Assembly (NCBI RefSeq): GCF_000483485.1
Contig: NZ_KI519609.1
Coordinates: forward strand, 1,083,460-1,147,459
Direction: 5' to 3'
Origin: Thiomicrorhabdus chilensis DSM 12352
GTDB lineage: Bacteria; Pseudomonadota; Gammaproteobacteria; Thiomicrospirales; Thiomicrospiraceae
DNA: 64,000 nt
Position numbers and translations under genes: made by a program. The first letter of the stretch is position 1; every line of letters starts with the position of its first letter. Below the pieces are notes generated by a model, which worked only from the letters and a program-made list of their open reading frames with translations, had not been told where the DNA came from and did not search any database. This document shows, piece by piece, positions 1 through 64,000 of the stretch.

Positions 1-275
1 TAGAGGAGTTTTCGCAAAATCTGAACGCATTGGAAAGTGCCATTGAGCAAGAGAGCTGGGATGAGGTAAAACTCTTGGCGCATTATATGAAAGGGAATTG
101 TATGGTATTTCAATTGGTTGCTTGGGTTGAGGTGCTCAGAGAGGTTGAAAGCCTTGCTGACAGGGCGTGTCAGTTCGATGAAAGCAAAAAAATATTGCGT
201 TTGAGGTTGAAAACTCTAGAAAAGGCATTAAAACACCTTGAGAATTTGCGGTTAATTCGCGATAATGCTGATTGA
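1..275 (+). CDS. C-terminal end of an Hpt (phosphotransfer) domain protein, cut by the window edge
   Basis: The frame is open from base 3 to the TGA at 273-275, with no convincing start inside the window (only a TTG at 30), so this is the 3' end of a longer gene. The visible peptide of about 90 residues has the pattern of a histidine phosphotransfer domain: an acidic/leucine helix, then LAHYMKGNC, which matches the H-x-x-K-G signature whose His accepts the phosphate. The rest looks like the further helices of the four-helix bundle. Hpt domains relay phosphate between hybrid kinases and response regulators. The LuxR-type regulator 56 bases downstream on the same strand is a likely partner. It could be a stand-alone Hpt protein or the tail of a hybrid sensor kinase; the sequence here cannot decide. 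Confidence 0.7.
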   Translation, partial: EEFSQNLNALESAIEQESWDEVKLLAHYMKGNCMVFQLVAWVEVLREVESLADRACQFDESKKILRLRLKTLEKALKHLENLRLIRDNAD

Positions 276-331
276 AGCGATTGATTCAAAATCGGGGGCG
301 ATGTTGTCCTATATACAGAGGTTAAGGTTCC

Positions 332-985
332 ATGACAAAAAAGATTACGATTTTATTGGCTGAAGATCACAGTTTGGTAAGAGCTGGATTCAAATCGATT
401 CTTCAATCCGAAGAAGACTTCAGCATCGTCGGTGAAGCTGAAGATGGATTGGAATGTCTGGAATTGGTCAGAGCCAAGTCGCCAATGGTGGTGCTGTTGG
501 ACTTATCCATGCCTAAATTAAGTGGGTTGAATGCGATTTCTCACATTAAAAAGCGCTATGCGGATACCAAAATCATTGTCTTGACGGCAGCAGAAACCCC
601 AAGTGTTTGGACCGAGGTTCTGGATTTAGGTGTGAATGGTATCGCCATGAAATCGGTTTCTCAAAAAGAACTGATCTCAGGGGTGCGCAAGGTGGTCAGT
701 GGAGAAACCTTTATTCATTCGGAAATCCAGCCGATTTTGGATGCGGAACTCGACAAATTGTCAGCCAATAAGAAATTGTCGGTGCGTGAAAAGCAAGTCG
801 TCAAATTGGTGGCGGAAGGTTATAAAACCAAAGAGATTGCCGAGATTCTTGAGATTAGTGATCGTACAGTCTCCAAACACCGTGAAAACCTGATGACCAA
901 AATGGGTGTGACTTCCACAGCGGAAATTACCAATTACGCGAATGAATCCGGTTTAACGAAAGTCGGACTCGAAGAGATCGAATAA
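332..985 (+). CDS. NarL/FixJ (LuxR)-type response regulator
   Basis: This is a 217-residue two-domain response regulator. The receiver domain (about 5-120) has the acidic pair at E11/D12, the phosphoacceptor D57 in LLDLSMP, T85 in VLTA and K107. After a linker, a LuxR-type helix-turn-helix occupies about 148-205, starting LSVREKQVVKLVAEG and containing the recognition helix RTVSKHRENLM. Phosphorylation of D57 should control DNA binding; the target genes are unknown. It starts at ATG 332, 56 bases after the Hpt-containing gene, so the two are probably cotranscribed and form a phosphorelay. A strong intrinsic terminator follows at 1046-1070. Family assignment is secure; partner assignment is inference. 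Confidence 0.9.
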   Translation: MTKKITILLAEDHSLVRAGFKSILQSEEDFSIVGEAEDGLECLELVRAKSPMVVLLDLSMPKLSGLNAISHIKKRYADTKIIVLTAAETPSVWTEVLDLGVNGIAMKSVSQKELISGVRKVVSGETFIHSEIQPILDAELDKLSANKKLSVREKQVVKLVAEGYKTKEIAEILEISDRTVSKHRENLMTKMGVTSTAEITNYANESGLTKVGLEEIE

Positions 986-1045
986 CGTTCGAGTCAACGA
1001 TTCAATTGGAAGTTTATAACGCGATTGATTAGGTTGTCGAGTACA

Positions 1046-1070
1046 GAAAAAGGGCCGAAAGGCCCTTTTT
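1046..1070. terminator. Intrinsic terminator, bidirectional
   Basis: A perfect stem AAAAAGGGCC / GGCCCTTTTT with a GAAA loop. It lies between the convergent response regulator (plus) and DUF5610 gene (minus) and can end both transcripts. Confidence 0.9.
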
Positions 1071-1098
1071 TATTGTATGAGATAATCCCGAGATGGGG

Positions 1099-1839
1099 CT
1101 ATTCCATAAGGTTGTCGGTTTCCCTTTCGGCAGCATCGTCTGCAGTCTTGCTTTGAGTTTCACCGTCTGTTTCAGAGGTGTTCGTTGTTTCAGTTCCAGG
1201 GATTGAAGAGATGCCTAGAAAATCGTTTTTGAAGCGTTCCAAACCTTCCTGTACTTTCTGATATGTCAGGTCGACGGTCTCTTCAATATCACCTTCCAAT
1301 ACTTTTAAGTCCCCCAATACGTCTTTGGCTTGACTGAAACCTTGGGTGATTCCGCCACCAATCACATCCAGAAAACGGTTGATGAGCTCTTCACCTTCAA
1401 GCTCGGGATGAGCTTTCTGAAACCCGGCTAAAAATGCCGTACTGCCGTCAATGATGCGTTGAGCGGTATTTTCTGGCGTCCAGTATTCCATGCCGCCTTG
1501 GCTTTTCAACGTCTCTTGGCTGATGGGTTGAAATTCCATTTGTTCGAACTCTGCGCTTAAAATTTCGTTGAGTTTGTCAATCGCTTCCTGGAAGGTGATT
1601 TTCAGGGCGTTTTCCGGAGCACTACTTGAATCGCCAAACAGGTGTGCGACGATGCTTGCCTGATGCTGTTGACGAATAAAAGCGTGAGCATTGACAGCTT
1701 GCTGTGCCGCTTGCTCGGGCAATTCCGGCTGGCCATGAGTCCGTTTCCCTTGATTGTTAGGATTGGCCTGGTCTGTAACATTGCCACTGTTCTTTTGGTA
1801 AGCGTTCAGCATGCCGTTGTTGATTGATTGAATGGCCAT
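1099..1839 (-). CDS. DUF5610 domain protein
   Basis: A 246-residue soluble protein with no signal peptide or membrane segment. The central part (about 70-205) carries the hallmarks I associate with DUF5610: TPENTAQRIIDGSTAFLAGF, then HPELEGEELINRFLDVIGGGI and a helical stretch ending LTYQKVQEGLERF. The N-terminus is Gln/Asn-rich and low in complexity, and the last 40 residues are Thr/Glu-rich and probably disordered. The family is common in flagellated Gammaproteobacteria, but I know no established function. The start at 1839 has a GGAAA ribosome site. It is a single-gene unit, closed by the shared terminator at 1046-1070. Confidence 0.75.
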   Translation of the reverse strand: MAIQSINNGMLNAYQKNSGNVTDQANPNNQGKRTHGQPELPEQAAQQAVNAHAFIRQQHQASIVAHLFGDSSSAPENALKITFQEAIDKLNEILSAEFEQMEFQPISQETLKSQGGMEYWTPENTAQRIIDGSTAFLAGFQKAHPELEGEELINRFLDVIGGGITQGFSQAKDVLGDLKVLEGDIEETVDLTYQKVQEGLERFKNDFLGISSIPGTETTNTSETDGETQSKTADDAAERETDNLME

Positions 1840-2121
1840 CTGAATTTCCTTTATATACGTTTTGCTTTAAACCATAAAGCGCTATATTACGCTTTATAGG
1901 AGTTTATGGTTGTTGATCCTCACCAAGCCTAGCGGGCAGACATTCGGTTTCATCGATGTCTAAAAATGGCTTTGGATTTCAGCTTGTAGGAGATTTATCG
2001 GCAGACTCTCAGAACTCTTTAGTTGAAACTGCAATCGTTTGTTGATAAGCCCAAGCAAAAAGCGTTAAATTCTGGTATTATCCCGGTTTATTTTTTAACC
2101 TTACGAGAAAGGTCTAAATAC

Positions 2122-3217
2122 ATGGAATTAAACCCAATTTATAGTCGAATGGAAGACTACCAAGCACGTACCAGTGTGCTGAGGGGGTATCTTTGACTAT
2201 GAAACCAAATCGGAGCGTTTAGTCGAGGTTTTACGCGAATTGGAAGATCCGGCGATTTGGAATCAGCCGGAAAAGGCGCAATCTTTAGGAAAAGAAAAAT
2301 CGCAACTAGAGAATATTGTCGCGACCATTGATGAACTTGAAAGCGGTCTGGACTCCTGTAAAGAGCTGGTCGAATTGGCTGAAATGGAAGAAGATCATGA
2401 AATGATCGGCGAAGTCGAGACCGAACTTGAGAGTTTGGGAACCAAGCTGGAGAAACTCGAATTTCAGAGAATGTTTTCCGGTGAACTGGACGCCAACAAC
2501 TGTTATGTTGAGATCCAGTCGGGATCCGGCGGAACCGAAGCCCAGGATTGGGCCAACATGTTATTGAGAATGTATTTGCGTTGGGCGGAATCGCATGGCT
2601 TTAAGGCGGAACTGTTGGAAGTGACCGATGGCGACGTAGCCGGTATTAAAGGGGCGACCATCCATGTTCAGGGTGATTACGCCTTTGGCTGGCTAAGAAC
2701 AGAAACCGGGGTGCACCGTCTGGTTCGTAAATCGCCGTTTGATTCGGGCAATCGACGCCACACTTCCTTTGCTTCGGTATTCATTTCGCCGGAAATCGAC
2801 GACAGTTTTGAAATTGACATCAATCCGGCAGATTTGCGCATTGATGTGTATCGCGCCAGCGGTGCCGGTGGACAGCATGTAAACAAAACCGAATCTGCGG
2901 TGCGTATCACACATTTGCCGACCAATACCGTGACCCAGTGTCAGAACGGCCGTTCGCAGCACCAGAACAAGGCTGAAGCGATGAAACAGCTGCGTGCTAA
3001 ATTGTATGAACTGGAAATGCTGAGTCGCAATGCAGAAAAGCAGGCGATGGAAGAATCCAAGTCGGATATCGGCTGGGGAAGCCAGATTCGTTCTTATGTG
3101 TTGGATTCCGGACGCATCAAAGATTTGCGCACCGGCGTCGAAACCGGAAATACCACGGCGGTATTGGACGGCGATCTGGATCAGTTTATTGTCGCCAGTT
3201 TGAAAGCCGGTATTTAA
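2122..3217 (+). CDS. prfB: Peptide chain release factor 2, with programmed +1 frameshift
   Basis: RF2 recognises UGA and UAA and triggers peptide release. The gene starts at ATG 2122 and reads 24 codons to an in-frame TGA at 2194-2196; translation continues in the +1 frame from 2195, giving about 364 residues (E. coli RF2: 365). The recoding site is the classic one: internal Shine-Dalgarno AGGGGG (2182-2187), slippery CTT, then TGAC, so RF2 level controls its own synthesis. Downstream are the GGQ-containing region ([21 protein letters not shown]) and the SPF tripeptide (VRKSPFDSG), the stop-codon discriminator. A CAGGCCTG element lies between this gene and lysS. Confidence 0.97.
2182..2197 (+). 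promoter_or_regulatory. RF2 autoregulatory frameshift site
   Basis: AGGGGG followed by TAT CTT TGA C: a Shine-Dalgarno-like stimulator three bases before the CTT slip codon and a UGA with a 3' C, a weak termination context. When RF2 is scarce, the ribosome slips +1 and makes full-length RF2. Confidence 0.95.
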
Positions 3218-3245
3218 GAGATTTAAGAAATTACAGAAAATTAAC

Positions 3246-3261
3246 CAGGCCTGCTCATTTT
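3246..3261 (+). repeat. CAGGCCTG element, one arm (CTC-ATTTT)
   Basis: Core 3246-3253 plus the arm ATTTT after a three-base spacer. It lies between prfB and lysS, 28 bases after the prfB stop. Confidence 0.8.
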
Positions 3262-3321
3262 GAAATGCGTTAAAAATGAAGCCGGTCGGGTTCCATTCAA
3301 GAATTGAAAGAGAGTGATCTA

Positions 3322-4833
3322 ATGTCAGAAACACAAACCAACGTGCCTGAAGTCGATGAGCATAAAATCATTGCAGAGCGCCGTGCCAAACTGGACGCTT
3401 TGAGAAAAATCGGGCATTCCTATCCCAATACTTACCGACGTGAAGATAACGCCGTCGATTTGCATGCGCAATATGACGAGTTTAGCAAAGAAGCCTTGGC
3501 TGAAGCCGAGCCGGTTCGTGTCAAAGTAGCCGGACGCATGATGTTGCGCCGCATTATGGGGAAAGCCAGTTTCGCGACCTTGCAGGATCACACCGGACGT
3601 ATTCAGGTCTATGTAACACGCGATGAGCTGCCGGAAGGTTTCTACAACGAGCAGTTCAAAAAGTGGGATCTGGGTGACATTGTCGGTGCAGAAGGCTATC
3701 TGTTTAAAACCAATACCGGAGAACTGTCGATTCATGTTGAGCACATCGAATTGATCACCAAATCGATTCGCCCATTGCCAGACAAGTTCCACGGTCTTCA
3801 GGACCAGGAAGTCAAATACCGTCAGCGTTACATCGATTTGATCGTCAACCAGGAGAGTCGTGAAACCTTTATGCTGCGTTCAAAGATTGTCCAGCATGTG
3901 CGTAACTTCTTGATCGAGAAAGGTTTTATGGAAGTTGAAACGCCGATGATGCATGTGATTCCTGGTGGTGCGACGGCCAAGCCATTCAACACCCATCACA
4001 ATGCGCTCGACATGCCTCTGTATCTGCGTATTGCGCCGGAGTTGTATTTGAAGCGTTTGGTAGTGGGCGGTTTTGAAAAGGTGTTTGAAATCAACCGTTC
4101 TTTTCGTAATGAAGGGCTTTCAACGCGCCATAACCCGGAATTCACGATGGTTGAGTTCTACGCGGCTTACACCGATTATCATCAGTTGATGGATTATACC
4201 GAAGAGTTGTTGAAAGAGTTGGCTGAGTTGACCGTTGGTTCGACGCAGGTGCCTTATCAAGGGCAGGTATTTGATTTTGGTAAGCCGTTTGCACGTTTGA
4301 CCATGAAAGACGCGATTTTGAAATACAACCCGTCCGCCAAAGTGGAGCAGTTGGACGATTTGGAATCGGCCCGCGAACTGGCTAAGTCGTTGAATGTTCA
4401 TGTGGAAGAATCTTACGGTTTAGGTAAGATCATGACGGAAATTTTTGAAGAGACGGCGGAAGAGAAGTTGATGGATCCGACGTTCATCACCGAATATCCG
4501 GCGGAAGTTTCACCTTTGGCGCGCCGTAACGATGAAGACCCGTTCATTACCGACCGTTTCGAGTTGTTTATCGGTGGCCGCGAATTGGCTAACGGTTTCA
4601 ACGAGTTGAACGATGCCGAAGACCAGGCGGAACGTTTCAAGGCTCAGGTTGAGGCTAAGGATGCCGGTGACGACGAAGCCATGCATTTTGACGAAGACTA
4701 CATTACCGCACTCGAGCACGGGATGCCGCCGACCGCTGGGGAAGGGATTGGGATTGACCGATTGGTGATGCTCTTTACCGATAAGCCGACCATTCGCGAT
4801 GTGCTCTTGTTCCCGCACATGCGTCCGGCGTAA
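3322..4833 (+). CDS. lysS: Lysyl-tRNA synthetase, class II
   Basis: Charges tRNA-Lys with lysine. The product is 503 residues from ATG 3322, close to the E. coli length of 505; an in-frame TTG at 3304 is less likely because ATG 3322 is preceded by an AAAGAGAG ribosome site. The N-terminal OB fold (about 60-165) has [21 protein letters not shown]. The class II core carries motif 2 ([26 protein letters not shown]) and motif 3 ([14 protein letters not shown]) near the C-terminus. Gene order prfB-lysS is common in Proteobacteria and the two are probably cotranscribed. It ends in a strong intrinsic terminator, followed by an inverted pair of CAGGCCTG elements. Confidence 0.97.
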
Positions 4834-4856
4834 TCCAATACCGTTGTTTTGATATG

Positions 4857-4884
4857 AAAAACCCGCTGTAAAGCGGGTTTTTTT
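4857..4884 (+). terminator. Intrinsic terminator of lysS
   Basis: Stem AACCCGC / GCGGGTT with a TGTAAA loop, flanked by AAAA before and a run of T after. It starts about 25 bases past the lysS stop. Confidence 0.9.
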
Positions 4885-4919
4885 ATGGGGGAGGGGTTTA
4901 TGCCTGCAAGCGTTATTGG

Positions 4920-4960
4920 AAAATCGGCAGGCCTGTGTTCTTAACAGGCCTGCCGGTTTT
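4920..4960. repeat. Inverted pair of CAGGCCTG elements
   Basis: Two full elements in opposite orientation: AAAA-T-CGG before the core at 4928-4935, and the core at 4945-4952 followed by CCG-GTTTT. Nine bases separate the cores. Together they form a long hairpin with A on the left and T on the right, like a bidirectional terminator, between the convergent genes lysS and ygfZ. Confidence 0.85.
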
Positions 4961-4986
4961 GAAGTGGCAAAATAGAGTTAAAAACA

Positions 4987-6072
4987 TTATTCGTCAGTCA
5001 GGCTGTAAGGCATGGGTTCGATGATGGCGGCTTTCCCAGATTCGGTCATCAAGTTGCCTTCGACGCTTTCCAAAGGCTTCAGGCTGGCCACCGCCAGACA
5101 GCGTGTGCCACTGAGCACATCCGGGTTGGCGCTGATCACGTCGAAACTATGGGTTTTGCCGGCGCTGTCCTTTAGCTTAAGCGTTTCACCCGCGGAAAGT
5201 GACAGTGCCTCTTCCAAGTGAAGACGCAGCATGCGTTTGGTGACTTTGCCACGGTAGTGAATGCGGGCGATGATTTCCTGTCCGGGAAAGCAACCTTTTT
5301 TGAAGTTGATGGCATTGAGTTTGTCCAGGTTCAGAAATTGCGCCATGAGGGTGCCACTGTTGGCACGGGTGATTTCGGGAATGCCTGCGGCGATATTCAA
5401 TAGGCGCCAATCTTGTGAGTTGGTAAAGTCGCAGTTGTCGCGAAGTTTCAACCAGGCCTGCTGAATCTGATCGGCCGGGCCGAAGAGATCATATTTGTGG
5501 TAGGGTCCTGGAACCTTGACCACGCAAACCTGCTCCATGCCTTCCATTTCAACCAGTCCGGTTTCGTAAACTTCTTTGACTTTGGTGTTCAGGCGTCTTT
5601 GGATGTCCAAGTCGCCAAACTCGCCACCGTAACCGATGTGGACCAGATGATCATGGGCATCGGTTACTTGAACATCTGAGCGCAATACAAACATGCTCAG
5701 GCGTTTTTGAATGGCGGACTGCAGCGAGCCTTCAAAACTCAGATAGAAGTCATTTTGGTATTTGAAAATCAAGAATACCGCCAGTACATTGCCTTTCGGA
5801 TCGCAGTATGAGGAAAGTTGTGCGTTCTGATCGGTTACTTCGGCTAGGTCGGCGGTCAACTGTCCTTGCAGAAAGTCAAAAGCATCGCTGCCGCTGACCT
5901 TTAGTAGCGCCTGCTCATTCAAGCTGGTGAGAACCGGGCCGTGTTTAATCAGATAACGTTCCACCTCGGCATGACCAAAGGTTACAATTTTGCCGTGTTC
6001 GTCCAATTGTGCACCTTGTTCCGTTAAAAAGGCCTGCCAGGATGTTTGGGTTGTTTCATTCAGATCGGTCAT
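4987..6072 (-). CDS. ygfZ: YgfZ/GcvT-family folate-dependent Fe-S cluster and tRNA-modification protein
   Basis: A 361-residue member of the GcvT-related COG0354 family, which binds tetrahydrofolate and helps maintain Fe-S enzymes, including tRNA thiolation enzymes such as MiaB. The diagnostic motif KGCFPGQEIIARIHYRGKV, with the conserved Cys in K-G-C-x-x-G-Q-E, lies near residues 260-278. N-terminal GcvT-like parts include SGSDAFDFLQGQLTADL. The start at 6072 is ATG with AAGGAT upstream. It stands alone, convergent with lysS, which is common for this gene. Function is assigned from the family. Confidence 0.88.
   Translation of the reverse strand: MTDLNETTQTSWQAFLTEQGAQLDEHGKIVTFGHAEVERYLIKHGPVLTSLNEQALLKVSGSDAFDFLQGQLTADLAEVTDQNAQLSSYCDPKGNVLAVFLIFKYQNDFYLSFEGSLQSAIQKRLSMFVLRSDVQVTDAHDHLVHIGYGGEFGDLDIQRRLNTKVKEVYETGLVEMEGMEQVCVVKVPGPYHKYDLFGPADQIQQAWLKLRDNCDFTNSQDWRLLNIAAGIPEITRANSGTLMAQFLNLDKLNAINFKKGCFPGQEIIARIHYRGKVTKRMLRLHLEEALSLSAGETLKLKDSAGKTHSFDVISANPDVLSGTRCLAVASLKPLESVEGNLMTESGKAAIIEPMPYSLTDE
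5453..5460. repeat. CAGGCCTG core inside ygfZ
   Basis: Exact core without a complete T arm (followed by CTG-AATCT). Confidence 0.6.
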
Positions 6073-6189
6073 GGTTTATCCTTGCTATTTCGATGTGCTG
6101 AAATGATACCTTAGAGGCACTAATTCACAAAGTCTCAGGGTTAGATTAATGGAATAAGAAGTAATAAATAGACGCATTCAGGGAATTGC

Positions 6190-6231
6190 ATTTGAATTTT
6201 ATGGGGGAAGACAGTAGTATTTGAATTTTAT
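6190..6231 (+). repeat. Direct repeat of ATTTGAATTTTAT upstream of cheW
   Basis: The 13-base unit occurs at 6190-6202 and 6219-6231, 29 bases apart start to start, in the 235-base gap between the divergent ygfZ and cheW genes. It could be a regulator site or A/T-rich promoter sequence; nothing shows which. Confidence 0.45.
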
Positions 6232-6307
6232 TGCATTGTGCACATGGGGCGGTGACCGGCCATATTTGGGTGGCGGCATGGTTCCGTAGCTAACTGGAGA
6301 CAAACTC

Positions 6308-6868
6308 GTGTCTGAAACGAAAAAAGATTTTTTGACGTTCCGTTTGGGAAAAGAAGAATATGCGGTTGAGATTCTTCGTGTTCAGGAAATAAGAGGTTGG
6401 GAGACGCCTTCTCCTTTGCCGAATGTGCCCAAATTTGTTAAAGGCGTGGTCGACTTGCGTGGCAGTGTTGTGCCAATCCTGGATCTGAGGGAGAAGTTTC
6501 ACCTGAATGTCTCTTATGATGCGACGACCGTGGTCATTGTCGTGCATGTGTTTACCTCACAGGGCGAGCGCGTGGTTGGCCTGGTTGTGGATGCGGTCTC
6601 GGATGTGCAACAGTTTGATATGGCTTCTTTGCAACCGGCGCCGGATGTGGCGACTTCGATCGAGAATCAGTTCATTTTAGGCTTAACCACGCTGGTTGAG
6701 GAAGCGGATAAAAACCAGAATGAAGCTGGCACCCATGATCAGCAGGGTCGTGTTACCGGCAAAGGCAGCATGGTGATTCTGATTGATATTGATAAGTTGG
6801 CTTCCGATGGTTTGATTGAGCAGGTCGCCAACGCTCAAAATCATAATATGCCGACCGGCAATGGTTGA
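6308..6868 (+). CDS. cheW: Chemotaxis coupling protein CheW
   Basis: A single CheW domain of 186 residues that links chemoreceptors to the kinase CheA. Diagnostic segments are FRLGKEEYAVEILRVQEIRGW (about 11-31), PKFVKGVVDLRGSVVPILDLREKF (about 41-64), and VVGLVVDAVSDV (about 88-99). A stretch of about 30 residues near 135-160 (EEADKNQNEAGTHDQQG) is more polar than usual and may be a surface insertion before the last strand (GSMVILIDIDKL). The start is GTG 6308, preceded by ACTGGAG; a stop codon lies just upstream in frame, so no earlier start is possible. It stands alone, not in a che operon. Confidence 0.93.
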   Translation: MSETKKDFLTFRLGKEEYAVEILRVQEIRGWETPSPLPNVPKFVKGVVDLRGSVVPILDLREKFHLNVSYDATTVVIVVHVFTSQGERVVGLVVDAVSDVQQFDMASLQPAPDVATSIENQFILGLTTLVEEADKNQNEAGTHDQQGRVTGKGSMVILIDIDKLASDGLIEQVANAQNHNMPTGNG

Positions 6869-6934
6869 GGCAACTTGCCTTACTTGTCTTTAGTGGAAAC
6901 CATCGTTTTCTTTGAATGAAGCTCGAATGAGATC

Positions 6935-6967
6935 AAAAAAGCCGGCGCTTAATGCGCCGGCTTTTTT
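6935..6967. terminator. Intrinsic terminator between cheW and nadB
   Basis: AAAAAAGCCGGCGC / GCGCCGGCTTTTTT around a TTAAT loop. It is fully symmetrical, so it can serve both convergent genes. Confidence 0.93.
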
Positions 6968-6976
6968 GCATAGGCG

Positions 6977-8584
6977 CTATGGGCGTTTATCTTTTTTGGG
7001 TTTCAGGATGGTTGGCTTGGCTTTTTTCAGGGTGTTTGGATAATCCAGATTGTAGTGCAGGCCTCGGCTCTCTTTGCGTTTCTGGGCGCTTTTCACCATC
7101 AATTCCGATACCTGAGCCAGGTTGCGCAATTCCAGCAGGTCACTGTGCACGGTGTGTTCGTGATAATATTCATTGATTTCTTTCTGCAGGTTTTTAATGC
7201 GTTGGCGGGCTCTCTGCAAGCGCTTGTTGGTACGCACTATGCCGACATAGTCCCACATGACGCGGCGTAACTCGTCCCAGTCATGCGCGACCAATATTTT
7301 CTCTTGGGGATCGGTAACATGACTGCTGTCCCATGGTTTTGGGGCTTCAGTATTGTTGATCTCTTTGTGGTAGCCATCTTCAATGCTCTGTTTTGCCATC
7401 TCCGCAAACACTAAGCCTTCCACTAATGAGTTACTGGCCAGGCGGTTGGCACCGTGCAGCCCGGTGCAGGCCGTTTCACCAATGGCGTATAAGCCTTCAA
7501 GATCGGTTTGGCCGTGCAGGTCGGTGGCGACCCCTCCACAGGTATAGTGTGCGGCGGGTACGACCGGAATTTGTTGTTTGCGGATATCAATCCCGACTTT
7601 GAGGCAACGTTCATAGATGGTTGGGAAGTGTTCCAGAATGAATTCTGGTGATTTGTGCGTGATATCGAGATAAACGCAATCTAGACCGTGTTTTTTCATC
7701 TCCTGGTCGATGGCGCGGGCGACAATGTCCCGGGGAGCCAAATCCTTTCTGGAGTCATATTTTTTCATAAAGGCTGTGCCATTGGGCAGGCGCAAGATGC
7801 CGCCTTCGCCGCGCACGGCCTCGCTGATCAGGAAGGAGCGGTCATTGGGATGGAATAGGCAAGTCGGATGGAACTGATTGAATTCCATGTTCTCCACTGA
7901 GCAGCCGGCGCGCCAGGCCATGGCGATGCCATCACCGGTTGAGGTGTCCGGATTGCTGGTGTAAAGATAAGCCTTGCTGGCGCCGCCGGTAGCCAGAACC
8001 GTAAAGTCTGCCCAGATGTCATACACCGTGTTTTCCAGTTTGTTGAGTACGTAGGCGCCAATGCATCGAGAGCGCTGCCGATTGAGGATCAGGTCAATCG
8101 AGATGTGTTCGGGAAGCAGCGTGATATTGGAGTGTTGTTCAACCTTTTTGATGAGTGTTTCAGTAAGGGAAAGACCTGTATGATCGGCGGCATGAATCAC
8201 TCTGCGGTGGCTGTGACCGCCTTCTTTGGTCAGGTGGAATGGATAGGTGCACTGCTCTCCTTCGCAACGGCTGAAAGGTACACCCATTTCAATCAATTCT
8301 TTAATGGAACCGGCGGCGTGGCTGGCTACCAATTCAACCGCCTTGGGATCGCACAGCCCGGCACCGGCTTCATCAGTGTCGTGGATGTGAGATTCAATAC
8401 TGTCAAAGGGGTCCAGTACGGCGGCAATGCCGCCTTGTGCATAATGGGTGCTGCCTTCAGATAAAGAGGCTTTGGCGAGGACAGTCACATGGTGGTTTTT
8501 TGCCAGTTTCAAGGCAATGGACAGTCCGGCTATGCCGCTGCCAATCACTAAAATGTCTGTTTTTAGGCTTTTTGAACTGGTCAC
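6977..8584 (-). CDS. nadB: L-aspartate oxidase
   Basis: A flavoenzyme that oxidises L-aspartate to iminoaspartate, the first step of de novo NAD synthesis (with NadA). The product has 535 residues, usual for the family. The N-terminal FAD-binding motif is ILVIGSGIAGLSIALKLA (about 10-27), followed by STHYAQGGIAAVL. Active-site segments EFNQFHPTCLF and HYTCGGVATDLHGQTDLEGLYAIGE are present, and the C-terminal helical domain carries MWDYVGIVRTNKRL. The start is GTG 8584, preceded by AAAGGGA. It is divergent from rseC with about 190 bases between. In many Gammaproteobacteria nadB sits beside rpoE-rseABC; here only rseC remains. Confidence 0.96.
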   Translation of the reverse strand: MTSSKSLKTDILVIGSGIAGLSIALKLAKNHHVTVLAKASLSEGSTHYAQGGIAAVLDPFDSIESHIHDTDEAGAGLCDPKAVELVASHAAGSIKELIEMGVPFSRCEGEQCTYPFHLTKEGGHSHRRVIHAADHTGLSLTETLIKKVEQHSNITLLPEHISIDLILNRQRSRCIGAYVLNKLENTVYDIWADFTVLATGGASKAYLYTSNPDTSTGDGIAMAWRAGCSVENMEFNQFHPTCLFHPNDRSFLISEAVRGEGGILRLPNGTAFMKKYDSRKDLAPRDIVARAIDQEMKKHGLDCVYLDITHKSPEFILEHFPTIYERCLKVGIDIRKQQIPVVPAAHYTCGGVATDLHGQTDLEGLYAIGETACTGLHGANRLASNSLVEGLVFAEMAKQSIEDGYHKEINNTEAPKPWDSSHVTDPQEKILVAHDWDELRRVMWDYVGIVRTNKRLQRARQRIKNLQKEINEYYHEHTVHSDLLELRNLAQVSELMVKSAQKRKESRGLHYNLDYPNTLKKAKPTILKPKKDKRP

Positions 8585-8772
8585 TCGATTCCCTTTGGAT
8601 TGTGGTGGGGCTTGAAGCTAACGGACTCATCGTGAAAGTCGTTTGGCGTTTTAATAAGAGTTTATTGTCCCCATGAACGGATGACTATTATAGAGAAATG
8701 CCGGGTTTAAGCGAAAGTTTTGTGTTAGTTTATGAATTTGATTTTATCAGTTTACAGGATGTGTTGAGTGCC

Positions 8773-9225
8773 ATGGAAAACAATTTATTGACGAGTCAGG
8801 GTGTGGTGGTGGAACTTGATGGGGCGTTTGCTCTGGTGGATGTTCAGCGCCAAACCGGCTGTGGGGGATGTCAATCGCAAGCGGGGTGTGGAACCGCGAC
8901 CTTGTCAAAGTTGTTTTCGCCAAACCGGTCGGCCCCGGTTAGGGTGCTGAATACGCTCGACGCACAAGTGGGAGACAGGGTGGTGGTGAGCCTGGATGAG
9001 TCACAGGTGGTTAGGCAAGCCTTTATGGCTTATGGCTTGCCATTAATCGGTCTGTTTTTGGTGGCCATTGTCTTGAAATTTATGGCACAAACCCTATTTA
9101 GTATGACAGCGCTTCAACTCGATCTGGTTGCGATTTTAGGAGGTGCAGCCGGACTGGTATTGGGGTGGGGCCTTACGAGAAAGCTGTATCAGCCAAGTTT
9201 GCCGGTTCTAACCGAGAAACTTTAG
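8773..9225 (+). CDS. rseC: RseC/SoxR-reducing-system family membrane protein
   Basis: About 150 residues from ATG 8773. The N-terminal domain has a cysteine cluster, QTGCGGCQSQAGCG, typical of RseC, followed by two predicted transmembrane helices (AFMAYGLPLIGLFLVAIVLKFM and LVAILGGAAGLVLGWGL) and a short basic tail. RseC is linked in E. coli to sigma-E control and to the Rsx/Rnf complex that keeps SoxR reduced; the exact mechanism is unclear. The frame is open 25 codons further upstream, and a TTG at 8764 is an alternative start. The DegP-type protease follows at once. rseA and rseB are not here. Confidence 0.85.
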   Translation: MENNLLTSQGVVVELDGAFALVDVQRQTGCGGCQSQAGCGTATLSKLFSPNRSAPVRVLNTLDAQVGDRVVVSLDESQVVRQAFMAYGLPLIGLFLVAIVLKFMAQTLFSMTALQLDLVAILGGAAGLVLGWGLTRKLYQPSLPVLTEKL

Positions 9226-9317
9226 TCACGCAGTTAGGCTTCAAGGCTTTTGTCAGGATTTTAAATTGGATTCTTGCTAGGATGAAAACTCCTTGGAATG
9301 ACGATAAGGTGAAAAAA

Positions 9318-10769
9318 ATGAAAAGAGTGTCTTTTATTGCCTGGGTAATGGCCGGCGTCGTGTTTATGGTTCAGGCGCCTTTTGCCATGTCCAGTAATGT
9401 TGAGCCGGCTGATAAAGCCAGTGCCCAGTATTATGGTCTGCCGGATTTCAGTAAGCTGGCTGAAGAGAATAGCCCGGTGGTCGTGAATATCAGTACCACC
9501 AAAAAGATCCAACGCGCCAAGCATCCGCAATTTCAGGGGATGCCGGAAGAGTTGTTGCGTTATTTCTTTGGCATTCCCGGGTTTGGAATGAAAGAGCCGC
9601 CTTCGGGTGGCCAGCCAGTTCCTGAGCAGGAGGTGCATTCTTTGGGTTCGGGCTTTATCATCAGTGAAGACGGCTATATCCTCACCAATAATCACGTGGT
9701 TGATGGGGCCGATGATATTGTGGTTCGCATGCGCGACCGCAAGGAGTTGAAAGCCCAAATTATTGGAACCGATCCACGAACCGATGTGGCGCTGTTGAAG
9801 ATTGATGCTGAAGACTTGCCTACCGCAAAAATCGGTTCGTCAAAAGACCTTAAAGTCGGTCAGTGGGTATTGGCGATTGGAGAACCTTTTGGCCTTGACT
9901 ACACCGTGACACATGGAATCGTCAGCGCAATCGGCCGTTCTTTGCCGGATGACACCTATGTTCCGTTTATCCAAACCGATGTGTCGATCAACCCCGGAAA
10001 TTCCGGCGGTCCTTTGTTTAACCTGGCAGGGGAAGTGGTCGGGGTCAATGCCCAAATTTTCAGTAAGAGTGGTGGCTCCATGGGGCTGTCCTTCTCGATT
10101 CCGATCGACATCGCCATGAATGTCGCCGAGCAGTTGAAAGACAGTGGCAAGGTTGCACGCGGCTTTTTAGGTGTCCAAGTTCAAGAGGTCACCAGTGACC
10201 TATCCAAATCCTTCGGTTTGGATTCGCCAAAAGGAGCTTTGGTGGGGCAGACCTTCCCGGATACGCCAGCCGAAAAAGCCGGAATTCGTGCCGGTGACAT
10301 CATTTTGAAATTTAATGGCCAAGCCGTGAATAAGTCGGCAGATTTGCCGCCTTTGGTTGGGGTGGCGAAAATCAACCAGCCGATCAAGGTACTGCTTTTG
10401 CGTCAAGGTAAGGAGATTACCTTAACCGTTAAATTGACCGATTTGGATAAGGCAGAACAGTTGAGTTCGGAAGAAGCCGGTGCCAGCAAAAATGATCGTT
10501 TGGGTGCAATGGTGGAGGCCTTAAGCAAAGAGGAGCTGGAAGCATTAAACTTGCCGTTTGGTGTCAAGGTGCTGTCGGTTCGCGACGGTGCGGCACGTAA
10601 GGCGGGCATCTTGCCGGGGGATATTATCGTCACCATTGACTTCCAACCGGTCAAAAACGTGGATGCGTTGCGTAAGATTCTCCAGCAGGCTCCTGCGGGC
10701 AGATCGCTTCCGGTGAGAGTGGTGCGTAATAAACGCTCGCTGTTTTTGCCGTTGGTATTGGGCAAATGA
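9318..10769 (+). CDS. mucD: Periplasmic serine endoprotease, DegP/DegQ/MucD (Do) family
   Basis: A protein-quality-control protease of 483 residues. I place the start at ATG 9318 because AAGGTG lies seven bases upstream and a clear signal peptide follows (MKRVSFIAWVMAGVVFMVQAP). The trypsin-like domain holds the catalytic triad H126 (TNNHVVDG), D156 (DPRTDVALL) and S229 (GNSGGPL). Two PDZ domains follow: about 270-360 (RGFLGVQVQEV, AGIRAGDIILKFNG) and about 395-480 (KAGILPGDIIVTIDF). Such proteases degrade misfolded envelope proteins and, as MucD, restrain the sigma-E response. It is probably cotranscribed with rseC. A terminator-like hairpin follows at 10922-10945. Confidence 0.93.
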   Translation: MKRVSFIAWVMAGVVFMVQAPFAMSSNVEPADKASAQYYGLPDFSKLAEENSPVVVNISTTKKIQRAKHPQFQGMPEELLRYFFGIPGFGMKEPPSGGQPVPEQEVHSLGSGFIISEDGYILTNNHVVDGADDIVVRMRDRKELKAQIIGTDPRTDVALLKIDAEDLPTAKIGSSKDLKVGQWVLAIGEPFGLDYTVTHGIVSAIGRSLPDDTYVPFIQTDVSINPGNSGGPLFNLAGEVVGVNAQIFSKSGGSMGLSFSIPIDIAMNVAEQLKDSGKVARGFLGVQVQEVTSDLSKSFGLDSPKGALVGQTFPDTPAEKAGIRAGDIILKFNGQAVNKSADLPPLVGVAKINQPIKVLLLRQGKEITLTVKLTDLDKAEQLSSEEAGASKNDRLGAMVEALSKEELEALNLPFGVKVLSVRDGAARKAGILPGDIIVTIDFQPVKNVDALRKILQQAPAGRSLPVRVVRNKRSLFLPLVLGK

Positions 10770-10921
10770 TGCAAAAGTCATAAAAGTGCTGCAGGCGGTT
10801 CAAATCGGTGATTTATCTCTGCGTTTTGAGTGAAATTATCGTAAAATACCACGCAATTAGATTTTGAACCGTACTCTATGCCGATTTACATTTTTTTAAA
10901 TACATTTGGCGCATAGGGAAT

Positions 10922-10945
10922 AAGGGGCTATTGGCCCCTTTTTTT
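10922..10945 (+). terminator. Intrinsic terminator upstream of lepA
   Basis: AAGGGGC / GCCCCTT around a short TATTG loop, followed by a T run. It lies about 150 bases after the protease stop and 70 bases before lepA. It could end the rseC-mucD transcript or act as an attenuator in a lepA leader. Confidence 0.75.
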
Positions 10946-11014
10946 GTAGCGAAATAAGGTGCCAAATACTTTAATATTAAGTGGATAGAGCGCGTTGTTA
11001 CTGTTGGAGCTTAA

Positions 11015-12823
11015 ATGTCAGACGCATTAAAATTGATTCGAAACTTTTCAATTATTGCCCATATCGACCATGGTAAATCGACCATTGCGGATCGGTTTAT
11101 TCACCTTTGCGGCGGTTTGACCGATCGTGAAATGGCCGCACAGGTACTCGACTCAATGGATCTTGAGCGTGAGCGAGGCATCACCATCAAGGCACAAAGT
11201 GTAACCCTGAACTACAAAGCTAAAGACGGCAATACCTATCAGCTTAATTTCATTGATACGCCGGGCCACGTGGATTTTTCCTATGAGGTTTCGCGCTCAT
11301 TGGCGGCATGTGAGGGTGCGCTATTGGTCGTGGATGCTTCTCAGGGGGTTGAAGCTCAGACGGTTGCCAACTGTTACACGGCAATCGAGCAAGGACTTGA
11401 GGTACTGGTGGTGCTTAACAAGATTGACTTGCCCGCAGCCGATCCTGATCGTGTCATTGAAGAGGTCGAAGAGATCATTGGCATCGAAGCCATGGATGCG
11501 GTGCGAGCCAGTGCCAAAGCCGGTATCGGCATAGAAGAGACGCTTGAGGACATTGTCAGCAAGATTCCACCGCCGCAAGGTGATCCAGAGGCGCCATTAA
11601 AAGCTTTGATCATAGATTCCTGGTTTGATAATTATCTCGGTGTGGTCTCTCTGGTACGTGTAATTGACGGTAAGATCGGCAAGAAAACCAAAATGAAAGT
11701 GATGTCCACCAAAGAAGAGTATTTGGTGGATGATGTGGGGATTTTTACGCCTAAACGCACCTCCAAACCGTTTTTGTCGGCTGGTGAAGTGGGCTATGTG
11801 ATTTCCGGTATCAAGGACATTGATGGCGCACCGGTTGGGGATACCCTGGCGGATGCCGCCAGGCCGAATGTGGAAGCCTTGCCAGGGTTTAAGCCTGTGC
11901 AGCCACGGGTATTTGCAGGCCTGTTCCCAATCAGTTCCGAAAATTATGAAGACTTGCGCGAAGCCTTGCGCAAGTTGCGCTTGAATGACGCCGCCTTGCA
12001 TTTTGAACCGGAAACCTCGGAAGCTTTGGGCTTTGGTTTCCGTTGCGGTTTCTTGGGCATGCTGCACATGGAAATCATCCAGGAACGTCTTGAACGTGAG
12101 TACAATCTGGATTTAATCACCACAGCACCGACGGTTGTCTATGAGTTGTTGACCAAAAAAGGCGATATTATCAAGATCGATAATCCATCCGAATTGCCTG
12201 ATCCGAGTATTATCGATGAAATTCGCGAGCCGATTATTCAGGCCAATATTCTGGTGCCGCAGGAGTATGTTGGGGCGGTGATGAAGCTGTGTATTGAAAA
12301 GCGTGGCGTGCAAAAAGACATGCAGTATTCCGGTGGCCAAGTCTCCATTAATTACGAATTGCCTTTGAATGAAGTGGTACTGGATTTCTTTGACCGTCTT
12401 AAGTCGTGCAGTCGAGGTTATGCCTCAATGGATTACGAGTTCAAGCGTTTCCAGGCGGATGACTTGGTGAGAATGGACTTCCTGATTAACGGTGAAGCAG
12501 TGGACGCTTTGGCGGTGATTGTACACCGTAATTTTGCCGTTCAGCGCGGCAAGGTCATTATTGAAAAGTTACGCGAAGTGATTCCGCGGCAGATGTTTGA
12601 TGTGGCGATTCAGGCCGCGATTGGCGCCAAAGTGATTGGCCGCACCAATGTGAAAGCGCTGCGTAAAAACGTAACGGCTAAGTGTTACGGTGGTGATGTG
12701 TCGCGTAAGAAAAAATTATTGCAAAAACAGAAAGAAGGTAAAAAGCGCATGAAGTCGATCGGCAGCGTGGATCTACCTCAAGAGGCTTTCTTAGCCATCT
12801 TGGATACTGGAGGGGAGTCTTAA
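11015..12823 (+). CDS. lepA: Elongation factor 4 (LepA), ribosomal back-translocase GTPase
   Basis: A translational GTPase of 602 residues. G-domain motifs are [13 protein letters not shown] (about 15-27), the RGITI switch, DTPGHVDF, and NKIDLP. Domains II and III follow, and the LepA-specific C-terminal domain ends in [23 protein letters not shown] 11015 has a GGAG ribosome site. The stop overlaps the lepB start by one base (TAATG), so the two are translationally linked. It opens the conserved lepA-lepB-rnc-era-recO-pdxJ-acpS block. Confidence 0.97.
11916..11923. repeat. CAGGCCTG core inside lepA
   Basis: Exact core, no T arm on either side. Confidence 0.5.
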
Positions 12824-13593
12824 TGAGTTTTGAACTGATATTGGTCATCGTTACGGCGGTGACAGGCGTGATTGCCTATGTGGATCGTTTGGTCTGGCGA
12901 CCGAAACGTGAAAAGGCTCTGGCAACTGAGAAGGAACCGATTCTGATTGAATATGCGCGCTCGCTTTTTCCAGTTTTCCTGGTGGTTTTAATCCTGCGTT
13001 CGTTTGTCATTGAGCCTTTCAGAATCCCTTCCGGTTCTATGTATCCGACTTTGGAAATCGGTGACTTCATTGCCGTCAGCAAGTTCTCTTACGGCATCAA
13101 ACTGCCGGTGACTCAGACTAAAATTATTCCAGTGGGGGAGCCGGAGCGTGGCGATGTGGTGGTGTTTAGCTATCCTAAAGACCCAGAGGTTGACTACATC
13201 AAACGTATCGTCGGCTTACCTGGCGATAAGATTTCCTATATCGGCCGCATTGTATTTGTTAACGATAAGCCGATTGGTCAGCAGGTCAAAGGGGTGTATC
13301 TGGGCAATGATTCCGGTGCGGTGATGAACGGTGCCGACCTGGTCAGCGAAACCATGGACAACGACCATCGTTATGATATTTTATTGGATATGGATAAAAT
13401 CAGCCGGGATATGGATACCATTACCGTGCCGGAAGGTCATTATTTTGTCATGGGCGATAACCGTGACCACAGTAATGACAGTCGTTTCTGGGGCTTTGTG
13501 CCTGAAAGAAACCTAAAAGGCAAGGCGTTTGGTATTTGGATGAACTGGGATAACGGCATTCATTTGAATCGACTTGGCAAAGGGATTGAGTAA
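12823..13593 (+). CDS. lepB: Signal peptidase I
   Basis: An inner-membrane Ser/Lys protease that removes Sec and Tat signal peptides; 256 residues. The first helix (about 1-22, SFELILVIVTAVTGVIAYV) and second helix (about 47-63, SLFPVFLVVLILRSFV) anchor a periplasmic catalytic domain. The catalytic serine is S72 in RIPSGSMYPTL and the general-base lysine is K127 in DYIKRIVGLPGD. The GDNRDHSNDSRFWGFVP box is near the C-terminus. The start overlaps the lepA stop by one base; rnc begins one base after the stop. Confidence 0.96.
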   Translation: MSFELILVIVTAVTGVIAYVDRLVWRPKREKALATEKEPILIEYARSLFPVFLVVLILRSFVIEPFRIPSGSMYPTLEIGDFIAVSKFSYGIKLPVTQTKIIPVGEPERGDVVVFSYPKDPEVDYIKRIVGLPGDKISYIGRIVFVNDKPIGQQVKGVYLGNDSGAVMNGADLVSETMDNDHRYDILLDMDKISRDMDTITVPEGHYFVMGDNRDHSNDSRFWGFVPERNLKGKAFGIWMNWDNGIHLNRLGKGIE

Positions 13594-13594
13594 C

Positions 13595-14305
13595 ATGAAA
13601 GACCGAGCTGTCTCATTGAGTGTGGAACGTCAGGCAAAACTCAAGCAGTTATCGAAAAAACTGGGGTATGAGTTTAATAATATCCAGTTTCTGCAACGAG
13701 CTTTGACCCATCGTAGCATGGGCGCCAAAAACAATGAGCGTTTGGAGTTTCTTGGGGACAGCTTGGTCAACTTTATGATTGCCGATGTCTTGTTCCATCA
13801 ATTTAGCAAATTGCCGGAAGGCGATATGAGCCGTGTCAGGGCGCATCTGGTCAAGGGTGAAACTCTGGCCGTGATCGGCAAGGAATATGCGCTGAGCGAC
13901 TATTTGGTGCTGGGGCCAGGAGAGTTGAAAAGTGGCGGTTATCGTCGCAACTCAATCATTGCCGATACGGTGGAAGCCATTATTGCTGCGGTTTATGAAG
14001 ATGGCGGTTTGGAAAAATGCCGTGAACTGGTAAACCGTTTTTATGAAAAACGTCTGCAGGAATTGGATCCGACCAAGGTCGGGAAAGACCCTAAAACCCG
14101 TTTGCAGGAGTGGCTGCAGTCGCGCCAGGAACCGCTACCTGAATACAGCATCATCAGTGTCAATGGGGCTGCGCATGCACAGGATTTTACCGTGTCGTGT
14201 TATGTGGCCAAATTAAACACCAAATTTGAAGCCACCGCCTCCAGCCGCCGTAAGGCCGAACAGAAGGCGGCTGAAACCGCTTTAGCTGCGCTGGATGGTT
14301 TGTAA
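13595..14305 (+). CDS. rnc: Ribonuclease III
   Basis: A double-stranded-RNA endonuclease that processes rRNA precursors; 236 residues from ATG 13595 (an in-frame TTG at 13574 would overlap lepB). The catalytic domain has the signature NERLEFLGDSLVNFMIADVL, including the metal-binding Glu and Asp, and the second acidic site at ADTVEAIIAAVYEDGG. The C-terminal dsRNA-binding domain (about 160-235) begins DPKTRLQEWLQ and ends SSRRKAEQKAAETAL. In many bacteria RNase III autoregulates the rnc-era transcript. Confidence 0.96.
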   Translation: MKDRAVSLSVERQAKLKQLSKKLGYEFNNIQFLQRALTHRSMGAKNNERLEFLGDSLVNFMIADVLFHQFSKLPEGDMSRVRAHLVKGETLAVIGKEYALSDYLVLGPGELKSGGYRRNSIIADTVEAIIAAVYEDGGLEKCRELVNRFYEKRLQELDPTKVGKDPKTRLQEWLQSRQEPLPEYSIISVNGAAHAQDFTVSCYVAKLNTKFEATASSRRKAEQKAAETALAALDGL

Positions 14306-14403
14306 AGTTTGATTGCATGGTGTTCAAACCACCAATTTGCACAATGCCGTTTTTACAGACTGTTTGTTGTGCATCCCACTATAGATTTTAAAAAGGCTTT
14401 TGA

Positions 14404-15363
14404 ATGGATCTTTCGGACTTAAATCACAATTCAGATCACTCTCAGGAATCTGCCTCAACCGACTTTCAATCGGGCTTTGCTGCGGTTATTGGACGTCCCA
14501 ATGTCGGCAAATCCACCATCATGAACGAATTGTTGGGCCAAAAATTAAGCATCACCTCGCACAAACCGCAAACCACACGTCACCGCATTCATGGCATTCA
14601 CACAACCGACCATTATCAGATTGTCTATGTGGACACGCCGGGCATGCATCTGGGAGGCCAGAAAAGCATCAACGAATACATGAACCGCACCGCCAGCAGT
14701 GCGTTTGCGGATGTGGATGTAATTCTGTTTGTGGTGGAAGCCGGACGCTGGAGTCAGGAAGACCAGGCCGTGGCGAATAAACTCAAAGGTCTGGATGTTC
14801 CGGTCGTCGTCATCGTAAACAAGGTGGATAAGTTCAAAAACAAAGAGGAACTGTTTCCGTTTATTCAGGAGGTGTCGGAAAAGGTTGAGATGACGACGCT
14901 GATTCCGGTTTCTGCCTATAAGAAAAGCGGCCTGGATCTGATTGTAAATGAAGTGCTGAAACACATTCCGAAGCAACCGGCGATTTTTCCGGAAGACGAG
15001 ATTACCGATCGCTCCACGCGCTTTCTGGCCTCGGAAATTATTCGTGAAAAACTCATGCGTACCTTGGGCGAAGAGGTGCCTTACGGCGCGACCGTGGAAA
15101 TCGAAGAGTTCAAATACGATGAACAGGAAGGCCGTTGGGTGATTCACGCCTTGATTTTGGTGGAGCGTCCCGGGCAGAAGAAAATCGTCATTGGGAATAA
15201 AGGCGAACTCATCAAAAAAATGGGCACCCAGGCGCGTAAGGACTTGATTGCGCTGATGGAGGCTCGTGTGCATTTGGAGTTATGGGTCAAGGTCAAGGAA
15301 AATTGGTCTGACGATGCACGCGCTTTGGCCAGTTTGGGTTATAACGACGATTACAGTCGTTAA
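14404..15363 (+). CDS. era: GTPase Era
   Basis: An essential GTPase that binds the 3' end of 16S rRNA in 30S assembly; 319 residues. G motifs are GRPNVGKSTIMNE (about 31-43), the TTRHRIHG switch, DTPGMH, and NKVDKF. The C-terminal KH domain includes IGNKGELIKKMGTQARKDL. The N-terminus has about 20 more Ser/Asp-rich residues than E. coli Era; the true start could be internal, but no better start with a ribosome site is evident. About 100 bases separate it from rnc. Confidence 0.96.
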   Translation: MDLSDLNHNSDHSQESASTDFQSGFAAVIGRPNVGKSTIMNELLGQKLSITSHKPQTTRHRIHGIHTTDHYQIVYVDTPGMHLGGQKSINEYMNRTASSAFADVDVILFVVEAGRWSQEDQAVANKLKGLDVPVVVIVNKVDKFKNKEELFPFIQEVSEKVEMTTLIPVSAYKKSGLDLIVNEVLKHIPKQPAIFPEDEITDRSTRFLASEIIREKLMRTLGEEVPYGATVEIEEFKYDEQEGRWVIHALILVERPGQKKIVIGNKGELIKKMGTQARKDLIALMEARVHLELWVKVKENWSDDARALASLGYNDDYSR

Positions 15364-15392
15364 ACCATTTGTTTAAAACTCTTGGCGAATAG

Positions 15393-16121
15393 ATGATGGA
15401 GATTTCGCAGCCGGCTTATCTGTTGCACAGTCGACCTTATCGGGAAACCAGCATCCTCGCGACCCTATTGACACCTGAATACGGCAAGGTCAATGCGGTG
15501 ATTCGGGGCGTGCGTAGCTCGTCCCGTAAGGGCAAAACCCAAAAGGGTGCCATTTTGCAGCCGTTTCAAAAAGTGTTGTTTGAATGGCGAGAAAAGCCTA
15601 ACCGGGCTTCGGATCTGATCTCGATTCGTGCGTTTGAAGCGATGCATCTGCGCTTTCCGCTTGAAGGTGAAAGCAGTTTCTGCGGCCTTTATCTCAACGA
15701 GTTGTTATATCGACTGCTCTATGGTGGGGTGTCGGTCGATGCACTGTTTTCAGAATATGAGCAGGCCTTGTTTGCGTTATTAAAAACCCAAACCCGAAAT
15801 GAACAGGCCTGGGTCTTGCGACAGTTTGAGTTCCAATTATTGGAATCGCTGGGGCTGAATTTGAACTGTGAAATGGATGCCCATAATCAGACGATTATCG
15901 CGGAACGTGACTACCATTTTTATCCGGAGATTGGAGCCGTTCCCGCCGAACAAGAGAGTGCCGGGGGGAGTGGGGTATTGATTTCGGGTGCCTGTCTGCA
16001 ACGGCTGGTGAACAAAGAGTATTGTGAACCTTGCCTTTTGGTTTGGAAACGCCTGTTACGTCAGGTTTTAAGTCTTTATTTGGGGAATAAACCCATTTTG
16101 GCACGTCAGCTTTTTAAGTGA
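15393..16121 (+). CDS. recO: DNA repair protein RecO
   Basis: A recombination mediator that with RecR loads RecA onto SSB-coated single-stranded DNA; 242 residues. The N-terminal OB fold shows AYLLHSRPYRETSILATLLTPEYGKV and AVIRGVRSSSRKGK. The helical C-terminal part includes YLNELLYRLLY and FEFQLLESLGLNLNCE. I do not see the four-cysteine zinc site present in some RecO proteins. There are tandem ATGs at 15393 and 15396. It has the usual position between era and pdxJ. Confidence 0.92.
   Translation: MMEISQPAYLLHSRPYRETSILATLLTPEYGKVNAVIRGVRSSSRKGKTQKGAILQPFQKVLFEWREKPNRASDLISIRAFEAMHLRFPLEGESSFCGLYLNELLYRLLYGGVSVDALFSEYEQALFALLKTQTRNEQAWVLRQFEFQLLESLGLNLNCEMDAHNQTIIAERDYHFYPEIGAVPAEQESAGGSGVLISGACLQRLVNKEYCEPCLLVWKRLLRQVLSLYLGNKPILARQLFK
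15804..15811. repeat. CAGGCCTG core inside recO
   Basis: Exact core without a T arm. Confidence 0.5.
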
Positions 16122-16181
16122 TCTGAAGCGTGTCTGTTTTCTACGTTATTTTCATGGTTTGACTGTTTTCGGGAGAGTGTT

Positions 16182-16931
16182 ATGTCGCCAATTTTTTTAG
16201 GGTTAAATATTGATCATGTCGCCACCTTAAGGCAAGCTCGGGGCACTCGTTACCCGGATCCGATCAAGGCGGCATTGGATGCCGAGATGGCGGGCGCCAA
16301 TAGCATTACGTTGCATTTGCGCGAAGACCGTCGCCACATTCAGGATGAGGATGTCGCCAAGATTTCGGCCATGCGCCAGACCAAAGTGAACCTGGAAATG
16401 GCCGCCACACAAGAGATGGTTGATATCGCTTGCCGTTACGAGCCGGAAGATGTGTGTTTGGTGCCTGAAAAACGTGAAGAGCTGACCACCGAAGGCGGGC
16501 TCGATGTGGCCGGACAGAAAGTCTGGTTGACTCAAGTCTGCAGCACACTCGCCGAAGCCGGATGCCGTGTTTCGCTGTTTATCGATCCTGACGAGACTCA
16601 GATTGAAGCGGCCAAAGAGGTCGGAGCGCCGGTGATTGAACTGCACACCGGAACCTATGCGGAATTGGAAAAACCGGCCGAGGTGGCGGCGGAACTTGAG
16701 CGCATTCGTCACGCGGCCGAATACGCCACCCGACTCGGTTTGGTGGTCAATGCCGGGCATGGCCTGCATTACCACAATGTGCAGGCGATTGCCGCCATTA
16801 AAGAGATTGAAGAGCTCAATATCGGCCATGCCATCATCGCACAGGCGGTTTTCTCTGGCTTGCCGAATGCGGTTTCCGAAATGAGACGCTTGATGGTCGA
16901 AGCGCGTCAGCAAGCCTACATGAACGATTAG
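16182..16931 (+). CDS. pdxJ: Pyridoxine 5'-phosphate synthase
   Basis: Condenses 3-amino-2-oxopropyl phosphate with deoxyxylulose 5-phosphate to form pyridoxine 5'-phosphate, the last ring-closing step of the DXP-dependent vitamin B6 pathway. The product is a 249-residue TIM barrel. Clear signatures are [17 protein letters not shown] at the N-terminus, [36 protein letters not shown], and the phosphate-binding [14 protein letters not shown] 16182 has GGGAGAG upstream. acpS follows nine bases after the stop. Confidence 0.97.
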
Positions 16932-16939
16932 GTTTGGGT

Positions 16940-17320
16940 ATGATTGTCGGCATCGGCACCGATATTGTGGATGTGGATCGCATCGCCAAGGTCTACCAGC
17001 GCCAGGGTGAAGCTTTTGCACGGCGTTTGCTGTCCGAGCAGGAGTGGGCACGTTTTTCAGTGCACTCTTTTCCGGAGCGTTATCTGGCAAAACGTTGGGC
17101 GCTCAAGGAAGCGGTTTCCAAAGCCTTGGGCACCGGCATTGCTCAAGGGGTCTCTTTTCATGACATGACCATTAAAAACGCCCCAAGCGGCCAACCTTAT
17201 TTGGAGCTCGACGGGGTCGCGCGGCTCAAGGCCGAACACCTGGGCATCACCCATTGGCAGATCAGTGTCAGTGACGAGAAAACCCATGCGGTGGCGTTTG
17301 TGGTTGCGGAAAGTCGCTAG
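16940..17320 (+). CDS. acpS: Holo-[acyl-carrier-protein] synthase
   Basis: Transfers 4'-phosphopantetheine from CoA to acyl carrier protein. The product has 126 residues from ATG 16940, which gives the standard N-terminus MIVGIGTDIVDVDRI with the Mg-binding Asp; a TTG six bases upstream is less likely. The second signature is RYLAKRWALKEAVSKALGTGI, with the catalytic Glu. It ends the lepA-acpS block. No convincing hairpin terminator is visible after it. Confidence 0.96.
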   Translation: MIVGIGTDIVDVDRIAKVYQRQGEAFARRLLSEQEWARFSVHSFPERYLAKRWALKEAVSKALGTGIAQGVSFHDMTIKNAPSGQPYLELDGVARLKAEHLGITHWQISVSDEKTHAVAFVVAESR

Positions 17321-17451
17321 AGTCTAGTAAGCCACAGGGTTGAAAGTGATGGATTTGAACTTCACATCTCGATATCTTATCCAAGGCTTGATTTACACCT
17401 TTTTAATCCCCATTTTTAAACGACCGAATTACTTGATGAATGGAAAGTTAA

Positions 17452-18171
17452 ATGAATAAAAGTCTGATCACCAATATTCTGGCAGGCCTGCTGCTTTTGC
17501 TGGGTCTGATTTTGTCAAACAGTATGCTTTTTTGGACAGGCCTGTTCGCTTTGTCTGGGGCTTTGACAAACTGGCTGGCGATTTACATGCTGTTTGAGAA
17601 GGTTCCAGGGCTTTATGGTTCCGGTGTCATTCCAAACCGGTTCGAAGCTTTCAAAAGCGCCATTCGTGACTTGATGATGCAGCAGTTTTTCAATCAGCAA
17701 AACATTGACCGTTTTGTGAGCGGGCAACCACCGTTGCATACCCAGCTCAAACTGGCTCCGGTGATTGAGAAGGTCGACCTGACGCCGGCCTATGACAAGC
17801 TGGTTCAGGTCATTATGGACTCTTCGTTTGGCAGCATGCTGGGTATGTTTGGCGGCGCCAATGCCCTGAATCCTTTGAAAGAGCCGTTTATCAGCAACAT
17901 GAAAAGCGCTCTGATCGAAATGACCGAGGAGGAAAAGTTCCTCAAGCTGCTTCAGGACGAGATAGACCAACCCAATGTGATGGCGGACATTCAAGCCAAA
18001 ATCGAAGAGATCATTGAGGCGCGACTGGCGGAATTGACGCCGCAATTGGTGAAGCAGATGGTGCAACAGATGATTCAACAACATCTAGGTTGGCTGGTTG
18101 TTTGGGGCGGCATATTTGGCGGTCTGATCGGTTTGCTTTCCGCATGGGGCTCGCTTTATGTGGCCTTTTAA
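17452..18171 (+). CDS. DUF445-family membrane protein
   Basis: A 239-residue protein with two hydrophobic N-terminal segments (about 6-25 and 28-47), a long soluble helical part, and a C-terminal hydrophobic segment (about 213-237). The segment ALTNWLAIYMLFEKVPGLYGSGVIPNRFEAFK matches the conserved DUF445 core. No biochemical function is established for the family that I know of. The start at 17452 has GGAAAG upstream. Two CAGGCCTG cores lie in the first 100 bases of the gene, and a double-armed copy follows it. Confidence 0.75.
   Translation: MNKSLITNILAGLLLLLGLILSNSMLFWTGLFALSGALTNWLAIYMLFEKVPGLYGSGVIPNRFEAFKSAIRDLMMQQFFNQQNIDRFVSGQPPLHTQLKLAPVIEKVDLTPAYDKLVQVIMDSSFGSMLGMFGGANALNPLKEPFISNMKSALIEMTEEEKFLKLLQDEIDQPNVMADIQAKIEEIIEARLAELTPQLVKQMVQQMIQQHLGWLVVWGGIFGGLIGLLSAWGSLYVAF
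17483..17490. repeat. CAGGCCTG core, near-complete arm, inside the DUF445 gene
   Basis: Exact core followed by CTG-CTTTT, one base from the consensus arm. Confidence 0.55.
17537..17544. repeat. CAGGCCTG core inside the DUF445 gene
   Basis: Exact core, second copy within 55 bases, no complete arm. Confidence 0.5.
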
Positions 18172-18181
18172 AACGGCTCTG

Positions 18182-18205
18182 AAAACCAGCAGGCCTGCCT
18201 GTTTT
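18182..18205. repeat. Double-armed CAGGCCTG element
   Basis: AAAA-C-CAG, core 18190-18197, CCT-GTTTT: one core with an arm on each side, making a 24-base near-palindrome. It lies ten bases after the DUF445 stop and before the BASS transporter. Confidence 0.85.
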
Positions 18206-18230
18206 TTCACAATGCCTTTCTGGCGCTAAT

Positions 18231-19145
18231 ATGACGCAGCGACTGACGATTCTTTTTCCTTTGTGGGCGTTGCTGGCCTCATTGGTGGCGTTTTACTTCC
18301 CGGCTTTTTTCATCGACTTGAAAAGCTGGATTGTGCCCTTGCTCATGCTGGTAATGCTTGGCATGGGCTTTGTGCTGCGTTGGCAGGATTTTCAGGGCGT
18401 ATTGCGCTTAAAAAAGGCGGTGAGCTTAGGCATGCTGATTCAGTTTACGGTGATGCCGCTGGCGGCGTTTGTGCTGGCCCAGTTGTTTGGGTTGTCTGAG
18501 GATTTGACCATCGGTCTGATGTTGGTCGGAGCGACGGCAGGCGGCACCGCCTCCAATGTCATGACCTATCTGGCGAACGGCAATGTGGCCTTGTCGGTGA
18601 GCATGACCTTGGTTTCCACTCTGGCGGCGGTCGTGGCTCTGCCGTTTTTGACATGGTTGTATTTAGGCCAAACCGTGGAGGTGCCGGTCACCGCGATGAT
18701 GGGCAATTTAGTTCAGCTAATTGTGGTGCCGGTTGTCTTGGGCATGTTGCTGGGCCATGCTTTGAGTGAAAAACTGTCTTTTCTGGATAAGGTTTTTCCG
18801 ATTTTTTCGATGATGGCGATCGTATTGATTGTCGCTATCGTTGTGGCGCTTAATCACAGCAACCTAAGCGGTCTGGCTATAAGTCTGATCGTCGTCATTA
18901 TGTTGCATAATGTGATCGGATTAGGCAGCGCTTATTTTATCAGTCGGCGCTTGGGGTACGATACCGTGATTTCACGCACCTTAGCCATTGAGGTGGGCAT
19001 GCAGAATTCGGGTTTGAGCGTTGCGCTGGCGTTGCAATATTTTTCCGCACTGAGTGCGCTTCCAGGGGCGTTGTTTAGTGTCTGGCATAACCTGTCCGGC
19101 GCGCTTTTTGCCAGTTATTGGCAATATCGCCGGGACAAGGTTTGA
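18231..19145 (+). CDS. Bile acid:sodium symporter (BASS) family transporter
   Basis: An integral inner-membrane protein of 304 residues with about nine or ten hydrophobic segments. The family signature ATAGGTASNVMTYLANGNVALSV lies near residues 100-122, and EVGMQNSGLSVALAL near 255-269. BASS proteins move organic anions, often with sodium: bile acids in animals, and pyruvate, pantothenate and others in bacteria and plastids. The substrate here cannot be read from the sequence. No ribosome site is obvious before ATG 18231. It may be cotranscribed with the DUF445 gene, with the double-armed element between them. Confidence 0.85.
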   Translation: MTQRLTILFPLWALLASLVAFYFPAFFIDLKSWIVPLLMLVMLGMGFVLRWQDFQGVLRLKKAVSLGMLIQFTVMPLAAFVLAQLFGLSEDLTIGLMLVGATAGGTASNVMTYLANGNVALSVSMTLVSTLAAVVALPFLTWLYLGQTVEVPVTAMMGNLVQLIVVPVVLGMLLGHALSEKLSFLDKVFPIFSMMAIVLIVAIVVALNHSNLSGLAISLIVVIMLHNVIGLGSAYFISRRLGYDTVISRTLAIEVGMQNSGLSVALALQYFSALSALPGALFSVWHNLSGALFASYWQYRRDKV

Positions 19146-19304
19146 GTTTTACCATCAATGTACAAAACAAAACCCTGAACGATAAGTGGTTTTTATGCGT
19201 ACCCTCTTAGCCTGTATGAGCTTACCCTTTCGTTTTTGTTATGATGTCTAAAAATTACGTAAAAATATGTTATCAATTTGAGTTGATTTGGTGAATTTCG
19301 GATT

Positions 19305-21221
19305 ATGAATATAGATTCTAATGTAAACACGGATGATGGTTTTAGCTTATTAAAGCGTATCCTGGAGGCGCTGCCTGATGGTGTGTTTACCTTGAATCAT
19401 GAACTGACCATCACTTATGTCAACCCTGCCTTTTGCCAACTGATGGGATTCGAGCCGGCGGAGTTGATCGGCCATGAAATCACCGAATATCTGGGCGACC
19501 TGAGTATTCTGTCGGCGTGCCATGAAGAGGTGTTTGCGACCGGTTCCTGCCGCGATCAAGAAACCACTTTCAGGCGTAAAGACGGCTCTTTGGTGAATAT
19601 CTCAAAGAATGTGCAGATGATGACGGATGAGCATGGCCAGCCTTTTATCATCGTCAGTGTGCGTGACTTGACTCAGGTGCATGAACTCAATAAGCAGTTG
19701 GCGAAATCCGCCGAGCAACTTGAGCAGTATAATCAAAATTTATCAGACAGAGTATTGCAACGCACCCAGCGTCTTAACGAACAGATGGCGTTTTTGAGCA
19801 GTTATAAGAAAGCCTTGGATGCGAGCAGTTTGGTGAGTATCTGCACTCCGGATCAGCAGATGACGCAGGTCAATGAGGCGCTGTGCCAACGTTCCGGCTA
19901 TTCGGCGGCTGAATTGGTGGGGCAGGACTGTTCGTATCTGTGGACCGAGGAATACAAAGCATTATTGCCAGCCGTTTTGGACTGCGTGCTAAATGGAGAT
20001 GTCTGGAAAGGGCAGGTTTCGGCCAAAAGCAAACAAGGGGAAGTGTTTTATATCGAGGCCTGCATTGTGCCTATTACCGATGAAGCCGGTTTGGTTCGAG
20101 AGTTGGTGAATATCAGTTACGACATCACTCCGTTGATCGAATCCAGAGAGTCCATGCTCCATCGTCTTCATCACGATGCGTTGACCGAACTGCCGAACCG
20201 AACCAAGTTGTTGTCCGACACGGAAGAGTCCGTCAATCCTAAATGGATTGCACTGTTCAATATCGACAGCTTCAACGAAATCAATGCCTTTTACGGGGTT
20301 GAGGTGGCCGATAAACTTCTACAAGCGATCGCCGTGCGATTGAGTCAATTGATTATCGAGTTGCCCGCTCAGATCTATAAATTGCCGGTGGATGAATATG
20401 CGCTGGTCATTCATAAGAACTGGGAACAAAAAGAGTTTGAACAGTTTATTAATTTGTTGATAGAACAGGTTTCCGAACAGGGCGTGTTGGTAGAAGGTGC
20501 GAATATTAATGTCACCATGACGGCGGGTCTGGCCTCTTCGGACAAGATTGATGAATTGGCCAAGGATGTCGTCATCGCCGCCGACATGGCGCTTAAAATG
20601 GCCAAGAAGCGCCAGAAACCATTTATCTTTTATGACCCGCAGATGAATATCAAACAAGGGTATGAACAGAACCTGAACTGGATACAGCGATTGCGCAGTG
20701 CCATGGATGAAGATCGACTGGTGCCTTTTTATCAGCCGATTGTGAATACACAGACTTTGAAAGTCGAACGATACGAATGTCTGGTGCGCATTATTGAAAA
20801 AGACGGGAGTGTGATTTCCCCGTTCCATTTCTTGGAGGTGGCCAAAAAGCTCAAGCTTTATCCATCATTGACCAAACGTATGATTGAAAAGTCGTTTGCC
20901 AAATTTGCGAATCAACCGTTGCATTTTTCCATCAATCTGTCGATTGAAGACATTGTCGACCCTGCCATGAGTGCGTGGCTGTTGAAGAAAGTACAGGCCT
21001 GTGAATTTTCAGAAAGAGTCATTTTTGAAATTGTAGAATCCGAAGGCATACAAAACTATGATGTGGTCAACCGTTTCATCCAAGAAGTGAAACGTTACGG
21101 CGTGCAAATTGCCATTGATGATTTTGGCGCCGGTTATTCAAACTTTGCCTATATTATGCGCCTGGATGTCGATTTTATTAAGATTGACGGTTCCATTATT
21201 CGTGATATCCATCAAAACTGA
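19305..21221 (+). CDS. PAS-PAS-GGDEF-EAL protein, EAL domain truncated by an in-frame TGA
   Basis: 638 residues to the TGA at 21219-21221. There are two PAS domains (about 15-125 and 165-280), a GGDEF-like domain (about 290-440) and an EAL domain (from about 460). The GGDEF motif is replaced by PVDEY (361-365), so diguanylate cyclase activity is unlikely. In the EAL part, ECL stands for EAL (491-493), and the metal-ligand regions NLS, FEIVESE, IDDFGAG (604-610) and K626 are kept. The stop falls where other EAL domains continue. The same frame then runs 63 codons to a TAG at 21411 and encodes the missing end. As it stands, the protein lacks the last conserved Glu and closing strands, so it is either inactive or a sequencing error splits one gene. 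No membrane segment is seen. Confidence 0.8.
   Translation: MNIDSNVNTDDGFSLLKRILEALPDGVFTLNHELTITYVNPAFCQLMGFEPAELIGHEITEYLGDLSILSACHEEVFATGSCRDQETTFRRKDGSLVNISKNVQMMTDEHGQPFIIVSVRDLTQVHELNKQLAKSAEQLEQYNQNLSDRVLQRTQRLNEQMAFLSSYKKALDASSLVSICTPDQQMTQVNEALCQRSGYSAAELVGQDCSYLWTEEYKALLPAVLDCVLNGDVWKGQVSAKSKQGEVFYIEACIVPITDEAGLVRELVNISYDITPLIESRESMLHRLHHDALTELPNRTKLLSDTEESVNPKWIALFNIDSFNEINAFYGVEVADKLLQAIAVRLSQLIIELPAQIYKLPVDEYALVIHKNWEQKEFEQFINLLIEQVSEQGVLVEGANINVTMTAGLASSDKIDELAKDVVIAADMALKMAKKRQKPFIFYDPQMNIKQGYEQNLNWIQRLRSAMDEDRLVPFYQPIVNTQTLKVERYECLVRIIEKDGSVISPFHFLEVAKKLKLYPSLTKRMIEKSFAKFANQPLHFSINLSIEDIVDPAMSAWLLKKVQACEFSERVIFEIVESEGIQNYDVVNRFIQEVKRYGVQIAIDDFGAGYSNFAYIMRLDVDFIKIDGSIIRDIHQN
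20994..21009 (+). repeat. CAGGCCTG element with arm, inside coding sequence
   Basis: Core 20994-21001 followed by TGA-ATTTT (the TGA is out of frame). One of four fully armed copies inside genes. Confidence 0.65.
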
Positions 21222-21413
21222 TCTTCCCAAGTTATTACCGAGACCATTCTCGACTTTTCCAAAAAGCTGAACATTCAAACTGTGGCCGAGTTTGTTGCCG
21301 ATGAAGCGGTCTATGACTATGTCAAGAATTTGCAAGTAGATTGCCTGCAAGGTTATTTGTTCGGTGAACCCCGATCTGAACTTCTGCCTGACGATCATCA
21401 AGTATCAGCCTAG
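21222..21413 (+). pseudogene. Severed C-terminal end of the EAL domain
   Basis: In the same frame as the preceding gene, directly after its TGA, these 63 codons encode SSQVITETILDFSKKL, then TVAEFVADEAVYDYV and CLQGYLFGEP. They correspond to the usual end of an EAL domain (VAEGVET...QGYLFSKP). There is no start codon or ribosome site of its own. One base change in the TGA would restore a protein of about 702 residues. Confidence 0.8.
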
Positions 21414-21476
21414 CATTCCGTTTTGACTGATTAGATTTTTTCTGCAAAAAACGTTCTAATTTTTACCTTTTCAGTC

Positions 21477-21492
21477 AAAACCACCAGGCCTG
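21477..21492 (-). repeat. CAGGCCTG element, one arm on the minus strand
   Basis: AAAA-C-CAC before the core 21485-21492. It lies between the EAL gene (plus) and a membrane-protein gene (minus), which converge. Confidence 0.8.
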
Positions 21493-21528
21493 CCGGTTCA
21501 TTAAGCAAAACAGCGTTTGATTGATGCT

Positions 21529-21930
21529 TTATTGCCGTTCTATGGCCAATCGGTACATCAGAACCGCGCTCAGCAAGGTTAAGGGCGTGAAAATCAGGGT
21601 CTCCACGGTCGTGTCCGCCAGAAAATTGCCCAGGGCGTTGATCGAAAAGGCGATGACCAGCACCCATAATACGAACTGCATGGCTCGACTGTTCTGCAAA
21701 GAGTGCAAAACGTAACCGGCTTTGGTCAGGACAATGCCGATAATGATTAGGTTGATAATGATCGCCTCGGTTTCAAAACGTTGCATCTGCTGCACACTCT
21801 CAAGCTTTCCGCCCCAGACGATGGCGTAGGGAATAACCTGTAAAATCACCAGTACATGAAAAAGTAGCAGTCCCGAAAAAATCGCTAACAAGCCGTGCAC
21901 GGCCCATTTGAAATTGAGGTTTTGTATCAT
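21529..21930 (-). CDS. Small integral membrane protein, function unknown
   Basis: 133 residues with four hydrophobic segments: about 10-32 (VHGLLAIFSGLLLFHVLVILQVI), 55-75 (AIIINLIIIGIVLTKAGYVL), 83-103 (MQFVLWVLVIAFSINALGNFL) and 108-126 (VETLIFTPLTLLSAVLMYRL). I do not recognise the family. It lies between a convergent EAL-protein gene and the Cdd1-like gene, each separated by 100 bases or more, so it is probably a single-gene unit. Confidence 0.6.
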   Translation of the reverse strand: MIQNLNFKWAVHGLLAIFSGLLLFHVLVILQVIPYAIVWGGKLESVQQMQRFETEAIIINLIIIGIVLTKAGYVLHSLQNSRAMQFVLWVLVIAFSINALGNFLADTTVETLIFTPLTLLSAVLMYRLAIERQ

Positions 21931-22084
21931 CTATAAAGTCTTTTTTAAACAGAAATGGGAAAGGGAACGAGTGTGCTGCGGCACACAGAATGTCTTCGTT
22001 GATTACTTTATACACCACTCCCGGGGTATTTCATAGTCATTAGCAAAATAAGTGGGGGTTGCTTTAGCGCCTTAAATAATGCTT

Positions 22085-22372
22085 TTAATTCGGGTTTGAT
22101 TCTGTTTCTCTCTGGTCTTTCCAGAACCACCATTTCAGGCGTTCTGCCTCGGGTTCGGCAGTTTCGCAATAATAGACCGCACAACGGAATACGTACAGCA
22201 GACAGCGGTCAACCGGATGTCCCACCAGTTTTTGATAAGAGTCATACAAGTTTTGTGGGTCTTGGCCGCACAAATCCTGAGGGTGATGGATGCCGAGTCT
22301 ATGTAGCTTTTGGGAGATCTTAGGACCGATTCCCGGAACGCTTTGCAGTGTGTCGTAGCTTTTGTTCATCAC
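22085..22372 (-). CDS. Cdd1-family helix-hairpin-helix protein
   Basis: A 95-residue protein. The first half is a helix-hairpin-helix: LQSVPGIGPKISQKLHRLGI. The second half, PQDLCGQDPQNLYDSYQKLVGHPVDRCLLYVFRCAVYY, is the signature of the 'pathogenicity locus' Cdd1 family, related to annotated mitomycin-resistance proteins. Helix-hairpin-helix units bind DNA without sequence preference, so a DNA-related role is plausible, but none is demonstrated to my knowledge. Tandem ATGs at 22372 and 22369. A single-gene unit. Confidence 0.8.
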   Translation of the reverse strand: MMNKSYDTLQSVPGIGPKISQKLHRLGIHHPQDLCGQDPQNLYDSYQKLVGHPVDRCLLYVFRCAVYYCETAEPEAERLKWWFWKDQRETESNPN

Positions 22373-22466
22373 AATCCCCCTTTTGCAGCAGGTATTTTCG
22401 TTTTAAAAATGCATCATTGAAATCTATTTCAATATTCCACCAATTTGCAATTATAGGCAAAATAAA

Positions 22467-22494
22467 TTGACTTTAATTGCTGTTTTTATAATAG
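22467..22494 (+). promoter_or_regulatory. Possible promoter of the SBP-GGDEF-EAL gene
   Basis: TTGACT at 22467-22472 and TAATAG at 22489-22494 with a 16-base spacer, about 40 bases before ATG 22532. Read by eye only. Confidence 0.35.
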
Positions 22495-22531
22495 TGGTTA
22501 ATACTTAATTTGTTGCGGGCTATCGACCGAT

Positions 22532-25500
22532 ATGAGCACAAAACCAGATTCTATCCCTCTTTACAGGCTAAGGTTAGACAAGTATTTTGTTTTGCTTTTA
22601 TGGTTTTTTACCGCTAGCTATTTCAGCCTTTTTAACCTTGCTCACGCCAATGAAGCTAATGAGCAGTCCCCTGATCGAACAGGGGAGTCTTTTGAGTCCG
22701 GCTTCCAGCTTTCCCAAACAGAAAAACAATGGCTAGCGGCACATCCGCGAATCAGCGTTGGCCACATGCGTGACTGGGCTCCTTTCAGTTTTGTGAATCA
22801 AAATGGGGTTTCGAGCGGCATCAGTGTCGATTATGTAAAGGCATTAAATAAACGTTTGCATGGGGCTTTGGTTTTAGAGCCTGGGAATTGGGCAAATCTG
22901 TACGAATCGGTTAAGCGCAAGCGTGTGGATGTGATTCTGGATATTACCGCAAAACCTGAAAGAGAAGCGTTTTTTAATTTTACGGTTCCTTACTTGGATA
23001 TCCCCCATGTTTTTGTGACTCGGAAAGATCATAGCTCCTTAAATAATGTAGATGCGATGTCGGGAAAAACCGTGGCTTTGGAAAAAGGGTTTGGCAATGT
23101 CGAGTATTTTAAACGCCATTATCCCAAGATACTGATTCGCGAATACCCGACACCCATCAAGCCCTGGAAGCGGTTTCCAGAGGTGATGTCGAAGCCTATG
23201 CCGGAAACCGCAGTGTTGCGGTGTATTTAATGCGCCAGAAGGTCATGAGCAACCTCAAGGTGAATGGTGTCTTGAATAAAAAAGGCTCCATTTTGTCGAT
23301 CGGCGTTCGTAAAGACTGGCCGATATTGAGAGAGATACTCAATCGGGCTCTGGCCGATATGACGCAAATGGAAATCCAACAGATTCATCAGAATTGGCTA
23401 GAAAGATACTATGATTCCGAGATCGCTTTAACTCCGGCGGAACGCCTTTGGCTAGAACAGCATCCCGTAATTCGTATTGCCTATGATGAGGCCTTTGTTC
23501 CCTACAGTTATAGAGGTCACGATCAGAAATTTGTCGGTGTTTCCATTGATATCGTTAAGGAGTTAGGTAAACGTTTGGAAGTTGAGTTTTCCGTTTATCC
23601 CAATGGCAACTGGTCTGAGTTATTTAAGGCGGCCAAAAAAGGTGGCGTCGATGTGATTGCCACCCTGGAAGAGCGCCCGGAAAGGATGAAGGATTTCAAT
23701 TTTTCCCAACCTTATGTGTCTTTAAGCCAATATATGGTCACTCGGAAGTCTGAAATCCAGGCCTTCCAGCAACCTTCATCATTGACAGGTAAGACAGTGG
23801 CGCTGGTGCGTGATTATTCGACCGCAGCCCGAGCACTGCAAGAGGTGAAAGAGATACAGCCGTTGTTTGTTGAAAATTTGCAGCAGGCTTTTTATGCCGT
23901 CTCAACCGGTCAGGCTGATGCGACGATTGCCGATGCCGGAATGGCGCAACATCTGTTCGCTCAAACGGGTCTGCAAAACCTCGGTCTTGCCGGTCTTTAT
24001 TCAGCAGATAAGTCATTGCAACGTTTTGGCGTGAGAAAGGATTGGCCCGAGTTGAGCTCCATTTTGGATAAGGCGTTGAACTCTTTAAGTTATCGGGACT
24101 ACCTGTCGATTTATGCGAAGTGGCAGATTCAAGAACATATAGACACCTTGGAGGAGATGCGACCATTTAAGGATCGGCTGAGCAAGCAAGAAAAAGCGTG
24201 GTTGGCGGAACATCCCGTTGTGCGTTTAGGGTCCGATTACGCTTGGCCTCCTTTTGCCCAGGTGACACAGGACGGCAGCTATAAAGGCATCGTGGCTGAT
24301 TATATGAAGCTTGTTGAAGCCCGTCTGGGCATCAAGTTCGAAAGCTCTCCCATACTGCCATGGTCAGATATTGTTAACAGCGTGAGCGCCAAACGTTTGG
24401 ATGTTTTGGATGCTGCCCAAGCCACCAAGGAGCGTCAGAAGTCAATTCTATTTACTGAGCCCTATATCACTCAGCCGATTGTGATTTTGACACGCGATAA
24501 CGTCGGTTATGTCAACGGGCTTTCCGCCTTGGCCGGTAAGACAGTCGCCTATGAACATGGATATGAACCATTTGAGCATGTTTTATCCCTACATCCAGAG
24601 ATCAAACAACAAACTTATGCAAACAGCCTTCAGGCTTTGAGCGCGGTCTCCAGTGGAGAGGTTTTCGCCTATTTGGGTAACATCGCCACAGTCAGTTACC
24701 TGATGCGCAATCAGGCGATTACCAACGTCAAGGTGTCTGGCCAGGTTGAGCAACACTTTGAGCTTTCAGTTGGCGTTCGTAACGATTGGCCGCTTTTATT
24801 ATCCGCGCTTCAGAAAGCACTGGATTCGGTGACGCTTGAAGAGAAAGATGCGATTTATCAAAAATGGGTCAAAGTGAAGCTCGACTCTGGATTGGGGTTT
24901 TGGAAGATCGTGCAATATCTTGCCATTGCCGTGTTGATTTTGTTGTTGTTTTTAGTCTGGAACCTGTTGCTGAAAAGAAAAGTTCGGGCCGTGACCGAGC
25001 AATTGCAATATCGCTCCTATCACGATGCCATGACCGACTTGCCTAATCGTTACTTAATCCAAGACCGGTTGAACCAGTTGATTAAGGAAGCGCGAAGAGA
25101 GGGTGAGTATGTCGCGGTCTTGACCATCGGACTGGATAACCTCAGTAAGATCAACAGCAGTTTGGGCTTTGCTGCTGGCGATCAATTTATTATTGAATTT
25201 TCCAAACGCATTCAAAGTAGCGTACGCACTGGGGATACGGTGGGACGATTCGACGGCGATACCTTCATTGTCTTGATGGGTGGCCTGAAGTCTCCCCGAG
25301 AGGTGGACAGGGAAGCGGAAAGCTTACTCAACCAATTTAGATTGACTTATATGGTAAATGGGCGTGAGTTGAACGTCACGGCAAGTGTTGGTATTGCACT
25401 TTATCCAACGGATGGTGTCGAGGTGCAAACCATGCTGCATTATTCGGGAGCCGCACTTCAATACGCCAAAAAGAATGGAAAGAATAACTTTTCGTTTTAC

Positions 25501-26289
25501 ACCAGAGCCATGAATGAGGTGGTCAATCGGAAGCTGCAACTGGATGAAGCCATGAGCGGCGCACTGGAGCGAGGTGAATTCCAACCCCATTATCAAGCCA
25601 AGGTCATTATTAAAACCGGTGAAATCTGTGGGTTTGAAATCTTGTTACGTTGGCACCATCCCGAATTGGGCTGGGTGTCTCCCGACGAATTCATTCCGGT
25701 GGCGGAAGAGAATGGATTGATTTTGCCGATTGGAGAATTTGTTCTACAGGAAGCGTTGAGGCAGCTTGCACTGTGGAAATCCGAGTTTGGTAAAAATCTG
25801 TCTATGGCGGTCAATTTATCCCCCGTGCAGCTAAGGGATTCGACTCTGGTCAATAAGGTCGAAACCATGCTGCGGCTTTCAGGGCTTGGTGCCGAGTTTT
25901 TGGAGCTTGAAATTACAGAAGGGGTCTTGATGGGAGAATGCCAACCGATTCAAACGAGCTTGAATGCATTGAAAGCGTTAGGTCTCAAAATTTCGATGGA
26001 TGATTTCGGCACAGGCTACTCTTCATTGAGTTACTTACGAAAATACCCGTTCGATCTTATCAAGATCGATCGTGAGTTCATTATGGATCTTGAGGTGGCT
26101 CACCATAATAAGGAATTGGTTATCGCAACCATCGCTATGGCTCACGGTCTGGGGTTGCGGGTGGTTGCGGAAGGGGTGGAGACGGCACAGCAGCTTGCTT
26201 TCCTTGACGCACATGATTGCGATATCGCGCAAGGGTATTATTTCAGTAAACCGATCCCAGCTAATCAGGTGGGCAAATTATTTAATTGA
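22532..26289 (+). pseudogene. Frameshifted sensor: three SBP_bac_3 domains, membrane helix, GGDEF-like and EAL domains
   Basis: Two open frames (22532-23230 and 23221-26289) encode one protein of about 1250 residues, broken near 23147-23149. The upstream frame reads REYP and then loses homology; the next frame, from GAC at 23149, reads DTHQALEAVSRGDVEAYAGN, the expected continuation of a periplasmic binding domain. Adding one C to the CCC run would repair it. Order: signal/anchor segment, three tandem family-3 solute-binding domains as in BvgS-type sensors, a transmembrane helix (IVQYLAIAVLILLLFLVWNLLL), a GGDEF-like domain with DGDTF in place of GGDEF, and an EAL domain. The EAL part keeps EIL, NLSP, LEITEG, DDFGTGYSS, IKID and VAEGVET, so it should hydrolyse c-di-GMP if made. 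Either a recent mutation or a sequencing error. Confidence 0.88.
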
Positions 26290-26346
26290 TCGAATGGATA
26301 CAGTAGGTGGTATATCTTAAATTTTTAAAAGTGGTTTGATTTGCGG

Positions 26347-26378
26347 CAGGCCTGCCCAATTTGTTTTGAACAGGCCTG
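26347..26378. repeat. Two CAGGCCTG cores at a convergent junction
   Basis: Cores 26347-26354 and 26371-26378, 16 bases apart; the first is followed by CCC-AATTT. As each core is a palindrome, they can pair as a hairpin. They lie between the EAL gene (plus) and the HlyD-type gene (minus). Confidence 0.75.
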
Positions 26379-26419
26379 TCCAGAATACGGTTTAAGGTTT
26401 GCAGATCGTTAGATAGTTT

Positions 26420-27637
26420 TTATGACTGCCGTTCTTTCAGCCTGACACCATCTTCCACGGCATCACTGGGATGGTTGATGATGCGGTCGCCTTCTTTTAA
26501 GCCGCGCAGAATCTGCGCGTTCAGGCCATTACGCTGTCCAAGGGTGACCGTTTGCAGCTTGGCGCGTTCGTTTTTGATGGTGAACACTGCCCAGCCGTTT
26601 TGGTAACGGAACAGGGCACTGGAGGGAACTTGCAACACCTCGTCCTGATGCCAGAGCACAAACTTAGCTTCCACCCGATAGCCGTCTCCCAGTCGTTCCC
26701 ATTCTTCGGACGGTGAGGTGAAATCCGAAATCACCAAGACGCGCTGTTCTTCAACGCCCAAAGCCGAGACTTTGGTAAAACCTACCGGTTCAATGTTGCG
26801 TACCAGACCTTCCAGGGGATGGTCACCTCCCCAGCGATCGAACAGCACTCGCATACCAGGTTTGATTTTGACTGCATCGGCCGATAACACATCCACTTCG
26901 ACTTCTAGGGCGCCGGGATCGCCCACTTCCAGTAATGATTCTCCGGTGGTCACCGGGCCTTCACATTTGCGTGCGACCTTAAGAATTCGGCCGTCGATGG
27001 GTGAGGTCACCGGCACACGCTCAACCGTGATGTCGCTGGGCTGGGCTGCAGAGTATTCCAACGTGGTCAGAGCCGCTTGCAGTTCATAATCGGCGACCTC
27101 AACTCTGAAATCTGCTGAGCGTTTGGCGGCATTGGCCGTCAAGGATGCGGTTTTGGCCTGATCAAACGTCTCTTGAGACACCAGGCCTTTTTCGATAAGC
27201 GGTTGATAACGTTTGTATTTGTCACCGGCCAATTGCGCAGCCGCCTGGGCCGATAGCGCCTGCTGTTTGGCGGCTTGCAGTGCCGAGCGGGCGGCTAAAA
27301 CTTGAGCTTCGGCTTGGGCGCGACTGCGAGGATCCAGCACTTGGGATTGCAAAGGGGTGATGCCCAGCAAGGTTTGCCCTTGTGTAACTTCGTCTCCCAC
27401 CTTAAGGTGCATGCGGCAGGTCATGCCATTGACCGGCGAGGAGATGACGTAACGGTCTATCACGCGGGTTCGTCCTTCTTCCTCAATGGTCACCGTTAAG
27501 GGGGCGCGCTTAACCTGTGAGGCTTCGATCATTACCGGTTGAGGCCAAAAGCCCCAGGTCAGGAAAGCGATAGTCAGAATTGCGACCGCTAAAATGCCGG
27601 GATGGTTTCGTAAAGGTTGAATGAAATGCAGAGGCAT
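26420..27637 (-). CDS. HlyD/MacA-type periplasmic adaptor of an ABC exporter
   Basis: 405 residues. One N-terminal membrane helix (about 14-32, ILAVAILTIAFLTWGFWP), then a barrel-sandwich (lipoyl-like) half (YVISSPVNGMTCRMHLKVGDEVTQGQTLLGI), an Ala/Gln-rich coiled coil (about 100-180), the second half-motif (VPVTSPIDGRILKV), and beta-barrel domains to the end. Such adaptors bridge an inner-membrane transporter to an outer-membrane channel. It is the last gene of a three-gene minus-strand operon, four bases after the FtsX-type permease. No outer-membrane channel gene is in the window. The substrate is unknown. Confidence 0.85.
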   Translation of the reverse strand: MPLHFIQPLRNHPGILAVAILTIAFLTWGFWPQPVMIEASQVKRAPLTVTIEEEGRTRVIDRYVISSPVNGMTCRMHLKVGDEVTQGQTLLGITPLQSQVLDPRSRAQAEAQVLAARSALQAAKQQALSAQAAAQLAGDKYKRYQPLIEKGLVSQETFDQAKTASLTANAAKRSADFRVEVADYELQAALTTLEYSAAQPSDITVERVPVTSPIDGRILKVARKCEGPVTTGESLLEVGDPGALEVEVDVLSADAVKIKPGMRVLFDRWGGDHPLEGLVRNIEPVGFTKVSALGVEEQRVLVISDFTSPSEEWERLGDGYRVEAKFVLWHQDEVLQVPSSALFRYQNGWAVFTIKNERAKLQTVTLGQRNGLNAQILRGLKEGDRIINHPSDAVEDGVRLKERQS

Positions 27638-27641
27638 GAAT

Positions 27642-30008
27642 TTACTCCTTAGCCTTTAATACGGCGACCATATCAAGGTTTGCCAGATTGCGCCATATCA
27701 TCATGGCAGAAATAATGGATGAGACAATCACCACCAGTGCCGCAAACGCATAGACGTGGGTGCCCAGTACCAGTGGAATACGGTAGAGATCGGTGGCGAA
27801 TTCGAAAATCAGATATTGACACAGGGCGTTACCGATTAGAAAGCCGATGGGAATCGCCACCAGGGTCAGCAGGGCCAGTTCCCCCAAGAGGATGTAGGCA
27901 ACCTCATTACGTTGGAATCCGAGAATTCTAAGGCTTGCCAGTTCACGACTGCGCTCCGATAGGGCGATGCGCATGCTGTTGTAGACCACGCCAAAGGCGA
28001 TGCTGCCACCGAGCAGGGTATTGATGAAGGTGAAAAACAGGATGGTCTCGTTCATGGTTTCATAAAAACCTTCAATGGAAGATTTTTGCTCGACTACGCC
28101 GGCGATGCGGGGCAATTCTTTGAGTTTTCGGTAGACTTGATTTTGATGCAGTTCATCGACCTTAAGCAGGGCGCCGCTGATGGCATCACCTTCTTTGAGT
28201 AGGCGGTTTAAGGTGCTGCGTTGCAGGTAGACATTGACCCCCAGGTATTGTTTGGCAGTGCCGATGACCGGTACTTGGAAAGTCGGACGATTACCTTCCA
28301 GCACCTCGATGGTCAGCAGGTCTCCGGGTTGGATTTGTAATAACTCTGCCAGGTAATCAGTCATGATGACACCATCTTTGGGAACCTGTATCGTATTTAA
28401 ATCGGTATCCAGTAAACGCATGAGCTGGCTGTCCGGTTCAATGCCTTGCACGCTGGTTCGGTACGTGCGATGTTCAAATTGGAGTCGGGCATTGACCATG
28501 CGAAAGCCTTCCGCCAGTTCGATTCCTTGAAGTCCCTGTAGAGAATAAAGTGATTTATTAGAGGTGGGTTCGGTGAAGATGGCCATCAGATCTTCACGCT
28601 GACTGAGGTTGTATTGCACGTCAATCATATGGTCGATGGCGCCTTTTTGAAAGCCTCCGACCATCATGGTGCCGCACGCCAGGCTGATGCCTAGCATGGT
28701 CAGAAAAGATTTGAACGGACGTCGTTCGATGTGTCTGAGAATCATCCTGGAAGGTTGAGAAAAACGTTTTTGAAGTCCCAGACGTTCCACGATGGTAGGA
28801 CGAAATGCCGTGGGCTGTTCAGGGCGCATGCCTTGCGCGGGAGGCAATCTGACTGCTTTTTGAACCGCGAAGAGTGTGCCGCTAACCGCCACCACGATGC
28901 TGATGAGTGCAGCGCTGACGATAATCTGAGGTTTCAGTTCATAGAGGATAAAGGGGAGGCTGTAAGAGTTCATGTAAATCTTGCTCACCCCCTTGCCCAT
29001 CCAGACGCCCACCGCGAGCCCAAGAAGCACGCCGATCAATACAATCATCAGCACCAGCTTGCTGTAATGCACGCCAACGGCCAGATTGCTGTAGCCAAAG
29101 GCTTTGAGTACGGCAATTTGTTCGCGTTCCAGACTGATCAGTCGGCTGACGACTACGTTCAGCAAAAAGGCGGCGACGCCAAAAAAAATAATCGGGAACA
29201 CGGTCGCGGTGGTTTTTTGCTGTTCCAGCTCCTCGGACAGAAATCGATTGGAGAGTTGATCTTTGCGGTCGTAAGCACCGGTTCCGCCATAGGGCTTGAG
29301 TATGTCATCGAGTTGGTCAATCACATCCTGAGAATGCGCTCCCTTGCTAAGCGTCAAGGTGACATTATTGAAGGCACCTTCCATGTCGTATGCGCTGGCC
29401 AAAGGGTTGCGTGCCATCCACATTACGCCATAGCGCTCAAAGTCTGGAAACATAGCGCCGGGGGCGATTTGGTAAATGTACTCGGGTGAGAGGCCTGTGC
29501 CTACCACTGTCAAACTCTTGAGCCGACCGTTGATGGTGGCCTTGATTTTATCGCCGGCTTGCAATTTGTGCGCTTGAGCGAATTCTTTGCTGAGTATGAT
29601 CTCATCGTCTCGTCCGGATTCGATCAGGCGGCCACTGTTGAGAAAGATCTGATTCAATAAGCCACGGCTGTTATCCGGCAGTGAGATCAAATGGCCGCTG
29701 ACCGGTTCGTTAAAATCGGGTATGTCCAGATTGATGTAGGTCACCACCCGGGTTTCGACCTTATTGACTCCGGGAATTTCCTGTATGCGCCTCGCCACAG
29801 AGATGGGGGCACGTTTCAGGGAGGCAAACACGTCGGCAAAGTGATGCTCGCGGTAGTAGCTTGCCCGGGTTTCGGTCAGCGAATCCATGGTGCTCATAGA
29901 CATGACGAATATTGACACGCCACCGACAATCACCAACGCGATCGCCAAGGCCTGCATGCGCATGGCCCAGAGTTCCCGCCAGAGTTTTTTATCGAGCGCG
30001 CGCATCAT
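27642..30008 (-). CDS. ABC transporter permease, FtsX/MacB-like, duplicated
   Basis: 788 residues. An N-terminal helix (ALAIALVIVGGVSIFVMSMSTM) is followed by a periplasmic domain, a three-helix FtsX block (FGVAAFLLNVVVSRLISLEREQIAVLKAFG to VVAVSGTLFAVQ), a further helix (FLTMLGISLACGTMMVGG) with a second periplasmic domain, and a second FtsX block ending at the C-terminus. The cytoplasmic coupling sequence REQIAVLKAFG recurs as SRELASLRILGFQ, showing internal duplication. With the ATPase upstream (gap of four bases) and the HlyD adaptor downstream, this is a tripartite exporter resembling DevBCA or MacAB. Mechanotransmission rather than alternating access is known for MacB relatives; here it is inference. 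Confidence 0.87.
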   Translation of the reverse strand: MMRALDKKLWRELWAMRMQALAIALVIVGGVSIFVMSMSTMDSLTETRASYYREHHFADVFASLKRAPISVARRIQEIPGVNKVETRVVTYINLDIPDFNEPVSGHLISLPDNSRGLLNQIFLNSGRLIESGRDDEIILSKEFAQAHKLQAGDKIKATINGRLKSLTVVGTGLSPEYIYQIAPGAMFPDFERYGVMWMARNPLASAYDMEGAFNNVTLTLSKGAHSQDVIDQLDDILKPYGGTGAYDRKDQLSNRFLSEELEQQKTTATVFPIIFFGVAAFLLNVVVSRLISLEREQIAVLKAFGYSNLAVGVHYSKLVLMIVLIGVLLGLAVGVWMGKGVSKIYMNSYSLPFILYELKPQIIVSAALISIVVAVSGTLFAVQKAVRLPPAQGMRPEQPTAFRPTIVERLGLQKRFSQPSRMILRHIERRPFKSFLTMLGISLACGTMMVGGFQKGAIDHMIDVQYNLSQREDLMAIFTEPTSNKSLYSLQGLQGIELAEGFRMVNARLQFEHRTYRTSVQGIEPDSQLMRLLDTDLNTIQVPKDGVIMTDYLAELLQIQPGDLLTIEVLEGNRPTFQVPVIGTAKQYLGVNVYLQRSTLNRLLKEGDAISGALLKVDELHQNQVYRKLKELPRIAGVVEQKSSIEGFYETMNETILFFTFINTLLGGSIAFGVVYNSMRIALSERSRELASLRILGFQRNEVAYILLGELALLTLVAIPIGFLIGNALCQYLIFEFATDLYRIPLVLGTHVYAFAALVVIVSSIISAMMIWRNLANLDMVAVLKAKE

Positions 30009-30012
30009 AACG

Positions 30013-30768
30013 TTACCAACTCAATTCATGCGGCGAGAGCCGCGTGTCATTGGTCGTAATCTCACTGATTTTACCATCGGTGATATGGATGACACGGTTC
30101 GCCATTTGTGCGATGCCGGCGTTATGGGTAATGATCGCTGTGGTGGTACCCAGTTTCTGATTGACTTGTTGCAGGGCTTCCAACACCATGATGCCAGTTT
30201 TGGAATCGAGTGCGCCGGTGGGTTCATCGCAGAGCAACACGTCGGGATTTTTGGCGATGGCGCGGGCAATCGCAACGCGTTGTTGCTCACCGCCGGAAAG
30301 CTGGGCGGGAAAATGATCCAGGCGTTCTCCCAAACCCACTAGGCTGAGCGCCTCTTCCGGCGTCATCGGATTCTTGGCGATTTCGGTGACCACGGCCACA
30401 TTCTCTCGTGCGGTGAGACTGGGAATCAGGTTGTAAAATTGAAACACAAAGCCGACATGGTAACGACGATACTCGGTTAATTCGCTTTCGCTGGCATGGG
30501 TCAAATCCTGATCAGCATAGATAACATGGCCGTCGGTCGGCGTATCCAAGCCGCCAAGAATATTGAGCAAGGTCGATTTTCCACTACCGGAAGCGCCCAG
30601 CAATACGGTCAGTTCCCCCCGATACAAGTCCAAATCGATACCACGTAACGCCTTGACCTGAACCTCACCCATTTGATAGGTTTTGGTGACACCGTGGATG
30701 TGGAATACGACGTTCTCATTGAGCGGTTCGTGGGGAGATGGCGTGGAATTTGATCGTGTTTCGGACAT
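30013..30768 (-). CDS. ABC transporter ATP-binding protein, LolD/MacB-like
   Basis: A 251-residue ATPase. Walker A is [12 protein letters not shown], the Q-loop is [18 protein letters not shown], the signature is [14 protein letters not shown], Walker B is [12 protein letters not shown], and the switch His lies in AIITHN. The ALDSKTG stretch and the whole pattern match the LolD/MacB/FtsE group that works with FtsX-like permeases. It is the first gene of the ATPase-permease-adaptor operon. A pair of CAGGCCTG cores lies just upstream, at the end of the preceding gene. Confidence 0.92.
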
Positions 30769-30836
30769 GGCATTACCTCTGCATAAAAGTATAGCAGTTC
30801 GGCAAGCCGATGCCAGTGTGATATTCCTTAAATAAA

Positions 30837-30871
30837 CAGGCCTGTTGAGATGAGACAGGCCTGTCGGTTTT
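30837..30871. repeat. Pair of CAGGCCTG elements
   Basis: Cores 30837-30844 and 30856-30863; the second has TCG-GTTTT after it, the first an A-rich flank (TAAATAAA) before it. They can form a hairpin. The position fits a terminator for the EF-hand-like gene, which ends at 30924 on the minus strand. Confidence 0.8.
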
Positions 30872-30923
30872 GAGTGGGATTAAATAGGGGGCTAGGTTAA
30901 CACCTTGGCGGATATTGAATGAA

Positions 30924-32153
30924 TCACACCGCCAAGTCGATTTGTTGCACGCTGCCGGCCCCTTTTCCATCCTCATAGAGAAAAACCCCACTGCTGACCA
31001 CTTGTCCCTGTAGCTGATTGGTTGGATCTTTATGGCTGAAAGGGGTGGTGATGTTTTGTAAAGCGATGGCCCCTATGTTGAGTTCCATCAATCCTTGTAA
31101 ATGGTCGAGACCGTTGGCATCCTTATGCCAGATCTGCAATTGAGAAAACACCGCATCGTTTTCGTCGATCCAGCCGTTGCCATCGTCATTATAGTGTGCC
31201 AGATCGGCAAAGCCGTTGCCGCTTTGGGTGCCAAACAGTTCCTGTCCATCATTGACCTGTCCGTCAAGATTTTTATCCAGTGCCAAAAAACCGGAACCGG
31301 GCTGCACAAAGGAGACGGAGTCTTTTTGGCCATCCGCGTCAATATCAAATTGGACTTTCTCCAAGGTCAAACTCGCCGGGCTTCCACCGAAGTTCACGGT
31401 AAGTGGATCTTTCAGAACCAGGCCTTTTTCGCGTTCGACTGTGACTTGAGTGGAGAAGCTGCGGCTCATATGCATGTTGAGGTCAAATTTGATGGTTTTT
31501 CCATCGGTCGTTTTAACATGACCAAGTGCTTGGAAAGCACTCTGTTCTTGCTCGTGGTAGGTGCTCAATAGCTGCCAACGTTCGCCCAGCACCGAAGTTT
31601 GGCTGGCTGGGCGTTGAAAACCGCCAATTTCAGGCTGACTTAAGGCCGGGGCCTCAACCGGAAGCGAATCCGCAGAATCCGTATCACGCGGTTCATAGCC
31701 ATAGACTTTGAGGTGATAGGGTTTGCCGGTCATCTTTTCCATCAGCGATTCAATCGCCTCGATCATCTTGATCAGGCCGGGCGGCAAGGAGGGTGCGTTA
31801 GCCACTCCTTGATTGTCCATCACATTCGTCTGGCCGTTATGCGACGAATTTTGAGGCGTCGATTTAAAATGTTCGCTTAAGCGCGTCAGCTGACGATCGT
31901 CTTGTCTATCCGGACGCCCCAGCGTATCGTTTAAAGAGGAAGCGCTTCGTGAGTTTTCCCCCTTGTTGTGTGAAGATCGATGGCTTGCGTGTTGTTCAAA
32001 CAAGCTCATCGACTCAGTTTTGCTGGTGGCGGTTTCCGTGGTTCGGTTGTTGAGCATTCCGTCCACAAAGGTTTCGTGAATACGTTGGATTCGGCTTTCA
32101 GTTCGCGTGTAATGCTGCGCCGAAAGCTGAAGATTCTGGTCTAAAATTTTCAT
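30924..32153 (-). CDS. Protein with EF-hand-like calcium-binding repeats, function unknown
   Basis: 409 residues from the ATG at 32153, which has CGGGA eight bases upstream; an earlier in-frame ATG at 32186 is possible. There is no signal peptide. The N-terminal half is Ser/Thr/Asn-rich and low in complexity. The C-terminal half has Asp-rich loops of EF-hand or dockerin type: DIDADGQKDS, DKNLDGQVNDGQE and DDGNGWIDENDAVF, with LFGTQSGNGFADLAHY between the last two. This C-terminal block recurs in a family of uncharacterised proteobacterial proteins. The acidic loops suggest calcium binding and perhaps export, but no secretion genes are adjacent. Confidence 0.65.
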   Translation of the reverse strand: MKILDQNLQLSAQHYTRTESRIQRIHETFVDGMLNNRTTETATSKTESMSLFEQHASHRSSHNKGENSRSASSLNDTLGRPDRQDDRQLTRLSEHFKSTPQNSSHNGQTNVMDNQGVANAPSLPPGLIKMIEAIESLMEKMTGKPYHLKVYGYEPRDTDSADSLPVEAPALSQPEIGGFQRPASQTSVLGERWQLLSTYHEQEQSAFQALGHVKTTDGKTIKFDLNMHMSRSFSTQVTVEREKGLVLKDPLTVNFGGSPASLTLEKVQFDIDADGQKDSVSFVQPGSGFLALDKNLDGQVNDGQELFGTQSGNGFADLAHYNDDGNGWIDENDAVFSQLQIWHKDANGLDHLQGLMELNIGAIALQNITTPFSHKDPTNQLQGQVVSSGVFLYEDGKGAGSVQQIDLAV

Positions 32154-32304
32154 ACGACAGTCCCGTTTTTTTAATGGATGTTCCATTTCTTGAGTTCATG
32201 GAATCTTGGGTTTTCCCTTGGGCTGTGTTTTTATAGGGTATATTTTTATTAAACAGTTAACGGCTGAAAGTGAAATAACTTGAGATATATGAGGGTTTTT
32301 AGAA

Positions 32305-32934
32305 ATGAAACAGAGGTTGAATAGGGTGGGATTGCCAGTTCACATGAGTCTTCTGGCCACACTGTTATTGGTTTTAAGCGGATGTTCGGATCATAAATTG
32401 CTGCCTCTGGCGGAAAATGCCCAAATTCTGGCGTTTGGCGACAGTTTGACTTTAGGTGTGGGGGTGCCGTCTGCCCAGAGTTATCCAGCGATTTTGGCGC
32501 GTTTGAGTGGGCGTGAGGTGATCAATGCCGGCGTGTCTGGAGAAACCACCGCCCAGGGTCTGGAGCGCTTGCCCGAACTGCTGGAACGCCATCAACCTGC
32601 ACTGCTGATATTATTGCAAGGAGGCAATGATGTGTTGAAAAACGTGCCAGCTGAAACCGTGGAAGCCAATCTTGGTCGCATGATTGATATGGCTCAGCAG
32701 AAGGGCATTGCGGTCTTGCTGGTCGGCGTGCCGGAGAAAGGGGTGTTTGCGGATACCGCAGATTGGTATGAAAATCTGTCGGACGACTACGGCGTGCCCC
32801 TTGAAGAAGAAATCGTCGCCGATTTAATGGGGCGTTTATCAATGAAGTCCGATTATGTGCATTTTAACGAGAAAGGTTATCAGGCCTTGGCTGAAGCGAT
32901 TTATCAAAAATTGCAAGGCTCCGGAGCTTTGTGA
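32305..32934 (+). CDS. SGNH-hydrolase lipoprotein (TesA-like arylesterase)
   Basis: 209 residues with a lipoprotein signal peptide: a hydrophobic stretch ending LVLSGC, giving lipidated C27. The mature part is a GDSL/SGNH esterase: block I GDSLTLG (S47), block II with the glycine in NAGVSGET, block III GGNDVLKN, and block V with the DYVH Asp-His pair near the C-terminus. TesA-type enzymes hydrolyse acyl-thioesters and aryl esters. The lipid anchor places this one at a membrane facing the periplasm. It is convergent with greB and has a CAGGCCTG element downstream. Confidence 0.87.
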   Translation: MKQRLNRVGLPVHMSLLATLLLVLSGCSDHKLLPLAENAQILAFGDSLTLGVGVPSAQSYPAILARLSGREVINAGVSGETTAQGLERLPELLERHQPALLILLQGGNDVLKNVPAETVEANLGRMIDMAQQKGIAVLLVGVPEKGVFADTADWYENLSDDYGVPLEEEIVADLMGRLSMKSDYVHFNEKGYQALAEAIYQKLQGSGAL

Positions 32935-33012
32935 TTTCAAACAGCCGCTTGATTTTGCTGCGTTTGAATGAATCCGAACGTCATTGATTTAAAACATTGG
33001 TTTAAGAATGGA

Positions 33013-33028
33013 CAGGCCTGCTTATTTT
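33013..33028 (+). repeat. CAGGCCTG element, one arm
   Basis: Core 33013-33020, then CTT-ATTTT. The end of the arm touches the greB stop codon; it lies at the convergent junction with the SGNH esterase. Confidence 0.8.
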
Positions 33029-33545
33029 AAAGGTTTTCGCTAAAAGCTTGATATTGAATGACATTAATGTACCAAAGTCTTTTTCCTTCCGGCGTCTGTA
33101 CCACCACTTCATCATCCACGACCTTGCCGATGAGTGCGCGCGCCATAGGTGAATTGACGCTGATGGCGTTTTTTTGTGGGTCGAATTCGTCGGCACCGAC
33201 AATGCGGTAGCGGGCGATTTGACCCTCGTCGTTTTCCAGTTCCACCCAGGCGCCAAAAAAGACCTTACCGTCCTGTACGGGGGAGTATTCAACCACCTGA
33301 AGCACATCCAGGCGTTTGCGCAGGAAGCGAATGCGTCGATCGATTTCACGCAGACGGCGTTTCCCTTCTTTGTACTCGGCGTTTTCCGAACGGTCGCCGT
33401 GCGCGGCGGCTTCAGTTACTGCTTGTGTGACCTGTCGTCGTTCAACCCGCCATAGGTAATCCAGTTCTTTTTCGAGGGTGACGCGGCCTTCGCGGGTGAT
33501 GAGGTTGGCTCTGGAAGGTGTCTTGGATGGAGTGTTTGTACTCAT
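33027..33545 (-). CDS. greB: Transcription elongation factor GreB
   Basis: Rescues backtracked RNA polymerase by stimulating transcript cleavage. The product has 172 residues from ATG 33545; the frame is open 21 codons further up, but that start would extend a Gre protein with unrelated sequence. The N-terminal coiled coil (about 25-95) contains the acidic tip GDRSENAEYKEGKRRLREIDRRI. The C-terminal FKBP-like domain includes VFFGAWVELENDEG and the conserved NSPMARALIGKVVDDEV. The N-terminal extension and the Arg-rich coiled coil favour GreB over GreA. Confidence 0.88.
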   Translation of the reverse strand: MSTNTPSKTPSRANLITREGRVTLEKELDYLWRVERRQVTQAVTEAAAHGDRSENAEYKEGKRRLREIDRRIRFLRKRLDVLQVVEYSPVQDGKVFFGAWVELENDEGQIARYRIVGADEFDPQKNAISVNSPMARALIGKVVDDEVVVQTPEGKRLWYINVIQYQAFSENL

Positions 33546-33586
33546 GCTGTGGAAATACCAAATGAATTTGCGATGGGTCGCGGCGC

Positions 33587-34039
33587 TCAGAGTTCGCTGG
33601 GAAACCAAGGCGACAGTTCGGCCTGATTGTAGAGCATTTTCAGCTTTTGCTGGAACTGCTTCAAAAGTCCCTTGTCTTTGGCCAAATCGCAGCCGCCCAT
33701 TTCAAAGAGCTGTTTATAGAGGTCTTTCTTGAGTGCTTCTTTGTAGGCTCGCGTATCGCGGTCGATATACTGTTTGATGAAGTTGTTGATGGTCATGCCG
33801 TATTTTTGCAGAAACAGGCGTTCGACTTGATAGCTTTCGCCTGCAACCGAAATGCCGCGACAACGTTTATTGTAAAAGTCGTATTTCAAAGCGGTTTCCA
33901 CCAGTTTGATGTGCAAGGCTTCCCCCTCCAGTTTTTGGGGTGCTTGCTGTTCAGCGCTTAGAACAGATTGACTGTAGGTGGCGAGCAGGGCGCTGAAAAC
34001 GAGAATCAGAAAACGTTTCGAAATTGACATCGTACTCAC
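33587..34039 (-). CDS. Small secreted protein, function unknown
   Basis: 150 residues (147 if ATG 34030 is the start) with a typical signal peptide, KRFLILVFSALLATYSQSVLS followed by a likely cleavage before EQQ. The mature part is helical and basic, with cysteines in NKRCRG and GGCDL that could form a disulfide. I do not recognise the family. It lies 42 bases upstream of greB on the same strand and may share its transcript. Confidence 0.6.
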   Translation of the reverse strand: MSTMSISKRFLILVFSALLATYSQSVLSAEQQAPQKLEGEALHIKLVETALKYDFYNKRCRGISVAGESYQVERLFLQKYGMTINNFIKQYIDRDTRAYKEALKKDLYKQLFEMGGCDLAKDKGLLKQFQQKLKMLYNQAELSPWFPSEL

Positions 34040-34132
34040 TGTTTTGATTATTCAAGACTTAAGAGTATAGCTTTTATGAGCTTGAGGGCAAAATTTATCA
34101 GCATTTTTATGTTGATTCAGACCGGTGAATAC

Positions 34133-34156
34133 AAAAAAGCCCTCAAAGAGAGGGCT
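34133..34156 (-). terminator. Intrinsic terminator of the SQR-like operon
   Basis: Read on the minus strand: AGCCCTC, TCTTT loop, GAGGGCT, then a run of T. It lies 29 bases after the stop at 34185. Confidence 0.88.
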
Positions 34157-34184
34157 GAATGATAGCGGAGGAGATCCGTTTGGC

Positions 34185-34571
34185 TTACTTAAGCAAGGAT
34201 TTCACCCATTCCTGCATGGTGTCTTGTGCCACCGGGTTAGGGGCTTCCATGAAGTTGACGACAAAACTGTCTCCCATATCGGTCACACCGATCGAGCGAG
34301 GACGCACCGCAACCGGATCGGCACCCGGTAGTTGGAAACCGAAACAGAAGACGATGTTCTGAGCATCGACAATCGCAGGGTTGATCTCGCCATCGATGTT
34401 TTGGGTGTGGGAGAAGTGATCGAAACGCGCAATATTAACGGCTTTTGGGTGCGCTTCGATTTTCGCTTCAAGTTCATCTAAGATTGCCGGAACGCTGTCA
34501 AATTTTGAGTCGGCTTTAGCGAACTTAAGTTCAAAAATAGGGTATTTGTCTTGAAACATCTTCTTTTGCAT
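34185..34571 (-). CDS. Conserved protein beside the SQR-like gene, function unknown
   Basis: 128 residues from the ATG at 34571, chosen for its AGGAAAA ribosome site; a longer frame would overlap the upstream gene. The protein is soluble, with a single cysteine in VFCFGFQLPGADPVAVRPRSIGV and a C-terminal helix (DTMQEWVKSLLK). It looks like a small alpha/beta protein. I cannot name the family with confidence. It follows the SQR-like flavoprotein directly and is closed by the terminator at 34133-34156, so the two very probably form an operon and it may serve in sulfide oxidation; that link is inference. Confidence 0.65.
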   Translation of the reverse strand: MQKKMFQDKYPIFELKFAKADSKFDSVPAILDELEAKIEAHPKAVNIARFDHFSHTQNIDGEINPAIVDAQNIVFCFGFQLPGADPVAVRPRSIGVTDMGDSFVVNFMEAPNPVAQDTMQEWVKSLLK

Positions 34572-34597
34572 GTTGCGTATTTTCCTGTTTTGTTGGG

Positions 34598-35722
34598 TTA
34601 TTTGTATTGACGAATGTAGAGCCATTCAAAAACTCGTTTGGCGACATGTAGTAAACGGCATGGCGGTAACAAGGTGGTGCCTTTTTCGGTTCGTTTGATC
34701 AGGATGCCGTGTTTCAAGGTATCCACAATGCAGATCAACTCGTGTTTAAAGGCTTCAAAATCGGTTTGTCCGTTTAAAGACTTGACCAGGTTTTTGGCGG
34801 CCGCATTAGCTTGCAAGTCGGCTGCATGCGCTTGTTTGGCTTGCCAGTCTGGGCCTGGGTAACTGCCCGCATCTCCGGCTACGTAGGTGTTTTCATAGCC
34901 TTCAACCAAACAGTGCATATCGGCTTTAATCATGCCGCCTTCGGATTTGGGCAGTTCGCTATTAGGTAGCCAGGCCGGGCCGGTCATGCCAGGCATGAAC
35001 AGAATCAAATCGGCGTGAAATTCACCCCCTTCGGTTTTGACGGTGGTCTCTTCAAATCCGACCATCTTGTTACCCAGGTGGGTTTCAATGCCTTTTTTGG
35101 CCATCATGGCCCCCAGCTTTTCGGGGACTTGAGGCCCTAAACGTTTACCGGGTTCGGGGGCTGGATTGAAAAACACCAGTTTGAATTGATCTCGTCGCCC
35201 TTGTTTGCGTAAAAGGTTGTCGATTCCAAATAAAAACTCGAACATCGGACCGCCACGCATAGCTGAAGGTTCTTTGGGGTTGCCGCCAAAGCCGATGGCG
35301 ATTGTGCCTCCGCTCATGCTGTCGAGTCGCGATTTAATTTTCTCTGCCGCGGCAATGCCTTCACAAGGGGTAATGGCATGCTCGATTCCAGGTAGTTTTT
35401 TAATGAAGCGTCCACCTGAAGCGATGATCAAACCGTCGTTGCGATATTCACCTTGAGTAGTGATCACGGTACGTCCACCATCGGTGACATTTTCAACCGA
35501 GGCTTCGATGAATTCTACTTTTTGACGATTAAAGAAGTTGTGCAGGTTGATTTTAAGGTCACTGCCTTTTCTGAGTCCGGATGGAATCCAGATCAGACTG
35601 GGCATGTAGACAAACTCTTCGCGTGGTGCAATCACGGTAATGTTTGCATTGGGTGCTTGTTTACGGGTTTGTTTGATGGCGGTCAGAGCGGCGAAACCCG
35701 AACCTAAGATGGTGATGTTCAT
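34598..35722 (-). CDS. Sulfide:quinone oxidoreductase-like FAD flavoprotein
   Basis: 374 residues of the two-dinucleotide-binding-domain flavoprotein family. The N-terminal FAD motif is ITILGSGFAALTAIKQ; the second nucleotide site is TIAIGFGGNPKEP; the FAD-closing motif is ENTYVAGDAGSYPG (about 277-290). SQR-like traits are C120 (ITPCEGI) and C331 (ELICIVDTL), which sit where two redox cysteines occur in SQRs, and a C-terminal hydrophobic/basic stretch (RVFEWLYIRQYK) that could hold it on the membrane. Such enzymes oxidise sulfide to polysulfide and pass electrons to quinone. It could instead be a related flavocytochrome c subunit or NADH dehydrogenase; the missing third cysteine leaves doubt. 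A small unknown gene follows in the same operon. Confidence 0.75.
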   Translation of the reverse strand: MNITILGSGFAALTAIKQTRKQAPNANITVIAPREEFVYMPSLIWIPSGLRKGSDLKINLHNFFNRQKVEFIEASVENVTDGGRTVITTQGEYRNDGLIIASGGRFIKKLPGIEHAITPCEGIAAAEKIKSRLDSMSGGTIAIGFGGNPKEPSAMRGGPMFEFLFGIDNLLRKQGRRDQFKLVFFNPAPEPGKRLGPQVPEKLGAMMAKKGIETHLGNKMVGFEETTVKTEGGEFHADLILFMPGMTGPAWLPNSELPKSEGGMIKADMHCLVEGYENTYVAGDAGSYPGPDWQAKQAHAADLQANAAAKNLVKSLNGQTDFEAFKHELICIVDTLKHGILIKRTEKGTTLLPPCRLLHVAKRVFEWLYIRQYK

Positions 35723-35905
35723 AATCGACTACTCACTGTATTTAGTCCATTAAATAATTTAATGCATTATAGAAAAAAATTATCACGAAGCTATTCAAAA
35801 CTTTTTATCCATCTTACCAAAATTAATTTATCCGTTGCGTGCTCTCCGATAAAACTTTACGTATTTAGTCGGTGTGAAAGTTTTATCGGTCATGTTTTTA
35901 TGAGT

Positions 35906-36829
35906 TCAGGTAGCGTTGCCTTGCAATCCGCCGGTATGCAGCAGAATAATCTGTGATCCTGAAGGGAAGGCTCCCTGTTCAACCTGCTGGTAAAAGGCAT
36001 GGATCATTTTTATGGTATAGACAGGGTCAAGCGGAATTTGGTGCTGGCTTTCAAATTGGGATTTTAAGATTTGCAATGGGTTGGAAAGTTTGGCGTAACC
36101 CCCGTCATGATACAGGGTAAGCAGTTGCCATTTTACGGCAGATTTATGATTTAACCATTGTCGAATCTGTGGCAGGAGTGCCTCTCCCTGTTTTAAAACG
36201 GCCACACCTTGAATGAGTCGGGTGGTTGAGTCGTCTGGATGGTTTTTAGCGTATTTGATCAGGCCTGCCAGTGTTCCGCCGGTTCCGGTCGCCGTCAGTA
36301 GATGTGTCCAATTTGGGCTTTGTTGTTCCAGCTCCTGCATCAGGGGTTCAAAGCCTTTTATGGCCAAATCATTGCTACCGCCTTCGGGAAGAACATAGGC
36401 GTCAGGTTGCTGTTGTTTTAATTCATCTAAAAAATCCGGTGAAGCTTTGAGACGATAGGATTGTCGACTCAAAAACTTGAGTTGCATGCCGTTTTGATGG
36501 GCTGTTTTGAGCGTCGGGCTCCAGCGTTCGGGTTTGCCAGCAAGTTCATCTCCGCGAATCATTCCCACACTTTGAAAGTCAAAACTTTTGGCCGCATAAG
36601 CAGTGGCGGCAATGTGGTTGGAGTAGGCTCCGCCAAAGGTCAAAAGGGTGCTTTTTCCCTGTTTTTTTGCGGCCTGAAGATTGTATTTGAGCTTATGCCA
36701 TTTGTTGCCTTGTATTAAAGGGTGATTCAGGTCGTCGCGTTTGATCCAAACCCGTATTTGTCGGCGTTCAAATAGAGAATCGTGCAACTCGGTCAAGGGG
36801 GTGGGTTTTTCAGAAAAATTAGCGGTCAT
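35906..36829 (-). CDS. PLP-dependent enzyme of the ACC deaminase / D-cysteine desulfhydrase family
   Basis: 307 residues, fold-type II PLP enzyme. The N-terminal segment VWIKRDDLNHPLIQGNKWHKLKYN contains the Schiff-base lysine (in GNKWHKL), followed by TFGGAYSNHIAATAYA and the phosphate-binding ATGTGGTLAGLIKYA. Members deaminate 1-aminocyclopropane-1-carboxylate or remove sulfide from D-cysteine; which applies cannot be read here. The final HTGGLQGN motif is present. It is divergent from the ammonium transporter, with about 55 bases between the starts. The link of an ammonia-releasing enzyme to amt is suggestive only. Confidence 0.85.
   Translation of the reverse strand: MTANFSEKPTPLTELHDSLFERRQIRVWIKRDDLNHPLIQGNKWHKLKYNLQAAKKQGKSTLLTFGGAYSNHIAATAYAAKSFDFQSVGMIRGDELAGKPERWSPTLKTAHQNGMQLKFLSRQSYRLKASPDFLDELKQQQPDAYVLPEGGSNDLAIKGFEPLMQELEQQSPNWTHLLTATGTGGTLAGLIKYAKNHPDDSTTRLIQGVAVLKQGEALLPQIRQWLNHKSAVKWQLLTLYHDGGYAKLSNPLQILKSQFESQHQIPLDPVYTIKMIHAFYQQVEQGAFPSGSQIILLHTGGLQGNAT
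36260..36267. repeat. CAGGCCTG core inside the PLP-enzyme gene
   Basis: Exact core, no arm. Confidence 0.5.
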
Positions 36830-36884
36830 TTTTTGTTAAAATTTGAGTGGATAAAAATAATCATAAACTTTTTTGGAGAATTCT

Positions 36885-38102
36885 GTGGAGCAGTTGACAA
36901 CCAGCGTAGATGTTTTGTTCATTCTATTGGGGGCTATTTTAGTTCTGTTTATGCACGCGGGTTTCGCTTTTTTGGAAGTGGGAACCGTGCAACACAAAAA
37001 TCAGGTAAATGCTCTGGTGAAAATCATGAGTGATCTGGGGGTCTCGACCGTGGCCTATTTCTTTGTCGGCTACGGCATGGCTTATGGCGTTTTCCTTGGA
37101 TTTAATATGGATGGCGCCTTAACTCAGGCGATGACCGAGCGATCGGGGTATGATTTGGTCAAATTCTTCTTTCTGATGACCTTTGCCGCCGCCATTCCGG
37201 CAATCGTATCCGGCGGTATCGCCGAGCGCGCCAGGTTTTACCCGCAATTGGCCGCGACTTTTTTCATTGTCGCTCTGGTTTATCCGATGTTTGAAGGCAT
37301 CGCCTGGAACGGTAATTTCGGTATTCAGGCGATTCTCGAAGAAAATTACGGGGCGGGTTTCCATGATTTTGCCGGTTCGATTGTCGTGCATGGCGTAGGC
37401 GGATGGATCGCATTGATTGCCGTGATTCTGTTAGGTGCGCGTAAAGGCCGCTATACCGCTGATGGTCAAATCAAGCAAAACCATCCGCCGTCCAGCATTC
37501 CGTTTTTGGCTTTGGGCGCGTGGATTCTGACAGTCGGCTGGTTTGGTTTCAATGTGATGTCCGCTCAGCAAATCGAAGGTATTCAAGGCTTGGTGGCGGT
37601 TAACTCCTTAATGGCGATGGTGGGCGGTATTCTGGCTGCGACTTTTATCGGCGATAAGGATCCGGGGTTTGTACACAATGGTCCTTTAGCCGGTCTGGTG
37701 GCGATTTGTGCCGGTTCCGACGTGGTCAGCCCATTGGGTGCTTTGGTCATCGGTTTGATTGCCGGCGCTCTGTTTGTTAAAGCCTTTACGTGGACGCAGA
37801 AACACCTCAAGGTGGACGACGTCTTGGGTGTGTGGGCGCTTCACGGCCTTTGCGGAGTGTGGGGTGCCATTGCGGTGGGCATCTTTGGTACTACCGCCCT
37901 AGGCGGACTGGGTGGAGTCTCCATTGAGTCACAGTTGGTAGGCACCTTGATGGGGATTTCCATCGCCGTGGTCGGTGCGACCATCGTCTACGGACTGTTG
38001 AAAATGTTTGTGGGCTTACGACTGACCGAAGAGCAAGAATACGATGGGGCGGATTTGAGCCTGCACCGCATTCATGCCAATCCACCGCGCGACGATTATT
38101 AA
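36885..38102 (+). CDS. amt: Ammonium transporter, Amt family
   Basis: An inner-membrane channel for ammonium of 405 residues and about 11 hydrophobic segments. I choose GTG 36885, six bases after a TTGGAGA ribosome site. The signature regions are FLEVGTVQHKNQVNALVKI near the N-terminus, and the twin pore histidines in VVHGVGGW and ALHGLCGVWGA. The C-terminal cytoplasmic tail (EEQEYDGADLSLHRIHA) is the usual coupling helix. No glnK gene is adjacent, unlike many amtB loci. A strong terminator follows. Confidence 0.93.
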   Translation: MEQLTTSVDVLFILLGAILVLFMHAGFAFLEVGTVQHKNQVNALVKIMSDLGVSTVAYFFVGYGMAYGVFLGFNMDGALTQAMTERSGYDLVKFFFLMTFAAAIPAIVSGGIAERARFYPQLAATFFIVALVYPMFEGIAWNGNFGIQAILEENYGAGFHDFAGSIVVHGVGGWIALIAVILLGARKGRYTADGQIKQNHPPSSIPFLALGAWILTVGWFGFNVMSAQQIEGIQGLVAVNSLMAMVGGILAATFIGDKDPGFVHNGPLAGLVAICAGSDVVSPLGALVIGLIAGALFVKAFTWTQKHLKVDDVLGVWALHGLCGVWGAIAVGIFGTTALGGLGGVSIESQLVGTLMGISIAVVGATIVYGLLKMFVGLRLTEEQEYDGADLSLHRIHANPPRDDY

Positions 38103-38153
38103 GTTTATTTGCCCATGCCGGTGCTTCTGCATGTTGGCCTAGTCGGGTATGAT

Positions 38154-38189
38154 AAAGGGAGTTGTTTGCTTGAAAACAGCTCCCTTTTT
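38154..38189 (+). terminator. Intrinsic terminator of amt
   Basis: AAAGGGAGTTGTTT pairs with AAAACAGCTCCCTTT (one G-T pair) around GCTTG and is followed by T-rich sequence. Confidence 0.88.
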
Positions 38190-38238
38190 ATTTTGATGAT
38201 TGATAACTTATTTTAATAACAATAACTTGGCTGAATCC

Positions 38239-40647
38239 ATGCACAAACTTTCTGCAGATAATCTTTACCGATACACGTCCATTAACGCTCAAGATTTTGA
38301 CCCATCTAAAATCAAGGTAGAAGAGCGGGATGTGATTGAGTTTATGCAACGTTTTCATCCCAGGGCTTATCAGTCTCTTAATTTCGGTCTGCATCTAAAA
38401 CGCAACCAGAACCATATTTTCATTATGGGAGAGCCCGGTGTGGGGCGTATCGGCATGACCAAGGCGATGTTGAAACAAGCCGCCAAACTTAAGCCGGAAC
38501 CCAAGGATGTGGTGTTGGTTTCCGATTTCAGTGAGAGCAACAAGACCCAATATCTGTATTTCAAAGCCGGACATGGGCATGAATTCAAAACCTCGATGGA
38601 AGCTCTGATTACCCAGCTTAAATCGCAATTGCCTATTGTGTTTGACGGCCACGCTTACCAGTTGCGCAGTCAACAGCTGGAAAATGATTTGGTCAGTAAG
38701 CAGCAAGCCATATTGGAACCGGCTTTTGAACTCGCGGAGAGTCTGGACATAGAAATCACCCAGACTGAAAACAACTTTGTGCTGTCCATCATTATTGAGG
38801 ATAAACGCTATAAGTTAAGTGAACTCAAACAGTTTGACGAAAAAGTGCAAACGCATTTTGAAGAGGCGCTGGAAAAAGTCGAAGACGCGCTCAACAAGGC
38901 CTTGACACACTTTCCGTTTCTACAGCATGAGTATCTGGACGCCGGTAAAAAACTCAATACCGAAGTGGCCAACGACCATATCCATCCGTTAATTGAGACT
39001 TTGAAACTCGAATTTGGTGAGACCGAGCAGATCAAGCAGTACCTCGATGCGCTGCAGGACAGCCTGGTGTCGAAACTGCATCTTTTTTGGGACCAGAGTG
39101 CCGACCAGGTCACCAGTGGTGGTGCCCAGATCAGCATGGACGAGCTTTTGTCGGAACAACAAGGCCTGTCTATTTTCGAGGTCAATTTGTTGGTTGATCA
39201 TCGCGGCTTGGAGCATGCTCCAATCATTTACGAGCAGAACGCCAGCATGCCGAAACTGTTTGGTTATGCAATCAATTCCGCTGCCGCCTCGGCGGTCGAT
39301 ACCTTGAGTTTGGCGATGAGCCATCAGGCGGGGTTATTGCAGCAGGCCGACGGAGGTTATCTGATACTCGGGATCCAATCGGTGTTAAAGGATCCCGATA
39401 TTTGGGCACATCTTAAGGCCGCGCTGATGTCGAAGAAGATTACTTTTGAGATTCCATCTTCCAGAAATGTCGCCCCTTACCACTTGCCTGATTTTCCGTT
39501 GAATTTGACTCTGGTGCTGGTCGGGCAGTCGGTGCATTTTTATGCGCTGCAGGAGATTGATCCCGAGTTTAGCCGTTTGTTTAAAGTGCAGGTGGAGTTT
39601 GAGGTTGAATTGGAGCGCACCACTGAGCATGAGAGCACATTGGCACGCCAGCTGGCTTACGAAGTCGGCTTTTGGGAGGACTTGCCCATCGAGGTCAGCG
39701 CCTATGAATGTTTGATCGAATACGCCTCGCGCATGGCCGAGGATGCCCATCGGCTTTACACCAATAAAGCGATTCTGCGGGATGTATTGGCCGAAGCCAA
39801 TGCGTTTGCCAGAGCCAACGGCGAAGATCAGGTGACCCGCCAAACGATTGAAGAGACGATTAAACAGAGGGAGTTCCACACCGGACTGATGGAAGACTAT
39901 TACCATCGCGCCATCATTGAGCAGCAGGTGTTGATCTCCCTGGAGGGTCGCCATATCGGTCAGGTGAACGGTTTGACCGTTCTGACCGTTGGTAAACAGT
40001 CGTTTGGTCAGCCGGTGCGCATTACCGCACAGGCTTCCGCCGGTGATGAAGGTGTGGTGGACATTGAGCGCGAGGTGGAAATGGCCGGTCCTATCCATTC
40101 CAAAGGGATGTTGATTTTGAGTGGTTACCTGCGTGGGCGTTATATGAAGCAGCGTTCGCTTGGATTCAGTGGCTCCATTGTCATGGAACAGTCCTACAAT
40201 GGGGTGGAGGGGGATTCCGCTTCTTCAGCCGAATTGTTGGCCTTGCTTTCGTCATTGGCTCAGGTGCCGATGCGTCAAGATCTGGCCATTACCGGTTCCA
40301 TCAACCAGTTTGGTGAGATTCAGCCGATCGGAGGGGTAAACGAAAAGATTGAAGGTTTCTTCAAGGTCTGTAAGGCGCGGGGTTTGACCGGCACTCAAGG
40401 GGTCATTATTCCGGAGGCCAATGCCAAACATTTAATGCTGAACACGATGGTGCGCGATGCAGTCGAGCAGGGGCAGTTCCATGTTTATACAATGAGCCAT
40501 ATCGATGATGCGTTAGGTTTGCTGACCGATATGGCGGTCGGCACGGCAAACGAGGCGGGCGATTTCCCCGAAGGCAGTGTCAATGCCAAGGTGGTGGCTT
40601 CTTTGGAAAAAATGAACGAAAAACATGATGACGATCATCATCACTGA
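38239..40647 (+). CDS. Lon-family protease with degenerate ATPase domain (LonH/YcbZ-like)
   Basis: 802 residues from ATG 38239. The order is an N-terminal part with a P-loop remnant (GEPGVGRIGMTKAML), a long helical insertion (about 150-320) rich in Lys/Glu, a distal ATPase part (QQADGGYLILGIQSVL) and a C-terminal Lon protease domain. The Walker A lysine is missing (R-I in place of K-S/T) and the Walker B acidic residue is replaced by Gly. The peptidase keeps the catalytic Ser in GDSASSAE and Lys in GGVNEKIEGFF. It therefore looks like a Lon-type serine peptidase with weak or no ATPase activity. It ends in a His/Asp-rich tail. An N-terminal ATT-start reading from 38200 is less likely. Confidence 0.85.
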   Translation: MHKLSADNLYRYTSINAQDFDPSKIKVEERDVIEFMQRFHPRAYQSLNFGLHLKRNQNHIFIMGEPGVGRIGMTKAMLKQAAKLKPEPKDVVLVSDFSESNKTQYLYFKAGHGHEFKTSMEALITQLKSQLPIVFDGHAYQLRSQQLENDLVSKQQAILEPAFELAESLDIEITQTENNFVLSIIIEDKRYKLSELKQFDEKVQTHFEEALEKVEDALNKALTHFPFLQHEYLDAGKKLNTEVANDHIHPLIETLKLEFGETEQIKQYLDALQDSLVSKLHLFWDQSADQVTSGGAQISMDELLSEQQGLSIFEVNLLVDHRGLEHAPIIYEQNASMPKLFGYAINSAAASAVDTLSLAMSHQAGLLQQADGGYLILGIQSVLKDPDIWAHLKAALMSKKITFEIPSSRNVAPYHLPDFPLNLTLVLVGQSVHFYALQEIDPEFSRLFKVQVEFEVELERTTEHESTLARQLAYEVGFWEDLPIEVSAYECLIEYASRMAEDAHRLYTNKAILRDVLAEANAFARANGEDQVTRQTIEETIKQREFHTGLMEDYYHRAIIEQQVLISLEGRHIGQVNGLTVLTVGKQSFGQPVRITAQASAGDEGVVDIEREVEMAGPIHSKGMLILSGYLRGRYMKQRSLGFSGSIVMEQSYNGVEGDSASSAELLALLSSLAQVPMRQDLAITGSINQFGEIQPIGGVNEKIEGFFKVCKARGLTGTQGVIIPEANAKHLMLNTMVRDAVEQGQFHVYTMSHIDDALGLLTDMAVGTANEAGDFPEGSVNAKVVASLEKMNEKHDDDHHH

Positions 40648-40716
40648 GTTGAGCGGTTTGCCATGAAACAGAATTTTTGTGAGGAACTGGCTTCAACGGA
40701 CGCTTTGATGTAGACC

Positions 40717-41070
40717 GTGAGAGCCAGTGAAAAGTGGGTGTTTGTACATGACTATAAACGGATACTGTGGATTTCACCCTCTCTGGCTGAGCAATTGGGG
40801 TATTCTCAACGAGAGATGGAAGGAACTTTGCTGATTAAGTTTATTCCCGCCAGCGGATATGTCGGCCTGATTCAGGCCATCAGCAAAAATCGCCTGGCTC
40901 TGTTGAAAGGGAGTGCAGGCGAATTTAATCCCTCTCCGACCAAAGTAAAGCATAAAAACGGCGGAACGCTACGCCTTCAAGCTAAATGCTCGGCGGATGT
41001 GGAACTTGCTGAACTGACTGGCAGTAGTAAAGCCAGGCTGACGCTGGTTGAACATGCAGAGGCGTATTAA
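40717..41070 (+). CDS. Small PAS-domain protein, possibly truncated by an in-frame TAG
   Basis: The frame from GTG 40717 gives 117 residues forming most of a PAS domain: WVFVHDYKRILWISPSLAEQLGYSQREMEG, then FIPASGYVGLIQAI and a final strand ARLTLVEHAEAY. GTG 40717 has no ribosome site. The same frame is open upstream to ATG 40663 except for one TAG at 40711-40713, and the 16 codons between would supply the normal start of a PAS protein. CAG to TAG is one base change. So it is a short PAS protein with a weak start, or a gene broken by a nonsense mutation. It lies 15 bases after the Lon-like gene if ATG 40663 is counted. Confidence 0.55.
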   Translation: MRASEKWVFVHDYKRILWISPSLAEQLGYSQREMEGTLLIKFIPASGYVGLIQAISKNRLALLKGSAGEFNPSPTKVKHKNGGTLRLQAKCSADVELAELTGSSKARLTLVEHAEAY

Positions 41071-41075
41071 CCCCT

Positions 41076-41630
41076 TTATTTTTCGAGGCGTGACTGTTCG
41101 CGGAATTTCTTTTGCCACTTTTTACGACGTCGTGCCTTCCAGCTTTTGATGACATGCATGCGCCAAAAGATGTCGATGGTGAAATAACCTATCAGCCCTA
41201 GAGCCAGCCCCACCACGGCACTGCCTAAAAAGAGTGGCATCCATAAATCGCCCAAGGTGTGCCACATCCATTGCCAGCTGAGTTCAAAGTGCCAGTCCTC
41301 GGTCGCTTTAAGCCCGAGAAGATGGCTGCCGACGACATAATTGAAATAGAAAATCGGCGGCATGGTGAAAGGGTTGCTGATCCAAACCAGGGCAACACTG
41401 ATCGGCAAGTTGGCACGCATGACAACCGCACTGAAAGCGGCGGCAATCATTTGTGACGGCATGGGCATCGCCATCCAGAAGAGCCCGATCAGAAAAGCCT
41501 TGGAAACCGAGTGGCGATGCAGGTGCCAAATGCTGGGATTGTGCAGCCATTTTCCCAAAACACCTAAGCCTTTAATTTTCTTGACTTTATCAGGTGTAGG
41601 TAGGTAGCGTTTAAAGAGATGTTTGGGCAT
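41076..41630 (-). CDS. DUF2062 membrane protein
   Basis: 184 residues. A basic N-terminus (MPKHLFKRYLPTPDKVKKIKG) is followed by about three hydrophobic segments, among them SKAFLIGLFWMAMPMPSQMIAAAF and LPISVALVWISNPFTMPPIFYFNYVVG, which contains the DUF2062 hallmark NPFTMPPIFYF. The tail is strongly basic (KARRRKKWQKKF). No function is established for the family to my knowledge. Its start codon overlaps that of comEC on the other strand. It is convergent with the PAS gene, with five bases between. Confidence 0.85.
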   Translation of the reverse strand: MPKHLFKRYLPTPDKVKKIKGLGVLGKWLHNPSIWHLHRHSVSKAFLIGLFWMAMPMPSQMIAAAFSAVVMRANLPISVALVWISNPFTMPPIFYFNYVVGSHLLGLKATEDWHFELSWQWMWHTLGDLWMPLFLGSAVVGLALGLIGYFTIDIFWRMHVIKSWKARRRKKWQKKFREQSRLEK

Positions 41631-44196
41631 GTTTGTTAGTTTTGTAATTGCATTCGTATTAGCGGTTTTTAGCTTTTACCAGCTTAAAACGCTGCCACCC
41701 TTGTGGTTGGCCGTGGCGTTATTGCTCGTCTTGCTGAGTATTGTGCTCATGACTAAAAAAAGTGGTGTTTCGCTTAGCACCCGTCCGCTATCTTTACCTG
41801 CATCTAGGTTTTCTTGGTTAAAACGTCCTGAACCCAGTTGGGTGCTTAATGTTTTATTGGGGTTCATTATAGGCTGGAGTTGGGTGTTTTGGCAGACTTT
41901 TTTTTCGGTTAATGTCGAGCCGCTATGGCTGGATAAACCGGTTGTGATTCAAGGCGAGGTGGTCGGGTTGCCGCAGATGACAACCACTGAAAGAGGGCTG
42001 CGCTATCGCTTTTCGATGCGCCTTCATCACATCCGTGATCCAGAATCACTTCAGCCAACGGCAAAAAACAAGTCATTTGAAAACGAGCAGGCCTGGTACG
42101 GGCCAAAACCGACGGTTCAACTCAGCTGGTATTTGAGGCCAGAAGCAGAACAATTGAAACCCTTTCTGCCGGAGCCCAAGCAGATCTGGCAATTGCAGGT
42201 TAAATTGAAAACCAATCACGGCTCCATGAACCTGGGTGCTCTGGATTATGAGTCCTGGTTATATCAGAACCGCATCGCCGCTAAAGGCTATGTGGTGGAC
42301 AAGATAGATAAGGCCGATGGCACGCAGGTGAACCGCCTGCTTCCTGGAGAGGTCGATAGCGGTCTGCGCCATCAGCTCGCGCAGAGGTTGCAGAATGTGT
42401 TTGCAGACAGTCCGTTTAAGGGCTTGTATCAGGCGCTCAGTTATGGAGACAGAAGCGCGATAACGGATGGCCAATGGCAGGTTTTACAAAATACCGGCAC
42501 CGTACACCTGATGGCCATTTCAGGGCTGCATATGGGCATGGTGGCGCTCTTGGGCTATTTGCTGTTTAAGGTTTTGTGGTGGCTGGGTCTTTATCGAATC
42601 CGGCATTTGAATCTTCCCCTATTCGGAGCAACCGGAGCCTTGCTTTTTGCCAGTGTGTATCTGGTTCTGGCTGGATTCTCCATCCCCACCCAACGCGCCT
42701 ATCTGATGGTGGTGGCGGTGTTGCTGTTCTTGTTTATGAAACGCACATTCCAACCCTGGTCAGCATTGGCTTTGGCCGCATTATTGGTGGTGTTGTGGGA
42801 TGTGCGTTCGGTGCTCAGCCTGGGATTTTGGCTGTCTTTTTTGGCGGTGGCGCTGATTTTTGCGGTTTTGCAGATCCCATTGGTCAAAAGGTCACCCAGG
42901 TGGCAGCAACTGATCTGGATTCAATTGGTTTTGACCTTCGGTCTGGCGCCTTATTTGATTTGGAGTTTCCATTTCTTACCCACTTTTAGCTTGCTTGCTA
43001 ATCTGGTCGCGGTTCCTTTTGTCAGTTTTATCGGGTTGCCGATGGTGTTTTTGGCTTCTTTTTTGGCTTTGTTGTCAACTTCCATAGCGTCACAAAGTGT
43101 GGTGTGGATGGATGGGCTGTGGGAGCTGGTGTGGTCTTTTTTACAAACTTTGTCCGCATGGCAGAACGCGTCCATCACCTTAGGCAGTTTGAGTTTGTGG
43201 CAACTGGGTCTGTGCTATTTTCTGATGTTTACTGTGTTGCTGGCTGGAAATCGTCGTTTACGTTTAGCGGCAATGTTTTTTCTGCTAATCGGTGTGTTGT
43301 GGGTCGGGGTGTTTTCAGCAAAAGAGCGGCCTCAAAACGGGCAGGCCTGGTTGAATGTGCTGGATGTCGGCCAAGGGCAGGCGCTGGTGATCGAGACTCA
43401 AAATCATGTTTTGGTGTATGACACCGGAGCTAAGTGGGGCACTAAGATGGATGGAGCCAAGCTGGCGGTTTTGCCTTTTTTAAGAGCCAGAAACTGGACT
43501 CAGGTGGATAGGGTGATGGTCAGTCACAGTGATATGGATCATGCCGGCGGTTTGCAACGGCTGTTGAATGAGATTGATGCCAAAGAGGTCACCAGTGGCC
43601 AACCAGAGGTGCTAATGAAGGCGCTGAGGCCAACTGAATACACTATTGAATCCTGCCGTGCCGGACAGCAATGGCAATGGGACGGTGTGGAGTTTTTTGT
43701 TTTGTCCCCGGGCATTGCCGGTTTGGATAAGAGCTTGCGTAGCGACAATGACCGTTCGTGTGTGCTTAAGGTAACTGCCGGAGCGCACTCCATTCTAGTG
43801 ACCGGCGATCTGAGTGCGCGCGGCGAGAAAAAATTGCTGAAGGCTTATGCGCAAACAGCCGACGGAAATCCGTTATCGGCGGACATTCTGGTTGCAGGCC
43901 ACCACGGCAGTCGTTATTCAACCGCCCCGGAGTGGCTGGCGCGGGTTCAGCCCAAAGTGGTACTGTTTTCTTCGGGTTATAAAAACCGCTATCACTTTCC
44001 GGCACAGCAAACCCTGCAGCGTTTGGACTCAAAGGTGCGGTGGTTCAATACGGCGTGTGCGGGTGGGATCGGTTATCTGATTGACCGCAATCGCGATGAA
44101 TTCGGGTCTGAGCCTCAATATCAGGCGAGACAATTGCGGCTTAAATGGTATCATCACCGCTGTTCACCGGAAAATAAAGGAATTCTGTTTCAATGA
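41629..44196 (+). CDS. comEC: DNA uptake channel ComEC/Rec2
   Basis: A large inner-membrane protein of 855 residues. N-terminal helices precede a soluble OB-type domain (about 90-210, PVVIQGEVVGLPQ and GALDYESWLYQNRIAAKGYV). The competence domain begins LYQALSYGDRSAITDGQW and AISGLHMGMVALLGYLLFKVLWW and is followed by many helices. A C-terminal metallo-beta-lactamase-like domain has LDVGQGQALVIE and SHSDMDHAGGL. ComEC carries single-stranded DNA across the inner membrane in natural transformation. The start at 41629 shares two bases with the DUF2062 start on the other strand; the stop overlaps lpxK (ATGA). Two armed CAGGCCTG elements lie inside, both on the minus strand. Confidence 0.9.
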   Translation: MFVSFVIAFVLAVFSFYQLKTLPPLWLAVALLLVLLSIVLMTKKSGVSLSTRPLSLPASRFSWLKRPEPSWVLNVLLGFIIGWSWVFWQTFFSVNVEPLWLDKPVVIQGEVVGLPQMTTTERGLRYRFSMRLHHIRDPESLQPTAKNKSFENEQAWYGPKPTVQLSWYLRPEAEQLKPFLPEPKQIWQLQVKLKTNHGSMNLGALDYESWLYQNRIAAKGYVVDKIDKADGTQVNRLLPGEVDSGLRHQLAQRLQNVFADSPFKGLYQALSYGDRSAITDGQWQVLQNTGTVHLMAISGLHMGMVALLGYLLFKVLWWLGLYRIRHLNLPLFGATGALLFASVYLVLAGFSIPTQRAYLMVVAVLLFLFMKRTFQPWSALALAALLVVLWDVRSVLSLGFWLSFLAVALIFAVLQIPLVKRSPRWQQLIWIQLVLTFGLAPYLIWSFHFLPTFSLLANLVAVPFVSFIGLPMVFLASFLALLSTSIASQSVVWMDGLWELVWSFLQTLSAWQNASITLGSLSLWQLGLCYFLMFTVLLAGNRRLRLAAMFFLLIGVLWVGVFSAKERPQNGQAWLNVLDVGQGQALVIETQNHVLVYDTGAKWGTKMDGAKLAVLPFLRARNWTQVDRVMVSHSDMDHAGGLQRLLNEIDAKEVTSGQPEVLMKALRPTEYTIESCRAGQQWQWDGVEFFVLSPGIAGLDKSLRSDNDRSCVLKVTAGAHSILVTGDLSARGEKKLLKAYAQTADGNPLSADILVAGHHGSRYSTAPEWLARVQPKVVLFSSGYKNRYHFPAQQTLQRLDSKVRWFNTACAGGIGYLIDRNRDEFGSEPQYQARQLRLKWYHHRCSPENKGILFQ
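42080..42095 (-). repeat. CAGGCCTG element with arm, inside comEC
   Basis: AAAA-C-GAG before core 42088-42095; the minus strand reads CAGGCCTG-CTC-GTTTT. Confidence 0.7.
43334..43349 (-). repeat. Second CAGGCCTG element with arm, inside comEC
   Basis: AAAA-C-GGG before core 43342-43349; the minus strand reads CAGGCCTG-CCC-GTTTT. Confidence 0.7.
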
Positions 44197-45254
44197 GCTG
44201 GCCAGCCTTTTGGGCGAAAACCAATTGGAAAACGACGTTGCTGATGCCCTTGAGCCGACTGGTTTGCCAAGAAGCCGCCCGACGTCTGCATAAATTCAGG
44301 TCTGCTTCTGTCTCCAAATCCTCGAAAGCGGTGGTGATTGTCGTCGGCAATATCGTGGTCGGTGGCAGCGGTAAGACGCCGTTTATTCTCTGGCTGGTCA
44401 AACGCCTGCAGCAGCAGGGGCTCAAGGTTGGCATCATCAGCCGCGGTTATGGCGGCAAGTCAAAAAAATGGCCTCAGTGGGTCGATGCCCAGAGTTCACC
44501 TGAATTGGTCGGGGATGAGCCGGTGTTGCTTGCCAAGCATTTGAAGTGTCCGGTGGTGGTCGCGCCGAAGCGCAATCAGGCGCTGAGCATGCTGCAACAA
44601 GAAGCGCAACCCGATGTCATCATCAGCGATGATGGGTTGCAGCATTACGGCTTGGCCAGAGACATTGAAATCGTGATGGTCGATGCAAAGCGTTTGTGGG
44701 GTAACCGCTTGTGCCTGCCCGCCGGTCCGTTGCGCGAGCCCTTAACACGGTTGGACGAAGTGGATTTTATTGTCTATAACGGTGTTAAACCCGCTGACGA
44801 TGGCTTGTCTGGAAGCGGTGTCAATGAGCAGGCCTGTGCGTTGAAAAGTTTTGAGATGGCGTTGCAGCCGGTACGTTTTCGTCAGGTTGCCGATCCGCAG
44901 CAAGAGCGCCCATTACCTTTCTTCAAGGCACAAAGCGTGCAAGCCATGGCGGGCATCGGTAATCCCCAACGTTTCTTTGATACTTTAGAAACCTTGCAAA
45001 TTGAGGTGGATGGGCGTCCGTTTGCAGATCATCAGGCTTATCGTTTGTCCGACTTTGATTGGGTTAAGGATGAAAAACCCTTGTTAATGACCGAGAAAGA
45101 TGCGGTAAAATGTCTTGAAATCGCGCAAAAGCAACAAAAACATAACTGGTGGTTTTTAGAGGTTGAACCGCAGGCGGATGACGACTTGTTTGATAAACTG
45201 TATGCACGTATCCAGTCTGTCAGAAACGCTGTTGGCCTAGCTTCAAACTCTTAG
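44193..45254 (+). CDS. lpxK: Tetraacyldisaccharide 4'-kinase
   Basis: Phosphorylates the 4' position of the lipid A precursor at the inner-membrane surface, using ATP. The product has 353 residues. The P-loop is VVGNIVVGGSGKTPFILWL (about 49-67), followed by VGIISRGYGGKS and the DDGLQHYGLARDIEIVMVD segment. A hydrophobic N-terminal segment (PLSRLVCQEAARRLHKF) fits its membrane association. ATG 44193 overlaps the comEC stop (ATGA). Order comEC-lpxK-trm112-kdsB places lipid A and KDO genes together; msbA, often next to lpxK, is not here. Confidence 0.95.
   Translation: MSWPAFWAKTNWKTTLLMPLSRLVCQEAARRLHKFRSASVSKSSKAVVIVVGNIVVGGSGKTPFILWLVKRLQQQGLKVGIISRGYGGKSKKWPQWVDAQSSPELVGDEPVLLAKHLKCPVVVAPKRNQALSMLQQEAQPDVIISDDGLQHYGLARDIEIVMVDAKRLWGNRLCLPAGPLREPLTRLDEVDFIVYNGVKPADDGLSGSGVNEQACALKSFEMALQPVRFRQVADPQQERPLPFFKAQSVQAMAGIGNPQRFFDTLETLQIEVDGRPFADHQAYRLSDFDWVKDEKPLLMTEKDAVKCLEIAQKQQKHNWWFLEVEPQADDDLFDKLYARIQSVRNAVGLASNS
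44829..44836. repeat. CAGGCCTG core inside lpxK
   Basis: Exact core, followed by TGC-GTTGA; the arm is incomplete. Confidence 0.5.
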
Positions 45255-45281
45255 ATAACCACGCTAAAAATTGAGAGAGAG

Positions 45282-45482
45282 ATGGATCCTAAACTGTTAG
45301 AAATTCTGGTTTGTCCTGTGAGCAAAACCAAACTGATTTACGACAAGAGTCGCGACGAACTGATTTCCACTGCGGCTAACTTGGCCTATCCGGTGCGGGA
45401 CGGCATTCCTATTTTGCTGGAAGATGAAGCGCGCCAAATCACGGCTGAAGAGGCCGAAAAATACCGTTCTCAGAAAGCCTGA
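45282..45482 (+). CDS. Trm112-like protein (YcaR family)
   Basis: 66 residues, the usual length for the bacterial Trm112p-like family: [21 protein letters not shown] at the start and [20 protein letters not shown]. Only one cysteine (C11) is present, so a zinc-binding site is unlikely. Eukaryotic Trm112 activates methyltransferases; bacterial ones are genomically tied to lpxK-kdsB, and their role is not settled. It sits between lpxK and kdsB, as in E. coli. Confidence 0.9.
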
Positions 45483-45523
45483 GAACCTGAACTGCAGCCT
45501 TAATGTGAGATTCAACTGAATTT

Positions 45524-46312
45524 ATGGCCTTTACCGTTATTATTCCAGCGCGTTTTGAATCCAGTCGTTTGCCGGGCAAACCGCTGATGGAGATTCATGG
45601 CAAACCCATGATTGAGTGGACTTGGCGTCAGGCCAAAAAGTCCGGTGCAGAACGCATTATCATCGCGACAGAATCGCTTGAAGTTCAGCACGTTTGTGAA
45701 GCCTTTGGTGCCGAGGTGTGCTTGACCGACGACCGACATCAATCGGGTACCGAACGCATTGCCGAGGTGATCGATGTCGCAGGCATTAAGGGGGATGAAA
45801 TCATCGTCAATGTGCAGGGCGACGAACCCATGTTACCGCCGGAGTTGATCCATCAGGTGGCGGACGGCTTGATGGCGCACCCGGAAATTTCCATGGCGAC
45901 CTTGTGTGAACCGATTGAAGATGTGGAAACCGTGTTTGACCCCAATGCGGTCAAAGTCAGTCGTGATGTTGCCAATCGCGCGATTAACTTCAGCCGAGCA
46001 CCTTTGCCGTGGTCTAGAGACAGCTTTTCAGCGGATGCACGGGAGTTGCCCAAAGAGTGGGCTTATAAACGTCATATCGGTTTATACGCTTACCGAGCCG
46101 GCTTTGTAAAGCAGTATGTTTCCTGGCCCGAATGTCCGCTGGAACAGGTAGAGAAACTTGAACAGTTGCGGGTGTTATGGCGTGGCGAAAAAATTCTGGT
46201 TTTGGATGCCCTGTGTGATGCTGGGGTCGGAGTCGATACCGAAGCCGATCTGATCAAAGTACGCCGATTGTTGGAAAGTCCGACTTCTGAAAACAACAGC
46301 GGCGGGTTTTGA
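45524..46312 (+). CDS. kdsB: 3-deoxy-manno-octulosonate cytidylyltransferase
   Basis: Activates KDO as CMP-KDO for the lipopolysaccharide inner core. The product has 262 residues. Signatures are FTVIIPARFESSRLPGKPL at the N-terminus, MIEWTWRQAKKSGAERIIIAT, VNVQGDEPMLPPELI, the FSRAPLPWSRD loop and HIGLYAYRAGFVKQYVSWP. It starts at ATG 45524 after a 41-base gap. The next small gene begins four bases after the stop. Confidence 0.96.
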   Translation: MAFTVIIPARFESSRLPGKPLMEIHGKPMIEWTWRQAKKSGAERIIIATESLEVQHVCEAFGAEVCLTDDRHQSGTERIAEVIDVAGIKGDEIIVNVQGDEPMLPPELIHQVADGLMAHPEISMATLCEPIEDVETVFDPNAVKVSRDVANRAINFSRAPLPWSRDSFSADARELPKEWAYKRHIGLYAYRAGFVKQYVSWPECPLEQVEKLEQLRVLWRGEKILVLDALCDAGVGVDTEADLIKVRRLLESPTSENNSGGF

Positions 46313-46316
46313 GGAA

Positions 46317-46523
46317 ATGCTCAAATATCTAACTCTGGCAGGGATTGTTTACTTTTTTTATTGGTTGATCAAGCATAAGTTGCGGGTTCGCAAACTGGAG
46401 CGCCAGGGCATTGTGGTTGAGCAAAAAGGCTTGCGTCCCATCACCTTGCTGAGCATTGTCATGGTCGTGATGTACGGCGGTTATATGCTGTATTATTTGC
46501 TTAACCAAGCCGTGGAGTCTTAA
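46317..46523 (+). CDS. Small two-helix membrane protein, function unknown
   Basis: 68 residues with hydrophobic segments at about 4-18 (YLTLAGIVYFFYWLI) and 43-63 (ITLLSIVMVVMYGGYMLYYLL), separated by a basic loop (KHKLRVRKLERQ). GAGGAA lies just before ATG 46317, four bases after the kdsB stop, so it is probably cotranscribed and real. No family recognised. Confidence 0.6.
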   Translation: MLKYLTLAGIVYFFYWLIKHKLRVRKLERQGIVVEQKGLRPITLLSIVMVVMYGGYMLYYLLNQAVES

Positions 46524-46616
46524 TAAGCATTATCAACCTCGGTTCAAAGTGAATCTCTCGGACAAGGTTCAGGCAGTGCAACACAAGATGGATCCTATTA
46601 ACATAAGGTATTGAAA

Positions 46617-48038
46617 ATGCCAGGTACGCATTACGACAACGATCACTCTTTTATTGAAAGCCTGCCTTTTGAATACCGTGCCGTGGCCTATCACATTCTG
46701 CGTAGCAGCTCTTTAGAAATCCTGCTGATGGACCTGAGGAGCCAGTACTCCAAACACTTTGAAGATTTCAGAAGCTCCAAGCCCCTTAACGAGCAGGGCA
46801 TAGACCAAACCCTTTGCGCCTGTATCGTCGCCAAAATCACCTCTTTTTCGCATGACCTTTATATCAGCCAGGTGCATCAGCAGTTTTTGGAGGAGACCCT
46901 TTACAAAGTATTGGCTGTGCTTTTGCAAATGCCCGGCGCCGATAGACGCCGTATTCAGAAGGTACTGAAAGAGGATCACCCACGAACCTGGCACTGGTTG
47001 AATCAGGATAAGACGCAAAGCCCGCGTGAGAAACAAAGGCTGGCAATCCGTAAACGACACGACAACATTCGTCGTTATTTTCGCTACAAAGCCGATATGA
47101 GTTATCACTTTATCCGTATTGGCAGTCACGAAAGTGTCGAGGAGTTGCAGGGGGATATCTACAGTTCAGGCATTAAACACTTCACCAAAATCGTCAATGA
47201 AAAACTCGATACGGTGGTGGTGAACTATACCAAAAACATCCACTTGGCGCTGCACGATCAGTACCCGCAAGCCCACCGACTGTTTATGGAGGTGTTGGAG
47301 AAACTCGAACACTTGCGTGAAGTGCTCAATGGGGTGTCGGTGGGCGTACTGGATATGCAGGCGGCGCAGGAGCAACTGAACACCAACCTGAACCAGTCGT
47401 TGGATTATGCCTCCTTGGACGGCAATATCCGTACGGAAAGCATTCTGCGCGATTTTGAAGAGAAACTGAACCAAATCAATCGCAGTACTTTGATTTTATT
47501 AGAGAACTCGACCCCGCATAAGCTCTATGAAGGCCCGGTTCTGGAAAAGCTTAAAATCGATTACGACATTCGGGATTACATCGAAAAAAACAAACAGAAT
47601 GGTTCCAAGTTATTGAAATCGTTTATTGATTTATATCACTATACGTTGCTGATGGAGAAAATCTACAACAACATTTCCAGCAGCAATTACATCATCATCT
47701 TTCCGGAATATTGGTCGCGTGATTATCACGATATTTCGCCAACCGGTTTCGCATTTTTAACCGAATTCCTGGTGGATAAGAACGATATCCTGGAGTTGTT
47801 TTTCCGTATCAATGTGTCGACGACCGAGGTTGAAGACTATGAGATTATCCATCAAAGAGCCAAGGTGGTGCGCATTGAGGAAAAATATGATCTGGGCCGA
47901 TATCTGATCGCCTGCGAGTTCATTATGTGTCCGAAAGCCACCATCGATATCATCACCAAATCCACTCAGGGGCAAGAGGTGATTGATGCCTATAATTCGG
48001 CCGGTCTGATGGATGAAGATGAGCCATTTGGGTTTTGA
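46617..48038 (+). CDS. Large helical protein with a C-terminal PilZ-like domain
   Basis: 473 residues from ATG 46617, which has AAGG upstream; a TTG six bases earlier is less likely. The first 350 residues are soluble and almost wholly helical, with no recognised domain. From about 355 the sequence turns into a beta-type domain: FPEYWSRDYHDISPTGFAFLTEF, ILELFFRINV, AKVVRIEEKYDLGRYLIACEF. DISPTG (372-377) matches the D-x-S-x-x-G half of the PilZ c-di-GMP motif; the R-x-x-x-R half is not clear (WSRDYH). The several c-di-GMP genes in the window make a receptor role plausible. It is inference that needs a profile search. Confidence 0.6.
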   Translation: MPGTHYDNDHSFIESLPFEYRAVAYHILRSSSLEILLMDLRSQYSKHFEDFRSSKPLNEQGIDQTLCACIVAKITSFSHDLYISQVHQQFLEETLYKVLAVLLQMPGADRRRIQKVLKEDHPRTWHWLNQDKTQSPREKQRLAIRKRHDNIRRYFRYKADMSYHFIRIGSHESVEELQGDIYSSGIKHFTKIVNEKLDTVVVNYTKNIHLALHDQYPQAHRLFMEVLEKLEHLREVLNGVSVGVLDMQAAQEQLNTNLNQSLDYASLDGNIRTESILRDFEEKLNQINRSTLILLENSTPHKLYEGPVLEKLKIDYDIRDYIEKNKQNGSKLLKSFIDLYHYTLLMEKIYNNISSSNYIIIFPEYWSRDYHDISPTGFAFLTEFLVDKNDILELFFRINVSTTEVEDYEIIHQRAKVVRIEEKYDLGRYLIACEFIMCPKATIDIITKSTQGQEVIDAYNSAGLMDEDEPFGF

Positions 48039-48085
48039 TTTGAAGAATGATGTTGTGCTGTTGAGTTCGGGGCAGTCACCTCACT

Positions 48086-48997
48086 TTATTGATCGCCAAG
48101 GCCGGGAGTTCGCTCTTCAGGAGCTTTAAGACTTAAACGTGCTTGTTGGATATTTTCACACAACTGCGGCAAGGCTTCGATCAGGCGAGCCGTCGCCCGA
48201 TGGAAAAAATCTGCGTTCAGAGTGTAGATCTGTTGGTTTTTCACCGCTGTCAGGCTGTGCCATTTTTGCCACTCTTGCTGCCATTGTTTTTGCATGGCTT
48301 CCTCTCCGCCGAGCAAAATGATTTGCGGGTCACGTTGCAATACGCTTTCCATGTTCACCTCTCCGGCCAGCAATGGCAAGTCCGCAAAGATATTACGGGC
48401 GCCGCACAGTTGCATGGCCTGGCTGATGAATTGTTGTTGGTTGACGGTCATCAGCGGGTCGTTCCAAATCTGATAAAAAGCCCGAACCGGTAAAGATGAT
48501 GTATAGCGTTGGCGCAAGGTCTCAATCAGTTTTTCCAGTTTTAAGGCTTGGATTTCGGCGTGATCAGCACTATTGAAAAGTGTCCCGAAACGACGTATTT
48601 CCTGAGGAATTTCAGAAAGTTTGCGCGGTTCCGAAAAGATCACGTGGAATCCCAGTTGGTTCAACCGCTCCACATCTTGAGGGCGGGTGCCGGATTGCCA
48701 GGCGATGATTAGGTCGGGCTGCAGTTGAATAATGCGCTCTATTGAGAGTGCGGCCGCCGTGCCCACGTTGGCTATGTCAGACACCTGAGGGGGGTAATCG
48801 GAGAATGCGACCCGTCCAATCAGTTTGTCGCCGGCTCCAGCACTGAACAGCAGTTCGGTGATATGAGGGGATAGGCTGATAATGCGTTGGTAGTCGGCAC
48901 GTGAGGTCGGCGTCTCGTTATCCGACCAGGCCTGCTGAATTTGCAAAAGCAGCAGACAGCCTGTAAACAGGGTTTTCATTAGAAAAGAGGGGAGCAT
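48086..48997 (-). CDS. btuF: Periplasmic vitamin B12-binding protein, BtuF-like
   Basis: 303 residues with a signal peptide (LMKTLFTGCLLLLQIQQAWS). The mature part is a cobalamin/iron-type periplasmic binding protein: RIISLSPHITELLFSAGAGDKLIGRVAFSDYPPQV at the start, LSIERIIQLQPDLIIAWQSG, and a late GGEEAMQKQWQQEW. It delivers cobalamin to an inner-membrane ABC transporter; btuC and btuD are not in the window. It lies downstream of btuB, with a hairpin terminator between, and a cobalamin riboswitch ahead of btuB, which supports vitamin B12 over siderophore as ligand. A second ATG at 48979 is an alternative start. It contains one CAGGCCTG core in the signal-peptide region. Confidence 0.87.
   Translation of the reverse strand: MLPSFLMKTLFTGCLLLLQIQQAWSDNETPTSRADYQRIISLSPHITELLFSAGAGDKLIGRVAFSDYPPQVSDIANVGTAAALSIERIIQLQPDLIIAWQSGTRPQDVERLNQLGFHVIFSEPRKLSEIPQEIRRFGTLFNSADHAEIQALKLEKLIETLRQRYTSSLPVRAFYQIWNDPLMTVNQQQFISQAMQLCGARNIFADLPLLAGEVNMESVLQRDPQIILLGGEEAMQKQWQQEWQKWHSLTAVKNQQIYTLNADFFHRATARLIEALPQLCENIQQARLSLKAPEERTPGLGDQ
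48927..48934. repeat. CAGGCCTG core inside btuF
   Basis: Exact core followed by CTG-AATTT, close to the consensus arm. Confidence 0.55.
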
Positions 48998-49054
48998 AAA
49001 TTATCCAACCTACGGTTTGTTTGGGATATTGTAGCGATTCACATCGCCTTAAAC

Positions 49055-49083
49055 CAAAAAAGGGCTATGAATCATAGCCCTTT
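49055..49083 (-). terminator. Intrinsic terminator between btuB and btuF
   Basis: Read on the minus strand: AAAGGGCTATGA, short TTC loop, ATAGCCCTTTTTT. It ends the btuB transcript or reduces read-through into btuF, which begins about 60 bases further on. Confidence 0.85.
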
Positions 49084-49112
49084 AGGTATTAATCATCATT
49101 TTCCGGAAGCGA

Positions 49113-50960
49113 TTAGATATTGCCGCGGATTCCCACAAAAGTCTGCATCCCGCCATTGGAATAGACATTGTTTGAGCTCGCATCGGTGATGGCGCTGGTG
49201 TAGTCTTCGCCAAAGACGTTGACGACACGGACATACATGTTTAACCCTTTATTCAGCGCATAGCTGGCCGTCAGATTGGTGGTGAAGTAATCGCCTATCT
49301 GTTGGCCTTGCTGATCGTTTTGGTCATACATCTGTCCCACATAACGGCTCTGAATACCTATCTGAGTATTGGCAAAACCATCGTACATCACCTGCAGGCT
49401 GACTTGATCCTGTGGACGGCGTCCAAGCCATTGGTTCTCGGCATTTTTGGCCATCAGCGTATCGTACGCTAACTCGAAGTCGGTATTCAGTTGCTTGAAA
49501 TAGCGCGCGTATCGTACTTCGAATCCGCTGAGAGAACTGGTGCCATCTTCGTTGTAGGCTTCGTAAAGGCTGTTGTAACCGATCAGGTCGGTTACGTCGT
49601 TATCGTAGTAACTCACTTCCAGTCCGTAAGCGCCCAAGTTGATTTCATACCCCTCTGTGGTTTCCGGCTGCAATCCGGCTACCGAGTGGGTGTAGTCATA
49701 CAGCGACGGCGCATTATAGGCGGTGCCGTAATTTGCGCCCAGATAGATGTCCGGCTTGATTCGGTATTTGATGCCGATTCTTCCGGTTAGCTTGTCATCG
49801 AAATCGTTGTCGTATTGATCGTTGCGCAATGATTCGCTGATAATCAAGCTGCCGTTATTGAACAGGTTGGTGTTGGTGACAAACAAGCCGGTCGATTGGT
49901 ATTCGGCTTCGGAGAGACCGTAGTAATCGCTGACGCCTTTATACTCGCTGAGCACGGCTCCGGCCGTTAAGGATTGACCGCTCAGGTATTCGTAATTGAC
50001 TACGCCGCCTTTTTCGGTGGATTCGCCTTCGTAGTATCCGGTGACAAAAGGTTCGACATAAGTACGCTCAATTTGATAGTTGCTTAAGTAGAGTCGCGCG
50101 GAAAGTCCATCTTGTTGATAACGGTACTGCAATTTGCGCAATTCGCTGTCGATTTTTGCATGCGAGACGGCATCTTCCGGATCATAGCCGTTTGGCCAGG
50201 CATAGGCGTCGTAATCGAAATCACTTTGGTTTTTCTTGATCGAGGTTTCCAAACGATGCTGCGTGCTCAGGTTCAAGCCGAGTTTAAAATTGATATCGGT
50301 TTGTGAATGCCCGTCTCTTTCGGAATCGTCGCTGTCGGCATCCGCCGCAATGACGCTGGAATAGCCGTCGCTGCTGGTATCGGACAAGGAAAATACAAAA
50401 TCTGCGTGGTCATTGGCCGCACTTAAGGTGGTGGCTAATTTTTGGGTATTCCAAGAACCCCTTTCAATGTTGACTTGAGCGTGCCCACCTTGGGTCGCTT
50501 GTTTGGTGATGATGTTCACCACGCCCGCAGCCGCGTTGGCACCCCAGACACCGGCCTGAGGGCCTTTGACGATTTCGATGCGATCTATGTCTTGCAGAGC
50601 CACCGTATTCAGGTTTGCGCCAAAGGAAGAAGGATCGTTGATCGAGACACCATCCACCATGATGAGTACTTGACCGTTGCTTGAACCGCGAACTTGCAAC
50701 AATGTGGTTTGAAGCGGGCCGCCACTATTGTAGAGGTTGATGCCGGGAACCACCTGTAGAGCTTCTTGAATAGTTTGGTAGTGTTTTTCCTCAATTTCTT
50801 GAGCTGTAATCACGGTCAGGTTGGAGGTGACACTGCGAATGGACTGTTCGCTGTTGGTTGGCGACATCACCAGAATGTCGTTTAATTCGGTTGTTTCGGA
50901 AAGCGCCGGAGAGGTCGCGATCGCCGTCAATACCGCAACGGATAAAGTAGAGGGTTTCAT
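49113..50960 (-). CDS. btuB: TonB-dependent vitamin B12 receptor, BtuB-like
   Basis: An outer-membrane receptor of 615 residues, the usual BtuB length. A signal peptide (LSVAVLTAIATSPALS) is followed by a TonB-box-like DILVMSP, then the plug domain (VTSNLTVITAQEIEEKHYQTIQEAL, GVSINDPSSFGANLNTVALQDIDRIEIVKGPQAGVWGANAAAGVVNIIT), then a beta-barrel. The barrel repeats alternate aromatic residues, for example IGIQSRYVGQMYD. It is energised by TonB-ExbBD, absent here. A cobalamin riboswitch lies upstream, so expression should fall when B12 is plentiful. The last residues (TFVGIRGNI) lack the usual C-terminal Phe. Confidence 0.93.
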   Translation of the reverse strand: MKPSTLSVAVLTAIATSPALSETTELNDILVMSPTNSEQSIRSVTSNLTVITAQEIEEKHYQTIQEALQVVPGINLYNSGGPLQTTLLQVRGSSNGQVLIMVDGVSINDPSSFGANLNTVALQDIDRIEIVKGPQAGVWGANAAAGVVNIITKQATQGGHAQVNIERGSWNTQKLATTLSAANDHADFVFSLSDTSSDGYSSVIAADADSDDSERDGHSQTDINFKLGLNLSTQHRLETSIKKNQSDFDYDAYAWPNGYDPEDAVSHAKIDSELRKLQYRYQQDGLSARLYLSNYQIERTYVEPFVTGYYEGESTEKGGVVNYEYLSGQSLTAGAVLSEYKGVSDYYGLSEAEYQSTGLFVTNTNLFNNGSLIISESLRNDQYDNDFDDKLTGRIGIKYRIKPDIYLGANYGTAYNAPSLYDYTHSVAGLQPETTEGYEINLGAYGLEVSYYDNDVTDLIGYNSLYEAYNEDGTSSLSGFEVRYARYFKQLNTDFELAYDTLMAKNAENQWLGRRPQDQVSLQVMYDGFANTQIGIQSRYVGQMYDQNDQQGQQIGDYFTTNLTASYALNKGLNMYVRVVNVFGEDYTSAITDASSNNVYSNGGMQTFVGIRGNI

Positions 50961-51032
50961 GGAGTTTCCTTCAATTCATAAAATTCATAATGAACGAAGG
51001 CAAAACGGGTCGTTAGCTTAACACAACAAATC

Positions 51033-51130
51033 AGCGCCAACCCTTGGGGGGACGCTAAAAATAAAGAGGTAAATTCACGCCGCATTGCCCACCGCAATCG
51101 GTTGTGAGTGATCCGTGAGGGTTCACTCGT
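51033..51130 (-). promoter_or_regulatory. Possible riboswitch expression platform and btuB leader
   Basis: Downstream of the aptamer on the minus strand are two inverted repeats: GAGTGA / TCACTC (51104-51130) and AGCG..CGCT with a C-rich/G-rich inner stem (51033-51056). Neither has a T run, so control of translation start is more likely than termination. Structure was judged by eye. Confidence 0.4.
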
Positions 51131-51305
51131 TTCTCTGGCCGGTATCCGGGCTTAAGAGCGGTTTCAGATGGCCTTCTCGGAAAGGATTTTCCAATGGCAT
51201 GTTAATCTGTCTTCTCTATCACCGTTGCGGGGGCAGCGTAGGAATTAAAGCCACACAAAAAAACATGATCGTGTGTCTTTGCACCAAACTTCCCGTTTAA
51301 CGCAA
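51125..51305 (-). ncRNA. Cobalamin riboswitch upstream of btuB
   Basis: Read on the minus strand, the conserved aptamer elements occur in the expected order: GGGAAGTTTGGTG near 51297-51280, GCTGCCCCCGCAACGGTGA at 51237-51219, the B12-box part CATGCCATTGG near 51201-51191 followed by a GAAAATCC / TTTCC stretch and AGAAGGCC, and AAGCCCGGATACCGGCC near 51153-51137. The aptamer binds a cobalamin and represses the downstream B12-uptake gene btuB. About 165 bases separate its 3' end from the btuB start. Sequence match is strong; boundaries are approximate. Confidence 0.9.
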
Positions 51306-51413
51306 TCCAAGTCATCAAATCAAATAGACAATAATCAAATGGATTGTGCACCAGAAAACGCGCATTGTAAGCCTTTAGGCGCAAGCTTGCAAATCCATCA
51401 AGGGCGATTTGAG

Positions 51414-51429
51414 CAGGCCTGTCCATTTT
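51414..51429 (+). repeat. CAGGCCTG element, one arm
   Basis: Core 51414-51421 and TCC-ATTTT. It lies 3' of the Bcr-type transporter gene (minus strand) and upstream of the riboswitch. Confidence 0.8.
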
Positions 51430-51475
51430 GCGGTGGCATGTTGTTTTGAATAAGGACTTATAAATTAAGTTTGGA

Positions 51476-52687
51476 TTAAAAATTTTGCACTTGATTGGCC
51501 AGCTTGGGAAGTTGGCGATAGACACTGAGCCATAGAAGCAGGCCGATCAACCACATGCTGAGCAGGGCGACCGCCATCTCGATCAAAGAAGCGTGCACTA
51601 ATGGCACCACCAGTATGGAGATCAAAGCCGCCATTCCCATCTGCAACAGACTTTGCAGTGAAGCCGCCATGCCTCGTTTTTCGGGGAGACAATCCATGGC
51701 AAGAATCGAGAGCACAGGCAGGCTTAGCGACACGGCAAATGCGTAGAGGCTGATGGCTGGAATGACGCTCCAAAAATGCGGGTCATTGAAACTCACCAAT
51801 ATTAAATTAAGCATGGTTGCCGAGCCGCCGATTAGAAAAGCCAGATTGGCCATGCGTAAGGGACTCTGCCGATTAGACAGCTGATGGGCCAGGAAAGATC
51901 CCAATACCATGCCGCTGACCATTGGCACGAATTGTATCCAAAAGTCTTCTGGCCCCAGTTTGAGGTGATCGAAAATCAAACTGGCAGAACCGGCGATGTA
52001 GACAAAAAATCCTCCGAATACAAAGGATTGAGCAAGCACCAGACGAATGAACAGTGGATGTTTCAAGCTGTGACCATAGGAGATCAATAACCTTTTAGGC
52101 GCAATCGATTGTATGTGCTCAGGGTTCTGGGTTTCGTCAATGAAAAAGTAAATGAGCGCGAGGGTGAGCAGTCCGTAAGCGCACAAAAACCAGAAAATGC
52201 TTTCCCAGTCGAAGTGAAGCTGTAAAAACCCGCCGATAATCGGGGCGATGGCCGGACCTACGGCAAAGACCATCATGACGATGGCCATGGCTTTTTGCGC
52301 TTCATTGGCGGGATAACTGTCTCGAATCATAGCGCGCGCGGCAATGATCACGCCTCCGGCCAGAACCCCTTGCAACACCCTGAAGAGCATGAAATGGTCG
52401 AAAGTGGCCGCCAGGGCGCAGCCGCCGGAGGAGAATGCAAATCCTAAAAGGGAAATGGTGGCGACTTTTTTTCGGCCAAAGCGGTCAGCAAGCGGCCCCC
52501 ATATTAAGGTGGTGATGGCAAACGCCGCCAAATAAGCGCCCATTGAGGCCGCCAGCATGTCGCGTGACACCTGATAGTGGCTTTCAATCGCCGGAAAAGA
52601 CGGCAAGTAGGTGTCGATTGAAAAGGGCGCAATCATATTGCCCAAGGCAGCAAATAGAATCAGCCTGATTTTGGCTTTATGGGACAA
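51476..52687 (-). CDS. MFS multidrug exporter, Bcr/CflA family
   Basis: An inner-membrane proton-driven drug exporter with 12 predicted helices; about 403 residues from TTG 52687, which has GGGAGG just upstream and gives the usual Bcr-type N-terminus (SHKAKIRLILFAALGNMIAPFSIDTYLPSFPAI). The frame is open 19 codons further to 52744, but that extension is Cys-rich and atypical. MFS motif A is WGPLADRFGRKKV and motif C-like GGVIIAARAMIRDSYP follows. The substrate is unknown; relatives export bicyclomycin, sulfonamides or cysteine. It is divergent from glnS. Confidence 0.87.
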   Translation of the reverse strand: MSHKAKIRLILFAALGNMIAPFSIDTYLPSFPAIESHYQVSRDMLAASMGAYLAAFAITTLIWGPLADRFGRKKVATISLLGFAFSSGGCALAATFDHFMLFRVLQGVLAGGVIIAARAMIRDSYPANEAQKAMAIVMMVFAVGPAIAPIIGGFLQLHFDWESIFWFLCAYGLLTLALIYFFIDETQNPEHIQSIAPKRLLISYGHSLKHPLFIRLVLAQSFVFGGFFVYIAGSASLIFDHLKLGPEDFWIQFVPMVSGMVLGSFLAHQLSNRQSPLRMANLAFLIGGSATMLNLILVSFNDPHFWSVIPAISLYAFAVSLSLPVLSILAMDCLPEKRGMAASLQSLLQMGMAALISILVVPLVHASLIEMAVALLSMWLIGLLLWLSVYRQLPKLANQVQNF

Positions 52688-53044
52688 GCATCCTCCCTTC
52701 AGGTGTGAGCGACAGCACTGAAAACAAGCCACTAATTTTAGCACGACAGACCAGAAACCGTTCGAGCGTTTGCTGCTTCTGAACCCCTCTTTTAGTTTAA
52801 AAACGCACCGACAGATAAGGCTTCAGACAAATAAGCACTAAATAAGCAGCTATTTAGGCGATCTACCCATTCGGTTATCTTTATGGGCTTAGCGCATTGA
52901 TGCTATAATTTTGCCTATTTCACGCGTATCCCTGTCCGGCCCGATATTTAAAGGGCGCTTAAGACAAAGGATTGGGGATACCAAGACCAGGCCTGCTGAT
53001 TTTCAGGCTTGGATTAATCGGCATTTGAACAGGTTTTAGAATAG
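52688..53044. promoter_or_regulatory. 357-base gap between the divergent MFS and glnS genes
   Basis: It holds a good -10 box, TATAAT at 52904-52909, about 135 bases before glnS, with only a weak -35 (TTATGG, 17-base spacer). The glnS leader contains an armed CAGGCCTG element (52988-53003), bracketed by CCAAG (52981-52985) and CTTGG (53009-53013), which could close a small hairpin. No open frame or further repeat seen. Confidence 0.5.
52988..53003 (+). repeat. CAGGCCTG element, one arm, in the glnS leader
   Basis: Core 52988-52995 and CTG-ATTTT. It is the one intergenic copy that lies 5' of both flanking genes. Confidence 0.8.
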
Positions 53045-54724
53045 ATGAGTAAAGCAGGTAAAAGCGAAGCAGTGGAGCGTCCGGTAAATTTCATTCGTAA
53101 CATAATCGATGAAGATTTGGCTAAGCACAAATATGAGTCGGTGCGAACCCGTTTCCCACCCGAACCGAACGGTTATCTGCATATCGGTCACGCCAAGTCG
53201 ATCTGCCTGAATTTTGGCATCGCCGAAGACTATGACGGGGCCTGTAATCTACGGTTTGATGACACCAATCCGGCTAAAGAAGATTTGGAGTACGTTGATT
53301 CAATTCAGCAAGATGTTTGCTGGCTGGGATTCAAATGGCCGGGTGAACCGTGTTATTCGTCCAATTACTTCGACCAGTTTTACGCTTATGCGGTGGAGTT
53401 GATTGAAAAAGGATTGGCTTATGTCTGTTTCTTAAACGCCGAAGAGACACGGGAATATCGCGGTAATCTAAAGGAGCCGGGTAAAGACAGTCCATACCGT
53501 GATACCTCGGTGGAAGAGAATCTGGCACTGTTCGAGAAGATGAGAAGTGGTGAGTTCAAAGAAGGTGAGTGTGTTTTAAGAGCCAAAATCGACATGGCGT
53601 CTTCATTTATGTGCATGCGCGATCCGACTTTGTATCGTGTGCGTTTTGCCCACCATCACCAGACTGGCGATAAATGGTGCATCTACCCGATGTATGATTT
53701 TGCGCACTGCCTTTCCGACGGCATCGAAGGGGTGACACATTCCCTGTGTACCCTTGAGTTTCAGGATAACCGTCGTCTTTACGACTGGGTGTTGGACAAC
53801 CTCAATGATTTCCAAAAGCCGGATCGCCCGTTCCAGTACGAGTTTTCGCGTTTGAATCTGGAATATACGGTGATGTCCAAACGTAAACTGCATCAGCTGG
53901 TGGACGATAAATTAGTGGAGGGTTGGAACGACCCGCGCATGCCGACCATTTCCGGAATGCGCCGCCGCGGTTACACTCCGGCTTCAATCCGTGACTTTGC
54001 CGAACGCATTGGTATTTCCAAAGTGGACAGCATGACCGAGATGGGCATTCTGGAAGCGGCGGTACGTGATGACCTAAACAAGGTCGCGCCGCGTTCGATG
54101 GCGGTGATTGACCCGATTAAAGTGGTGATTGAGAATTATCAGGACGAGCCACAGACTTTGATGGCGCCGGTACATCCGCAAAACGAGACAATGGGTAAAC
54201 GTGAAATCTTTTTCGGACGCGAATTGTACATTGACCGTGCCGATTTTACCGAAGTCGCGCCAAACGGCAAATACATGCGTCTGGCGCTGGACAAAGAAGT
54301 ACGTTTGCGCAATGCCTATGTAATTAAAGGCCTGCGTGCCGATTATGATGCTGATGGCAATGTGACGACCGTGTATTGCAGTTATGATCCGGATACGCAT
54401 GGTAAAAACCCGGCAGACGGGCGTAAGGTCAAAGGCGTGATTCATTTTGTGGAAGCGAGCCACGCCCTGCCGGCTGAATTCCGTTTGTATGATCGTCTGT
54501 TCACGGTGGAGAACCCGGCCAAGGAAGAAGATTTTGAATCCGTCCTCAATCCCGAATCTCTGGTGGTCAAGTACGGTTTTGTGGAGCCAGGCCTGCTCAA
54601 TTCGGCCGCCGAACAAGCCTACCAGTTTGAGCGTGAAGGGTATTTCTGCCGCGATAATCAGTGCGGAGACAAGCAGGTTTACAACCGCACCGTGGCCTTG
54701 CGTGATACCTGGAGCAGTAGATAA
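53045..54724 (+). CDS. glnS: Glutaminyl-tRNA synthetase
   Basis: A class I synthetase that charges tRNA-Gln directly; 559 residues, typical length. The HIGH motif is [20 protein letters not shown] (about 36-55), the Rossmann part includes [12 protein letters not shown], and the KMSKS counterpart is [11 protein letters not shown]. The C-terminal two-barrel anticodon-binding region follows. The start at ATG 53045 has no strong ribosome site. The stop overlaps the start of the DUF3010 gene by one base (TAATG). Presence of GlnRS argues that tRNA-Gln is not made by the transamidation route, as is usual in Gammaproteobacteria. Confidence 0.97.
54588..54595. repeat. CAGGCCTG core inside glnS
   Basis: Exact core followed by CTC-AATTC; arm incomplete. 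Confidence 0.5.
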
Positions 54725-55158
54725 TGCTGGTATGCGGCGTTGAATTGAGCGGTAACGATGCGGTGATCTGTTTGCTTTCGGAAAACGAAGGCATCTATTA
54801 CTTGCCGGAATGCCGGGTAAGGCGTATTCAGTGCGCCAACCCGGATCGCGCGGAGGATCTTAAGTATTTCCAGAAAACCTTCGCCAAATTGGTCGAGGAT
54901 TACAAAATCGATCACGTGGTCATCAAGGAACGCATGAAAAAGGGCAAGTTTGCCGGGGGCGCCAATGGCTTTAAGCTGGAGGCGGCCTTGCAGTTGGCAC
55001 CGGGATTAGAGGTGTCGCTGTTGTCGGCCACCGAGCAGAAAGCCAATCTAAAACACTGCCCGATTCCATTTTCGTTTGCCGATACCGGCTTAAAAAAGTT
55101 TCAGGAAACGGCCTTTAACGTGGCTTTTGCCTATTTCGCGGGCAAACATGAATGGTAG
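54724..55158 (+). CDS. DUF3010 family protein
   Basis: 144 residues beginning [20 protein letters not shown], the typical DUF3010 start, with VVIKERMKKGKFAGGANGFKLEAA in the middle. The fold resembles a small nuclease/RNase H-like protein (strand-rich start with a conserved Glu, then KERMKKGK), but no activity is established. Its start overlaps the glnS stop by one base, so the two are translationally coupled. Confidence 0.85.
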   Translation: MLVCGVELSGNDAVICLLSENEGIYYLPECRVRRIQCANPDRAEDLKYFQKTFAKLVEDYKIDHVVIKERMKKGKFAGGANGFKLEAALQLAPGLEVSLLSATEQKANLKHCPIPFSFADTGLKKFQETAFNVAFAYFAGKHEW

Positions 55159-55307
55159 CAAAATATTTAATTTGAGCTCAAATAGAGCTTGAATAACACC
55201 CCTTTAAATATCCACTGCCGTTGGTGTGTTTCTGATAACAGGACACTATGCAAAACCGGTGATGGGTTAGCCGAACTTTCATTCTGTATGGATAAATGAG
55301 AACACAC

Positions 55308-56687
55308 ATGGCTTCAACTTTTGAACATCTGGAACTGCCCACTGCGCAGTTGGAAAACCTCAAGGCCTTAGGCTATGAGTTCATGACTCCGATTCAGGAG
55401 CAGGCTTTGCCACTGGCTTTGGGGGGCAAGGATATGATTGCCCAGGCCAAAACCGGAAGTGGCAAAACCGCCGCCTTCGGCATTCCGATGCTGGATAAGA
55501 TCGATCCCAAGATTTTTGCGGTGCAAGGTCTGGTGATTTGTCCGACGCGCGAGCTCAGCAATCAGGTGGCCGAAGAGTTGCGGCGTCTGGCGCGTTTTCA
55601 GCACAATATCAAAGTCGTGGTGCTCTGCGGTGGTGTGCCGATGCGTCCGCAAATCAGTTCGCTGGAGCATGGCGCGCATGTGGTGGTGGGCACGCCGGGT
55701 CGTTTGAAGGACCATATTCTAAAGGGGAATCTTGATATCAGCGGTGTTGAGACGCTGGTGCTGGATGAAGCGGATCGTATGCTGGAAATGGGATTCAAAG
55801 AAGAGATGGTCGAGATCATCGGCTATACCTCAATGGACCGTCAGACCTTGCTGTTTTCCGCAACCTTCCCGGATGACATCGAATACATCAGTCGTCGTTT
55901 TCAAAAGAACCCGATGCAGGTGGTGGTTGAAGCCCATCATGGTATGGACAGCATCGATCAGCAGTTTTTCATTTGTCACCATAAGGATAAGCTCGACAGT
56001 CTGGTTAAACTCCTGGCTTTCAACGCTTTCGAACACGGCATGATTTTTTGCAATACCAAAGCACTGGTACAGGAAGTCACCGACTTTCTGAGAGAAAAGG
56101 GTTTCAGTGTTGTGGCGTTGCATGGCGATATGGAACAACGCGAGCGTGAACAGATTCTGATTCGTTTCAAACACCACAGTGTGAATCTTCTGGTTGCCAC
56201 TGATGTGGCGGCGCGTGGACTGGATATTGCCGCCTTGCCCGTGGTCATCAATTTTGAACTGCCGCGCAACCATGAGACCTATACCCACCGCATTGGCCGC
56301 ACCGGACGAGCCGGACTGGAAGGCACGGCCATCACCCTGTTTACCGAAAAAGAACGTTACAAACTCGATAACCTGAGTGCCTTTCAAGGTCATGCCTTGG
56401 CCTATGAGTCCATCGATACGCTACCGAGTGTGCGCGGAAACCGGGTGCAGCCAAAATATGAGACCCTATATATCTCCGGAGGCCGAAAAGACAAGTTGCG
56501 TCGCGGCGATGTGCTTGGGGCGATCATCAAGCAGGCGGGCGTGGACGGCCAGTACGTTGGCAAGATCGATGTAGTGGATCATTCCACCTATGTGGCCATT
56601 GAACGCGAACAGGTCGCAAAAGTGGTCAAGGAGTTGAATCAAAGCAAAATCAAGGGCCGCAAGTTCAAGGTCGGCCGAATTCAGTAG
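55308..56687 (+). CDS. dbpA: ATP-dependent RNA helicase DbpA
   Basis: A DEAD-box helicase that acts on 23S rRNA hairpin 92 in 50S assembly; 459 residues from ATG 55308 (ATG 55296, four codons earlier, is an alternative). Q motif: LGYEFMTPIQEQALP; motif I: AQAKTGSGKTAAFG; II: VLDEADRMLEMGF; III: FSATFP; V/VI: VATDVAARGLDI and HRIGRTGRAG. The C-terminal DbpA RNA-binding domain begins near GGRKDKLRRGDVLGAIIKQAG and ends GRKFKVGRIQ. A double-armed CAGGCCTG element lies 20 bases after the stop, before bcp on the other strand. Confidence 0.95.
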   Translation: MASTFEHLELPTAQLENLKALGYEFMTPIQEQALPLALGGKDMIAQAKTGSGKTAAFGIPMLDKIDPKIFAVQGLVICPTRELSNQVAEELRRLARFQHNIKVVVLCGGVPMRPQISSLEHGAHVVVGTPGRLKDHILKGNLDISGVETLVLDEADRMLEMGFKEEMVEIIGYTSMDRQTLLFSATFPDDIEYISRRFQKNPMQVVVEAHHGMDSIDQQFFICHHKDKLDSLVKLLAFNAFEHGMIFCNTKALVQEVTDFLREKGFSVVALHGDMEQREREQILIRFKHHSVNLLVATDVAARGLDIAALPVVINFELPRNHETYTHRIGRTGRAGLEGTAITLFTEKERYKLDNLSAFQGHALAYESIDTLPSVRGNRVQPKYETLYISGGRKDKLRRGDVLGAIIKQAGVDGQYVGKIDVVDHSTYVAIEREQVAKVVKELNQSKIKGRKFKVGRIQ

Positions 56688-56707
56688 TATCCTTGAAGAG
56701 AACCACC

Positions 56708-56731
56708 AAAATGAACAGGCCTGTCCATTTT
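56708..56731. repeat. Double-armed CAGGCCTG element
   Basis: AAAA-T-GAA, core 56716-56723, TCC-ATTTT. A 24-base near-palindrome at the dbpA/bcp convergent junction. Confidence 0.87.
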
Positions 56732-56763
56732 AGTGAAGTGACTCTTTAAAGGAATTGAATGCT

Positions 56764-57228
56764 TTATAGGGTTTTGACTTTCTCGAGTATGGCCGCTGCA
56801 TGGCCTTCCGGGCTCACGCCATACTCAGCATATGCGAGCATGCCTTGTTTGTCGATGATAAAGGTGGAACGCACGATGCCCATTTTTTTGACTCCGTTTC
56901 TCTCTTTTTCCTGCCATACGGCATAAGCTTCGCAGAGCTCTCCCGAAGTATCCGCCAGCAGCTCCACCTGCAAAGAAAATTTGTCGATAAAGGTCTGATG
57001 GCTTGCGCACGAATCTTTGCTGACACCCAGCACGACGGTATCCGCTGTCGCGAACTCATTGGCCATTTGAGTGAATTCATTGGCTTCAATGGTGCAACCC
57101 GGTGTGTCGTCTTTTGGATAAAAATAGAGCACCACATTTTTATGTCCGATGAAATCGCTTAAAGTGACCGTCTGCTGATGTTGATTGAGTACGCTGAAAT
57201 CCGGCGCGGGCTGGTTGCTGTGTAACAT
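56764..57228 (-). CDS. bcp: Thioredoxin-dependent thiol peroxidase Bcp (PrxQ)
   Basis: A peroxiredoxin of 154 residues that reduces hydroperoxides. The peroxidatic cysteine is C45 in PKDDTPGCTIEANEF; the resolving cysteine found five residues later in many Bcp proteins is Ala/Asn here, so resolution may use another cysteine (SKDSCASH) or an external thiol. NVVLYFYPKDDTPGC and VLGVSKDS are family signatures. The start at 57228 is preceded by AAAAAGGAGC. It stands alone. Confidence 0.93.
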   Translation of the reverse strand: MLHSNQPAPDFSVLNQHQQTVTLSDFIGHKNVVLYFYPKDDTPGCTIEANEFTQMANEFATADTVVLGVSKDSCASHQTFIDKFSLQVELLADTSGELCEAYAVWQEKERNGVKKMGIVRSTFIIDKQGMLAYAEYGVSPEGHAAAILEKVKTL

Positions 57229-57520
57229 AATGGAAGCTCCTTTTTGAAACCCCCATCATACCCAATTCCGCATGACATGCGTAGTTTGAAACAGGGGTTT
57301 GTTCATGCGATTCTATGCGATTGTGTGCATTAGGCTGATTTAGAGGTATTGATAAAGCTATTTTAGAGGAAGAAGCGACTCAACTGGCTATTATGTGACC
57401 ATAAATGAGTTGAATCGCGGCCGTGTCTTTTTGAGCCCTTTTTGAAAGAGGATAGGCTAAAATGAAGCCTGGTCACTTTCAGCCTCAGACCGTTTTATTG
57501 ACTTAAAAAAAGGGATTTGC
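57229..57520. other. 292-base gap before the histidine kinase
   Basis: Between the divergent bcp and kinase genes. The repeated ATGCGATT near 57305-57325 is the only pattern I see; no terminator or clear promoter. Confidence 0.3.
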
Positions 57521-60097
57521 GTGCACTGGATTCGCTCCAATAAACAGGTCTATCTGCTCAGTGCTTTGGTGTTTTTACTGGGCTTGGCGCTAACCGGAAT
57601 GCGTTATAACTTTTTGGTTGAAAAAAACAACGCAGCGCTGGAATCACATTTTACCGATCACGCCCAAAGCTTCTACCAAGCGGTCAGTCGTGCGATGCGC
57701 AACGAAGTTGAGCGTTTGGAAAGTTTGGCCGCCGTGTTTAATTTCAGCGAGCAGGTGAGCCGCAATGATTTCAACCATTACGCTCAGGTTCTGACCTCTT
57801 CAAGACACGCCATACAGGCGTTGGAATGGCTTCCGGTTATTTCGCATTCACAACGTCACGCCTATGAAAACTCGGTTCGTGACGAAGGCTATGAACAATT
57901 TTCCATCATGGCCTGGCAAAACGGAGAACTGATCAGCGCTCCCGAATCAGACACCTATGTGGTGGTGGATTATGTTTATCCGATGGCCGGAAATGAACGC
58001 GCATTGGGTCTGGACGTTGCATCGATACCCTCCCAAAAACAGACCATTGAGCAGGCTGCCGTCTTGCGAGAGACGGTCATCAGCCCGCCATTTCAACTGG
58101 TTCAGGAGACCGGCGATCAGAAGGCGGCATTGATTTACCAACCGATTTTTTCTGACACGCACCCTGCGGAACTGAAAGGGTATGTTTTGTTAATTTTGCG
58201 AATGAATGATTTTCTGAATTTCGTTAAACAGGATTACCTGCTTTCCTCCTATTTGAGTTATTCCATTAAAGACGTCACCGATAGCCTTTCCAAGGCGTTT
58301 GTCGATGAGCACAGAGCTCATCCTGTCTCCTCCGGTCATTATCGAGAAGACAGTAGCCTGTTCACTGTCGGCAATCGCGACTGGGAACTGTCCGCCTGCG
58401 TCGACCTTCGACAGATCCCCGAATATGAAGTACATCAGTTGTTGCTTAACAAACGTCCCATCCTCAATGGCGTTGCGATCAGCCTGCTGGTGGCTCTGTT
58501 TGTATTCGGTTATTTTCGGTTTCGTTTGGTCAGCCAGCAGAACCGACGCCATTTGGAAGAACAAAGAGGCCGTTATCAACAACTGATCGAGCAAAGTTCC
58601 GATGGCTTTTATCTGGTGAATTGCGACGGTGACATACTGAATGTCAACCAGGAGGCCTGCAAGATGTTGGGCTACCCGCGATCTCAATGTTTAAGCATGA
58701 ACCTCAGTCAGATTGAGGCCCGTTATACAAAGCAAGAGCTTGACGCCATGTGTAATGAGCTTAAAGTCGGGCAAAAAGTTTTGGTGCAAAGTATTCATAT
58801 ACGAAAAAGCGGCAGTGAATTTCCGGTGGAGATCAGTGCAACCAAATTTGTCATAGACGGACATGAAGTGGTGGCCTGTTTTGTTCGCGATTTGACCGAA
58901 CGGCTGACTTATCGTGCCTTATCGCTTGATAACAGTTTGCTGCAAGCGGAATTGAAAAAATACACTCAGGAACTGCAGGAGCAGAAGAACGCCTTTGAAA
59001 CCGTGTTTGAAAAATCGACTGACGGAATCTTTCTGACCGAGGGGCGTCATATCATAAACTGTAATGAAGCCACTTTGAAGACTTTTGGCTACGCTTCCAA
59101 AGAGAGGGTTCTAAAGCTTCCGAGCCATGTTTTTTCGCCCGAGTATCAACCGGATGGCGAGACTTCTTTGCGCAAAGGGAATCGTATGCTCAAGCAGTGT
59201 TTGAAGAAAGGTTCCCATGCTTTTGAATGGATGAATGTGCGTGCCGATGGCGAACCTTTTTGGACGGATGTGGTGTTGACCAGACTGGAGTTATATGGGC
59301 GTACCATCATCCATATCGCTTTCCGTGATATTTCCAAACGCAAGCAGTTGCAGAGCGAAATCATTTTGGCCAAAGACAATGCCGAGAAAGCCAATCAGGC
59401 CAAGTCGGAATTTTTGGCCAATATGTCACATGAAATTAGAACGCCCTTACACGGTATCTTGAGTTATGCAAACCTGGGTGAAAGTCGTTTTGAAACTGCC
59501 GACAGACAAAAGCTGGGACGCTATTTCAGTTTAATTAATAGCAGTGCCCAGCGTTTGTTGGTTTTGCTTAATGAATTGCTTGATTCGGCGAAATTGGAAA
59601 CCGGAAAAATGGACTTTCATTTTGCTTTGCAGGATCTAACCGGGGTGATTGGTCAAGCCCTTGCCGAGCAAGAATCCACTTTGCTCGACAAAGAACTGAC
59701 GGTGGTGAGTCCGTCTAGCGCTCAGGTCGCCTATTTCGATGCCTTTAGAGTGACGCAGGTTTTAGCCAACCTGCTGTCAAATGCCATTAAGTTTTCCCCG
59801 AGAGGAGGGCGCATCAAGATTGACTATCAAGTCGATGGTGGTCAATATTTGCAGGTTAGGGTCATGGATCAAGGTCCCGGCATTGATGAAGAATCGATCG
59901 AGGCGGTGTTTGACAAGTTTGTGCAAACCTATCCGAAAAACGGAAAAACACTGGGTACAGGACTTGGGTTGTCGATTTGCCGCGAGATAATCCAAGCCCA
60001 TCACGGCCAGATATGGGCTGAAAACCTGCCAGAAGGCGGAACCATGCTGGTGTTTACTTTATCCATGCAGACTTTAAGAATTGATCAGCTGGATTGA
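57521..60097 (+). CDS. CHASE-PAS-PAS sensor histidine kinase
   Basis: 858 residues from GTG 57521, which has AGGGA upstream. A membrane helix (about 10-27) and a second (about 306-325, LNGVAISLLVALFVFGYFRF) enclose a periplasmic CHASE domain (about 55-230; SRHAIQALEWLPVISHSQRHAYE). Two PAS domains follow (about 345-460 and 495-610), then the HisKA domain with H637 in FLANMSHEIRTPLHG, and the ATPase domain with N-box LLSNAIKF, G1 DQGPGIDEES and G2 GTGLGLSI. It lacks its own receiver. The next gene, 14 bases later, is a receiver-phosphatase and is the likely partner. CHASE ligands vary (cytokinin-like and other small molecules); the ligand here is unknown. Confidence 0.93.
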   Translation: MHWIRSNKQVYLLSALVFLLGLALTGMRYNFLVEKNNAALESHFTDHAQSFYQAVSRAMRNEVERLESLAAVFNFSEQVSRNDFNHYAQVLTSSRHAIQALEWLPVISHSQRHAYENSVRDEGYEQFSIMAWQNGELISAPESDTYVVVDYVYPMAGNERALGLDVASIPSQKQTIEQAAVLRETVISPPFQLVQETGDQKAALIYQPIFSDTHPAELKGYVLLILRMNDFLNFVKQDYLLSSYLSYSIKDVTDSLSKAFVDEHRAHPVSSGHYREDSSLFTVGNRDWELSACVDLRQIPEYEVHQLLLNKRPILNGVAISLLVALFVFGYFRFRLVSQQNRRHLEEQRGRYQQLIEQSSDGFYLVNCDGDILNVNQEACKMLGYPRSQCLSMNLSQIEARYTKQELDAMCNELKVGQKVLVQSIHIRKSGSEFPVEISATKFVIDGHEVVACFVRDLTERLTYRALSLDNSLLQAELKKYTQELQEQKNAFETVFEKSTDGIFLTEGRHIINCNEATLKTFGYASKERVLKLPSHVFSPEYQPDGETSLRKGNRMLKQCLKKGSHAFEWMNVRADGEPFWTDVVLTRLELYGRTIIHIAFRDISKRKQLQSEIILAKDNAEKANQAKSEFLANMSHEIRTPLHGILSYANLGESRFETADRQKLGRYFSLINSSAQRLLVLLNELLDSAKLETGKMDFHFALQDLTGVIGQALAEQESTLLDKELTVVSPSSAQVAYFDAFRVTQVLANLLSNAIKFSPRGGRIKIDYQVDGGQYLQVRVMDQGPGIDEESIEAVFDKFVQTYPKNGKTLGTGLGLSICREIIQAHHGQIWAENLPEGGTMLVFTLSMQTLRIDQLD

Positions 60098-60111
60098 AAA
60101 AAAGGTGAAAA

Positions 60112-61230
60112 ATGACTGCAAAGCCTTATTTGTTGGCGGTTGATGACGAGCCTATTAATCGTTTTGTTCTAGAAGATTTACTTGAAGAACTTTATGATTT
60201 GACCCTGTTGGAAAATGGGCAGGCCTGTCTAGACGCGGTGAGTTTACGCAAACCCGACCTAATTCTATTGGATATTACTATGCCGCATATGGACGGTTAT
60301 GAAGTGTGTCGTCAACTCAAAAGCCGGATTGAAACACGCGATATCCCGATTATTTTCTTGACCGCAAAGGTGGAGGCGGCAGACGAGAAAAAGGGCTTTG
60401 ATTTGGGGGCGGTGGATTTCATCACCAAGCCTTTTACCGAATCGTTATTGCTTGCCAGAATTGGAACGCACTTGAGTTTGTCGGAATCCCAAAGAAAACT
60501 TGCTGAACAGAACTCAGAGCTTAAGAGGGAACGCACCTATATCGAAGACATTATTTTGAAAATGCGCGACGATGCAAAGTTTGTTCATGATTCCCTCAAT
60601 TTTGTGATGACACCACTGAACCGCACCAATGGCGATTTGGTGTTGTCTTCCAAAACGCAAAGCGGCAAACAGTATCTATTGATTGGCGACTTTACCGGGC
60701 ACGGATTGCCGGCGGCACTGAGCGCTCCCTTGGTGTCGGCGCTGTTTTATATGCTGACTGAACAAGAACGGTCTCTGCAGGAGATTCTGCTTAAGCTCAA
60801 CTACGAACTCTGTCATAAAATGTCCGCGGAAATGTTTATGGCTGCACTTTTGGTTGAATGGCAGGTGGATCAGAAGCAAATAACGGTCTGGAATTACGGC
60901 ATGCCCGATCTGCTGCACTACCGTGGCCACCAGCTTGTCCAACAGGTGCCTTCCAGCAGCTTTGCGTTGGGTATTCAAAAGGATTTGTCTGCGGTTTCTT
61001 CAGCTGTTCTTCAGGTTGAGGAGGGCGATCATTTGTTTGCCTATTCCGATGGCGTGGTCGAGTCGCGTTCAGTCGAAGGTGAGCTGTTTGGCTCTCAGCG
61101 TTTGCAAAACCTGTTGGCTGAGTGCTTACAGCAACAACGCCAATTGGCAAGTATTCAACAGGCGGTCAATGACTTTGCTGGAGATTCGGGATTAACCGAT
61201 GACATTACTCTGGTGCATCTTCAGGTTTGA
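60112..61230 (+). CDS. Response regulator with a SpoIIE/PP2C-type phosphatase domain
   Basis: 372 residues. The receiver (about 5-120) has D11/D12 and phosphoacceptor D54 in LILLDITMP, with TAK and KPF later. A helical linker (about 125-170, QRKLAEQNSELKRERTYIEDI) leads to a PPM/SpoIIE phosphatase (about 175-370): IGDFTGHGLPAAL, MFMAALLVEW, WNYGMPDLL, FAYSDGVVE and DDITLVHLQV with the metal-binding Asp residues. Such RsbU-like proteins dephosphorylate anti-anti-sigma factors; no such partner is in the window. It is 14 bases after the CHASE kinase, so they form a pair. One armed CAGGCCTG element lies near the start. Confidence 0.93.
   Translation: MTAKPYLLAVDDEPINRFVLEDLLEELYDLTLLENGQACLDAVSLRKPDLILLDITMPHMDGYEVCRQLKSRIETRDIPIIFLTAKVEAADEKKGFDLGAVDFITKPFTESLLLARIGTHLSLSESQRKLAEQNSELKRERTYIEDIILKMRDDAKFVHDSLNFVMTPLNRTNGDLVLSSKTQSGKQYLLIGDFTGHGLPAALSAPLVSALFYMLTEQERSLQEILLKLNYELCHKMSAEMFMAALLVEWQVDQKQITVWNYGMPDLLHYRGHQLVQQVPSSSFALGIQKDLSAVSSAVLQVEEGDHLFAYSDGVVESRSVEGELFGSQRLQNLLAECLQQQRQLASIQQAVNDFAGDSGLTDDITLVHLQV
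60222..60237 (-). repeat. CAGGCCTG element with arm, inside the receiver gene
   Basis: AAAA-T-GGG before core 60230-60237; the minus strand reads CAGGCCTG-CCC-ATTTT. Confidence 0.7.
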
Positions 61231-61370
61231 TTCCAGGCTGATTTATCTTTCTCAAGGTTTTAAGTGTTTAACTGAATTAAGTTGGCTAGGATATTGCTTT
61301 AACCCAGCTAACTTAATTCGCTTTAAAAATACGTCTCTATCATCGATGGGGAATACAGGAAAAACCGGTT

Positions 61371-62567
61371 ATGATTTCATTTGATTTTAGCAAGCCCAGC
61401 ATTCTTAGAAATATGTTTCTGGCGTTTATGTCTTTCGGTATTGCGATGGGCATCATTTTCCCATTTTTCGCGAACCTGTTCGTGGAATGGAAAGACGGCA
61501 TGCTGGTTTGGTTTATTCTTTCCTGCATTATTGCCGGAATCAGTATTGGGTTGTTCAACTTCTGGCTGTTGAACAAGATGTTGTTGCAGCGCCTAAAACG
61601 TATTGGTGAAGTGGCTAATGCCATCAGTAACAACGACATTTCGCATAAATGTGTGATGCAGAGCAATGACTTTATCGGCGATATGGCCATGAGTTTTAAT
61701 CTGATGGCGCAAAATCTTCGCACCATGATCAAACGCATTGCCGATGTTTCCGAACACCTCAATCAGGCTTCTTCGCAAATGGTCAGTGTCAGTGAATCCA
61801 CCCAGGCGGGTCTGGATCAACAGAAACGCGATACGCATAATGTGGCCTTGAGCATGGAGCGTATGAATGAGGCGGTCATCGACATGTCCAAACATGCTTT
61901 GGAAGCCTCCAATGCCGCCAATGAGGCCAACGCCGAAACCCGCAAAGGCTCTGATGTCGTACATAACACGGTCGAGGCGATCGGTAAGTTGGCGGAAGAG
62001 GTTGAGCAGGCCGCCGAAGTCATCAAAAGTTTAAGACAGGACAGCGAAACCATCGGTACGGTTTTGGATGTGATCAAGGACATTGCAGAGCAGACCAATC
62101 TTTTGGCGCTCAATGCGGCTATTGAGGCGGCGCGAGCCGGTGAGCACGGTCGTGGATTTGCTGTGGTGGCCGACGAGGTCAGAATCCTAGCGAGCCGAAC
62201 TCAGGACTCCACCAAAGAGATTGAAGTGACTATTGAACACTTGCAGCTTGCCGCCCAGCAGGCTGTCGGGGTGATGAACCGAGGCCGTGAACAGGCCAAT
62301 CAGAGTGTTGAACAAGCGCACCAAGCGGGCACTTCGCTTAAGGCGATCGATTCAGCGGTGAGCACCATTAACCAGATGAACAGTCAGATTGCCAGTGCCT
62401 CCGAGAATCAGCGCAGGCAAGCCGAAGAGGCCAATGCCAGCATTGAGAAAATCAGTGATGTGGCGGAAGAGGCTGCAAATGGAGCGGCAAAAACGTTCGA
62501 TTCTAGTTCTCAGGTAGGCGATTTGGCCAGACAGTTGAGCAAACTCATCAGAGAATTCAAAACCTGA
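61371..62567 (+). CDS. Methyl-accepting chemotaxis protein, short transmembrane type
   Basis: 398 residues. Two adjacent hydrophobic segments (about 16-36 and 46-68) leave almost no periplasmic domain, so it probably senses something in the membrane or cytoplasm. A HAMP-like stretch (about 69-125, [24 protein letters not shown]) precedes the signalling domain with the hairpin tip [37 protein letters not shown]. The long coiled coil carries many Glu/Gln/Ala repeats where methylation occurs. It may couple through the CheW encoded at 6308. A terminator follows. Confidence 0.93.
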
Positions 62568-62652
62568 GTTTGACTGAATTCTTGAATTGCAGGTCAGCGT
62601 TCGGCATTTTTTGCCGATTGTGACCGTCACTCCTGCCAGAACCAGTGAATTC

Positions 62653-62688
62653 AACCGGTTGCGACGATGTGTGGCAATCGGTTTTTTT
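62653..62688 (+). terminator. Intrinsic terminator of the chemoreceptor gene
   Basis: AACCGGTTGC / GCAATCGGTT (one G-T pair) around a 15-base loop, followed by seven T. Confidence 0.75.
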
Positions 62689-62700
62689 GTGGTGTTCAAC

Positions 62701-62708
62701 CAGGCCTG
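62701..62708. repeat. CAGGCCTG core at a convergent junction
   Basis: Exact core followed by TTG-ATTCC (arm imperfect), between the chemoreceptor gene and the RMD1-family gene. Confidence 0.7.
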
Positions 62709-62726
62709 TTGATTCCTGGCCGAATC

Positions 62727-63521
62727 TTAAATGTAACCCAGCAAGTCATGAAATATGGTCACAAATACCTCGAAGGTGATCAGCCAGATGATGATCCATT
62801 CCAGCAAAGAAGAGTGCTTATGCTTCTGTTCTTCGGACATCATTTCAAAGAGCTCGTGAATGGTTTCCAGTTTTTTACTGAGTACCTCGATTCTCTGCTT
62901 TATCTCAAGATAGTCGGACACTGTGCCATACAGGCTATCGAGTTCAGGGTTTTCCCAAAAAAAGTCGGGCACATCCAATAGGTCGTAATTCAGCATGATA
63001 TTGCTTTTGCTGATAAACAGATGCCCTCGCAGCTTGGAGAGTGCTTTAGCGGACAGTTTGGACTTGCCGGTGTCAGCAATGTTTTTGGGAATATAAGCGG
63101 TGTCATTGATGGTGTTCTGAACCTGGAACTCAAAATGCGCTAATTTGGTGGATTGCGCCAGTCCGTGGGAGAGCGCTAAACGGACCAGCGGCTCGTCACG
63201 ATTGAGTGATATATGGTCATTTTTGATGCTGAGCGCGTGTCCGTCGCTTGAGAAGGTAAACTCATCCTCAATCAGCTGCATGAGGATTTGATTGCTAAAC
63301 GACGTGAGTTTTTCAAGCAGATCATGGCGATCGTAGGGGTCGACATTCCAAAATACCACCACGCCGTAGTCAAATATATAGACGTCGCCGTGTTTCCATT
63401 TGAGTTCTATGACATTGCGGAAACGCTTCGAGTCATAATGCTGATTCAAGTGGGTGTGGAGTTCATTAAATTCAAAGTTGGCGCAATAGCATAGGGTATA
63501 GATCAGATTGCTTTGGGGCAT
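62727..63521 (-). CDS. RMD1/YagE-family (DUF155) protein
   Basis: 264 residues. The central region matches the DUF155/RMD1 family: VYIFDYGVVVFWNVDPYDRHDLLEKL, VRLALSHGLAQSTKLAHFE, FISKSNIMLNYDLLDVPDFFWENPELDSLYGTVSDYLEI, then RIEVLSKKLETIHELFEMM and KHSSLLEWIIIWLITFEVFVTIFHDLL, a C-terminal membrane helix. The yeast member Rmd1 is needed for sporulation, and related mitochondrial proteins (RMND1) support mitochondrial translation; the bacterial role is unknown. It is convergent with the chemoreceptor. Confidence 0.85.
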   Translation of the reverse strand: MPQSNLIYTLCYCANFEFNELHTHLNQHYDSKRFRNVIELKWKHGDVYIFDYGVVVFWNVDPYDRHDLLEKLTSFSNQILMQLIEDEFTFSSDGHALSIKNDHISLNRDEPLVRLALSHGLAQSTKLAHFEFQVQNTINDTAYIPKNIADTGKSKLSAKALSKLRGHLFISKSNIMLNYDLLDVPDFFWENPELDSLYGTVSDYLEIKQRIEVLSKKLETIHELFEMMSEEQKHKHSSLLEWIIIWLITFEVFVTIFHDLLGYI

Positions 63522-63724
63522 GTTGTGTGTCTCTTAGTAGACTCGGCTTGCTGAGCCGCAGGATGTAAAGGAAAATTACAACGCTATTAGATGCCATTTT
63601 CAGTCAGAGATAAAGTGTTTTGCAGTGCGCAGGATGATAATTATTTGGCAAGCTTCTGAAAGACCACAGGGGCGAAAAAAATTTGGAAGTCCTGCACGTG
63701 GTGTTGATAGGAAGAGCGCACGCC

Positions 63725-63748
63725 AAAACAGGCAGGCCTGTCTGTTTT
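63725..63748. repeat. Double-armed CAGGCCTG element
   Basis: AAAA-C-AGG, core 63733-63740, TCT-GTTTT; the palindrome extends to CC...GG outside the arms. It lies ten bases 3' of the last gene in the window. Confidence 0.87.
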
Positions 63749-63757
63749 GGCTGGAGC

Positions 63758-64000
63758 TTATTGATTTCCTTTAGAGCCATGCGGGTTATTAGGATCACTA
63801 GAATCATTAGAGCCACGCTCTGTTTGCTCTTGTGCTGAGTTTTCGGCCTGTTGTTTGTATTTGTTGAGCAGGTTTTGCGTGTAGCGGAAAGAGAGCCATA
63901 AGGCCGGGAAAGTGACGGCAAAAGTAAAGAGAGTCGTCATCAGGCTGTTTAGAAGTGTTTGCCCTTGATAAATGACCAGACCGCCGACCACCAAACTGAT
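63758..64000 (-). CDS. Partial membrane protein, start outside the window
   Basis: The frame is open to the right edge; the first visible residues (ISLVVGGLVIYQ) are the middle of a hydrophobic segment, so the true start lies beyond 64000. A second hydrophobic segment is MTTLFTFAVTFPALWLSFRYTQNLL, followed by a polar tail rich in Gln, Asn and Ser (EQTERGSNDSSDPNNPHGSKG). Family not recognised. Confidence 0.6.
   Translation of the reverse strand: MSLVVGGLVIYQGQTLLNSLMTTLFTFAVTFPALWLSFRYTQNLLNKYKQQAENSAQEQTERGSNDSSDPNNPHGSKGNQ

Follow-up and report, generated by a model that had tools for sequence, protein, structure and literature searches.

Close inverted pairs of a dispersed palindromic repeat as candidate intrinsic terminators at gene ends in Thiomicrorhabdus chilensis

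Introduction

The convergent genes lysS and ygfZ of Thiomicrorhabdus chilensis DSM 12352 are separated by two neighbouring copies of the word CAGGCCTG, and the question raised by this junction is whether such pairs could end transcription and what kind of repeat supplies them. In the original prediction, made from the letters of a 64,000-nucleotide stretch of this genome (hereafter the window), the pair was read as a terminator-like hairpin of the sort formed by inverted pairs of uptake sequences in Neisseria.

Specific uptake words are known from the Neisseriaceae and Pasteurellaceae (PMC1852404, PMC3630211, PMC12616744, PMC13020248). For both Neisseria and the Pasteurellaceae, the relevant passages of Kingsford et al. 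2007 (PMC1852404) describe pairs of the uptake word in tail-to-tail gaps, with A- and T-tails supplied by the extended motif, a bias toward outward orientation and an enrichment of pairs beyond the distribution of single copies. A use of uptake words in terminators is likewise described in the corresponding passages of Frye et al. 2013 (PMC3630211), TerminatorNet 2026 (PMC13020248) and Helsem et al. 2025 (PMC12616744). Co-option of uptake-like repeats as terminators is an established principle.

Results and Discussion

The inverted pair between lysS and ygfZ

Both copies are exact and stand nine bases apart, as had been described, in the context GGAAAATCGG-CAGGCCTG-tgttcttaa-CAGGCCTG-CCGGTTTTG, with AAAATcgg to the left and ccggTTTT to the right of the two cores. 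The strong hairpin with A on its 5' side and T on its 3' side was likewise borne out, with a predicted RNA fold of positions 4912-4966 at -32.0 kcal/mol on the plus strand and -25.4 on the minus strand (z of about -7 against mononucleotide shuffles). The description of the copies as facing outward holds for the A/T arms and not for the cores; each core is a palindrome, and therefore the outward direction is set by the arms only. The coordinates of these and the other features discussed are collected in Table 1.

Table 1. Positions of repeat copies, neighbouring genes and a predicted terminator in the window.
Feature	Start	End	Strand	Basis or remark
lysS, lysine--tRNA ligase	3304	4833	+	TIGR00499, 717 bits, above cut-off; gene caller start 3322
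Ordinary bidirectional intrinsic terminator AAAACCCGCTGTAAAGCGGGTTTT	4858	4881	.	between lysS and pair; good predicted tails on both strands
Inverted CAGGCCTG pair	4920	4960	.	A/T arms point outward; hairpin predicted on either strand; sequence and folding
First palindromic core CAGGCCTG	4928	4935	.	exact copy
Second palindromic core CAGGCCTG	4945	4952	.	exact copy
ygfZ, CAF17-like YgfZ	4987	6072	-	TIGR03317, 87 bits, cut-off 49
Single CAGGCCTG core	21485	21492	.	convergent junction
Second inverted pair	26347	26378	.	cores 26347-26354 and 26371-26378; convergent junction 26289/26420; hairpin without U-tract
Third inverted pair	30837	30863	.	cores 30837-30844 and 30856-30863; between two minus-strand genes
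Single CAGGCCTG core	33013	33020	.	convergent junction
ComEC/Rec2 DNA-internalisation protein	41623	44196	+	TIGR00361, 405 bits; PF03772
Single CAGGCCTG core	56716	56723	.	A/T arms on both sides; convergent junction
Single CAGGCCTG core	62701	62708	.	convergent junction

The assignment of ygfZ rests on the match in Table 1; against the full-length model NF007110 its product scores 134, under the cut-off of 219. The pair stands 34 nt after ygfZ and 94 nt after lysS, and its tails, of 4 T only, score -3.60 on the plus strand and -3.08 on the minus strand, which lies beyond the -3.5 setting on the plus strand only. The first hairpin 3' of lysS is the ordinary terminator, which is better-tailed than the pair. 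By prediction, lysS transcripts would therefore meet the pair as their second terminator, and ygfZ transcripts would meet it first, with its weaker tail; because a bidirectional terminator is already in place, the pair is probably a backup or supplement at this junction.

The window holds 28 cores, and at least one copy was counted at six of its ten convergent junctions, in agreement with the original prediction. The two further pairs that had been listed both exist, and each departs from the expected picture in one respect: the pair at 26347 has no U-tract on either strand and no predicted terminator even at lax settings, and the pair at 30837 does not lie at a convergent junction, its U-tract being on the minus strand, which is the strand of the gene ending at 30924. 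A search of the window against Rfam returned a cobalamin riboswitch only (51120-51339, minus strand, 85.5 bits).

A dispersed repeat that gathers at gene ends

CAGGCCTG, which is its own reverse complement, occurs 900 times in the 2.44 Mb genome of T. chilensis, compared with 26 copies of the reversed word used as a control. Its surroundings were analysed at 180 sites in a 464 kb sample, consisting of the window and 20 evenly spread stretches of 20 kb and thus containing the three pairs of the window, with genes called by a home-made caller to which long ORFs were added. On one side the core is followed by YYS(A/G)TTTT (YYSRTTTT), with T at +12 to +15, so that an AT-rich part stands at a fixed spacing; although arm orientation was fitted, and pair members were among the sites used, T appears at the same positions in the symmetrised profile.

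The sampled sites comprised 93 in coding sequences (CDS), 41 in codirectional, 32 in convergent and 10 in divergent gaps, and 4 at stretch edges, equivalent to 0.23, 1.4, 4.5 and 0.7 sites per kb for CDS, codirectional, convergent and divergent DNA, respectively. CAGGCCTG with its AT-rich arm is a genome-wide dispersed repeat gathering at gene ends. Single copies share this bias, with codirectional singles closer to the stop codon in 26/35 cases, and therefore position alone is no proof of termination. The arm showed neither a replication-strand bias (80 vs 100 of the 180 sites, P 0.16), by which a replication-oriented element was rejected, nor a coding-strand bias (44 vs 49). The evenness of spacing (CV 0.80, 159 gaps) is biased by the 20 kb stretches and was left unused. 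As far as is known, REP/BIME elements are confined to intergenic DNA, and an identity of the repeat with these was discarded on the basis of the share of sampled copies found within CDS.

Number, position and orientation of close pairs

Genome-wide, 35 close pairs (gap of 1-31 bp) were found and 9 with a gap of 32-62 bp; the reversed word gave no close pair (gap 1-31), a weak control because that word is rare. The close pairs are distributed over 18 convergent gaps, 16 codirectional gaps, no divergent gap and one CDS. The resulting intergenic-to-CDS ratio of 34:1 compares with 61:93 for single sites, pairs having been counted genome-wide and singles in the 464 kb sample only, and the ratio of convergent to other gaps shifted more weakly, from 24:47 for singles to 18:16 for pairs (P 0.049). 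Codirectional pairs were closer to the upstream stop than to the next start in 14/16 cases (P 1.5e-4), and the median distance from stop codon to pair was 37.5 nt over 52 flanking gene ends.

The genome-wide count of pairs, part of a check that had been proposed, upheld their position at gene ends. In the 464 kb sample, random placement within the intergenic classes gave 5.0 expected close pairs and placement within all DNA classes 5.8, against 6 seen (P 0.39 and 0.52), and in the sample minus the window 4.4 were expected and 3 seen. An excess of close pairs as such is therefore unsupported once the density of sites at gene ends is allowed for, and their number needs no special cause past that density. 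Pairs with gaps of 32-62 bp were rarer than the placement model predicted in the same sample (1 seen, 4.6 expected), so that close spacing is favoured over middle spacing, and not over density.

These numbers are what would be expected if the pairs were neutral by-products, that is, if the repeat piled up after genes, where little constraint comes from coding sequence or promoters, and pairs arose through density and stopped nothing. The graded densities of the four DNA classes, the placement models and the gene-end bias of single copies are all consistent with this explanation.

Orientation was assigned in the 25 pairs with a gap of at least 9, of which 12 were outward, 8 inward and 5 tandem. 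An excess was found for inverted over tandem pairs (P 0.004) and for outward pairs alone over 25% (P 0.011). Some inward pairs have an outside T-run that does not come from their own arm, for example those at 986345 and 1599243.

Stem fit and predicted terminators

Complementarity between the flanks of the 34 intergenic pairs was compared with that obtained after right flanks were exchanged among pairs. Stems extended outward by 2.91 contiguous Watson-Crick bp (0.89 in permuted sets) and inward by 1.65 (0.51 permuted), and 0/2000 permutations reached either value. Since this complementarity goes beyond chance, the pairs look built as hairpins. Single copies in CDS fell below their permuted value (0.37 vs 0.54), as did codirectional singles, and convergent singles of the same genome formed a weak hairpin apex (mean 1.46 vs 0.78, P 0.03, n 24).

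Terminators were predicted with an ungapped imitation of TransTermHP, which returned 0/238 hits in once-shuffled junctions. Convergent junctions carried a predicted terminator in 15/18 cases with a pair, 9/21 with a single core and 5/16 with no core, and codirectional junctions in 8/14, 12/31 and 25/164 cases, respectively (pair vs no core, P 0.003 convergent and 0.0008 codirectional), junctions of <20 or >400 bp being left out, by which 2/34 intergenic pairs were dropped from these counts. The predictions at pairs are partly circular, because two cores alone give an 8-bp stem; with two cores within 31 bp making a stem, they turn mainly on the tail. A comparison that avoids this circularity is that of sense-side U-tails, which scored at or below -3.5 for 43/52 pair ends and 52/79 intergenic singles (P 0.0045), with medians of -4.14 and -4.06 (best offset). 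The difference is modest because single copies, too, bring T with their arm.

Scored at the pair itself and on the gene-side strand or strands, 24/34 intergenic pairs were predicted terminators on at least one strand and 10/34 on none. Own-genome junctions with a predicted terminator holding a core numbered 7/17 (convergent) and 4/39 (codirectional), under the same limits of junction length. Ordinary terminators were not scarcer at junctions with pairs (2/18 convergent pair junctions vs 2/16 others), and therefore there was no sign that pairs substitute for these.

Altogether, these observations suggest that close pairs after genes probably act as intrinsic terminators, often in both directions. 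When two copies of CAGGCCTG follow a stop codon at no more than about 30 bp from each other, their cores would pair in the transcript. The stem would continue into the flanks, preceded by an A-tract and followed by a U-tract that both come from the arms, and the whole would make an intrinsic terminator that could often work in both directions. From the sequence, the predicted hairpin, the gene-end position and the flank fit, all of which are observed, we infer that RNA polymerase would stop at these sites. The likeness to Neisseria that had been proposed is thus sustained by gene-end position, flank fit and U-tails, and not by the count, which is not above density. Against the terminator role count the pairs that were not predicted as terminators, the missing U-tract of the pair at 26347 and, at lysS/ygfZ, the short tails of the pair next to a better-tailed ordinary terminator. 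The pair between lysS and ygfZ most likely adds to that terminator at 4858-4881. The original observation was right and its reading right in kind, with this pair likely a supplement and with uptake, considered below, as a role suggested by analogy.

Of the other explanations, the neutral one fares best and is nevertheless unlikely, given a flank fit far over that of permuted partners, U-tails better than those of singles, and the use by relatives of single cores within long GC-rich stems with U-tracts, described in the next section. That the hairpins chiefly protect mRNA 3' ends or serve as processing sites, in the manner of REP elements and not in termination, would suit pairs with stable stems and poor U-tracts, such as that at 26347, but we regard it as distinctly improbable as the main role in view of the 43/52 sense-side tails at -3.5 or better (best offset). 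Least probable is that the pairs serve as especially strong sites for binding or uptake, inverted copies suiting a dimeric DNA receptor, with an incidental hairpin: the palindromic core, the arms at defined spacing and the dialects would fit such sites, but the pairs are restricted to gene ends, with none in divergent gaps, and their complementarity runs into the gap between the cores, where a double-stranded binding site has no need of it.

Relatives and their dialects

Among 32 genomes of the genus, including that of T. chilensis, 15 have 236-1173 copies of CAGGCCTG and 17 have 3-74. G027 is among the rich ones, with 522. Three of five other genera of the family have 409-840 copies, and in 21 genomes from outside the family but within the class the count is 0-222, often higher than that of the reversed word (up to 222 vs 91). 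Every one of the 15 rich genomes of the genus contains close pairs, from 2 to 37 per genome; G021 and G004 have a single one apiece, and the remaining 15 have none.

Five rich relatives, sampled over 400 kb, carry the longer word ACCAGGCCTGGT. Single copies in these centre perfect palindromes, with at least 8 extra pairs per side, in 5/15 convergent gaps, compared with 1/28 codirectional, 0/5 divergent and 0/96 CDS sites, and their junctions with a predicted terminator containing a core numbered 8/21 (convergent) and 2/28 (codirectional), again for junctions of 20-400 bp. At the 3' end of lysS a terminator was predicted at 27/30 loci. In G009, G010, G030 and G027 this terminator has one core at its apex (AAAGCCCCGATTACCAGGCCTGGTAATCGGGGCTTT in G009), the own genome has the pair and an ordinary terminator, and the other 22 loci have ordinary terminators.

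The CAGGCCTG-poor genome G024 instead has 1025 copies of the palindrome ACCGGCCGGT, and none of the remaining 31 genomes has more than 15. G024 also makes terminators from this word, which takes part in 3/6 of the predicted-terminator junctions of its 80 kb sample. The search for alternative words covered five of the 17 motif-poor genomes of the genus. In G003, G020 and G025, at 80 kb each, no comparably enriched word was found, the strongest being CGCCGGCG in G025 with 12 sites. Stretches L175-L178 of G021 are enriched in CCGGCCTGTTGA, a GGCC-centred word that is asymmetric where those of relatives are palindromes.

Additional copies were observed elsewhere around lysS. The gap between prfB and lysS holds an inverted pair about 17-25 bp before the lysS match in G030, G006, G027, G015 and G019, and in G010 this distance is about 67 bp; such a pair might terminate prfB transcripts or act as a lysS attenuator. 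The same gap in T. chilensis has a single copy at 3246. At G015:C1:979086-979163, three successive cores are separated by two 27-bp spacers of nearly identical sequence. Locus L055 of Hydrogenovibrio halophilus has 5 cores in 13.5 kb, compared with 16 in the 865 kb of the 75 loci L056-L130, and the word may therefore extend to Hydrogenovibrio.

Comparison with known systems

The repeat resembles the Neisseria DUS, as presented in the passages of PMC1852404 and PMC3630211 on this subject, in the hundreds of copies of one word, the close inverted pairs at gene ends, the AT-rich extension outside the stem and the dialects of related species. The enrichment of pairs over the single-copy distribution described there by Kingsford et al. 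(PMC1852404) is seen weakly here. The cores are unrelated, and GCCGTCTGAA was rejected as the identity of the repeat, occurring at control level (3+2 times, control 2+3). The palindromic core of the present repeat additionally leaves orientation to the arms only and lets a single copy be a hairpin apex, unlike in Neisseria.

With the USS of Pasteurellaceae, AAGTGCGGT plus AT-rich segments as the motif is given in the section concerned of PMC1852404, the repeat shares a core followed some bases on by an A/T run, a copy number of about 1,000 and the presence of the word in a share of terminators, which that section puts at 17-29% for the USS. The core is again unrelated, and palindromic here, and AAAGTGCGGT was rejected at control level (3 matches, control 8). 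Like cyanobacterial HIP1 (GCGATCGC; PMC4390886), it is an 8-bp palindrome repeated genome-wide, but with arms, gene-end enrichment and hairpin pairs that set it apart from HIP1. The pairs share with ordinary intrinsic terminators a GC-rich stem, a short loop and a U-tract after the gene, and differ in a stem made from a dispersed repeat and in a short U-tract, as at lysS/ygfZ.

Among the literature matches listed, none described the CAGGCCTG word, nor any uptake sequence from these genera. Relative to those matches, the word, the host group, the palindromic core and the use of a single copy as apex are new.

Possible role in DNA uptake

Copy number, arms at a fixed distance, dialects and the lack of a strand bias are traits of uptake sequences, which makes a role in uptake plausible. 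The dialects comprise ACCAGGCCTGGT in five relatives, ACCGGCCGGT in G024 and the asymmetric form in G021. By this analogy, self-DNA recognition in transformation may be the primary role of the repeat, a reading that we hold to be a real possibility without calling it probable; the non-palindromic nature of both known uptake cores, of Neisseria and Pasteurellaceae, counts against it. Somewhat more tentatively still, these words might form a class of palindromic, GGCC-centred uptake signals of Thiomicrorhabdus and its family, with the dialects CAGGCCTG plus T-arm, ACCAGGCCTGGT and ACCGGCCGGT, in which the vocabularies of uptake and termination would be coupled and switch together whenever the dialect does. 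Each word being self-complementary, one copy alone could then seed a bidirectional terminator as its apex.

If this were true, a third group with a palindromic core, the relatives of sulfur-oxidising Thiomicrorhabdus, would provide an independent case in which to ask what gives rise to uptake words, how they are read by receptors and why they end up in terminators. Close species that have the word, a different word or no evident word make a natural experiment on termination and transformation.

A GspH-type minor pilin (PF12019) was considered as a lead to a receptor and was set aside, with matches in 3/32 genomes, all motif-poor and barely past the cut-off. A link to a C5 methyltransferase, as for HIP1, is likewise unsupported: PF00145 has no match in the own genome, and matches in 8/15 motif-rich genomes of the genus include one under the cut-off. 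The ComEC family was found in the own genome and in 28/32 genomes of the genus; because motif-poor genomes and E. coli have it too, alongside matches in other genomes, it decides little on uptake. Two CAGGCCTG cores, at 42088 and 43342, lie inside the comEC/rec2 gene of the window.
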